Of a DNA stretch of 64,000 nucleotides, positions 1 to 64,000 are shown piece by piece; position 1 is the stretch's first letter; each line of letters begins with the position of its first letter. The DNA is from Crambe crambe (taxonomy: Eukaryota; Porifera; Demospongiae; Poecilosclerida; Crambeidae): the NCBI GenBank assembly GCA_963924555.1, contig OZ004596.1, positions 5,404,139-5,468,138 of the forward strand, written 5' to 3'. Position numbers and translations under genes: made by a program. The notes under the pieces were generated by a model that worked only from the letters and a program-made list of their open reading frames with translations, was not told where the DNA came from and searched no databases.

Positions 1-455
1 ACAACCAAATACTTTGGCTGATACTTTTCATAGCTCATAGCAATGGGAGAAACCCGGGCCACAAGCATCGGAGGCAAGGAAAATTCCCACTTTCCATTCT
101 CCCATGTAACTAGTTTGTTTGTCATGACAGCTTTCTTGGAGTTTTCTTCCTTGCCTCCTAGAAGAACTAGTTGGTCATTCCACACTGTCATGCCAAACCA
201 CTTCACAGGACAAGGAGGGAGAACCTTCCACATATCCACATCAGGAGAGTAGGCATACACTGTGCTGTCGGCTCTGGGGTTTCCAGTGCACCCCCCACCT
301 ACGTGAAGCTGGCCATTGTAGAAGACCCCAAAAGCATTCTTCATGCCAGCAGGAATATCTGAACACGTCTTCCATTGGAGTAAAGGAGAGGGCTGACTGG
401 AAAGACCCTGAAATGGTATCACAGTGCATGCCATGAAATACTGAGCCACTTCCAT
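1..455 (-). CDS. Kelch-repeat protein, partial (runs off left edge)
   Basis: One open frame runs from an ATG at 455 to the window edge with no stop, so only the first ~150 residues are seen. It reads as Kelch beta-propeller blades: a blade with GVFYNGQLHVGGG, then a Tyr-x-Pro-x-x-x-x-Trp segment (VYAYSPDVDMWKVLPP), then WNDQLVLLGGKEE. The Gly-Gly pairs and the spaced Tyr/Trp are the Kelch signature. An in-frame TAA lies two codons before the ATG, so this is a plausible true start, although an upstream spliced exon is possible. Kelch propellers usually bind protein partners. With no BTB, F-box or other partner domain visible, the function cannot be narrowed. The gene points away from AP4B1, with the hAT element between them. 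Confidence 0.75.
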   Translation of the reverse strand, partial: MEVAQYFMACTVIPFQGLSSQPSPLLQWKTCSDIPAGMKNAFGVFYNGQLHVGGGCTGNPRADSTVYAYSPDVDMWKVLPPCPVKWFGMTVWNDQLVLLGGKEENSKKAVMTNKLVTWENGKWEFSLPPMLVARVSPIAMSYEKYQPKYLV

Positions 456-511
456 TACTATGTATTACCATTGCTATTTCCCACATTTACCCATATGCTA
501 TACTCTGTATA

Positions 512-945
512 CACTGGCGTAGGAACAGGGGGGCCACAGGGGCCAGGGCCCCCCTATTATTTTCAGACAGGGGGCAGGGCCCCCCTTATTATTGATTGCA
601 TAATTGCTATAGCTACTATACACTGCATAATACTTCACAGCTGTAATAAAAGTGAAATCTACAAAGGCATGTTTGATAAACTGATTAGATTATACTTGAT
701 ATTTCCAGTCACTTCAGCCACAGCAGAAGGCTCTTTTTCTTCCTTTCATCAAATGAAAACGTAGCTATTTAACAAGCACTATGACTGAATGTCAATTGAA
801 CAACTATTATAGCTAATTATACATGAAGAATTAGCCGAAGAATAAATTACTTTGGAGTTTGATTCCCCCCCCCCAGTAAAATGAGCGTGATCTTGACTAT
901 TACTTAGGTGGCCCCCCTATTCAAAACCATCTTCCTACGCCATTG
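512..945 (+). mobile_element. Internally deleted hAT-type DNA transposon
   Basis: The ends are imperfect inverted repeats: CACTGGCGTAGGAA at 512 and the complement of CAATGGCGTAGGAA ending at 945. Each is followed by G/C runs of the ggggggcc type. Inside, on the + strand at about 660-763, is a frame reading KLIRLYLIFPVTSATAEGSF. This matches the C-terminal dimerisation segment of hAT transposases (IPVT-A-T/S-ER-FS). Stops follow it and most of the transposase is missing, so the copy is non-autonomous. A clean 8-base target duplication is not visible; only GTATA is shared by the two flanks. The right end lies inside the last coding exon of AP4B1. Confidence 0.72.
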
Positions 946-3900
946 GTATATATAGTGTGGAGTCACTGTGGAATCTCTTACTAGACTCTGGAAGAAGTGT
1001 TTGACAAAGCCCGATGCTTGTTTTGTATTTTCACACTTGAGGGTGAATGATAGCATAGCATTGCTCACAGCAATATTAACTTCAACCAGGAAGAAGTGTG
1101 AAGTGGAAACCTGTCAGGGGGGTGAAGTATCATCACAACCTTCATGCATGCTACTATAAACTAGCCATACTTACATGCTGTGCATAGAAGAAATATTTTA
1201 TAATTGATTGATCGGGAGGGCTAGAAGCCATTGTCATGATGTGACGAGAAGCAAGGGCCTTTTTGAAGTCTCTTGGAGACGGTACAGTCTTCAGATACAC
1301 ATACATTTCCTTTCTACAATAATTATCATACCAGAGCCATCATAACTAGCCCGAGGCATGTATTCATCACAGTTAGCTTGAGGCATACATACATCATACT
1401 TACGTTATGTGTAGCTCATTCCATTTGAGTTCAAAGTCTGCAGCTGAAATGGTGACCTCTGGGTTCAGGGGAATCGTCAGAACAGAATCCTGTCTTCTCA
1501 GCAAGTTGTTGGACTCACCACAGTGAATTAGTTCTTTCTCAAAATTAACCTCTTATGGTTTATACATGCAGTGTCAATAATGTGTGCCTTATATTTACAT
1601 GTATTATACCAACCTCCTCCACTGGAATCTGATTCATGACTCAAAATGTATGGATATTTCTGAGAAATGAACTCCTTGGAAGGTTTTTCAAACATAATCG
1701 AGAGTGTATTGAATTCCGGTAACAGAAGAAACTAGAATAGAGTTACATTAATGCTTTCATTTGGGCATTTAAGCTGCTGGTCTCGAGCTTACTCTAGCTG
1801 AAGCAGGATTCTCCTCACTAACTAGCTTTATCTGACCACACACAACTCTCTTGGCCATCTTCAGGTCTGCTTTGAGCAGACGGTAGTAGAGCATGGCCCT
1901 GTCCTTTACATCCTGATCATTCTCTTCATCTGTGCATCCAAAAAGAATCTACCCACTGTGCATGTGAGGAACTGATATTAGCTACATACTGATGACATAA
2001 TCCAGAAGTCTCCCCAGCATTCCCTGACACTCTGGGGGTCTCTTGAAGAACAGCTTCATGACTGCAGAGAGGAGCTGGAGTTTCACTCCAGAGGAGGATT
2101 CATCTGACACACTGTTCACCATTTCTTCCAGGATGTAGGGAGCATTGGGAACAAACTACATAGAAGAAAAGGTAATATACCACGTAAAGTTCTATATATG
2201 GCTGGGGGAAATCGAAATGACATACATGTACCATGAAATCCACAAAACATTTTTCAAGGTTTACATGGTTATTACCTCTCCATATTCCCCTATAATCCAA
2301 ATGAATGCTGCTTTTCCCTCAGGGTCAGAGTGAGTTACACAGGTGAGTGATAACTTTGGGAGTACAGCCTCTAACATGTTGTCAAATTTGCGGAGGATAC
2401 CTAATAATTGTAATAATGCAAGCAAAAAAAACGAACTCATAAACAAGAAATGTCAATCTTACTTGTCATTGTTACTAAGGTTTCTGAAGTAACATAGTCA
2501 ATATTGAACCCAAGCAGAGAAACAAGTTTGTCTGAGCACTTGTTGGCCCTGGCAGGCAATCTGAGGGCAATACTGCCCATTGCCTGGATGGCATTCCTCG
2601 CCACCAGAGCATTTACATCTGTTGCATACATACTGCAGGATGAATATAATAGCAAATTTATTGAAATCCTTCACTATAATAATATACCTCAGTTCATCCA
2701 TGATTTGCTGGGCATTTTCAAACATACATATCTCAGAAAGTATTTCAATCTTCTTCACTTTAACATGGTGTGGATCTGTGTACCTGAACAAAACCAAGAG
2801 CTCAATAATCAGGGTTAATATGAAGGTCAACCAACCTGCAGTAGAAGCTTTTATAGTCTTGCCTCCACATCTGTGGGTTTTTGGCCAGCAAAATTTTAGC
2901 ATGTGAGAGGTAGATATATGACAGCTCAACATAGTCTATGCACACGAAGGTAAGCATAGGAGCTGCAGGGGTTAATCGAATCTATGAATAGAAACTGTAG
3001 GGGTTAATTAATTACACATTAATTGATGAGTTCCACCAAAATTGAATACAAAATATTTGAATGCTTCATTGTAAACATACTGCGTATTCTTTTGTACACA
3101 TCCTTCAATAAGTGTGGCATATTTTCCGTTAGACTAATGAAGAGATGAATTGCTCCCAAAACTACACCACAGTTGGCATGCTTGAGCCGGTCATCTAGAA
3201 TTGTCTGGAGAAAAACAAAATTAATATGGAAAGCATTTATCTCTAACTACATCTCTTTCCTATAGAAAGAGGTCCAAACTTTGGGACAAAGTAGTCATTT
3301 TATCAAATAGAAATTGTTATTTGATACAACTATAAACTTAGTCATCTCACTTACTAAGATATCATAAACTTCATCTTCTGAAAGCGGTTGATATCGAGTG
3401 AGTAGGTCCAGTATTTGGCATTGTCCCCACTCACTAAATTCATGAAGCCTATGGTGAATTGAAAAGCCAGAGGATCCCGTTATGTCAATGATTGCATGAG
3501 GCTTATTATGTAGATTATGGCTATTTTGAAACTGAAGATTGTTTGTGTGATAACATGTATCTATGATGAGTTAAGTACATGCTTTGGTAAACATAAACAT
3601 TTATATATTAACCTGTTGAGGAGGTAATGGGCAATCTTGGTGTTGACCACCATCCCTCCCTCACTGGCCAGGAGCTCAGTGAGGGCAGCTATGCAGTTAC
3701 TAACCACTTGAGGATCTCGATCACGCAGCATCTGGTAGAGAATATCCACAAAGTTCATCTCTGGAATAATAAATCATCATACTATAGATAAAACAGAAAA
3801 ACATGAAGTGTTATGCATAATCTGATAATATAGCATGGCTTTTAAGAGTAAAGCCATTATTTACTCACGGAAACACTCCATGATCAGCGCTACTACATAT

Positions 3901-4660
3901 ATGGCTTTTGATATGACAGCTTGTGCACTTATACAGAGTAATATTACTCACCATCCACTGCATTAGGATCTATATAAAAGAGCTTGACCACTCCCATCAC
4001 TGCTGTCTTCCTGACATAGGGACTTGCATCTCTTAGTCCCAACTGCAATGGTTCTCGTAAGTACTTCACTATATCTGGCAAGCTGTGTACACATAAATGA
4101 CCATATATAGCCACAGCCAGAAATAATTTGTATATTCATTTAAAAAAACAAACAAACCCTATTGAGGTATATTAATTGTACTTGCTTCAAGGAGATTATA
4201 GCCATTATTATTGGTTTACCATCTTAGAGAACACAGGCTTCTAAGGGCCAATCCACGTAACATTCGGTTACGATCTTGAAAATCCTTCTGAAGAGTATTG
4301 ATTGTCATCAGAGCAAGATCAGAATTGGTCTCAGCATAGTTTCCAAGGTACAAATACACCAATTTCTTCTGAACCAGATTATAAGTGCTACCTGCCTGTG
4401 GAATGGAATCATAGACCGGCTTGGTGAGATTTGCACATGCTCACTTTAATCATTTCACTGAAGAGACTGGAGACATCAATGCCCAGAGTCATGGCCCCCA
4501 CGACCTTCTGCACTGCCTTCTGATAGAGTGTTGGGTTCTTTTGCACATCTGGATCACTCAGGAAAGATCTAAGATGCGAATAAGTAAATCTACTATAGCT
4601 AGCTATATAGTTTACCATTTACCTTAGCTCAGTAATTTCTACCCTATCCCAGTTAGACAT
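904..4660 (-). CDS. AP4B1: AP-4 adaptor complex subunit beta
   Basis: Seventeen exons give about 759 residues (human about 739). Exons (low to high): 904-1110, 1175-1313, 1404-1551, 1614-1731, 1793-1948, 1997-2155, 2276-2400, 2463-2632, 2688-2783, 2836-2962, 3081-3204, 3355-3448, 3613-3760, 3952-4082, 4220-4395, 4445-4568, 4623-4660. The N-terminal two thirds is the adaptin HEAT-repeat trunk: MTLGIDVSSLFSEMIK, LALRSLCSLR, LASEGGMVVNTKIAHYLLNR. The C-terminal part matches the beta-4 platform (QDSVLTIPLNPEVTISAADF). There is no long hinge, which fits beta-4 better than beta-1, -2 or -3. AP-4 sorts cargo from the trans-Golgi network without clathrin. The donor after 1997 (gtcatc) is weak; the stronger gtatgt nearby breaks the frame. 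The final codons and the TAA at 904-906 come from the hAT inverted repeat. The start (MSNWDRVEITEL) is 82 bases from the likely PARG start. Confidence 0.9.
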
Positions 4661-4742
4661 GACTGACAAGTATACATTCTTTCTGCGCATCATTCACGTT
4701 GCGCAGCTGGCCATGATTGCCACGCCCACTATACTGTACAAG
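4661..4742. promoter_or_regulatory. Bidirectional promoter, AP4B1/PARG
   Basis: Only 82 bases separate the AP4B1 start codon (4660, -) from the likely PARG start codon (4743, +), so both promoters and 5' leaders must share or overlap this stretch. CATG at 4658-4661 contains the AP4B1 ATG on the minus strand and an upstream ATG on the plus strand that is in frame with PARG. If that ATG were used, PARG would gain 28 hydrophobic-rich residues. No TATA box is evident. The promoter role is inferred from geometry. Confidence 0.5.
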
Positions 4743-6228
4743 ATGGAATCTGCGCAGAAGAGCCAAGAGTTTATCCTTCTGCCTGTAGCGTATGAAAACT
4801 GGTCAAGCCTCAAAGATGACTTAGATGTTCTTGCCAGCAAGAAGACGAAAGGTTTAGACGTTTTGGAAGAAATTCTATGCAAATACGACCAGTGGGAGAA
4901 CGTCCATGTTCCTTTAGGTCTTCTAAGAGACGTTTTGAAGAAAGGGGATCATGGGTTTACTGAAGAACACTTTTGTGGTGTACTGCTTCCCTGGTTGGCT
5001 CAAAAAGCTCTTGAAGTGAATGATTTGTTTAAAGACCACAAAATTCGTGTAAGAGTGTGTTTTGTGCTACCTGCTAGCTAATTCTATTTATATATTGCCA
5101 TGTCTTGTCATCTTGTCATAGAATCTATATGCTGGACAGCAAGGAAAAGTTGAGTACACTCGAAGGCAAGTGTGCTGTCTTTTAGTGCTTGCGTTTTTCA
5201 ATGCCTTTGAGCCAGTTCAAGGCTCCTACCAACAGTTCACTCTAGCAGCCTTCTTTTCCTTTACCATGTTTGCCAGCCTACGAGAGAAACTCCTCTGCAT
5301 ATTGCACTACTTTGAACGCATTCGAGGAGCCGAGGAGGCCAAGGACGAAGAATTCCTGCATTTGTGCATCAGTGTGGAAAGGAGGAAGTTGAGCCCTGGG
5401 GATGCAGAGTTTTCTGCATGGACAGAATGTAACGAACCATTGACACAGTTTGAATCCCTGTCAGATGATTTGATAGAAGATGCTCATGGATGTCTACAGG
5501 TGGACTTTGCTAATGAGTACATTGGAGGAGGGGTATTGGGGATGGGGAATCTCCAGGTAATTAGTGACATGTTTGTTGTCGTTGTTTTTATCTATTATTT
5601 ATTCTTATAGGAAGAAATACGATTTGTTATCAATCCAGAATGCCTCATTTCTCTTCTTTTTTGTGAAAAAATGGAGGAATTGGAGTCAATTTTAATTACA
5701 GGGGCTGAGCAATTTTCCTCGTACAAGGGATATGGAGGAAAATTCACATTTACTGGTCCTTATAAAGACACCAATAAGGTGGATGAATCCAAAAGACACT
5801 CTGTCAGCATTGTTGCCATAGACGCCATACCATTCATGTATAGTTCATCAGAAGTACAATTTCAGAAGCAAAGTATCCTCCGTGAACTGAACAAAGCTTA
5901 TTGTGGATTTAGCCATTTGGTTACGGGAGATGATGCCTCTACTGGAACCTGTGTCTCCGTGGCAACTGGAAATTGGGGGTGTGGTGCATTCGGGGGAAAT
6001 AAAGAGATGAAGACCATTATTCAGTGGTTAGCAGCATCAAGAGCTAAAAGAGCAATGAAGTACTACACATTCAAGGATGCACATTTATCTCAACGTCAGG
6101 AAAAAGTCATAGCTGCAGTTAATGCTAAGAAAGTGACAGTTGGAAAACTGTGCAAAGTTTTATTTATAAACTCGTCGAAAGATGTGTTTCAATACATTAT
6201 TGAATGCATGTCCAACACTGAATCTTGA
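4743..6228 (+). CDS. PARG: Poly(ADP-ribose) glycohydrolase, catalytic-core form
   Basis: Exons 4743-5048, 5122-5556 and 5611-6228 give 452 residues. PARG removes poly(ADP-ribose) from proteins by exo- and endoglycosidic cleavage, mainly in the nucleus after DNA damage. The macrodomain signature is present: GGGVLGMGNLQ ends exon 2 and EEIRFVINPE starts exon 3, so the GGG-x(6-8)-QEE catalytic loop is split by a 54-base intron between Gln and the two Glu. Further family blocks follow: ITGAEQFSSYKGYGGKF, VAIDA, RELNKAYCGF, VATGNWGCGAFGG. The long N-terminal regulatory region of vertebrate PARG is absent, so this resembles a short core isoform. The stop lies 55 bases from the CCDC86 stop (tail-to-tail). 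An in-frame ATG at 4659 is an alternative start. Confidence 0.93.
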
Positions 6229-6283
6229 TTTCACAATATTGAATTTTGAGAAAACGAAATAAAAAGTGAATTAAAATTCCCTG

Positions 6284-6819
6284 CTATCTTTTCTCTAGTG
6301 CCCTAATCTGCTTCTTCTTTAACCTCTTTAATTTTGATGCATTCGTTATCTGTACATGCATGGGTGGTGTTAGTGAAGAGTACATCCATATCATATTACT
6401 TTTTTATACCTTTTGGACAATTTCTCCTTTTTTCTGTTTCTCAATTTTTCTAAGGCGTCTTTCTTTCATCTTTTCTTTTTTCTCCTAGAATAAGATACAA
6501 TCTTATAAGCTGGCTATCATAAAATCATGAAGTTACTAGCTGCCAGTTACTACAGACCTCTCTCTCTCTTTTTGCTGCCTCCCTCATTTCTCTCTCTAAC
6601 TCCTTCATGGCTCTATTTTCTGATCTCTCAATCTGCTTCCTTTTCCAGCTAGATTTCGGTACTGAGCAAATTATGGCTTTACTCCTGCATAGTACAGTGG
6701 TGCTTTTACAATACCAGCTAGCAATCGTTTTATTAATACCTGCTCCCCGGTTCCCTCCACACCCTTCCTGACTTTGGTTTTCCCCTGGGCACAACCAAGG
6801 CCGATACAGCTTGAGCCAT
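6284..6819 (-). CDS. CCDC86: CCDC86 / Cgr1-family nucleolar protein
   Basis: Four exons (6284-6349, 6410-6484, 6558-6648, 6740-6819) give 103 residues. The N-terminus reads PRGKPKSGRVWREP and joins across the first intron to SSWKRKQIERSE. A highly charged helix follows (KMKERRLRKIEKQKKGEIVQ), then a C-terminal ITNASKLKRLKKKQIRALEK. These match the conserved C-terminal module of vertebrate CCDC86 (cyclon) and yeast Cgr1, which is nucleolar and linked to 60S subunit maturation. The protein is close to Cgr1 in size and lacks the long N-terminal part of vertebrate CCDC86. All four exons keep phase and end in TAG. The start codon is 69 bases from the TMEM17 start. Confidence 0.85.
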
Positions 6820-6888
6820 AGTCGAGTCTTTGAAATGTTGGGCACGTGTTGGTGTGCAACATTTGGAATCAGTGTATCTAACTCGTTC
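6820..6888. promoter_or_regulatory. Bidirectional promoter, CCDC86/TMEM17
   Basis: Start codons of the divergent CCDC86 and TMEM17 genes are 69 bases apart. An upstream ATG for TMEM17 at 6811, inside the CCDC86 first exon, is also in frame. The stretch contains a CACGTG E-box-like hexamer (about 6843-6848). The promoter role is inferred from spacing alone. Confidence 0.45.
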
Positions 6889-8077
6889 ATGGCAAGCTTG
6901 AAATTGACGACTTTTACTTCTTCGGATAAGACTCACGTAGTAGTCAGTGACCGCCCTCGGAGAAACTACCGCTTACAGGGACTGCATCTCTTACCAGGTA
7001 ATACTAATACCTAGATATGCATCTCCACTAGTTGCCATGGTAACCTATCCTCTCCTTGTATTTCAGGTGCAGAAATAGTCACATTCCTTCCCCTTCAAAT
7101 GTCATTATACTTCAATGTCTTTTACTCTCCTCTTTGGGTCATATCATCAATTTTTGCATTAGAGAATAAGGTACATAGCTGAAACTCTGCATGCTTTTAA
7201 CTTACTAGTATAAAGCCTAAAGCACTTTATATTGCTTGGCATCATGTATGCTAGAATCTTGTTTTCACTAAAGTTAATATGCACCTTTCTATTGTCATAA
7301 ATTACAGTTTTCTGACTTGGCTGTGCACTATAAGTTCATCGATGTAATAGTCTATATCATCATGTTTACAGTGGAAGTGTCCAGGCTCTACTTCGGCTAT
7401 GAGGGAAACTTGAGGGAAAAGGTAATATAAAGGGGAGAAACCCTTAATTTTGTGTGTGTGAGAGAGAAATAAAATTTTAGTGAACTGTGGGGGTGGGGGG
7501 GAGTAGAGTGGAGAAGGACAGCAGTCTAGACCTAGTAGCCTAATACCTATGAAGCTATGTAATCTGTCTGCTGAGACAAAATTTCATTTTCATCTCCACT
7601 AAAAGCAATTATCTATGCAGTATGGAACTCGGCAGTATTTCTAAGTGTGGCTTTAGGGGGAAAATTCACTGAAAAAAACAACATAACTTTGTTTACTCTT
7701 GCTTGTGATTTGTGAATTTATTATTTCATTAGTCTTGGTAATATGCATGATGCAAGGGGACTTATATTATTGGTAGGTCAGCTGGTCTTAAAAAAGAACT
7801 AGTCAACATATTTCTGTAGGTTCCTGAATTGGCAGGATTCTGGTTGCTGACTCTATTGCAAACTCCCCTCACCATTTATCTTATGATAAACATTGATACT
7901 ATCATCCTTCCACTGGAGAGAAGCATCAACATAGTCCTACTGCTCTTCCTCATCCTTCAACTTGTGCTGGGAATCAGGGCACTCCAGCTCATGGTCCGTG
8001 CTCAAGCTGTCAAATTCCACCTCACCCGATTTGACGAGCTAGAAGACATTTCATTGCCAGAAGTAACCTCTCTTTGA
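6889..8077 (+). CDS. TMEM17: Transmembrane protein 17 (ciliary transition zone)
   Basis: Exons 6889-6997, 7067-7170, 7308-7421 and 7820-8077 give 194 residues (human 198). The frame reads LPLQMSLYFNVFYSPLWVIS, then a second hydrophobic segment with VSRLYFGYEGNLREKVPELA, then GFWLLTLLQTPLTIYLM and a fourth hydrophobic stretch. The C-terminal RAQAVKFHLTRFDEL matches the TMEM17 tail (LAVRFHL-FDRL). TMEM17 is a four-pass member of the MKS/B9 module at the ciliary transition zone. Its presence implies ciliated or flagellated cells. It is convergent with the tektin gene. Confidence 0.92.
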
Positions 8078-8939
8078 TATTCACTAAGTCACTCAAGCAT
8101 TTTTTTTATATTTTATTACCTCTCTAAATTTTTATCAATTATCAGCCCTATGTCATTACTGGGATTTGGTGGGGATTTAGGTAGGAATTTTGGTAACAGC
8201 CTTTTTCATCTGCCAGTTCTATCAGTGGCATCTCAGCCAAGAGACATTCAAAGAAAACACCACTTCATCTTCTCTTTGATCTTGGTGCAAATTTACCACT
8301 GTTGAAGCCATAGCATGCAATGGTCAGCTGGATTCCATCTCCTCCAATGTGGCCTGCCTGCATCCTGAGATGTCATCATTGGGTAGACTACAGTCATAGC
8401 TAGAACAGTTGCATCCCCCACAAGCATCAGTACTTGTGTACATGAGACCACATGTGTTAACATGAGAAGATGAGCCCACAAAAGCCGTCTTCTTCCTGTT
8501 CAATTTCAAATGCTCCACTCCTCCAGTTTGAATGTCCACAATGTTGAAGTGTCTTGAATATTGTGGTGCACCACAATGGTGATTGGTGATTTTCATTTGC
8601 AATTGTTGTGGTAGTAAAAATTCTACAATACTTTTGGCCATGATGACAGCATACCTCATTAGCCTCACACCCAGCCCACTTTTGTGCAGAGAAAAGCATG
8701 AGGCTAACCTCCATTCAAATTCTTAATAACAGTTTCAATTCTCACAAAATAATTTATTTTGCTTGTCAGGTCTATAAAAATCAAGAGTAATAAAACCTGT
8801 GCTATATAATAACACCATAAGTGATATAATGGTTGACCAAAAAAGTTAAGTGATGTATTGGTTTTTGTTTTAAGTGATGAAGAAAAAGTTCTTTGAAAAA
8901 AAAACTTTTTAAAAAAGTTGGGTTGGATCGGGCTGCCGT
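8078..8939. other. Intergenic stretch between TMEM17 and tektin 3' ends
   Basis: This should hold both 3' UTRs. A minus-strand frame of about 114 codons (8324-8668) contains Cys-rich CGLMYTSTDACGGCNCSSYD. I recognise no family in it and see no clear splice partners, so I do not call it a gene. The part near 8890-8920 is A/T-rich. Confidence 0.3.
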
Positions 8940-11900
8940 CTAAGATTGTTTTTTTCCGAGCTGGCTTCTGAGAGCCATGCATTGTTCCTGGTCGATAAAG
9001 AGAGATTTGCTCTTGACTTCAATGTCCTCTTGAAGTGTAAGCTGATTCCTTCTCAAACCTTTCACAGCTTCATCAGTTGTGATGTATAAGTTCTGTAGGC
9101 TTGTCATGGAGCTATTAATCTCCCCCACTTCATTCTTGAGGCCATCCTGAACTGCATCTCGGACATTTTCTTTTGTGGAGCGGTACGAACGAATGTCGAG
9201 ACGTGTTTGAGCTAGCATCATCGGTCTTTCTTTGTCTTGAATTGACTTTTCTAAATTGGATAAGCTTTCTTGCATAGAAATCAGTTCTGCCATGACCTAT
9301 TGAGTAAATAAGAAAAATAATGAATTCTGGTTATTTTAGAGGGAATTATTGGAAAACCACAAATATTCATGGAAGCACTGTTAGTGTGATACCCAGACAT
9401 CTGCACAACCCCACAGCTAGTTAGGATGGACCAATCACAGAGCAGAGAGATGGAATCTCAGATAAGTGTAATTCCGACAGTCTATGTAGGGTGTGACATG
9501 ATACCCCATAGCAGCTGACAGAAGCCTTGTTCTGGAGGGGAAGAATCCCCACTTTGAGGGTTGTGCCATTTGAAAGCCACAGTATGCTCTTAGAGTGAGG
9601 TGACACTCCTACAGCTAGGAGGCTAACCAGTAAATCCTCTGGTATTTCATCAACAGCCCACTAGGTTATTTTTTTCTTGTTGAAATTGACAGTAAAGTTG
9701 AGGGGAGAATTGTGAGTTTTGGAGGTGGGCACACCAGATTTGCAAATAAGAGAGCATTTTGATTTACTATCTCCAGCCATCATCAGTAAACAAGCAATTA
9801 TCACAATACCATACCACTTATCATTGTACCACAATCACATGCAGGAAATCATAATACAATAGAGGAAAAATATGTGTGGTAAAATTCCAAGTGATTTTAT
9901 TTTTTTCTTACCAATTCCAAGTGACATTCAAGCTTTTGTTTGGCATGACTGGTTTCATGAATACGCTTTGAAAACTCCAGATTGACAATGTCCCTCTGTT
10001 TGCTGATGTCTGCTCTGGTTTGCTCCAGGACGCTACTAATGACCCCTCTGAGAACACTAGAGGCATTGCACTCCTTCTCTGTCTTCAAGATGTTCTCATT
10101 AGAGAGGGTGGTCCACTGCTCATGAGTGATACACCTGGAGTGGGAGAAAGGGAACATCATCAGCACTATAATCGAGGGGTCTTCCTTCCTTTATAGCAAA
10201 TACAGGGAAGGGGTGTTTTTCTTTATTATATTGCATTACCTAACAGCAAACCAGCTGAAAGTCTCTTGCAAAATGGTCCCTTGCATTTTTTGGGACTGAG
10301 AAAATGTTTTCAATCTGAGAATCCCTACAAGTTGCTTCTTCAGTGATGATGAAAGAGATGTTTCAAAATAGCAACACTATGTTTTCACATGAAAAGCTTC
10401 CAGCTGGTTGGCTTACTGACTATAGCTGGGTGTGTACCCAGCTATGGTGTAGGCATCGTAACTGGGAACCAGTAGATAACAAAAGCCCACAAACAAACTA
10501 AGCTGTCTAACAGATAGCACCAATGCTAAATCCACCCCTCAAAACAGCTTAGAAAGTTTTGGCTCACTGCCTTTATCAGGTATGAATATCCTTAATTGTT
10601 ATCTGAGTTGGTTTTGCAGTCTTGCACAGAATGTAGCTACACCCACATTTCCAGACCATGCTATTCTCAGCTCAGGAAGATCAGGGGTATCAACTTACAG
10701 AAACAAACAAGCAGCCATGGACTTGTAGTTAGCTATTACTATTGGTACAGAAGAACACTGTCATTAGTTTCCATGTCATTGACTATAATAATTATTAGCT
10801 AATCAGTTATTTGAATGTTTAACAATGTTTTTTTTAGTAATAACAAACTCAATTCTAGTAATAAGTAGCTAATAATTATTATACTACTTACTCTGACTGG
10901 ATCTCAGGTTCCTCTTGGCAGTAGTATATTGCCTCTGATTTATCATTGAGGGTAGCACAGGACTCGTCTAAGCTAAGAGCTCCTAACTTCTCCGTTAGAT
11001 CCTTCTCTAGATTGTATTTTGCAGCTCTTAGTAACCTGGAATGATGATAATATAGATGATATGGAGCAACAATAAAATACTGCAGATTTTCAGAAGTTGT
11101 TGGTAGATGTGAAGAACTGGGAGCTTGCAGTTGCTATTTATAGGGAAAACAATGTGTAGGCATTAAAGCCAGAAACCATTCATGGTCCAGTGAAGTGGAA
11201 CTAGGGATGTGGTTCGTTGCACTTATTTGATGTCTTTTAATACAACTCCCCTACATCACATACCCACACTCCAAAGTCCCAATTTTTTAATGAGTTGGCC
11301 AGTTGCAAGTGGCTCCTTCTCTCTGAATTGGTGGAGGTGGTATTGAAAACAAAGGGAAAAGGGAGTGTGCAATTATAGAGCAATAGGAAATAAAGGTGTG
11401 CTATAGCAGTTGGTATGGAACCATGCAGCTGTTATTATAACATGAGGTAGCAGCCGCTGGTCAGTCATGATCAGGAAGATTATACAAGAGATAACTGGTC
11501 ATTTCATGTATAGGATTAAATAATGTTATTAGTTCCAGCTGCATTTGTACACGTGCATGAAGCCTGTGATTATAACAATAAGTCCATTTCTTAGATTCAC
11601 ATTAAATTTCACCACACACATTCAAATCACTTGAGTAGCCACCGGACTTTGGGGGAGCATGAAATGAAAAATATTTCCACAGGTGGGTAAACACGTGCAT
11701 GGGATCAAATGGACGGATGGGGCAGGCAGGGAGAGTACAATAGGGCCCACACGCAAGTTTCTCTCTAACTTATATACACTATATTAAGCTATCATATACC
11801 TGATTTGTTCCACTGTTTGATCATGCGTACTCTGCAGAAGAGCTTGAACTCCATGCAACACCTCCACTTCCTACATTATATCGTAAATGTGTGTGGCATG

Positions 11901-12388
11901 TACAAGCATGGAACGATAAGGCTACATGCATCCCATATTAGCTAGCCTACCTTGATCAGCTGCACTTCAACTACATCATGAACCAAATCAATTTTTTCCC
12001 TTTGTGCTCGAAATTCGAGACAACTTTTAGCCACATCCAAAGGGAATGCTGTATCATTTAGTAAAGCATCTTCCAGCTCATTCTTTTTTTCCAGTAGGAG
12101 CTCAGTCTCTCGTGAAATTTGCTCGATTTTCTTCTCTACTTCTTGTTTCCAGAAGCTGATTTCTCTTATCCTCTGGGAAAATTTGTAATTGACAGATTCC
12201 TGCGTTTTGGCAGTGGTAATTTCCGTATCTTTGCAGAGTCTGTCAGTCTCTGCACGGAGCCTTTCAGCAGCTGCCCTTTCTTGCTCTGAATTGGTGTAAT
12301 TGAGAAGATTGGAAGCACGCCATTCAGAGGGCAGATATTTTTGTGGTTCTCTGATGAGATTACTCATCGCTTCCAACAGGGTAGGCAC
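8940..12388 (-). CDS. TEKT4: Tektin, closest to tektin-4
   Basis: Five exons (8940-9296, 9912-10134, 10892-11035, 11800-11870, 11951-12388) give 410 residues (human TEKT4 435). Tektins are coiled-coil filament proteins inside the A-tubules of axonemal doublets. The N-terminal block (YLPSEWRASNLLNY, then KFSQRIREISFWKQEVEKKI and ETELLLEKKNELEDAL) and the block KIDLVHDVVEVQLIKEVEVL align best with tektin-4. The C-terminus ends SKSLFIDQEQCMALRSQL, as in tektins. The tektin signature nonapeptide RPNVELCRD is degenerate here (YRSTKENVRD). The assignment to TEKT4 over TEKT1/2 rests on recalled sequence. It is head-to-head with SLX1. Confidence 0.88.
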
Positions 12389-12583
12389 AGCAGCGGAGCG
12401 CTTTCGGTGGTTCTAAGGCTTTGAAGCAGCTCAAAACTTACACGAAGTCAAGCGGACTTTTATACCTGATTCCTCCCCAAAAATGTTGCAAGGTGGTGTT
12501 AGTCCGTAGTCATGGAAACTTTCTAAATAAAGGAAAACCTTCAAATATTTTCTATTAACGATCATTACCTATCGGGAGGCAGA
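12389..12583. promoter_or_regulatory. Bidirectional promoter, tektin/SLX1
   Basis: 195 bases separate two divergent start codons. It includes a CpG-containing stretch near 12389-12410 (cagcggagcgctttcgg). The promoter role is inferred from the gene arrangement. Confidence 0.45.
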
Positions 12584-14231
12584 ATGACTGAAGAAGTCCT
12601 CTCAGCTGAAGAAGATGATGAATACTCGTGTTCACAGTCTTCCGACGTTGATACAGACGCATGGAGTGACAGTGACTCCGAAATTGACGCACATGTTCAT
12701 ACAAGAGGAGAATTTTTCGGTTGCTACCTACTAGTTTCCAAGAGTCCAAAGTTCAAAGGACGAACCTACATAGGATTTACTGTAGACCCAAATCGCAGGC
12801 TTAAACAGCACAACAGTGGTCATCAAAAAGGTGGTGCAAGAAAAACAAGTGGAAAAGGACCATGGTATTCAATATGTGGGCTGAATATGTGGTTTTTACC
12901 ATTTTCAAAAATGCTTCCCACATTATCCTCCTTATTAATTCAATTAGTTTTATAGCTTCAGTTTTTATCCCACACACCCAATGCTAACGTTGTGGTGATC
13001 CATTATGTTGTTTTCACCACTACAGGGACATGGTGCTCATCGTTCATGGTTTTCCTAACCACATAGCAGCTCTTAGGGTGAGTGTTTCAGCATCTACTGA
13101 TCGGGTCAGTAATATTTGCTATAATGCAGTTTGAGTGGGCATGGCAGCACCCTAATCGCTCTCGACGACTTGGAAAGTCCATAGCACCAAAGAAGAGGAC
13201 GGAGACACACTTCCAGTATCGATTTAGAATATTAGCAGAGATGCTATCAGTTGGCCCTTGGTGGAGATTGCCCCTAACAATTAGGTATTATCATTACACT
13301 TAATCATCTTCTTTTCTGTTAAGTGTTTAGCACTGTGTCTGTTGATGGTTAGGTGGCTAAAACAAGAATTTGAGATCCACTTCCCCTTGGATAAGCAGCC
13401 TCCAATTCACATGCCAATAGCTTATGGTTTAGTGGACTTCCATAGAAAACAAAAAGATTCTCTCTCTCAACTGTGTTCTCTTTCTCAACTGTGTTCTCTT
13501 TCTCAACCTAACATGCCAATGGAAGAGAGTGTTGTCAGTTCAGCACGGGATAAGGGTGACATCTGCATGCGGAGTGGAATTATTCAAGGGAACCAGGACT
13601 CTTGTCACCTTTGTGATAATAAAGTAAGGCATTTTTTTAAGTTAACGTCTTGGAATGAGTAGTTTCACATAATGATTATGGGGAAATTCCTCTACAACCA
13701 GCTATGAAATGTTATTTTATCAGGTGAAAGGTGAATTTCTTCACTGCTATCACAAACACTGCACATTATCAGCTCATGTGACTTGTTTGGGTCATCAACT
13801 GGTCCTGAATGAAGGGAAAGATAGTCCACACCTGATTCCAGTCTCCGGTCTTTGCCCTAACTGTGGGCAGGAATTATTATGGGGCGAATTAATTAGACAG
13901 CATAAGGCGGATGAGAAAACCGAAGGGGATGCTGTAGATTCAGTCTCCACACAAAAAAGAAAGGTAATTAATGGTTAAATTTAAGGGTTTAATAAGAGAT
14001 GAAAGGGGGAAATCCAAGATTGTATAAACAAATACTAAGATATTAATATCTCCTCTCTGAATCTGAAACTATCTCTTATTTGGCCTCTTTATTACCACCA
14101 CCTATCCTGGTTTCATTCTTTATATGTACATGTAGGTGCCTGCTTCATGCTCTCAGCCTGTTCATGCCAAGAGGCAGAAGGCTGGCACTAGTGCTCCGAG
14201 CCACTGGTCTGAGGCACTACACATGCAGTGA
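12584..14231 (+). CDS. SLX1: Structure-specific endonuclease subunit SLX1
   Basis: Six exons (12584-12864, 13026-13077, 13130-13284, 13353-13623, 13724-13963, 14136-14231) give 364 residues. After an acidic Ser-rich N-terminus (~45 aa) comes a GIY-YIG (URI) nuclease domain: [39 protein letters not shown], then [20 protein letters not shown], which holds the catalytic Glu. The C-terminal PHD/RING-like zinc domain reads [22 protein letters not shown] and [14 protein letters not shown]. With SLX4, SLX1 cuts branched DNA and Holliday junctions. The GIY motif is GCY here. The extra linker at 13460-13507 carries an 18-base tandem repeat coding LCSLSQ. The protein is longer than human SLX1 (275 aa) because of the N-terminal acidic tail and a longer linker. 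Confidence 0.93.
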
Positions 14232-14609
14232 CCAGAAACCTGACCAAGAATGATCCTAGAAGTGCTCCAACACCTGCAAGTCCAACACTCAATAGATGTG
14301 TTCAAATAAGGGCATACTTGAACCGACAACCCAGTGTGTACTGACCTTAACTAATATTTATGTTAGTAAAGAAAACTCTTTATGTGTACTTAGACATCGT
14401 ATGATTCTGAAGATTGATAAATTATTCTGGTTGCTAAGGTGTGTAATGAGTGCCATGTGAATAGCATAATTGTGGCCTAAGTAATAATATGTATTGGTAA
14501 TATGACTTCATCATGTGATAGCAGTACCAATAAGGTTTCTTAATTAGTGTTAATATTCGTTTTGCAATATAAAAATAGTGCTTTGCTTTTTGTTCACTTC
14601 TCTAACAGC
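14232..14609. other. Intergenic, SLX1 and LRR gene 3' flanks
   Basis: This stretch lies between two convergent stops. I see no conserved coding frame or repeat, only AT-rich sequence that should hold the two 3' UTRs. Confidence 0.4.
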
Positions 14610-16229
14610 TTAACAGCTGCTCATTTTCCAGTCCCCAGAATCACACATGTAGTCTTCAGGTCCTTGATTGGTTCCCTTGAGACAATTTTGGCCTTTCTGG
14701 CACCAACCGCAACCAGTGGCTTGGAGACAAGCACTGCACGATCCATGGTTAGCTTTAGCATTGCATGAATCACAGCTAGCGGTACACTCTTTCGGCACAG
14801 AGGTAGACAGAGGACAGGACCAAGGGTTGTTGTAAAAGAGGCAAGTGTAGTCTACAATTCGCTTGAAGAAGTCGTCAACCCCACTCTCTATGTCCGAGAA
14901 CGTGTTATAACTTATGGCAAATTCAGCTATCGTTTCTTTTAAGTTATTGATTGTGTTTGGGATGGTTCCGTATAACTCATTACCGCTTACATCCAATACA
15001 GTCAGGTTAACGGCATGGCCAAGGCTTGGGGGGAAAGTGCCTGAGAAGTTGTTACGCGAGAAATACAAGTTTTCCAGGTTTTTGCATTCATTGAAAATGT
15101 CAGGGATTTGGCCTGTGAATTGGTTATCGGAAACTTCCATATCCACCAATTTGCGCATGTTACATATGCAGTTTGGGATTTCACCTTTCATTGAGTTATT
15201 AAACAGCCTGAGAGAAATCATTTCCTTACAGTTGCAAAGAGATGGAGGAAATTCACCAGTGATTTTGCCATTGATCAGAATTAAGTACTGGACTTTTTTC
15301 CAGCTTGAGCCAATCCAAGAAGGTAGTGGTCCAGATAAACCATCCATCTCAACATTAAGTAGATTCACCAATGTGCTATAGGTATCAGGGATACTGAACT
15401 GGTTAAAGTTGTTATAAAAAGTCCACAAGCGCTGCATGTTAACCAACTTTCCGTAAGATGATGGCAGAGTACCAGTGAGTGCATTACGGGATACCACAAA
15501 ATCAGTGAGCATCACAGACTCTGATAAACCACTGGGAAGCTCCCCAGTAAGAGCATTGCTTGAAACTTCGAAAATCTGGAGGTTTGGTGCGCTGAAGGAG
15601 CGTGGGAAATAGCCTTTTATGTTGTTTGAGTAGAGAGCCAGCTGTGTCAAGTTGGGCATGTTAATCTCGGGGGGAAGAGAACCAGAGATGGAATTTGTAT
15701 TAACGTCCAGAATCTGCAAGGACTGCAATGCAAAGATTTGCGAAGGTATCTCTCCAGTCAGTATGTTATTGTACAGTCTCAAGACTTGCAGTGATGTTGC
15801 TCGGGCCAAATCAGAGGGTATAGAACCATCCAAGCCATTATAGACCAAATTGATCTGAATCACTCGACCTTCAATGCAGTACAGACCGAACCAAAAGGGA
15901 TAGGTACAGGGTTCACCTTTCATCCAGCCAGTATTGTTGACCCATTTTGGTCCATTTGTGGACTGATACAGAGCTTCCACTGCGGCACGATCCTCAGGAT
16001 TGGTAGGCGTGTCCTCAATAAACGACCCTTCAGGGCGCCTCATGGCTGCCACCAACTTCTCTTGCTCCTGGTGCAATTTTTTGTGGTATTTTATCTCACT
16101 TTGCTCCAGCATTGCTTCTCTTCTGTACTTTGCTTTCTGCATCTGCTCCTCGATGGTTTGCTTGGGTTGAGCTGCTGCCACAAGTGAACTCAGAAGAGAA
16201 CTCAACAGTAAACACAAAATAAGATTCAT
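14610..16229 (-). CDS. Secreted plant-type LRR protein with C-terminal PSI domain
   Basis: This is a single-exon gene of 539 residues in an intron-rich neighbourhood. A signal peptide (MNLILCLLLSSLLSSLVAAA) is followed by a charged helix. Then comes a cap resembling the plant LRRNT_2 type (DRAAVEALYQSTNGPKWVNN-TGW). About twelve ~24-residue repeats of the plant-specific LxxLxLxxNxLTGxIPxx class follow (e.g. LQVLRLYNNILTGEIPSQIF). The C-terminus is Cys-rich (SCDSCNAKANHGSC, then GCGWCQKGQNC), which reads as a PSI/plexin repeat. No transmembrane segment or kinase is present, so it is probably secreted or matrix-bound, with unknown ligand. Several Asn-x-Ser/Thr sites (NNT, NLT, NNS, NFS) suggest glycosylation. 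Confidence 0.82.
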   Translation of the reverse strand: MNLILCLLLSSLLSSLVAAAQPKQTIEEQMQKAKYRREAMLEQSEIKYHKKLHQEQEKLVAAMRRPEGSFIEDTPTNPEDRAAVEALYQSTNGPKWVNNTGWMKGEPCTYPFWFGLYCIEGRVIQINLVYNGLDGSIPSDLARATSLQVLRLYNNILTGEIPSQIFALQSLQILDVNTNSISGSLPPEINMPNLTQLALYSNNIKGYFPRSFSAPNLQIFEVSSNALTGELPSGLSESVMLTDFVVSRNALTGTLPSSYGKLVNMQRLWTFYNNFNQFSIPDTYSTLVNLLNVEMDGLSGPLPSWIGSSWKKVQYLILINGKITGEFPPSLCNCKEMISLRLFNNSMKGEIPNCICNMRKLVDMEVSDNQFTGQIPDIFNECKNLENLYFSRNNFSGTFPPSLGHAVNLTVLDVSGNELYGTIPNTINNLKETIAEFAISYNTFSDIESGVDDFFKRIVDYTCLFYNNPWSCPLSTSVPKECTASCDSCNAKANHGSCSACLQATGCGWCQKGQNCLKGTNQGPEDYMCDSGDWKMSSC

Positions 16230-16803
16230 GACCTGAAATTATCATATTAAAGCATAAACAGTTTTTCATAGTTTAGCTATAGCTAGTAAGCTACTGTCAA
16301 TTCTCATACCTTCAGCTGTGCTACCTTTTTTGCTTTGAAGTTGAAATACTGATAGCAGATGAGTTTTTCAGCAATCAAGGGCTGCTTTTATGATAGCTAA
16401 TGTGGAGGTGTAGCTAGCTAGGTAGGTGGGGCAGGATGAGAGCAAATAAACAAAAACCCACTTGCATTTCCTGCAGTAACTCATTCCATGTTCCATCACC
16501 ATGAATCAATATGCTTAGTCTGATGGATGCATTTTTCAGGTTCAAGGTATTGAGTACAACAGTGCAGTGATTACATTTTATATGTATAAACTGTATACAA
16601 AACCAGATAATGAAATTCATGTACTGTTGATTGGGAGTTGCTAGTCACGTTATCGCTATTCACATATAGAGACGTGCTTATTTATTCAGCCAAGCGCCAA
16701 TCACTGCCACTTTGGCAGGCTAGACAAAGATTGAAAGGTGGCTAGCAAAGGAACAACTTTTCGATTTGAAAAGCAACACCATAGGCATTGCGTGCTGGAT
16801 TTA
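16230..16803. promoter_or_regulatory. Divergent intergenic region, LRR gene/BCR
   Basis: This holds the 5' flanks of two divergent genes. The BCR frame is open back to 16735, where an in-frame TGA closes it, so the first 69 bases before the ATG at 16804 are readable but have no ATG. They are either 5' UTR or the end of a spliced exon. Confidence 0.4.
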
Positions 16804-19800
16804 ATGGAAGCACTTCTGCAGGATTGGAACGCGGAATTTGGACCTGAAATCCAACCTCCGGAATGGGTTTTTAACTTGAGTGCAGAAGATAAACTGCCAG
16901 AAAATGTCGGAAGTAAGGTAACAGAGTGTGAAGAGAGAGTAAAGAAATTGAAGGGAGAGTTAGACCAGCATTTATTTCTACTCCTCTGGCTAAGGAGGCT
17001 TCGTGATAACGGACTAGCTGACGCTTCCACGAGTAGCAAACACAGTCACGTGCAAGAAGCAGACACTGTTGTCACTGTTCTCACCGAGAACGAAACGAAC
17101 AAGGAAGTCGCTCAGAGTGAGTCTAGCGCACCTGGGAAGGTATCTTCTTCCTCAACAGAAAGTCCTAATACAGCTTCTGGGAGTTTTTCACCTGCTACCA
17201 AGAGTGTGGTTTCTCCTAGCAATTCTGACCACCAAATTTTTGGCCAAAGTTCAAGTCCTGAAGCCTCTTTGGATAGTATCTCCGTCTCTCCTAAGTGTAG
17301 CAGACATAGATTTGTCCATAGTGTTAGTTCCAAAGATATTCAGGTAGCCAAGGTGGTGCATCAACGTGTCGTTGACGAAGGAAGACATTGGTCTTGTATG
17401 AACCTTGCTCAAGCTAGTGAAGAAAGTTCTCTTGTGGATAAACGTGGACGGTGTAGCAGTGCTCCTAATCTGAGTGTTGGAGGGTTAACTCGCACACGAC
17501 TCAGCGAGAAGAGCAAGAAGCGAATCCTTTCTTCTCCTTGTCCCAATTTGCCGGCGGTTGCTGGTGAGAATGCTAATGCTGTTGTTAATGGTGAACACAT
17601 AGAGCAACCTAACTGCAAAACCACGGATAGTACCAATAAAGTCATCTTCAGAACAAAATCGCTTCGGAAGAAATCGTCCACAATGGATATTGAAGAGGAC
17701 GTGAGTAAATGGAAGGGAAGTGGTAGTGATTCTACTGCTATTGGGGTGAAGCGCTCCAGTAATGGCATACTTGATACCTACGAGGGCTATAACTATATAA
17801 TGAATGAAGATGAGGATCCAGCACTCATCAACGTGATGGCCACTCGTATACGAGGGCGTCTCTCTCGTTCCTCAGTGAGTGACTCTCACTCGGAGAGTGA
17901 GAAGGTGGCCAATGGGGACAGTGGTGGTGGGATAGTGAGTCCAACCGAGGATAGTCGTCATACCCCTTTACCAAGTGTTGAGTCAGCTGCTGCAACTAGT
18001 GATACAGATATTCTTCCTGCCCTTCGCAAGAAAAGTGATATAGCACCAGTTAAGCGAGTTTCGTATCATTATTCGGATGATGAGTGTCTAACACCGAAGA
18101 TCATTGGAGAGTCTATGACATTTGCTGGAAATAGTCCTGTTGATAGTGAAGGATGTAGCCACAGAAACTCCGGTGGCTCTAATGGTGTTCTTGATGAAGA
18201 AGGAGGCCCCTGTGATCTCACGTTAACTAGAGAGAAGCATGATGTGACCACCAGGCTCAACCGTGCACAGACCATCACAGCTGAAAATGCTCAGGACTTT
18301 TCATATGAGAATCAGAGACCTTCAGGTAGTTCTGTAATAAGTGAAAAGTCATCACGGATGCAAGTTCTCCCAGAAGGTAGTGTTCCCTCAGATGATTCTG
18401 CTGTTGATATTTTTGAGCAGTCTTCTGATAGCTTTTCGGAACTTGGGGGCTTGGGGTTAGATATCGAAAGCACACTGTCCATTATACGAGACAGACCTGA
18501 AATGAGCATGGCCACTCTTCTGGATGTACAAGAGAATGACAAAATGAACGAACGTATCCAATTCCAACCTGCTTTGGATTCAACTTCTGAAGATTTAGAA
18601 TACGGAGAAAACATTGAAATAGACGAGGCAACCATTTCTGCCGTCACTTTGAGTAATAACTTGATCGGTTCCAGATCAAACTCTGCTAGTTCCCTCCCTG
18701 GGCTTTTTTCGGAGAACAGTGGGGCATATTCATCTCCCCCCGAACAAGAATCTCCCACCCATTCGGCAGTGCATGGGGTCAATTTACGGCAAGGTGGAGG
18801 GAAAAGGGCCAATAGAAGAGGACGGATGGGAAATGCTGACTTGGAAAAGATGACAGTTGGTATTGGATCAGATGAAGAGCAATCAACTTCCAGATCGTCA
18901 ACTAGCTTGAATTCTGAAGAGGAATCTGTACCTACAAGTCCATTAGCAGAGATGATGGCTGATGAAAACATGGTGAGTTCATATTGTACAGGTGTAGGTC
19001 CATGATAGTGTGTTGTTAACCTTGTGTGTGTGTTCGTGGATGCATGCATGTGTACATGCTGGACATGTATACGTGTGCATGTTAGCAGAATAGCTGGGGG
19101 CTTTGACAAAGAAATCTGGATTGTACTCAGTGGTGCATGATGTGCAAAGTTTGTTCTTTTTTCCCTCATGTTTTAAAATTCAACTGTATTATTGCTAGCT
19201 TTTACAAACTGATGTGTTTGTGTTTCAAAATGGATTAGAATTTAGCTGTTCATACTACATACTCCAACAGTCTGTGACGTAACTCTATTGGCGTGAGTCC
19301 ATTAGGGCAACCCTCACTTGTCAGTAATTGATGGCCTCTGCTCTCTGTATGTCTGTACGGTTACATACATGCCATTTCTATTTCTTGGCTGAGGGTCCAT
19401 GCAAATAATGTGTTTGTATTATCTCTGAGTGTTCTGCATTATGGATTGTGTGTGGTAATGAGGTCCTTATGCCTCTCCTCTGTCTTTAGACATTCTGTAC
19501 ATACTAAAGATGAGATCTTCAGACTACAATGTTCTCTTATCTCTCATTTGGAGGTTCCTTCAACTCCTTATCTTAGCTCTGTGTCAGGGGGGAACGTCAC
19601 TCTTTTCTTTTGATGTTAAACCACAGATTTTATTTTGATATGTGGAGCCACCCCTAATTGCAGTTGTGTTGCGGTACATTATAGCCTTCCCTATCCTGTC
19701 AGGCCTCAGTCAGCAATGTAGTAAACATACCCTAATTCTGTCCTCTTACATGTGCCATTCATTGAGTAATATCCAAGCAGGTAACCCCACAATCCTGGTA

Positions 19801-22800
19801 CTATCAGCTCCTCTATTGAAGTCTGTGATGCTATCATAATATTGTACAGATGTAGCCCCTGCCCAGGCCCAGTGGTAGTGGTCATGTGAAAGCCCCTATC
19901 TCTGTTCTCCCTAATCCTGTCTTGTTATTTATCGACACAAGTGACAAGCACTGGAAGTTGACAAGTTCTATATATGGACTAAAATCCCACATTATGTGTA
20001 TACACTGTCTCGTCTGGCGAGCACTCTTTTTGGTGTGTGATACAAAAAGCACAATTCCCTTAGACAGAGTGAGTGAGTGAGTAAGTGAGTATACAGAGAG
20101 AGGACTTGTAGTGGTGGTGCTTCTATTTGTATGTAGGTCTTTCAACTTTCATCCCCCCACTTTTTGATGTGGTGAGTCGTAAGCAGCTCTAACAAGTATT
20201 TTTTGGATTTGTTACTTTTGAATAACATCCTCTGCTTTTCCATGGTAACCAAGGATTCAATTCCATGTCAGAGTACATTTCATTGGATTATTGCTAATTA
20301 GTTTTATAATTATCACCTACCTTCACCAATCTCTTGTGTCACTATAATTCTGTATGCTAATTATGTGACATGCATGACAGTGGCAGCATCATGACCAATC
20401 CCATGCCTGTGACATGCATGTACATGTATCACACTTTCCATGCCTGTGACATGCATGTATACACCACAATGTACTAGTGGCATGTATATGTGACATGCAC
20501 GTATATGTGATATGCACATACATGTAGCACACACTGCACATTATAAACATATGGCCCCCTAATTCCTTGTGGTCCAAGTACATCTGTTGCGTTGGAGTAA
20601 TAGTCAGGAACTTAGTATGTTAATTAGAGACACTCAGCAAGTAAAATTGCAATGTTGTATGATAGGATGAGGCTAGAAGGCTTTAGGATGAGGCTAGAAG
20701 GCTTTTGTTTCACGTTTCCTAATCATTTGGTTCTCCCATTTTTCCCAGAATGCCTTTTCATATTATAGTATCAAGATGAATTCATCAGCTACAAATTGAA
20801 GGTCACGTAGATATTGAATGATTGCTGCATGTGTTTAAACTGAAGATACAGTCCACACAAAATAAACAGTTAGTATTTTGACTTTGGAGTATTCAACGCC
20901 AGGTGTTGAGTCCTAGCATCGTATAGTTACCAAGTCAGCCTCTCCTCCCAGCATATCTGACACTGCTATCCAAAAATCCCCACCCTATTGGTTGGTTTGT
21001 CATTCCTAAGACACCCGAATCTACATTTCAATACCTGATGCTGATGCTAAGTACGCTCCAGGCTTCTTTCTATGGTACTCAGTCTATCTATATTCTTGGA
21101 ACAGCATTTTCCCCTCCTATTTTGTGATTCTGCTTTGATTTCTGTGGCTTGTTTAGTCCTGTGCATGAGACACACCTTGCAGGTCTCTGTTCAACTCGAA
21201 TAACATGACAGAGTTAATGTGATCATTTTGAATCACTAAGTTATTAGAGGAATTTTGTAGGAGCAGGAAGTAAATGAAGGGAGGGGTATTAAGTTTGGGT
21301 CTGGTTGCACTTCTTTTATTGATGGACTAGGCCACCTTTGTTTTGTCAGATCCTACATTGGACTGTTAGATGGAGAAATTTTCTTGGAACCTGGAATAAG
21401 TGGATCTGGTAGTGAACCTGAACTTTTGTGGTTGCTTTCATGTGTCTAGAGGCTATGCGTATTTTGAGTGTGCATCAAATGAAGACTTAAATATAGTCTG
21501 CCCACTTACCTGCATATGACATCACCAAGGAGGTTGCCTCCAATATGCTTGTATGGCTTGCATTAGTCAGGAAGTAACTTATAAATAATATGATGTGGGT
21601 TATCTTTTAGACCAGGCAAGTACTTAATGGCTCTGTTATTTCTGTAAGTAAAGGACACTGAATACCTAAGAAGTATAGTTAAAATAATACATATGACTTC
21701 ACCAACAAGTTTGGCAGTCTTTAGAATTTCACTTGTTCTCCTGCATGTTGTTGACTTTTGCCTCGACATTTTCGTGAAGAAGCAAAAGATTCCGACTACT
21801 TTCACTTTATGAAGTTGGCAGCTGGGGGGAACAAGGCTGTCACATTCTGGGTCCTGTTTGTGAAATCTGTCACTGGGTAACATGACCTTGTAGAAACTGT
21901 TCCTGGAAATATTCTGTCATTGTCATTTCTAGTTGCAACTAAATGATTGATGTGTGAATAGTTTGTAGTACACAGCTCATCTCAAGTCACGTATATGTGC
22001 ATATACTAAACAGTAATTTGTTGGGGCAAATTTTAAATAGTGTGTGTATGTGCAGTATATCAATTTTGTTTCAAAAAACTCTTGAAAACTTCCCTCCCAA
22101 AAATATTTTGGGTTGCTTGCTGGTAGCTTGATGGTGATGGGCTGGGTCATGTGACTGTGAAGCACCAAAAGCTCCAGTAAATGTTTTTGAAGTGTATAGA
22201 AAACACGAATCACTAAACGTTCTAAGGCTATTCTTTGCTTTGGAGATCCACCTCAAGAGGCATTTTTGAGAGGTTTGCATGTCATCTAGGCAAAGTATCA
22301 AAAGTCCAAGCTTGGGTTGTACTTATAAAGTAGTACCCTTATATGGTGCTCTTTTCTCTCCCCCTCCCGTATTGCAGTCACCAGGTTCTCGCTCATCCCG
22401 CTTGTTCCAAGTGAGGCACAGTACAGTGGTCGTCCACGGGGAGCAGTTGGTCATCAGGAAACTGGTTGTGGTGGGGGTGGTCTCTGCAGAAAAAAGCTAC
22501 ATTGAGTGCCTCTCAGTTCTCAAAGAGGTTAGTAGTCATCTATACAGTGTGTATATAGCAGTTGTGTCCTGAAATAAGGACGTCCTTTTAATCAGGTCAT
22601 CCCAGAATCAAATACTGAGAGATTCCAATGTATGGATTACAGGTTGTGGGTGTCCAATCCGCAATGTGTTGTTGATGTAACTTTATCACGGATGAAAGTG
22701 TCGTGATATAATAAGAACTTCCTTGGCGTGCCCCCTCAGTTCTCATTACAGAATGTATGTACATACAGAGAATTAGGATCAGCTGGCTGATCACTTTTCT

Positions 22801-25800
22801 GGATGAAAAAGCATTGTTTTGTTGGCATGCCTATATCACGTTTCCTTGAGGTATTTGCTATTAATAGAATGGCAGGGGTATGTATGCAGTCATGTTATAC
22901 CACTACTTGCTGTCACATGAAAACCGTATGAATGGCATTCAGTAACAGCAGTGTGTGCTGATGTAAAATCTTCTTTGGCTTTTCACAACACACTAGCTCA
23001 TAAAATGACAGATCCAGTCCCTGAAGCTTTCAATTGTGACCAACCAACCACAGTGTACATTCTTAGTTTCCAAGTCTCAAGAATGTTGTTAGTGCTGTCT
23101 CTGGACCTCATCAATTGGCTATTGCTCAACACTGTACAGGTGTAAGACTTATTAAATTATGCAGGAACTCACATTTGCCTTTAGCTCACCATCACAGTTG
23201 GATTGTGCTATTGACTTAATTGGATTACACAAAGAGGAACAGTTGTAGTATTGCTGGAGTGGTACAGAACATAATATGTTACTGGAGTAGAATTTATACG
23301 AGTAGATTTTTGCTGTGGTAGAAAAGTGTGTAATTACTGTATGGAGGTATCCCATCATCATTATAATGTCCTACTCCCTCCACTTATCTACTTCTTCCTC
23401 TCTTTTCCAGTATTATAGAAAGCCACTGATAGCCCGTACCTCCACCTCCCAACACATTATCTCAGAGAAGGACATCAACACCATATTCTGTCACGTGGAC
23501 GATCTCCACCAGCTCCACAAAACACTCCACGAGCAGTTGGAGCCCGTTCTGGCTAACTGGTCTGTCACTGCTTGTGTCGGTGACTTCTTTGTCAGGCTGG
23601 TGAGTTTTGAATTTTTGTATAGTCATCGCAATACCTGGTCAACCGTTGTGTGTAATATCATGTATGATTGAATAATCTGTCATTGGAAAGATTTTTTTAG
23701 TGGAAAAGTCACTAAAAGCAATGGCTATGCAAACAGATCCTATTGATTAAGATCACTCAGAGTCCCCCTAGATAAACATAAAATGTAATGAGATGAGGGG
23801 GAAAACTTAACTGCCCCTAGTTATTATTATGAATAATAAGTCTACTCCCTTATGGAAAACTATTAGTGATGTGATCGCATAACTGTAAATACTTCCTCTA
23901 TATAGTGTGTTATATTTATAACTACCCCCTCTCTCTCCCTCCCTCCCTCCCCTTCTCTCTACAGTGTCGTAATCTGCACCTGTACAAAGACTACGTGGAA
24001 ACATTCAAAAAGGCCGTTGAGTGTCTCAACAAGAATAAAAATGAAAACCCGTCCTTCAAGAGCTTTCTCGAGGTATTGTATTTACTGGGTGTAGAGACAT
24101 GTGTGTCACAGCTTGGCAATGCTAGAGACATTATCCAGAAAATGACCTCATGAAAGAATGCAATTATGCTTTAATCTTCATTCTGTTATGCTTATAATCA
24201 AAGAGTTAGCAGATATCCAAGATTGTATCGAAATGGAGACGTTACATACTGTTTTGTATTCACATTATATAGGATGTGCATTTGACAGTCACAAAGACCA
24301 ACAAAGACATACCCAAAGTCAGCGGTAAGTCTGACTAGAGGCGAAGTTAACTACCACTTACATGTGATAATGTTTTTTTTCCTCTCTTTCAAATGCAGAG
24401 TTGTTGAGAAGACCTATTGATAGATTGCAAAGCTATTCACTGGTTTTACATGTGAGTGCAAAGGTCACCTTGTAGAGTTTTCCCCATAGGACTAGAGTTG
24501 GGAGCCGTCAAGTAAATAACCATGAAGGTTGTTGCAACTAAGTCCATTGGAGGTCCACAAATACAAACTCTGAAATGAATACAGTGAAATTATTATAGTC
24601 GGGAGCCACCTCTCCATCATAGATATATAATTGCTGTATTAAGCCCCATTTGTCAGCTGTAAGGCAGCCACTCCTGAGGTTACTTTAGAATTTTACTTTT
24701 CCATTAAAGAATCATCATAAGTTAGTTATGCACTTTCTCTTTTCCTTAAAAAGGATTTGAGTCAACACACGCCCAAAGATCATGCTGATTACCGGATCTT
24801 GCGTGACTCGCTCCAGACCATGTCTGCCTTCATCACAAGCACCCATGACCCCCAGGCCTTTCGGGAGTTGAGTGGGGGCTACAACCGGGAAATGGTGAAG
24901 GAAGGTCTTGTGGTAGAGCTCTCTGAGGGTTTTAGGAAAGTCAGGAGACTCTTTCTCTTTCATGATGTCCTTGTATCTGCCAAACAGAAACCTACTAGGT
25001 GGGTTTAATTAGGATGGATGACTGATGTTGTTTCAATTGGGATTCTAAATATTGCCCACCTTTCCAAGTAAATTTATATCTGATGCTTATTTGTTGTTTA
25101 CTAGAACAAGCATGAAGTTTGAACCAAAATGGTACCTACCTCTTAATGAAGTTCAGTTCAAATGTCCAGAAGATGGTAAGTGTACATGTGTTTATGTGGG
25201 TGAAGATACTTTACCATATGATAACCTATCTGTGTGTGACACTTTACCATGTTTGTAGACTTGTCCCAGTGGTGATACTTTCCCATGTTTTCTAATAATT
25301 TGCAGTCCATAAGAGACCTGTACCAGTTACCAGTGAGATGGAGTTGAGTGTAATGAAGAATAAGATAGCAGAGTTGAAGGCCCAAGTGAACCACCATAGT
25401 CGCAACAGAGAGAGATCATCATCCACCTCTGGAGATGGATTCAACATTGTAAGTTCCTGAGCTCTGTGTGCGTGTGTGATGATCATTTTATCCAATCATT
25501 CATCATACCACTTGCACCACTTTGCAGAGACGTAACATCTTCATGATCAAGTATGGGAGCAGTAAGACGTCGGAAAAATTGAAAAAGAAGCTTCAGGAAC
25601 AGAAGGTGTCGTACTGGGTGGCCTCTCCAAGTCTGCCACTCAGGCTGTATGGGAGCAATGGAAAGGTGAGAGCTGGACCCCACCCTCTATATGCAGCTGT
25701 ATATCTCTAATAAGAGCCCTTTCAAATAGAAAGCTCTTAGAGCCATTCTTGAAAAAGGAAGCATCTTTCTAGACCTCCCTAGTATTTGTGCTTATATAAA

Positions 25801-28800
25801 TGGTGCCTTTTTTTTTTGTAGCAATACATGTTTCTACTGCACAATGAAGAGGAGAGAGAGAACTGGGTCTCTGCCATTAAGAAACTCATCCCTAAAGGTA
25901 TTAAATCATCGATCATCACGCACCATTCATTCACATGTTGGTCATAATTATTATGATCTCTTTCTTGTGTATCAGCCATATGCAGTGTAGCCCTCACATC
26001 CTTTGAACTCCAAGACCTCTTAAGCCGACAGACCATCAATGATGTGAGTCTACAAATTATAGTATTTTTAGCTGGTTCTACACCTAATTGGATCAATTTG
26101 GGAGCCCATTCCACACACCATTTGTGGTGGTATAGGGTACAGATTAGAGCATTAGTGTCAATGAACTTTCTTTTCACTGCCTTATTTTCACCTGTGCTGA
26201 ATTTTGACCTTGCAGCTTCAAAAGGTTGAAGAAATGATCGTCCCACCTTCTGGTAAGTATTGTATACTGTTAGTGTATGCAGACCTACAATATTATCCTG
26301 TTTCCAGATGATGACTATTTGAGTGGAATCTTGAGAGTTAGGGTCATATCAGCCTCTGATCTCAAGGCTAAAAGTAGTAAGTCCACATTGCCCCCAAACT
26401 GAGGCCACTGGACCACCTTTTCCCATACAATCAGTATTGACTATTGATTCTTATTTCAGTTGGTCTCTACTGCTGTTTGGAACTGGACGAGTATGGGAAA
26501 ATTGAGCGCAAGGCTCGAACACTTCCAGCCAACATGGACAATGCTACTCTAGTCACCACTTGGGATCAGGTGAGCTTGATTCACTCAACAGCTTGTCAAC
26601 CGCCAACTGCTATGAATGGAATGCTATTGAATGCTTGTGTAGGAGGAGTAGATACACGTTGGAGTTGCCACAAGAATGCATGTAACACACCTGGGCACAA
26701 TAAGGTTATACCCTTGACTTATCAAACTTAACGGTGAACTCTGCCCTTGGCTTGTCAAGTGTACAGAGCTCCAATAACAGGAACAATAATGCTATGCCCT
26801 CAAGAGTTACAAAACTCCCCCAAGGTACATATGGAGTTTTGTGGTACACAGAATATTGCAGCCCTGAGTTCAGGTAGTCGGTGTACACATTTCCATTAGG
26901 GGCATCTGTCTTAGTAACAGAAAAGATGCACACTTCAAAAAAAACAAAAACAAAAACAAGCCATGCAGTACATACTCTAACATGACAGTGCCAAGGCTAC
27001 TGAATAAACTGAAAGAGATCATAACTGGAGCTGATAGTCTCGTTTTCATTGTAAAGAATTCCCAACTCAACACTACACTAATATTAAGCAGTGTTACTGT
27101 ATTGAGATGAAGTGATAGTTACTGATGTACGTATATCTCGACTGTTTCCACTGGGGTGTTCCCGAAGCTGGTGTAACCACTTCCACATATCCGCACCTCT
27201 ATGTTATCACTGGAGGACGTCCGGGCCAGTATCTTAGAGAACCATGGTGGTCCATGCAGTACACAGCAAGTGCTTGTATCACTACATCCTTCTCCGTCCC
27301 ACAGCGGGTCATCAGTGTAAAACACATTCTCATACAACACACTACAATTCCTAGATGAAGTTGGAGGCACTTTCTTGTTAGCACCAGTTTCACAAAAGTA
27401 GTCCATTCCGACCCATGGAGGTATCTTTGCTATGCGGTACTTGTTACGGGAGTGTTGCCTGGTACAGGGGCACACCGTGTCCCTTCCCTTGTATCCCTCA
27501 TGTAGAGCTCCAGCAAATGTCCAAATGTGTTCCCTGTTGTCTTCCTCTCCATGGGAAATGGTTACTCCATCCACAAAGGGTTCGTCAATAGAGCTCTCCA
27601 TGATGTTGTGATAGTACCCCCAGAAAGCCATTGTGTTACAAAACTGGTAGCCTATCACACGTCCACAGACATGAGTGTAGTTCATGCCTCCTGTCCAAAA
27701 AACAGCCGAGCTGCACCCAGCTCCGTTCTCACCCTCTTCATTGGTACGTCCACACGTCCTCTTTGGGGAGGAGATCTCTCTCCAGTTATTGGGGCATTTA
27801 TGGGTGTGGTTTCTCATGTCCAGATTGGCTATTTGCATCCATGCACCCCTCACGCCTCCACATTCTCTTTCCATGTCGCAGAAAAATGACTTGGGAGGAT
27901 GATGCTTGTTAGGAACCTGAATCCAATACTCACCAGAGGAATAACCCTTTTCATAGAGTTCTTGACATGAAGAAGCAGGATTTTCATGGTGCTCTCCAAT
28001 CCCGTAATCTATGCTATGAGAAGTGGCTCCTTGATATTGACAACTACTACTGCTGCTTGCACTACACGTATCTGAGTCAGTTCTACTGCCACAAGTCACT
28101 GCTTTATGCTCCTCTGGGTTCTCACCACAAACTGTACCATCTTCTGTTTCTCTGAGGACTTTATTTTGGGCTCCTCCAGAGTTCTCTGTAGTGGTGAAGA
28201 GCCACTGTTTACACACTACAGTTATGATGATGATCCAGCTTATCCAGAATAGTGTCCAGCAGACATTCACTTTGAACATCTCACACAAATCATGTAGTCA
28301 AAAACCTAGAGCTAAGTTAGTTTAGTAGCACTGGTGTTGTGGAAGACTGCAGCAGACTGGATGTTTTTGTCAGTTCTTATTACTTTTCCTGTTTGTTAGC
28401 CACTCGTGATATCGTGAATATCATTTAAGCTGCCATTGACTGACACTAATTAGTACTCCTATTCAGGGAGGCATTCTAGGAAGTACAAGCAGTTTACACA
28501 GGAAACTATTGGATGTAGTTATCATCACTACTTTTGACATGGAATGTAACTTGCATTCTTTCTGTAGTGTTACACGTACACAATTATAAGTCCCAAATTC
28601 TTTCTGTGGTAGGAGACCCTTTACCGGACTACTAACTCTTGGTATAAGTTGACCCTTTACCAGATCTTATGACCTTGCTCCCACATCAAGGTCTTTCATG
28701 TACAGAGCACCCAATAACCCTGTCTCAATGCTTCACTTTACCTTGATCACCTCTGTTAACCCTGTCTCTATGCTTGACTTTACCTTGATAATCCTGTCTC

Positions 28801-30643
28801 AATCCTTAACTTTACGTACCTTGATCACCTCTGTTACTATAGGACTTTGAACTGGAGCTGGTGGGCTCACACACCATGAAGGTGCAAGTCTGCTCCAAGT
28901 CTTTGCTCAAGGAAGAAACATATGCACATGGCAAAGTTAGGGTAAGGACTCTCTAGTATATACATTGGTTAATAAAATCCCATCTCCCTGGAGCCTCCAA
29001 TAAGGGACATTCAGACCTCTCAACAAAGGACAATACCTTTATACACTCTATATAAAATACCTCCAAAAAGAAAACAACCTCTCTACAAAGGATAAAAGGC
29101 TGGGCACCAAATGTGCCCGAGGTTCCATTGTATTAACTTCTAGTCCATATTCAGAGAGTAAGAGACACGGGAGGACTTATATCATAACATAATTAATTTA
29201 TGGATGTAGTTACCCATCAAGGAGCTACGACAGAACAAGAGGCATAAGTTGGAGATCAACCTGACTCCTCAGGGAATTGTCACGCTGGTCATCGAGTATT
29301 TCACTAACATGGCTTCTGTGAGCAGGAAACCCACCTTACTCAGCTCTGGGGTCTTTGGTGTTCCCATCGAAGTGGTCGCAAAGTGAGTGCATTTGTAACT
29401 TTATGATGGGCAGGGGTAGAATGGGATATCCTTCTCTGTGTAACTTTGAGAAGTATAACAATAGGTTCTAGTGACTGTTTTTTTTTTGTTTTTTTTTTGT
29501 AGACGAGAAAGGCATGATATCCCTCTGATAGTCCAGACATGTGTGGATGAAGTGGAGAGGAGGGGTTTGACTGAAGTGGGCGTGTATCGTGTGGCGGGAG
29601 TTCTAAGAGACGTGCAAGAGTTGAGACAATCTTTTGACACAGGTGAAGCTGAAGTGGGACACTGGAATCTTGTACAATAATGACCATTATTTTTCTTTTC
29701 TTCTAGACTATCTCAGAGCTCAAATGATAGCTTTTGAGACTGATATCCATGCAGTGGCTGGCCTACTCAAGCGATACTTCCGAGAGTTACCTGATCCCCT
29801 CTTCACTGGCGAGCTCTACATTAGCTTTGTCCATGCTCTAGGTAACATAAACAGAACTGCCATTAATAGGAGGTTATATTGATGTGCTCTAATTAGAAAT
29901 CATGTGATGTGCTCTAATTAGAATTGTGATCAGTTGCAACTACATTATGCAGGTCTGTCTGATCCAGAGGCCAGAGATCAATGTCTTCTCTCACTCCTAC
30001 ACTCCTTACCTCCTGTTAACTTCAAGACAGCAGTCTACCTCTTCAAACATTTGAGAAAGTATGGCCAGTGCTGTGTATTAATATTATGTGAAAATGACTC
30101 ATTTAATTTTCCTGTAGTGTTGCTGCCAACTCCTCCGAGAACAAAATGACCCATACCAACCTGGCCACCATCTTTGGGCCAAACTTGCTGAGGCCAGGTG
30201 GTACAGGCACTGAGATGAATGCAGCAGCCATGGATGTGGTTACTCCAGTCAGTGTGGTCCTCTACTACCTCAACTGTCCAGAGGAGTACTTTGATGAGAG
30301 TCCCAGAATGTCCCCTGATTCCAGTGCAGCTGGAACTTTCAGCGATGGTGGAGGAGGAACTGGAGAAAAAAGACGAGGAACAGGAGGATCAGGAGGGAAT
30401 GTGGTTGAAAACTTCCTTCGTCGAGAAAATAACTCTGCTTCTTCACCGTCTCCCAAGGACAAGAAAGCCGATGATGAACTTGCTCTCAGTTCTGGGTCCG
30501 GAAAGCTTTTCAGGAGAAGTCGGAGAAATGCTTCCAGCAAGGCAACCTCTGGTAGCTCTCTTAGAGGGGTTCCTTCTTCTGCAAAGAACTTATCCGATAG
30601 CGCTCTGACTGGCGTAGTAACTGCACGTGAATCCATCATTTGA
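16804..30643 (+). CDS. BCR: BCR-type RhoGEF/RhoGAP protein
   Basis: Twenty-one exons give 1,618 residues: 16804-18972, 22378-22527, 23411-23599, 23965-24072, 24273-24324, 24399-24451, 24754-24998, 25105-25175, 25306-25448, 25528-25665, 25822-25897, 25976-26043, 26216-26252, 26308-26376, 26460-26569, 28843-28941, 29210-29382, 29503-29642, 29707-29841, 29953-30058, 30118-30643. Domains: an N-terminal coiled-coil like the BCR oligomerisation domain (MEALLQDWNAEFGPE...VKKLKGELDQH); a ~600-aa Ser-rich linker; DH (about 750-940; LLRRPIDRLQSYSLVLHDL); PH (about 950-1125); C2 (about 1165-1290; GILRVRVISASDLKAKS); RhoGAP (about 1317-1500) with the Arg finger in VGVYRVAG and NLATIFGPNLLRP. It switches Rho-family GTPases on and off at membranes. 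The linker is one 2.2-kb exon. The start is the first ATG of the frame. The tail is Ser-rich. Confidence 0.92.
20067..20090. repeat. GTGA tetranucleotide run
   Basis: Repeated gtga units with one gtaa variant, in BCR intron 1. Confidence 0.8.
20664..20705. repeat. Perfect 21-base tandem duplication
   Basis: The unit aggatgaggctagaaggctt (plus one t) occurs twice in direct succession with no mismatch, inside BCR intron 1. This implies a recent duplication. Confidence 0.9.
27119..28288 (-). CDS. Type II membrane protein with fibrinogen-like domain, nested in BCR intron
   Basis: A single-exon gene of 389 residues on the strand opposite to BCR, wholly inside BCR intron 15 (26570-28842). A short cytoplasmic tail (MCEMFKVNVC) is followed by one hydrophobic segment (WTLFWISWIIIITVVC) and a Ser/Cys-rich stalk. 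Then comes a module beginning SCQELYEKGYSSGEYWIQVP and FFCDMERECGGVRGAWMQIA, which is the start of a fibrinogen-related domain. The rest departs from canonical fibrinogen C-termini but keeps many Cys and ends WFSKILARTSSSDNIEVRIC. Extracellular proteins of this layout are, to my knowledge, numerous in sponges. The ligand is unknown. N-glycosylation sites (NHT, NYT, NCS) are present. Confidence 0.8.
   Translation of the reverse strand: MCEMFKVNVCWTLFWISWIIIITVVCKQWLFTTTENSGGAQNKVLRETEDGTVCGENPEEHKAVTCGSRTDSDTCSASSSSSCQYQGATSHSIDYGIGEHHENPASSCQELYEKGYSSGEYWIQVPNKHHPPKSFFCDMERECGGVRGAWMQIANLDMRNHTHKCPNNWREISSPKRTCGRTNEEGENGAGCSSAVFWTGGMNYTHVCGRVIGYQFCNTMAFWGYYHNIMESSIDEPFVDGVTISHGEEDNREHIWTFAGALHEGYKGRDTVCPCTRQHSRNKYRIAKIPPWVGMDYFCETGANKKVPPTSSRNCSVLYENVFYTDDPLWDGEGCSDTSTCCVLHGPPWFSKILARTSSSDNIEVRICGSGYTSFGNTPVETVEIYVHQ
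28713..28836. repeat. Minisatellite of about 40-base units
   Basis: Roughly three diverged copies of a unit containing aaccctgtctcaatgctt and actttaccttgatcacctct. It lies directly before the splice acceptor of BCR exon 16, so it overlaps the likely branch-point region. Confidence 0.75.
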
Positions 30644-31065
30644 CTTCTTTGAAAATTATTATTGTACAAGCACCTTGTATCTGGTTTAGAGCACTTCATT
30701 CAAATATTCAGATGTAATTTGATAGCATGTAATCAAAAAAGGACATACAGATTTGTTGTTGCCATTTTATTTAACAGTACTACGTTCTTATTTCTCTACT
30801 GTGTTGGAAGGACTTGTTTTTTTGTGTAAATACACACACCACAATCAGTTTGCTCTGCATTATTCATTGAGTTTTGTTCCTAACACTTTGGCTCCCTGCA
30901 GGTACAGTAATAATATTGCTAAAATTCAACCTTTTTGTGCTTCATACAGTCGTTGTCAATGATTTTTTGTGTGACTTGAATAATACAATAATGTTGCTAA
31001 ACAGAATTTTTGAATACATAGTACAAATGCCTTCTATGTACTTGGCTAAGCAGAGTACTTTGCAA
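30644..31065. other. Intergenic, BCR and ADH 3' flanks
   Basis: AT-rich sequence between convergent stops. I recognise no conserved frame. Confidence 0.4.
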
Positions 31066-33079
31066 TTATTGTTTTTGTTCAGGTGAGTGCTCTTCCATGA
31101 TGAGCACAGCTCTTCCATTTACTAAGCCTTGATCCAAATCATTGAGTGCCTGTGTTGCTTCTTTCAACCTATACTCTTTCATAAATGGAGGACTTATATC
31201 ATTCTCTGCCACCACTTTCACCAGTTCTTCAAGCTCATAAAGTGAACCAGTAAAGTGCCCTGTGTGAATAGAGGAACTAAGGGCAGCTAGAGGAAGTTGA
31301 AGTTCACCTATTCCTCCATAAAGACCAACCATAACATGAATGCCACTCCTAGCCAGCAATTTAACATTAAGAGCAAAAGTTTCAGTGGAGTTCACAAAGT
31401 CTAGAACAATATCAGGGTGGAATTGAAATTTCTCCTCAAATCTCTGCACTTGCTGATCCACTGTGTCTGCTGGACACATGTGAAAACTGTAATGAATGAA
31501 CTCAGAAACCTTTGACAGTATCACCTCTCTTCTGTCCATGCCCACCACTTTGACCCCATCACGCCCCAGACAAAAGGGGAGGAGATTCAGAGCCCACTGA
31601 CCCAGCCCCCCCAATCCACACACAGCCACAATGACGTCCCTCTTCCACTTGCACACTCTGTTGGCAACCTGCACGCACTTCCTGAGGGCAGAAAATGAAG
31701 TGAGGGCACCACAGGGCAAGAGGGCTCCCAAAGAGAATGAAATGCTCTCAGGAAGCTTCAAAACGTAACGCCAGTGCAAAACTTGCACAAACTCAGCATA
31801 ACCACCATCCAAATGGAAACCAACATCCTGAGTCAGCACAGGACAAAAGTTTGCATCCCCCTCCAAACAAACTGGGCAATTGTTGCAACCAGTCCATGGG
31901 TACACAATCACTCTGTCCCCAACTGATAAACAGCATGTTTCAGAAGCCTTTTCTCCCATGGTGTGAACCAATCCTGCTATCTCGTGTCCTGGAATGATGG
32001 GAGGTGTGCCCAACTCTGGATGGTCAATAAACTCGAAAATGTCACTGTCATTTTTACCAATCTGTGTCAATAGAAAGAAGAAAATGCATTATATCAACTG
32101 AGCTATTGTCCTGGGATTTCACTTTTCACTCTTTTTTACCCCATGAAATTTCCTGTTATGTACATCATGATTCTGGAAAACTTATGCAGGCTAATATTTA
32201 GTCCAATTATACATGTAATTATACCGAAACTTTAAAAAGATCTGGTTACCAGAACGATAGCCTGCCACTAATATTTTGGGGGTAAACTTCAAACAAAGGA
32301 CTCTCCTCTCCTCTGAACAATAAATAGGATGGACATAGCTATTAGAGACTACAAAAAGTGAGTGACAACTATTTTCTTTCTCTCCCTTAAATTAACAAAA
32401 GACCAAGTATACACCAGTTAACCATCAATGGCAGGATACTTGGGAAGTTGCACCAACTGTCAAAATTTTGAAATGAACATTTCCCTCAATGCAGCTTACC
32501 TTGTAGTGGAGAATGCTTTTTTCCCTTCCCTATTATGCTATGCTCCAATGCCAGAACCTCTGCCCTATTATGCTCAACAATAATGCCTATTATGCTTTTA
32601 GCTAATATTGATGTTTATTGTAGCATAATTGCAGCCTCTTTTAATCATCCATCATTTATCGGCAGCAAGTTAGCTTGCTTGAACATTTAGTAAGAAAACA
32701 GCAGCAGAAGACGGTTGTAATGATAGAATTTTTTGTTACCATGATGGCTACTCTAATTCAGCAGTTTAGCTATACAAAAAGGTACTCCATATCTGCAAAC
32801 CCCTGGAAGTAAATATGCCAGGTTTAACCCATTATGCCCAAAACTATGCCAGCATAATTTGCATGTCCCTACCTTGTAGTGCCCACGCCAAATATAGAGA
32901 TCGGAGTGACAGACCCCTGCAGCCTGGACCCTTACCAGGACACCCTCTGGAGGCAGTCCATCTATTGCATCTTGCAGGCTACGAGTTTGTAACTGAAGTT
33001 CTTCATCCGGTTTCCCTTTCAGGCTTACGATCACTTCAGCTTTGTACGTGGTCGATATAACTTTTATGCTCATCGCCAA
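31066..33079 (-). CDS. Zinc-dependent alcohol dehydrogenase-like protein, copy A
   Basis: Two exons (31066-32061, 32873-33079) give 400 residues of the medium-chain dehydrogenase/reductase superfamily. It should oxidise or reduce alcohol/aldehyde substrates with NAD(P). Catalytic zinc ligands are visible in AAGVCHSDLYIW, PGHEIAGLV and LLPCGALT. The structural zinc loop CNNCPVCLEGDANFC has all four Cys. The Rossmann motif is VCGLGGLGQWAL. The intron after GHYK is shared with copies B and C, so the three arose by tandem duplication. Compared with copy C the C-terminus is extended (EEHSPEQKQ). The substrate cannot be predicted. Confidence 0.88.
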
Positions 33080-33196
33080 GTGTAGTTTGGTATTATGGTC
33101 GGCTATGCTTAAAAAAATAAAAAAAACCGACTAGAGTACGCATGCGCATTTCATTATGTGAGTGAAAACTGGTACTTGACTGAATCTCTATTGGAT

Positions 33197-33532
33197 AAGG
33201 CCAAACCAATTAAATTTCCTGTTTCTCATCAGCTCCCTCATTGATTTTTGCCAAAATTGAAAAACACAAACAAAAATTTTTCTCAATCTAATCATAGATT
33301 GTGAGTAATTTGTGACAGCTGCTTAATTAAGTTAGGCAACAAAAAAGTGCTCTTTTTAAGAGCTTTATGTAGACTAAGTTAGCTAGGCTGGCTAGCTATC
33401 AAAATAATCTAGCTACATAACTCTGTGCAGCTGGAAAGTCCTCATGTTTTTGTTTTTGTTTTCGCATGCAGCATTGGATTTTTCATATTTTTTGTGATGA
33501 GAAACAGGAAATTTAATTGGTTTGGCCTAAGG
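33197..33532. repeat. Long inverted repeat (arms of about 34 bases)
   Basis: The left arm 33197-33231 contains ggccaaaccaattaaatttc and the right arm 33497-33531 is its near-perfect complement (gaaatttaattggtttggcc). The ~265-base loop does not encode anything I recognise. The right arm touches the LINE fragment that starts at about 33517. It could be a foldback MITE or an inversion scar. Confidence 0.75.
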
Positions 33533-34278
33533 TTGAATCTTTCCAAGCTGAGATCGGCCGTCGAATCTTGAAACTGCCCCGACATCACTCTGGCAGGGCT
33601 ACTAGACTCGCTCTGGAGTGGCCCTCAATGACAGCACGCATACTACAGCGGAAACTCCTCTTCATCCAACGTGCATCCACAAATGAAGAGTCCCTCGGTC
33701 ATCTATTTCTCACTCATCTCATGGGAGACACACCCAGTGAAATTCCACTTCAGATCGTAGAGGGGTCCCAGTTTCTTGAATCTCGTCTGGGTTTGGATGG
33801 TTTGGTGAAGAAGACCCTAGGGATGATGTGTTCTACAGCTGAGCTGAAGAGTGAAGTGACTAATAGAGACATGGAACTGCTACTATCATCCTGTCAAGAG
33901 CACACGAGTACCAGAATAGCAGCTGCGGTTGCTAAGGAGTCTAGCTGGATAAAACTCTGAGACGCAGCCCTGGATAGAGGCACAGCCAGCACCACTGCCT
34001 TATAGAACCTGTATAGGGAGCTGACCAGGCCTTCATATGGTTCCAGCCCTTGCCCTCGATGTGATGTGTCAGATTTGGAGGGCAATTCGTACTTTGAACA
34101 CTATATCACAACTCACTCCTCCCTCATGAATGTGGACAGGATCCTCTCTGCTCTGTCATCATCAGAACCTGACTTATCACTTGTTATAAATCATTTTTAT
34201 GTTACACCTGAGTAGCCCCGTTTATTTTGCATATGCCCTTTGGGCTTTACATTGCTTGATTGATTGATTGATTGATTG
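33517..34278 (+). mobile_element. 3' end of a non-LTR retrotransposon (LINE), degraded
   Basis: The plus-strand frame reads FQAEIGRRILKLPRHHSGRA, EWPSMTARILQRKLLFIQRA and, further on, a CPRCDVSDLEGNSYFEHYIT zinc-knuckle-like segment. These resemble the C-terminal region of LINE ORF2 proteins downstream of reverse transcriptase. Two in-frame stops (after SSWIKL at 33960 and again about 40 bases later) break it. It ends in a (TTGA)n tract at about 34255-34278, typical of a LINE 3' tail. This is a 5'-truncated dead copy inside the ADH cluster. Confidence 0.7.
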
Positions 34279-34742
34279 TACATGGCAAGTTTATGGGACC
34301 TTTCTTTTTTTTCTTTTTTTTTTCTTTTTTTTCTTTTTTTTTCCGTTTGTTCCTTTTTTTGGTGCTTTTGTTTATCTTTTCATGATCAGAATTCAGGTGC
34401 TCAAAAAATATATATTTATAATTGTGCATGTGTATCCTCAATCCATGACGAGCACAGCTCTTCCATTCACTAAACCTTTCTCCAAGTACTTGAGTGCCTG
34501 TGTTGCTTCATTCAACTTATATTCCTTAATAGGAGGTGGACTCATTTTGGACTTCACAATCACCTTCACCAATTCTTCAAGGTCACCAAATGAACCTACA
34601 AAGTTCCCTGTGTGCATTGAAGCACTTAGAGTAGCTTTAGAGTAAAAAGTGAGTGACAACTATTTTCTTCCTCTCTCTTAAAATAACAAAAGACCAAGTA
34701 TACACCAGTCAACCATCAATGGCAGGATACTTGGGAAGTTGC

Positions 34743-34930
34743 ACAGTGTTCACCAGAAATATGAACTTAACTCGAGACATGTGACAAGTTCAGTGCAGCT
34801 GAGAACAGTGCAAGCTAACTATACATCAAAAGCTCTTTGTGTTGAAGCCACCAGACTGTGGAATTCAGTCCGGACTTGGCATTCAAACACAGGCTGAGGC
34901 CCTACCTCGCCATATTGTACTACTTACATC
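34743..34930 (+). mobile_element. Fragment of a second non-LTR retrotransposon
   Basis: Copy B's intron has about 185 extra bases compared with the aligned copy A intron (break after gggaagttgcac). Within them the plus strand reads KALCVEATRLWNSVRTW. The RLWNS motif is frequent in the C-terminal tail of LINE ORF2 proteins. There is no tail repeat, so this is a weaker call than the neighbouring LINE piece. Confidence 0.45.
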
Positions 34931-35444
34931 ATCCTACTAAGCTATTACCAAATGTCAACAAAAATTCTAAACTTTGAATTCCCTCCATGCAGCTTACCTT
35001 GTAGTAGAGAATGCAAATTATGCTTTTTTTCCCTTCCCTATTATGCTATGCTCCAATGCCAGAACCTCTGCCCTATTATGCTCAACAATAATGCCCATTA
35101 TGCTTTTAAAATTGATGTTTATTGTAACATAATTGCAGCCTCTTTTAATCATCCATCATTTATCGGCAGCAAGTTAGCTTGCTTGAATATTTAGTAAAGA
35201 AAACAGCAGCAGAAGACGGTTGTAATGATAGAAATGCTTCTCTTTTTTTTTTGTTACCATGTGGCTACTCTAATTCAGCAGTTTCTGTAAACCCCTGGAA
35301 GTAAAAATCCCCCTATTATGCCAGGCATTATTAAGGTTTAACCCATTATGCCCAAAACTATGCCAGCATAATTTGCATGTCCCTACCTTGTAGTGCCCAC
35401 GCCATATATAGAGATCGGAGCGACAGACCCCTGCAGCCTGGACC

Positions 35445-35688
35445 ATAGATGTAGATAAGGGGTGGCTTTGGGGGCTAAAGCCCCCCCCCACATTTTAGCA
35501 ATAATATTGAAAATTTTATTTAAATTGTCCAAGTATGCATTCTACACTACAGTAACTGTTACGACAAATGAATTAACATATCTGAAGCTAAATGAATGAA
35601 TTGCTACATTTATTCCTCCTCACTCTGTGGGAGGAGGCACATCCAGCTGCTTATGCAGCCATATTGGCATGTATACTACAGCCCTTAG

Positions 35689-35722
<34 letters not shown>

Positions 35723-35749
35723 ACCCTATCAAGGTTATCTACACCCCTG
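35445..35749. mobile_element. MITE-like insertion with poly-C tract in copy B exon 1
   Basis: Alignment of copies A and B shows a clean 305-base insertion. It is flanked by TGGACC on both sides (35439-35444, 35750-35755), present once in copy A, so a 6-base target duplication fits. The ends are inverted-repeat-like: atagatgtagataa at the left and the complement of caggggtgtagataa at the right. A run of about 34 C lies at 35689-35722. G/C-rich subterminal tracts resemble those of the hAT element at 512-945. Confidence 0.65.
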
Positions 35750-36159
35750 TGGACCCTTACCAGGACACCCTCTGGAGGCGGTCCATCTATTGCATCTTGC
35801 AGGCTACGAGTTTGTAACTGAAGTTCTTCATCTGAATTCCCTTTTAGGCTTACGATCACTTCAGCTTTGTATGCGGTCGACATAGTATAGACTACGTAGG
35901 TTACATAGTCTGAATTACAATTTAAAATTAGTTTTAAAAAAAAAAGAAAAAAGATTTTGGCCTATGTACATGCGCATGCGTAGTCGGAAATGTAAGTTTA
36001 ACGATTACGGGTACCAAGCTTTGTAGTCAGTCTTTGTTGTTGTTGTTTTTGTTTTTGGTGGTTTTGTTTGTTCCTTTTCTGTTTCTCTTCGGTATTTTTG
36101 TTTATCTTTTCATAATCAGAATTCAGGTGCTCAAAAAATATATTTATACACGTGTATCC

Positions 36160-37416
36160 TCAATCCATGACAAGCACAGCTCTTCCATTCACTAAGCCTT
36201 TCTCCAAGTACTTGAGTGCCTGTGTTGCTTCATTCAACTTATATTCCTTAATAGGAGGTGAACTTATTTTGGACTTCACTATCACCTTCACCAATTCTTC
36301 AAGGTCACCAAATGAACCAACGAAGTTCCCCGTGTGCATTGAAGCGCTTAGAGTAGCTAGAGGGAGTTGAAGTTCACCTAATCCTCCATAAAGACCAACC
36401 ATAACATGGATACCACAGTTAGCCAATATACCAACACAAAGCTTGAATGTTTCAGATGAATTCACAATGTCCAGGATAATATCAGGCTTGAAGTGAAATT
36501 CCTCCTCAAACTTTTCAATTTGCTGATCCACTGTGTCTTCTGGGGACAGGAGAAATGTGTTGTGAACAAGCCCAGAATTCTTCACAGCTTCTATCTTCTT
36601 TTGGTTAATATCCACGCCTATCACTTTAATCCCATCATTTCCACCCAGACAAAAGGGGAGGAGCTTCAGAGCCCACTGACCCACCCCTCCCAATCCACAT
36701 ACAGCCACAATAATGTCCCTCTTCCACTTACGCACTCTGTTGGCAACCTGCACGGACCTCTTCACAGCAGAAAAAGCAGTGAGGGCACCACAGGGCAAGA
36801 GGGCAGCCAAAGAGAAAGGAACACTCTCAGGACACTTCAGGAGATAGCAGTAATCTACAACCTGCACAAACTCGGCATATCCACCATCGTTACAAAAGCC
36901 CAGCTCTTTGGAAATTACAGGGCAGTGATTGTAATCACCTGCTTCACAGACTGGACAACTGCCACAGCCACACCAAGGGTATACTATAACTCTGTCTCCC
37001 ACAGAGAAACGGCCTTTCTTTGAAGCCTTCTTCCCCATAACATGGACCAATCCTGCTATCTCATGTCCTGGAACAATTGGATAGCCCATATTTGGACGTT
37101 CAGAAAATTTAAGGAGGTCGTCTTCATGCTTACCAATCTGTTAAAAATAATATTTTTAATTACTCAGGAGGTAGTTAGTTAATATTATGTCATGCATAGT
37201 CAGGCATGAATATCTGGTATACCAAAATTTAATTACTACCTTGTAGTGCCCTTGCCAAAGGTGCAGGTCAGAGTGGCAGACGCCAGCAGCCCGAATCTTG
37301 ACCAGGACACCCTCAGGAGGTAGTTTGTCTATGGCATCTTGCACACTACGAGTTTGCAGCTGAAGTGCGTCGTCTGGTTTCCCCCTGGGGCTGACGATAA
37401 CTGCAGCCTTGTACAT
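36160..37416 (-). CDS. Zinc-dependent alcohol dehydrogenase-like protein, copy C
   Basis: Exons 36160-37137 and 37240-37416 give 384 residues. It has the same fold and motifs as copy A: AAGVCHSDLHLWQGHYK, PGHEIAGLV, the structural zinc loop CGCGSCPVCEAGDYNHC, LLPCGALTAFSA and the Rossmann motif VCGLGGVGQWALKLL. It ends NGRAVLVMD. The intron position is identical to that of copies A and B but the intron is short (102 bases) and unrelated in sequence to theirs. Identity with copy A looks moderate, so the A-C duplication is old. The 3' flank (ctcaaaaaatatat...) is shared with copy B. Confidence 0.88.
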
Positions 37417-37677
37417 TGCTAGGGTCCGGTTCTAAGCTTCTTTCCAATATTAAATATTATAATAAAGCATTGTGGGGCGCGGCGAGCGCGAACATTTCGC
37501 GTATTCGGTTTCATAATTCTTATTGAGAAGAGAATCAATTCCAACATAAGCAATAAGCATTGGTGATAAATGGATATAAGTGGTTATATGAAAAGATAGT
37601 GAAGCATAGTCATAGAAAATGGGCCGTAGTTATGAGCCACTGTTTTTGAGCCAGTAGTAAGGAGTCAGTCGACTGAC

Positions 37678-42145
<4,468 letters not shown>

Positions 42146-42492
42146 CTTCTAATGCAGAGTGTTGCAGTGGGATCTAAAGATAAAATTACAACTACTAAAT
42201 ACAACAATCAACAGAGCTGTGGGAAGTAAAGGGACTAACCAACCGGGCTTCTTCTTCCTTAAGATCAGACCATGTGTATTATTCCACGCATGCGTACAGG
42301 GCAGCAGCTGCAATCTTCCGCGCGCGCTAAGCTTAAGACGCGACGACACACATATTACGACATGACATGCGCGCGCAATTATATGGATCGACCACGCCCA
42401 TAAGATTGAGCAGAGCGATGAATATTATTTCTGCTAAACAACCACTTTGTTCAAGCTAGCTTGCAAATAATCTATCTTTTTCAAGTGTTAGG
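42146..42492. promoter_or_regulatory. Bidirectional promoter, PIWI/PX-SH3-SH2 gene
   Basis: 347 bases lie between divergent start codons. A CpG-dense core (about 42317-42375, with cgcgcgcgctaagc and gcgcgcaatt) stands out in otherwise AT-rich DNA. The promoter role is inferred. Confidence 0.5.
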
Positions 42493-45400
42493 ATGAATTT
42501 TGCAGAGACAAACCACAGTCCCACTTCCGAAAATGAAGAAAATGAAGAACCTGAAAGACCTTGGGTCAAATCAGTTGCAGTTCCTGAGAGCATCAAGAGA
42601 AAGATACCCTCAAAACATTATGTAAGTTATTTGTTTATTTGAGTGCAACCAGGCGTAAGGAGGGGCTGTCCTGTTTAATCACTGTGCATAGGTATAGAGC
42701 TAAATCCAGGCAGCATAGTGATACTTATTCTTGTACAGTGACATTAGTGATGCTACATTTACATTTACTAGGATTGTAGCTCCACCTGTGTATTGAGTCT
42801 AGCAATATGTGTATGTAATACACCACCTTTGCATGGCATACAAATATTATTAGGCTAACCCATCTCCACAGCAATCAGGTGTAATGAATATATCCACTAA
42901 TATAAAATGCAGATGTTGAGTCTAGGTGATAATACAATTATATGACACTATAGAAGCGAAGGAGTAGCGATTTAATGGTGTATTGTGGATGTGTGGAGAA
43001 CTAGAACTGATTGTTGGGCTTGTGCATGTAGTAAATGGATCTGGGTGTGTCACCTCTATCGTGCCTTCAGATCTCTAAGAGGTCGCATGTACCTTTGCTC
43101 TTGCAGTTGCCAATTTTCCACTTAATGAAGCTACACATCTTTTGTGCCACTTATTAAGAGCTGATGATCTTAATTCCAGATAGAGTGTTAATGAGAGTAG
43201 AGGTCTGTCACAGGAAAGGGGTATTTATCATGATTTATCAAGTACCCTTTTTGTTCAAATACAGGTCTATAAGGTGGTGGTGGACTGGACGAATGGAAAA
43301 AACATCATCATTTATCGTAAATACAGTCTTTTCTTCGATTTTGTTGTAAGTCAATCTGATAAAATGCCAAAGTAGAGCTTTTCTGTAAATGGAGAAGTGG
43401 TGTACGTAAAAAGTTCATATAAGTGTTCAACTAAGGATGAGATTACCAAAAGAAATCACCATTGTATCTTAATTACATACAACTCTTACAGTCCTTGTAT
43501 TGTATAGAGAAACATGCTGCTTTCCTTCTGTGGAGAAATGAGGTTTTCTTAGATGTGTAGTGGGAGTAATGCATGTGTGAGTACACGTTATAATAGTCAA
43601 GGAGGACAGAAAAAAGAAGGGTAAGGTAGTGATTATAATAACACACTATCCAGCAGCTGACTAGAGAGATGGGATGCAATGTAATAGTTAATTACACTAG
43701 CAGATATGCAGCCAACCAGTCATTTGAAGAATGTGTAGGATTCTTAATTAACTGCAATGACTGCTTTCTGAGGTCAGAAGGATTTACTTGGTTTCTGTTG
43801 GTATTATGCATGTGAAGCAATTACCACTACTAACTATCTGACGTTGGTCATCAGAGAATGATTTGAAATATCATCCACTCCTGCTCGTGCATTCAAAGTG
43901 TGCCTTCATTAGCAGATGGAAGCCATTGCAAGACATTTAAAAACATTTCACACACTGTTTTGAAAGATTAATCATGCTCTTTTGGGGTGTGTTAATGTAT
44001 AGAAATGCTCTTTCCCATAGTGGAGAGTAAGTATGGTGACGTGTCCCAAAGCTATGGTATACATTTAATCCACAATATCTCTCCATCATAGTGTGTGTTA
44101 GATCTAACATGGTCAGTTTTTGGACACAGGCACTAAAGTGTGCAGACTGCAATATTTAAGCCATTATCTCATGCATCCCATACATGGAGAGTGTTTCCAT
44201 AGTAATAGTTTCCATATGAACATGCCTCATTGGAGCAGCACTCCATACCTGACTGTGCCTCTTCCCCCACTGATCACACCCAGTTGGTTTCGGAATTTAC
44301 TTTTGACAGAGAATTCTTCAAAGGAATGTGTCACATGATAATATCATCATATCACCTGCATATCACATTCTTATGAAAACACTCTCTTGCACACTATGAG
44401 CCAGAACTCTGCAGATCAGAACCTCAAGGTTTAAAAACCCACTAGTGATCCAAAAACATCTGAGAATCAACAAAGCTAAATACCACAAGCTTGAATGGGG
44501 TGGTTTATTATTTGATGGAATTCTCTGGTGAATAGTGATGGTATGTAAACACTTATCCCTTCAAGAGTTGAAATAAGCTATCATTCTCCTTGATCGTTTC
44601 TTGCTGCAGATAAAACTGAATCAACTTGTGGCTAAGCTCTATCCTTCAGAACCAAAGAAAAACTTCCAACTTCCTGAGCTACCAGGTAAGAAGAAACCCT
44701 GATCTCTTAAAAGTATGAGATGTACTGTAAGATACTAAGAGGGAGTCCCTGACCTTATTCCTCGTTAAATAAATACTAGAAGGGTAGCATGTGAAACTTG
44801 ATCTGTCTGCCCATGCTGATAAACACCAGGTTGTATTCTGAACCCATCATAATGGGTGGTGATAAATTTGAACGAATCAATGTTTACCTCTTCTCTTACA
44901 GTATTTGACCTCTGGTCAGTCAATTCAGCTGTGTTGATGGATGCCTCACTCAAAATAATCAAATTAAAGTTGGCAGAATTTGACCAAATGCTTGCAAACT
45001 GAGAACAATGTGACTGTCTGATAATAGCTTTGGGATGAGAGATGACAGTGGTGCATGCATGAAAATCCTAGATCTTTATGCCAACAAGAGTCATTGTAGC
45101 TGCAAACTTTTAAATTCCCTAGCTCGTTAATCAGAAGAAGAAATGACATGTGATTCTTTGATCTTTGCATCAGCTGATCAGCATACATACTTGTAACGTC
45201 ATAGCCTGAGGCAGTCACTAGGATAAGCACTGAGAGTCACTTTGTTGCTTCAAATGAAGAGATTAGTATCTTGTCCATGCCCCCTTAGCTCAAAAAATGA
45301 TAATAATGTGTCTTATTCCTCAGGGCGTGTTCTCTTCGGACGCACCGAAGTACACCAGGTGGCAGAGAAGAGAAGGAGAAAAATTGAAGAATTTTGTCAA

Positions 45401-48400
45401 GTAAAAAAAAATTCAAATCCCTTGTTGATTAGCATTAAGGAGAGTATGTGTCCTCCTAGGCTACTAGCTTTTCCTGTTGGTAAATCACAGGGGGGATTCC
45501 TGACTACCACAGGAGGGCTGCATGTAGTGACCTCACACCATACGACTGCTATAGTCCTTTTAATAGGGCATCTTTGCATCAGCATATTTGGAATGAAAAA
45601 AAGGTTTCTGGTTCTGGTGATAGTTGATGTTCAAATAAGTCAAGGAGGAAAGGATGTAGCAATATGGAATCTATCTTTTGATTCTAATGATTACTGTTGT
45701 TATTGTGTTATTGTTGTTGTTGTTGTTGTTGTTGTTGTCAATAGAAAGTGATAGAATTACCTCCAGAGATCTCCCGAACCCACCTGGTCCTTGGTTTCTT
45801 CAATACTTGGCCGGATGACACTCTTCTGAAAAAGTAAGTTGCTCCAGTAAGGAAGGACTTTGTTTAAATTAAGTCAGCTATCTAGCCTATAATAACCAAA
45901 CCTTAACCACTGCCACTTGAATCTGAGAGAGTGGTCACTCTTCATACCACATTACTGGGATCGTCCTTGAAGACAGAAATTGGTGCACCTTTAGGGTGGT
46001 TAAGTATCCAGTTTATACTTCGACCACTGCTATTATTGGAGTGGTCACTCTGTGCCACATAAACATACAGGGCGTTTTTTTGTCTCAACTCAGACTTTTA
46101 AGCTGGATCTATAAACATATACTTCTAGCCTTTATTGCATCACTGAAGAGTGCAAGGTATTCAACTTGCACTCACTTTACAATCATAAGGATTCAGTTTG
46201 CATCTTCAGCAAAAATATTAAAGCAATATGCGGAATAAAATATGCTTTGACTTGTGGGAGGCATAAAGTTTGTTTTGGTGGCCATATCCTGGTTGCAGTC
46301 TGAGCTGAGGGATCTTGATTCAAGTTTGTTTTGCTTGCCCTTTTGCCATATCTTTCTCCTGAGCGACTAGCCTCTTAGAGGACCCTACGTGCATCTTGTT
46401 TGAATAAGCAATGCCTTATTCACTTCCACTACGGCCTAATAGATCCCTCATTGGGTATGGCATCTACAGAAATTGTAGGGGTGTACAATAGTCATGGAAC
46501 TAAAGGCACGTTCACATTTCTAATGTGTCGTGGTTCCCATGCCATTGCAAGAAAGAGTCTCATAATATCAGCAATAGTGAAAACTGTTGAATCCACATTC
46601 TGCAGCCTCAATGGTCCATGAGATATTATATGTAGTTTTCACTCCCACAGAGAACATTATAATATTATTATAGTATACTAAAATCAGTATAAGTATTAGT
46701 ATAATACTAAGATAAGTATACTAAGATTAGTATATTTTAGGTATACTAATATCATACTAATTATACTAGTATGCTGAGATTAGGTGTTCAAAGTATCCTG
46801 AGCAGTAACCAATTCTTATTCCCTTCTCCTCCACAGACCTTTTGGACGACACTCGCATGTCATTTCAGCTCCGGTAATCGCAGCACCTGGGGGACCTCGT
46901 TCCAAGTCTTCATCTCCTTGTGAGAGCGTCACCTCTTCCTCCAAGTTATCGGTCACTTCTCTTCCTGAAAATTGCACAACATCATCATCCTATAGGAACA
47001 CCTCCCTCTCTCCCTCACCTCCGCCCATCACTTCTCCCACTAGTGAGTTCAGGACCAATTCTCAGCAGCCCTAGCCCTAGCCCTAGCCCTCCCCCCCACC
47101 CCACCCACCCCACACCCCTATAGTATCTAAAGTGGAGTATTGATGGTCTGACCGAAATTAATATGGCAGTCCAATCTCTTAATCCAATTCCACAGTCTGA
47201 ATTATTCTGAAATTTCAGTAATTTCAAGAAGGGAGTGTTTATTACCATGAGGGGGAGTTACATGCATGTGTTCAGAATGATTTGACATCTGCACATTCTC
47301 TTACTATTTTGAACGGCTTTAAGGATCACTGACCTAACATAGTGGACATAGTTGAGGATTCTTCTTGTACTTGTCACAAGCCTAATAATAGCAATTGCTG
47401 TGAATCTGGCATGCATGTCATTTGACCTCCACACACACCTACGCTTCCCTATTTCTCTGCATGTCAACTTGAAGAGCTTCATAATAAGTATTTCGGTACA
47501 GATTCTTGTAAGATGCAGCCCCTCAGCTTTCTACCATACAACTGAACTTCCATATCCGTGACCCCAATCAAACATCAAAAGTTCAAATAGCGTGGTTGTT
47601 GTTATTAACAGTTTACCAGAAAAGGAATCAAGACGTTCTTTGTTTATACTTCTAAGTCCAGTGAAGTATCCTGGCTATTGATATGGAAGACTATAAGCTT
47701 TGAAATCTATATTCATTACTTATGTAGTCATCTCAGGTGACATTCTCACCAGAAATATTTAGGCTTGGTAATTGTAGAATCAGGTCGAGGGGGTGTTTTG
47801 GGGGCAAACCCAGTTGACCCAGTCGAGTCAAGGCAGTCCCCTATGAAGCTGTTTACTTCATTGTGGGTAAAAATTAGAGGTTTTGAGAGTTTCTGCAAGT
47901 GCTTGGGTGATTATACCTCCTTATTTCATGTTGCCATGTCACTATTTCCTCCAAGCCACTACACGGCCTGTTAAAGAAGGAAGAGGTTTATAAATAATTA
48001 AATCAAGCTTAGTGGACTTGGGACTCAAATAAACCAACAAGATCGTATCATTGTACCAGAGATATATAGGCTTTACACACCACAAGCGCTTCTTTGGCTC
48101 CAGTGGGACTCTTTGGGGTTGAACACAGACATCTGCAACCATGGAGAACTTATAAGTGCCAAGTGCCTCCATCTGGCAACCCAGACACCATCACAATACT
48201 TTTTATCTCCCATTGGACTTAAAAGGCCAACTTTGATCCCATGCCAAGGAGCAATTAACAAGAGCTGCAGGGAAATTTTTTATACATTTCATAATAACTT
48301 TTATTGATAATAATAATTGTTTACATCATTGCTAATCTCCAAAATGGAGGTAATGCAAGAACAATGTTGATATTAAATGTAGGGGAACTACACTCATGAA

Positions 48401-51400
48401 ATAAGCAATTACTGGTCATGTGGTTATACAGAGCTAGAGGAAGCCTCATAAGTTGTAGGAGCATATAAAAGCAGCTGCTGGCACTCAATCTTGCTAGTGC
48501 CAAGAAGCTAAAGAAGTGATTGCATAGTACACTATTAGCTTATAACAGAATTATCTGCTGCATTATAGTATAAACCAGCATAGGCTGTACTGTTGCAATA
48601 CTGTATATCTACTTGAGTCTCCTGAAACTAGCACAGCTGCCATTGGATTGCATCAGAAGCAGCTGCATTGAGGAATGATGGCTCTTGTTCTGCCTATTCC
48701 CACAATCCCTGCAATTCCTTTGTTCTATCCTCGTAAGTTTTGCTAATGGCATGCAGCTGCTGTGTGCTAATAAGCATGCAGCTGTACTACTTACTAGTAA
48801 GCTCTAATTTATACATAATTGGCCACTAACAGGTTGTCATTACTGCATGGTCTATAAGAGGAAGGGCCAACGTTGAGCTCTAAGATCAAGTTTCAAAGCA
48901 ATGACAAAAAAGCAATGACAAAAGCTCAACACTGATGATTGACTGCTGGCTGGCCATCCATGCCACATGATTCTAGAAGGTCCATGTCATTTAAGCATGT
49001 ATGAGAAGATGGATTTAAACTTTTGATTTCCACTATGCATTAGTACGCTGGTACATGGTCCATGTTTCCAGCTGGCTCTGCTACAATGAGCCATTGACAC
49101 CGTTTGCTATATAAAACTCCTAGACTAAATAACTGACCACCTCCCCCAACATGAAGCCAGTCAAAATATCCTTCACAGTGGATATGTTATAAGTAATTGG
49201 GAGCAAACTCAGCATCTTCTCCCAAAAATAGATGTAATTACAATAATCACATGACACACGTCTCTATCTCATCATTGAACTTGGTGTTCAAATAAATTTA
49301 ACATGGTATGAAAAATATTTTAATGACATTTTTCATCTGAATGAAGCAAATTTCAATGCTATAGGATTGGAATGACTTACATGATTTTAGATGACATGAA
49401 TTATTACACAGGTATGCATTGCTTAGCTTTACTAAGCCATCCTTGCTCTGTTTCACTAGCATTACCATCTATACTGCAATAAATTTTACTCCAATGGCTG
49501 GCATGGAGCCACAAGTAAATCCAGCTAACTAATCTTGTTTGTGCAGTTATACCACACATATCGGGACAAGAAGTGGACTATGTAGTGGCCTACAACCGAC
49601 TTTCCTTATTCTCTGTAGATTGTACCCCATTTCACACTTTCTCCTTATTCTACCTAATTAAACCACAGTTTTTGTCTGGTGCATGTGAAATCGTGTTGTA
49701 GTGTGTGCTACTAACTAAACCTCAATCCTTAATTCAAATATTCGAATATCCAAACAAGGTTTTATGCGAAATCATGCTAGATTCAAACAAGGCAGGTTGG
49801 TAATGTAGTGGTGAGGCACTTGGTGGGTTGCTGTCTGCCACTTACAGCTCAGTGTTATCAAAACTTGTCATCAAAGCAGACCAACGCAAGGTGGAGTTGA
49901 GGAAACCATGGCCACTGAATGTGGGGGAGTAAACTTAATTTTGGTTGAAGGCCAATTTCTCTTTGGTCTTAATTGGTCAGAATGATTTCATCTAGTTGGA
50001 TTCAAAGGTGTAAAGTAGTTGGTTTGTAGACTCATCTCTTCCCTGCTTTGCAGTCTCATTTATCACGTACCGTATACGAGTTAAATTTGGCGGTGTATTA
50101 AATTTGACGGTTTGGCGGTCCGTCTTGGAACCGCCAATAATAATGACCGCCAATATCTATAGCTAGGCGCCAGGCTACGGGCTGGGGGTGGGGCTTGAGT
50201 GTATATTGTGGAACAGTGCAAGACTACTAGCTAGCTCCGTTTCCAGCTATTTTGCGATCGTGATGTCTCTTTGAAAGTTCTTGAAGAAGGAGGAAGTGAG
50301 CAGGCAGCTGACAGTCACATCAATCTTGGAATGTTGCCAACGTTGCCATCTGATATTACTGCAACAGCATATGGGGTCCCCGAGTTTCCTTCTTCCCATG
50401 GATCAGCTGAATAACTCCCCCACATTTGGATTTCAGATAGTTTTGTATACGTAATAGCCTCGAACACAACTAGTCAAGTGAAACTCCATGGCTTGCTCCT
50501 GGCTTGCTAGCTCCTGAATGCAATGCGCGCGCAAGTACACGACAACGCGCTGCCGCCAATAATAATGTCTGCCAAAAGCCTTCCACGGTACAAACGCCAA
50601 ATAAAACTCCCGCCAAAATTAACTCGTATACGGTAGTCCTTTTGGAGTTGGACTTACAAAGTTCCTGCTAAAAAGTTGATATAGTTATTAATAACTTGCT
50701 AAGGTAGAAGTGATGACAAGTAAAGGTCAGAGCCTTCCAACCATACTGATTTATCAGAAATTTAGGCAAAGTCACTATACACATCATAATTATTGATATT
50801 ACTTAAAAATGGCTGAAAATACTGAAATTCATGGTAAAAATACTGAAAATGAGACAATTTATATTGAAATCAAAAGATCGGAGGCACTGAAAGTTTACTC
50901 TGCACATACATAAGTAATGACACTGAATTGTGTCATACAATGTAAGAATTTATACGGTTTCCTCCTCTCCTTGAGTTTATGTTGGACAAGGCTTGAGTTT
51001 TATGCTGGACAGTGCTGGTACAGTGGCTGGTACAATGGAGGGGGGGGGGAGAGCTTGGAAACATGCCACTATTCAATTAACAGTAGAGACGGTACATAAT
51101 ATTTGGTAGGAGGAGAACATGCCACAATCTAAACTTGAAAAAGTCTCGGTGCACACATTAACTAAACATTTGGCATGCATACGACTTCAATCACGAAGTC
51201 CTTCCTCAAGAGGAAGCAGCTGACACACCAGGGTGGAATTATAATATTATGAAAGTATATCCCTAATTGCATCTCCCTCTCCCCTGCCCCTCCTCTCTCC
51301 CTTGCCCCTCCCTCCTCTCCCTTGCCCCTCCCTCCTCTCCCTTGCAGCAATGGAGGCTATTATCTCTCATCCCGACGAGATGGAGCATCTGGAACAATAT

Positions 51401-53534
51401 CACGTCATCGCCAACTATGAGAGAAAGGACTCGCACCAAGTCAGCCTGGTCATCAACCAGCTGGTCCACGTCATCGAAAAACATGATACGGGTAAGTATT
51501 GCCAGCTGCTCTAGCTATGTGGGCCAATCACTGCTTGATCTATAGACTTGGGGTCATTTAGCTGGAGTATCCCCACCAATCACAAGCCTCACCAAATGCC
51601 AATCATGTTTTATCATCATCATCACAATTTCACCCTAACTGTGCCCCATATTTATTCCTAAGTTGCTCAATGTATTACATCAGAGTTTAATTGAAAAAGA
51701 GTGTTAACTTTTTTGTGCAATTACAAAGCATTACTAGTACTTGATGTTTCAGCTTGTAGGAGAACATTTCACAGTCTCCTACAAAGTGTTCATGTAATGG
51801 AACATCAGTTAGTCCCCATTAAATTAACAGCTCCTAAATGAGGTCACTTGGTCCTTCTCAGTTCCTTTTCCTTATTCGTCCCTAGCACATCCGTGACCTC
51901 ATGCTGTACCTTAAAAGCCTCTCAGACTAAATAACATACAAGTCTGTAGGTAAAGGGTCTTCTTTTTGAAGTGTCGTAACCATTACCTCACTTCCCTTAC
52001 TCAGCAAAGCTGGCGCGACACTGCATTCACGCTAGACTAAACTACAGCTTACATCACGACACATTTTACCTTCCGCACTGCACGAGCAGCTGCTTTGATG
52101 ACTCTACATCCCTTGGCATCCATCCAGTGCTGTAACAATCCAGCTGTTTATACAGTTGTGCATTGTATGTTGAGACTAACAAAGGTATTAGCTGGACCTG
52201 CCCTGAGACTATAAAATGCTATTGCATGATCTTCTTTTTCCTGTAAGGCAGTCACTATTCCAAGAGAGTTGAAAAACAAAGGCTTTTAGTCGAAATCAGA
52301 AATCAGTATAGACTCCAGCAGCTAACTAGTTAGTAACTAAGTACTGCCTAGCTCTCTTTAACAAGCTAGCTAGCTAGGTAGTCCTCTTTCTCTGATATCT
52401 CTCTAACTACTCTATGCTCTATCGACTGACTTGTAACTGAATTGAGTATGAATAATGTACGTTCTTCCGGGCATGCACGAAAGTCCAAAGTACGTGTGAC
52501 CATCTCCGATACTTATGTGTCTCTAGGTTGGTGGATGGTTATGTCAGATGATGAACAGGGATATGCCCCAGCATCTTTCCTGGAGCCGGTAGAGGGAAGT
52601 GGTTCTGATAGAGACATACATCCAGAGGATGACATCAGTCAAGGTGAGCAACTGTGTAGTATGATTCTGTGGGCGGGGCTTGTTGGTAGAGAGAGAGAGA
52701 GAGAGAGAGAGAGTTTTACTACTGAAATGGCAGGTTGGGCTGTGCCTAGAATGCAATGCTAAGTATATTACACACGGAGATATGTGACAAATGGATGCGC
52801 ACTCACTCCACCACTAAATAGTTGAATTAATGTTCTCCCAGGACAACACCCCATCCTTGACTACGCCCGCCAGCAAGCCCAGTCCTTCTCGTAGCACTCA
52901 CACCCCCACCCATGTAAATATTGTACTCAGTTATCTGATTAGTGGAATTTTTTTCGTGGGGATCTCATAATAGCAATGGTAGACTGCCATTCCCCAAGTT
53001 ATTTTTTGTGGGTATTAAAGTTCAATTATTACACCCATAACTGCTGGTACTCTAGAGGAGCAAATTTTGCCCACAGAATCTTACCTGGAGATTTAAATGT
53101 GTAGTGTATGAAGCAATGGAGACCTACATTGCTGAGAATGACGATGAGATTACGATGAAGGCTGGGGACAGAGTGGACGTCATCAGCAAGTCCATGGATG
53201 GCTGGTGGAAGATAAGGTGAGTCATATGATAGGGTCACATGACAGGGTCACATGACAAGGGAGTATAGCAGGAAAACTTTATGGGGGGTTCTTAATAATA
53301 GTGATTCACATTTGCAAAACCATTGATCTATGTCTGACAGTGTGTCCATTAAACTCTGTGTGTTTGCATCCATAAGTCTGAGAGTGTTGCTAATCACAGC
53401 CAGAGTTTAGTCTGAGAGTAAATCTGTTTACTGTTCTCCTGTGTGAGTGTGTCCTATTTGGACAAAGAGACTGAACTCTTCACCCTTACCTGGTGTTTTC
53501 TTTGTGTCTCGCATTGTCAGACACTGCTGGCATG

Positions 53535-53567
<33 letters not shown>

Positions 53568-56500
53568 CTTCCCAGTCACATGAGTCTATACACCACTGGC
53601 AAACTACTCTGTTATGTTGTGTTGGTAACTTTCAGTCACATGACAGTCACATGATTCTAATACATTTGCATAGATGTAATGGATGCACAGGCTTCTCTCC
53701 GGCTGCTCTTATTCGACGTAAAACCTCCATCAAACCAACTGATCTAGAGAACATTTATGAGTCAGAGAAGAGCATTTATGAAGGCCTGAATATTCATCGT
53801 CCTCCACCACGAAGGTAGAATCCTGTGGAGTAATGTCCCTTCCCTCCCTCCCATCTCCCCCTCCCTCCCATCACCCCCTTTCCTCCCTCCCTTCCCCTCC
53901 CCTCCCATCTCCTTTCCCTCCCTCCCATCTCCCCCTCCCTCCCTCCCATTTCCCTCCCATTTCCCTCCCATTTCCCTCCCATTTCCCCTTCCTCCCTCCC
54001 ATTTCCCCTTCCTCCCTCCCATTTCCCTCCCATTTCCCTCCCATTTCCCCTTCCTCCCTCCCATTTCCCTCCCATTTCCCTCCCATTTCCCCTTCCTCCC
54101 TCCCATTTCCCTCCTATTTCCCCCTCCCTCCCTCCCATTTCCCCTCCCTCCCTCCCATTTCCCTCCCTCCAATAACTATTGTACTTATTGCAGGAACACT
54201 ATTGACCGTTCTGCTGTGATGAAGGCCAAAGCTCGCTATGATATCCCTCGGACCACTGTACCAACCACACACCATGAGGCCAATAACCTTTACGTGGGAT
54301 CCAATGAGGGTGAAAGTGATGAGGACACGCCCAAGTGCTATCAGGTGGCAAAAAACACCAACAAAGTCAAGTCAATCATCAAACAGAAGGGTGCGTCTCC
54401 TCGGGTGGCCATGATGGGCTCGTCAACATCCTCCTCAGTGGATTTTGCAGAAGATGATCACATCTACGAAATGGAACCATCCTTGGAGGATGAGACTGAA
54501 ACAAAATCCTCCATTTACGAAAACACCGAATTCTCTTCCAAAGTGTGTCTCACTCGCAAAGCGTCCCTGCCCACATCTTTGCAAGTTTCCAGTCCTCCTC
54601 CTCCTCCAGCAACATCCCCATCACACCACTCTCGAGCAGGGAGAACTAAAAGCACTCCACTTTCACCTGAACATGTGTCATCCGGGGGGAGGCCGCAACC
54701 GGGGAAGGGAAAGCCTCTTAGGCACACCCCTGATGACTACGAGGATCCAGATAGAATTCTGGACATGTTGGAGAATGAGAAACTGGTGGAGGAGGTTGAC
54801 GACTATGTGGACATGGAGAGCAACGTCCATAATACCTACATCGATCCTGAGGATTTGAGGAGAGGAAGTTCAGGAAGCATTACGACCTCGTCTGGTAGCT
54901 TCAGTAGTGCTAAGAGAACTGAATCAAATTCCTCCGCACCAAGTAAGCAAGTTCTTATGGTATTAGTTACCCTTTACCCATTATTGTACATAAATTGATA
55001 CTCTTTACCTGTTATTTTAGCTACTACGTCCCCCAAGTTCAATGGAGTGAATTCCGTCGGTCTCGGGGGGACAATAACAGAACCTGTGTTCGATGACGAC
55101 TACATAGAAATGGACCCCCTTTATGTGGAGCCGCCATTGGAGGATGGTGATGATGACAACTCTGACACTCTAAAAGCTGACAAACGTAAGAAGAGAATAA
55201 TGATGTAGAAATTTTATTTATCTTCACGTATTTATAATACTCTCCCATGACTATGCCTTGGAGACTAGCAATCATCAAATTTATATCATCAATTAAATTT
55301 TTAGATACACCACCACCCAAAGGGTCCCCAGTATCCAAACGCCCCCTTCCCCCGCCCCCTTATTCCGGAAACTCACCCGTCTTCGAGAAAAAATCCATCA
55401 CAAGAACAAAGAGCTTGGAGAACCTCATTGCTTCCTTTGAGTCATCAAAAAATACATCACCAAAAAACCTCAGCCCTGAATCAAAACGCAAGAAGGTTCC
55501 AAATCCTCCCCCTCGCATACCTGCCCCCTTGAACCGTTTGACTTCTTCCCCCGCCTTCGATTTGGACCAAGGAGGCAAACCAAAACTCCACAACCCCACT
55601 AAGCAGAACCACGGGAGTCCAAATGGGGTGGAGTCACCTAGTAACTCCTCCCATTCTACCTCTAAAGTACGAGGGGGGCTACCCAGTCACCCACTGGAAA
55701 GAAGCAAATCCCCTCCTAATGGTCCCATTGTGTCTCACGCTGTTGGGAAAAGAGAAAGAGGGGAGGTGCCCTCTCATCATCCCCTGCAACGAGTTTTATC
55801 TCCTCCATCAAATGAGGATTCCTCACTGCCCAAGACGTATGTTGCCATGTCCAGTTATACCAGTCAGACCGAAGGATGCCTGAGCTTCAACGCTGGGGAC
55901 AAGTGCGTGCTGATTCAGCAGAAACAAGAAGGTTGGTGGTTGGTCAACATCGGCGGCAGAGAAGGCTGGACACCTGGAGAATACTGGAAGGAGGACACGG
56001 TGAGTATTCAAACCAAGTTGTGATCACCTTTTTGTAATTATCATTCCAGTCATGTGATAAATCATGTGACTTAGTACTTCAAATTGTGATTAATGCACGT
56101 AAAAACTAACTCTCTATGCCTTTTACAGAAGAGGGAATTCAACTTGCCCAAGCCTCCAAGTTTTGCTCCAAAGAAGCTTCCAAATGTCCGGAAACCCCGT
56201 AGTCACACGGTGGGCATGGATGCTTTCACCACGTCCCTTGACCTACCCTCCTATAACCCCAGCAAGCCTGAGAATACCAACTCCTCCTTGACTCAGAGTG
56301 CAGAAGAGCATCTCACCACTTCCTTGAGGGAGCCTCAACAGGGAAATCCCCCTAAGGGTCCTCTGCCTCCACTACCATCAGGAGTACAAAAAAGTAATAG
56401 AGCAAAAAAAAATTATTGTGATCTTTCAATTTAACACTCTCTTACTCCCTTAGATAAACCGGATAGACCGGATAGACCGGATAAACCAACAAAGCCACCA

Positions 56501-58327
56501 AAACCAGCCTTGCCTACCAAGCCGGCTAAACCGGATAGGACTAAGAAAAGTTCTCCTTCCCCTCCATCTCCTCCAAATGGTCGCAAGAAGCAACACTCCC
56601 CCCCTCTTCCCCCACGTAAGTAGGGCAAGCCATCACTATAGCTTGCCTTGCCCATTTTGGAGCAGACCAGTAGTCCATATTAGGTTGCTTTCTCTCTCAT
56701 GTGCAGCCAATTTAAGCAAGAATAAAAGTGTGGGAGTGTCTCTTAGTAATACGGAGGTGAATGGCCATACCCCTAATGTGGAAGGTACCATACCAATCAA
56801 TGATTATGAGGAACTTGATGATGTCAGCACTTTTTCCATTGGTAAGCCAATCAGTAATGACTACAATGTACTAGCCACCAGCTAGGTCACATGATCATAA
56901 AGGCTTTTGTAGTAGAGCAGCTAATATGGGTTGCACTAGGACCAATGTACCTATTATATCACGTCATATCCACATTAATTATTGCAACAGTTAACATTTA
57001 CATCCTGCTGACATCATGGCACCATATAGCATGCGTCTATTTCCTACCCCAGTGCTCCAAGCAGCCTGACTAAATTCTGTAGTCATAAATGTACATCCTT
57101 TTCCATTTGATGCACACTTCCTGTTATGACATCATCAGGATATCCTGAGTATATATGTTATAAATAGTCTGTCTCTAACGTGCAGTAGTATAAGTGAAAT
57201 CTGAAGTATAACTAACTAGACTAATGTCTTGCTGCAGTACTGTTAGAATGATGACTAGCACTAATTCATATAGCATAATGTTGGATAAATCTCCACCCAC
57301 TGCAGAGAATGCTCCCTGGTTTGCTGGCAAGATGGAGCGAGCACAAGCAGAACAGTTCCTCATGGAAGTGAGTGGCTAGTACATCATAGCTTAAGACCTC
57401 CATCTATAAATAACTAAGATAATAATATTGCAGTATCAATGTGCATAAGTCACTGAGCTTTCAGCTAAGTGGCACTGATATGCTGAGGTGGTTCATAAGG
57501 GAGCTTTCTCTTAACATAATTATCTGGTGAAATTGAGAAATCATGTGTCCTGTTGTATTGTGCAGCTGCACACATTGGGTTTGACATGTCGATTAGTTTC
57601 CTGCAAGTGTCTGGGCACTAGTTACTCAACTAATCCTAAGAATACTGCATTGTTAATGCAAGACTTGTATTTTAATCACTGCAAGTAGGGGCACCTTACA
57701 AAAAAAACAAGGCCATCTGTGGTTGTACTAAACAAACAATAAAGAGATGACACTTGAATGATGCAATATCTGGTAATTAGTGAGATTTCAAACAGATTGA
57801 TGGACATTTAATAGGAAAGCTAACAGGAAAGACAATCACACAATGAGTCAATGCATTTTTCATTCCCAGCACCACCAAATTAAATGGTTCTTCTTACCAG
57901 AGCATGATCAGCAATAAAATAATATGAAGTTGAAAGTTTTCAATGAATCTCTTTTATGTTACACAGCATGGGAGGCAACGAGAGTTTCTCATCAGAGAGA
58001 GGACAAGTAAGGATGGCTTCTATGCGCTCTCTGTCAGATATCATTACAAGTTAGTGTCTAGGGGAAGTTCTGTCCAATTACAATGATTGAGTTACTTTCT
58101 TTTTTCCCCTTTTCAGTTACAAACACTTCAACATTGACCCCAAGGATGGGCAGTTTGTCATGGGTGCCCTGACCTTCCCAAGCATAGAACAAATCATCCA
58201 GCACTATCAGCAAAACTCACTTTTCATTCATGACGGACAGCCCGTTGCTCTCAGTCAACCAGCAAAGAAGCGGTCACGTGCCTCAGATGCAAGCAGATAC
58301 ACACCCAAGGCCAACTCAAGCTCCTAA
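42493..58327 (+). CDS. PX-SH3-SH3-SH3-SH2 adaptor protein (Tks-like with SH2)
   Basis: Nineteen exons give 1,232 residues: 42493-42621, 43265-43345, 44610-44685, 45324-45400, 45745-45833, 46837-47042, 51348-51491, 52527-52643, 53105-53216, 53674-53814, 54194-54942, 55021-55185, 55305-55999, 56129-56393, 56454-56615, 56707-56841, 57306-57367, 57967-58049, 58117-58327. Domains: PX (~28-155; VYKVVVDWTNGKNIIIYRKY, a phosphoinositide-binding fold); SH3-1 (~232-290; VIANYERKDSHQ...WWMVMSDDEQGYAP); SH3-2 (~307-362; YEAMETYIAENDDEITMKAG...GWWKIR); a 500-residue Ser/Pro linker with Tyr motifs; SH3-3 (~877-925; GWWLVNIGGREGWTP); a Pro-Lys repeat; SH2 (~1115-1210; APWFAGKMERAQAEQFL, FLIRE Arg, KHFNI). 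PX plus tandem SH3 resembles Tks4/Tks5 (SH3PXD2) and p47phox, but those lack SH2; SH3x3-SH2 resembles NCK. Probably a membrane scaffold for actin or NADPH-oxidase complexes that also reads phosphotyrosine. Confidence 0.9.
45705..45737. repeat. GTT trinucleotide run
   Basis: About ten gtt units, seven bases before the acceptor at 45744, so it lies within the polypyrimidine-tract position of that intron. Confidence 0.85.
46655..46785. repeat. Degenerate TATACTAA-type tandem repeat
   Basis: Diverged units such as gtatactaagat, gtataagtattagtat and gtatactaatat follow one another. It is AT-rich and intronic. Confidence 0.65.
47067..47090. repeat. CCCTAG hexamer array
   Basis: Four tandem ccctag units followed by a C-rich run, just after a splice donor. 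It differs from the metazoan telomere unit CCCTAA by one base. Confidence 0.85.
50068..50635. mobile_element. MITE with 26-base inverted repeats
   Basis: The left end taccgtatacgagttaaatt and the complement of the right end taccgtatacgagttaattt differ at one position; both continue ttggcgg/ttggcgg. If the outermost TA is the target duplication, the element is flanked by TA on both sides, as in Tc1/mariner-type elements. Subterminal motifs ccgccaataataatg recur near both ends. No transposase frame is present, so it is non-autonomous. Confidence 0.8.
51275..51347. repeat. Pyrimidine tandem repeat forming a splice acceptor tract
   Basis: About three copies of a 22-base unit containing cctcctctcccttgcccctc end exactly at the cag acceptor of the first SH3 exon. 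The tandem repeat itself serves as the polypyrimidine tract. Confidence 0.8.
52687..52713. repeat. GA dinucleotide microsatellite
   Basis: About thirteen ga units in an intron of the PX-SH3-SH2 gene. Confidence 0.9.
53536..53565. repeat. GT dinucleotide microsatellite
   Basis: About fifteen gt units, intronic, between the two exons of the second SH3 domain. Confidence 0.9.
53821..54175. repeat. Pyrimidine-only minisatellite (CCCTCCCATTT-type units)
   Basis: Some 350 bases of almost pure pyrimidine on the plus strand, built from units such as tttccctcccat and ccttcctccctcccat. It fills nearly all of the intron between exons ending 53814 and starting 54194. The long frames on both strands here are repeat artefacts. 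Such mirror-like purine/pyrimidine tracts can form triplex DNA. Confidence 0.88.
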
Positions 58328-58625
58328 CACTCCTACCTTTTATCACTCACTTCCTTGACATTTTATTTCTTTGTGTATAATGTTAGTAACAAACTTCTTT
58401 TTTTTAAAACTGATTGAATTTTTTTTTTGTGGCAATAACATCAAAGAATTTCACAATAATAAATACTCTGCTGTTAGTGATGGCAATGATGACAGTTTTT
58501 CTTTTAATGGCAGTTTTAATTTCACAATGAATGCATGTATGAATTAGGCTGCTTCTTGTCGCTCTGCTGTTAAGTGGAGATTCAGGCCAGGGACGTGTGC
58601 AGATCTATATGTGTCTGTGGGTGTG

Positions 58626-63412
<4,787 letters not shown>

Positions 63413-64000
63413 CTACAAGGTAGAGGGTGAGAGAACAGAAAAGGTACATGGAGATACCATCCAGTAAATGGCAACAAGATGCCTATTCAATATCAAAGTG
63501 AAGGAAGTGTCCTATATTATGTTATGCTTACTTATTAAGTATAACAACCATTCAAATAGTGCTTTTACTTGTGGGGAAAGAATGTCTAGTCCCTAATGGA
63601 TTGCCATCTATAACAATAATGATACTAGAATGTGCACACCCGTCTAGTGACTTCATGCTGCATTGCATTGACTCCGTTTTATCACAGTCCATGTAGAAAA
63701 AAACACAGTCATGTTCGGGAAGAAGTAATGCACACAATCGCGCACACAAAATAGATTGCACCAGGCAATATTGATAACAGCACAGTTGACCACTTCTCCA
63801 CTAAATCAGATGGGAAAGTACTTAAAAGGTTGAAGTCATTCATTTGTCTGATCGAAGAGGAGAATAAGGAGAGATTAGTCACAGTTTGTGACTGAATCAT
63901 CATAATTAGAATTATATATGCACTTTACATGATACGACATGGAATGTTTGGTTACCCTAATAGTTGTCTATGTTATATAATGTACTAGTCAACTTTTGGT
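63413..64000. other. Right edge, probably a LIMK intron
   Basis: No exon carrying the missing Cys/His of LIM1 is recognisable here, so this is best read as intron of LIMK. I see nothing else in it. Confidence 0.35.

Follow-up and report, generated by a model that had tools for sequence, protein, structure and literature searches.

Organizer scaffolds and the composition of the locus

The known organizers p40phox, NOXO1, p47phox, TKS4, and TKS5 consist of a PX domain followed by SH3 domains, according to PMC7663256. In p47phox, the core of the autoinhibitory region (AIR) is RGAPPRRSSI (PMC8348221). NCK contains three closely packed SH3 domains and a C-terminal SH2 domain, without a PX domain. 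SLP-76/BLNK-type adaptors have tyrosine motifs, a proline-rich stretch, and a C-terminal SH2 domain; they are not known to have a PX or an SH3. Among the titles and abstract openings searched, no description of a PX-SH3-SH2 combination was found.

The locus considered here is encoded on the forward strand of the window (the whole 64,000-nucleotide stretch of DNA analyzed), at positions 42493-58327. In the exon model it has 19 exons, and 18 of 18 introns are GT-AG. The joined frame of 3,699 nt contains a single terminal stop and encodes 1,232 aa, which bears out the 19 phase-compatible exons of the first-pass annotation. The PX domain, three SH3 domains, and SH2 domain that it named were also recovered when the 1,232-aa model was scanned with Pfam-A, with scores far beyond chance: PX at 1e-9 (39.2 bits, cut-off 21.6), SH3_1 at 2.3e-27 in three stretches, and SH2 at 1.4e-17 (64 bits, cut-off 21). 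The features are as follows, each with its basis.

42493..45833 (+): exons 1-5, N-terminus and PX domain (Pfam aa 55-141); exon model, Pfam, PDB match
46837..47042 (+): exon 6, end of the PX region and Ser/Pro linker; exon model
51348..52643 (+): exons 7-8, SH3 no. 1; exon model, Pfam, PDB match
53105..53814 (+): exons 9-10, SH3 no. 2 and start of the linker; exon model, Pfam
53804..54203 (+): AIR-like PPRRNTI (aa 388-394), codons split by intron 10 (53815-54193); motif search, shuffles
54194..55185 (+): exons 11-12, linker with tyrosine motifs; motif count against shuffles
55829..55993 (+): SH3 no. 3 (aa about 871-925), inside exon 13 (55305-55999); exon model, Pfam
56129..56841 (+): exons 14-16 (56129-56393, 56454-56615, 56707-56841), proline-rich linker ending in NDYEELDD...; exon model
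56842..57305 (+): intron 16, phase 1, carrying the putative fusion; exon model, splice-site scores
57317..58207 (+): SH2 (aa 1119-1193), exons 17-19 (57306-57367, 57967-58049, 58117-58327); exon model, Pfam
58458..58463 (+): AATAAA 3' of the stop of the gene (58327); sequence

Exon 8 joins exon 9 directly and in phase. An extra exon at 52842 (GQHPILDYARQQ) was left out; judged by eye, its frame hits a stop or exits in the wrong phase.

The top PDB match of the PX domain is the p47phox PX (3.1e-14), that of the SH3 pair is the p47phox tandem SH3, with the whole pair aligned (1.7e-25), and that of the third SH3 is again p47phox (3.7e-12), with the SH3s of Tks5 at 1e-8 and 2e-8. The protein is considered p47phox-related because each of these regions matches p47phox first in the PDB. 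It shares with p47phox the N-terminal PX, a p47phox-type SH3 pair, a PPRR motif after the pair, and a proline-rich stretch further on. Absent from p47phox are the tyrosine-motif linker of about 500 aa, the third SH3, and the SH2; the whole chain has 1,232 aa. Members of the p47phox family have PX and SH3 without SH2; with the SH2 present, and if the junction discussed below is real, the gene would be a variant rather than a plain member of this family.

The Tks4/Tks5 proteins (SH3PXD2B/A) are similar in the PX, the SH3 pair, the further SH3 on long linkers, the linker tyrosines, and, through a Tks-like paralogue, in intron positions. However, they carry four or five SH3 domains and end in one of them; this protein has three and ends in an SH2. 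Like NCK, it has three SH3 domains and then a C-terminal SH2, but the PX domain sets it apart. The SLP-76/BLNK-type adaptors may resemble it in the tyrosine motifs, the proline-rich stretch, and the C-terminal SH2.

One gene or two at the SH2 junction

The SH2 domain is joined to the rest by intron 16. Across the junction of exons 16 and 17 (56841 to 57306) the phase is 1-to-1, as had been stated. The accompanying claim that the parts are not divided by a stop is true only after splicing. Unspliced, the exon-16 frame ends at the stop 56883-56885, and the frame leading into exon 17 contains a TAA at 57209. The splice sites of intron 16 (donor 5.6 bits, acceptor 5.4 bits) are usual for this gene. 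About 0.1 GT/AG pairs of such strength and matching phase are expected by chance (arithmetic from site counts and percentiles), so the support for the junction is not decisive. The 31-codon frame preceding exon 17 has a coding score below 3,000 of 3,000 coding samples, and the sequence in frame ahead of the SH2 exon appears mostly non-coding. Splice sites and coding scores thus favor one transcript, short of proof of the single chain proposed earlier, and the PX-SH3x3 part and the SH2 probably belong to one gene.

Two other arrangements depend on the following features.

56842..56885 (+): alternative read-through of exon 16, 14 codons to the stop, giving a form without SH2; intermediate coding score
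57278..57305 (+): alternative, possible start (MLDKSPPTA) of an SH2 gene in its own right; 9 codons, too few for the coding score to discriminate

The locus could consist of two adjacent genes, a PX-SH3x3 organizer ending at 56885 and a small SH2-only adaptor that begins at 57278 or in a first exon that escaped detection, which we regard as unlikely. The read-through of exon 16 and the ATG at 57278, which shares the frame of the SH2 and whose 9 codons are indistinguishable from coding, are consistent with this arrangement. So is locus L037 of the same genome, where the gap between two PX genes is only about 145 nt (with the first gene's end placed by eye). However, the acceptor at 57305 is the sole AG of at least 5.4 bits among the 7 AGs in 57212-57320 and is in phase with the donor at 56841. 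For the starts at 57224, 57248, and 57251, the coding score indicates non-coding sequence, and the following in-frame ATG, 57332, would truncate the start of the SH2. Arguments for one gene from poly(A) signals and the gene gap were discarded as weak. Neither AATAAA nor ATTAAA lies between the two L037 genes, so neither the shortness of a gap nor the lack of a signal carries much weight.

A single gene may also produce two forms, a full one with the SH2 and a short one ending at 56885 through retention of intron 16. This is possible, although we doubt it. The intermediate coding score of the read-through tail is in line with such a form, and the tail brings one more Tyr (SNDYNVL). Against it, AATAAA and ATTAAA are absent from 56885-57305, though other gene ends here also have no nearby signal. 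If two forms exist, splicing would switch phosphotyrosine reading.

Motifs in the linkers and the SH2 domain

The sequence PPRRNTI, C-terminal to the SH3 pair, resembles the AIR core of p47phox and supplies a PPR motif of the AIR/PTAM type. A PPRRx[ST]I match after the SH3 pair occurred in a fraction of 0.0002 of 50,000 linker shuffles. The profile alignment to the autoinhibitory region of p47phox did not extend past the short PPRR motif. The 511-aa linker contains six Yxx[MP] motifs (YDIP, YEDP, YVDM, YIDP, YIEM, and YVEP), compared with a shuffle mean of 1.7 (P 0.004). Class II PxxPx[RK] matches are found at aa 1018-1039 of the proline-rich linker. The Arg of the SH2 FLIRE motif, reported in the first-pass annotation, is present in the translation. 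With this phosphotyrosine-binding residue retained, phosphotyrosine binding is predicted.

Paralogues and the origin of the SH2 domain

A Tks-like PX-SH3x5 gene (L035) and a PX-SH3x3 gene are encoded in the same genome. Among the nine introns before exon 10, six are identical to those of L035 in residue and phase, two are near with equal phase, and one is without a counterpart. SH2 was not detected at either of these PX paralogues. The genome also has its own NCK-like gene (L050, at C14), whose SH2 is split elsewhere than the SH2 described here.

In an SH2 tree of 18 rows (this gene, 13 from the same genome, and four human pieces), this SH2 fell in no starred group. NCK1 ranked top by about one bit among the single-stretch rows of the best 60 of 275 PDB matches. 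The SH2 appears to have no clear closest family. By eye, the SH2 intron after FLME is one base off an intron in the second SH2 of the RASA1-like L058, and the place of the second SH2 intron differs from that of an intron in the SH2 of the PLCG-like L054; this intron comparison is not counted as evidence on the origin of the SH2.

The architecture had been offered as a possible ancestral state, which finds no support here. Since the PX-SH3x5 paralogue, with its shared introns, and the PX-SH3x3 paralogue show no SH2, the comparison favors gain of the SH2 in one paralogue over loss in the others. An ancient origin of the architecture in animals, followed by loss elsewhere, is improbable. Against it, PMC2121648, which describes p47phox-like genes from a choanoflagellate, a cnidarian, a mollusc, and deuterostomes, has 0 occurrences of "SH2". 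A search for a relative in bacterial and archaeal assemblies gave 16 pattern matches, of which 0 were confirmed.

Possible partners and mechanism

A link to NADPH oxidase had been suggested as well. The AIR-like motif and a Nox2-like gene (L040) make it plausible; pieces of L040 match the cytochrome b-245 heavy chain (3.8e-24) and Dual oxidase (7.3e-5), placing a Nox2-type catalytic subunit in this genome. The link is unproven, and p22phox, the partner of p47phox, was not found. A profile search of the genome gave two matches of 19.5 bits against a cut-off of 25, in frames of 715 and 718 aa; an E. coli control also gave sub-cut-off matches, and the exon-by-exon search, run with no positive control, can miss p22phox. 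None was found with the human protein either, again with no positive control. Inspection of translations by eye also assigned genes in the same genome to Src-like, ABL-like, SHP-like, and NCK types.

On balance, the gene appears somewhat likely to encode a membrane-directed, p47phox-related scaffold of the organizer family with a C-terminal SH2. An organizer with an SH2 is favored because the spliced frame is open, the splice sites are usual, and all domains exceed the Pfam cut-offs. The assignment to organizers is further suggested because PPRRNTI resembles RGAPPRRSSI, introns are common to L035, tyrosine motifs are in excess, and the Src-like, ABL-like, SHP-like, NCK, and Nox2-like genes named above are present. 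It also draws on Tks4, whose binding to Src uses pYEEI together with a proline motif (PMC7663256). Vertebrate Tks4 meets Src via the SH2 and SH3 of Src, whereas here an SH2 would sit within the scaffold.

A mechanism may be proposed for this scaffold. At rest, the SH3 pair would be closed on the PPRR motif. Phosphorylation beside this motif would open the pair, and the PX would then anchor the protein at a phosphoinositide membrane. A Src/Abl-type kinase could phosphorylate the linker tyrosines, leading to recruitment of SH2 partners, and the docking site of the protein's own SH2 may be an activated receptor or other, phosphorylated copies of the protein. The scaffold could act on a Nox2-type oxidase, on actin assembly, or on the two together, with no preference between these outputs. 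Less likely, though possible, is a wider reading in which a sponge-grade animal lineage evolved a single-chain organizer with p47phox-like autoinhibition as a reader of phosphoinositide, proline motifs, and phosphotyrosine; tyrosine-kinase signals would then switch a Nox2-type oxidase or podosome-like actin assembly with no separate Src or NCK as a bridge.

Lineage and significance

If the locus encodes one message, PX-SH3x5, PX-SH3x3, and PX-SH3x3-SH2 proteins coexist in one genome, one member took in an SH2, and the p47phox/Tks organizer family had already diversified in what is probably a sponge. Should the species be a sponge, the five-SH3 paralogue would point to an older date. The placement in an early animal agrees with exon-level searches of the assembly, which gave 14 matches for Wnt, only 3 for the nuclear-receptor DNA-binding domain, and 30 for the homeodomain, all as exon-by-exon lower bounds. 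Low counts of the latter two presumably fit a demosponge.

Gene model and domain content

The first-pass annotation had proposed a 19-exon gene (42493-58327, plus strand) that joins PX, SH3 and SH2 domains. This model stands: its exons form a 3,699-nt joined frame with one terminal stop, encoding 1,232 residues, and 18 of 18 introns have GT-AG borders. The PX domain, the three SH3 domains and the SH2 domain expected of it were all detected by a Pfam-A scan of the 1,232-aa model.

Domains of the window gene (Pfam-A)
aa 55-141, PX, 39.2 bits (cut-off 21.6)
three stretches, SH3
aa 1119-1193, SH2, 64 bits (cut-off 21)

The junction between the PX-SH3 part and the SH2 part

The PX-SH3x3 part and the SH2 domain probably belong to a single gene, which may also have a short form. 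They are joined across intron 16. Splice-site models trained on the gene's own other sites give 5.6 bits to the donor at 56841 (top 5.2% of the region's GTs) and 5.4 bits to the acceptor at 57305 (top 6.1% of its AGs), scores usual for this gene, whose acceptors span -3.5 to 11.5 bits. Two of the 13 GTs in the exon-16 frame reach at least 5.6 bits, and phase 1 is found only at 56841. One of the seven AGs in 57212-57320 reaches at least 5.4 bits; two stronger AGs farther upstream (exon starts 57053 and 57139) are both out of phase.

The alternative, two separate genes, is addressed by the sequence flanking the junction. None of 3,000 coding samples scores as low as the 31-codon open frame 5' of exon 17, a score that 76% of open intron samples equal or exceed. 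Starts at 57224, 57248 and 57251 resemble non-coding sequence: the fractions of 4,000 coding samples that score as low are 0.000, 0.004 and 0.007. At nine codons, the stretch from the start at 57278 (0.25) is too short to classify. The 14-codon read-through past 56841 is intermediate, with 15% of coding samples equal or lower and 11% of intron samples equal or higher. AATAAA and ATTAAA are absent from 56885-57305, and one AATAAA occurs at 58458. Three other gene ends inspected, however, also lack both signals, over some 480 nt or as far as the neighbouring gene.

SH2 domain

The translation bears out the Arg of FLIRE reported earlier, and the His of KHFNI is also present; in SH2 domains such residues serve phosphotyrosine binding. 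The best 60 of 275 PDB matches include RASA1 at 81.7 bits (two domains together; 42.9 for its best single one), SHP2 at 57.1 bits (two domains), NCK1 at 56.5 bits (one domain), and PI3K p85, SYK and PLCG at about 55 bits each. An SH2 phylogeny, a check proposed in the first-pass annotation and built here with 18 rows, leaves this domain unplaced.

Kinship of the PX and SH3 domains

In PDB sequence searches, p47phox is the top match of the PX domain (3.1e-14), followed by designed CISK PX (1.7e-7) and PI3K-C2 (4.5e-7). The SH3 pair aligns over its full length with that of p47phox (1.7e-25), and the second match is one Tks5 SH3 (2.7e-14). For the third SH3, too, p47phox heads the matches (3.7e-12); below it come myosin IB and "SH3 multiple domains 1" (5.9e-10), with Tks5 SH3s lower still (1e-8, 2e-8). 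PX identity is 32% to p47phox, 39% to the Tks-like paralogue L035 and 36.5% to the second gene of the L037 locus, and SH3-pair identity is 37% to p47phox and 42% to L035; these values are too even for the nearest relative to be named.

Paralogues in the same genome

Across the genome, the PX-SH3-SH3 part found 46 matches at exon level, with the window gene as the only close copy; weaker matches pointed to the loci below.

Paralogous loci
L035, G000:C15:4498000-4507999, minus strand: PX, two SH3, three further SH3, stop directly after the last
L037 1800-10000 and L042 1-1011, C19 at about 6.085-6.095 Mb: two side-by-side PX-SH3 genes
L038, C21: PX exon

Some 640 kb separate the window gene from the adjacent pair, whose two members are about 145 nt apart; the second member has PX and three SH3 domains by Pfam, and the first is called PX-SH3 by tblastn and eye only. 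Before exon 10, six of nine introns of the window gene are identical to those of L035 in residue and phase; introns 5 and 8 lie near L035 positions in equal phase, and intron 6 has no counterpart there. SH2 queries (the window SH2 and those of L001, L002 and L023; L006, L019 and L022 were left out for stops in the cut) gave by tblastn a single match, E 0.94 in L038, across seven loci (L035-L038, L042-L044), where an SH2 spread over short exons could escape this search.

L035 has the Tks4/Tks5 layout (PX-SH3x5) in a probable sponge. If the species is a sponge, this suggests an older date than in PMC2121648, which places SH3PXD2 divergence after chordate emergence.

Autoinhibitory-like motif and linker tyrosines

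C-terminal to the SH3 pair stands HRPPPRRNTIDRS, to be compared with RGAPPRRSSI, the autoinhibitory core of p47phox; Tks4 also has a PPR core (PMC8348221). When the 511-aa linker between the second and third SH3 was shuffled 50,000 times, PPRRx[ST]I turned up at a frequency of 0.0002 and plain PPRR at 0.02. With the SH3 pair plus downstream linker as query, the p47phox alignment ended before the autoinhibitory region, so the likeness rests on the short motif only. The second L037 gene reads QPPRRVSV after its SH3s; by eye, PPRR is absent from 455 translated residues of L035. Intron 10, mostly occupied by a pyrimidine-rich tandem repeat (53836-54167), interrupts the motif's codons.

Thirteen tyrosines lie in the same linker. 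Six of them form Yxx[MP] motifs, against a shuffle mean of 1.7 (P 0.004), and seven have two or more acidic neighbours, against a mean of 3.2 (P 0.02); pooling both linkers gives P 0.016 and 0.008, respectively. This evidence is moderate, since the shuffles preserve plain composition and the contexts were picked after inspection. Kinases and partners for these tyrosines could be assigned only by inference.

Genome setting and proposed mechanism

The assembly (143 Mb, 119 contigs) contains Wnt genes (14 exon-level matches) and is thus an animal genome; its three nuclear-receptor DNA-binding and 30 homeodomain matches, both lower bounds, fit a demosponge by the usual numbers. Translations named by eye include an NCK-like gene, three Src-like SH2s, one ABL-like and one SHP-like SH2. 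A Nox2-like gene is present, with Duox-like (L039) and Nox5-like (L041) loci by eye; a sponge NOX2-like gene is on record (PMC5372347).

The organiser family is given as p40phox, NOXO1, p47phox, TKS4 and TKS5, and the Src SH2 and SH3 mediate Tks4-Src binding (PMC7663256). PMC2121648 reports p47phox-like genes from a choanoflagellate, a cnidarian (with multiple SH3 domains), a mollusc and deuterostomes and nowhere uses the word SH2; PMC12730246 contains neither SH2 nor sponge words. Such silence is not proof of novelty, the comparison having been made without a eukaryotic protein database.

The best-supported reading is a scaffold that would be anchored by its PX domain, autoinhibited via PPRR and coupled in cis by its SH2 to tyrosine-kinase signalling. 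The domains and motifs are present; from them we infer the autoinhibition, the phosphorylation, the docking and the output.

Neighbouring features

41471-42148, minus strand: PIWI-family gene, its N-terminal exon (Piwi_N 9.6e-13), divergent from the window gene with about 350 bp between the two starts (start placed by eye)
14610-16238, minus strand: unbroken 542-aa leucine-rich-repeat frame (LRR_1 3.6e-24), repeats plant-like by eye, Cys-rich tail
31066-32088 and 36160-37140, minus strand: two similar zinc-type alcohol dehydrogenase frames
about 59.9 kb, minus strand: stretch resembling a kinase, with HRDF (by eye), which points to a possible convergent kinase gene beyond the SH2 end
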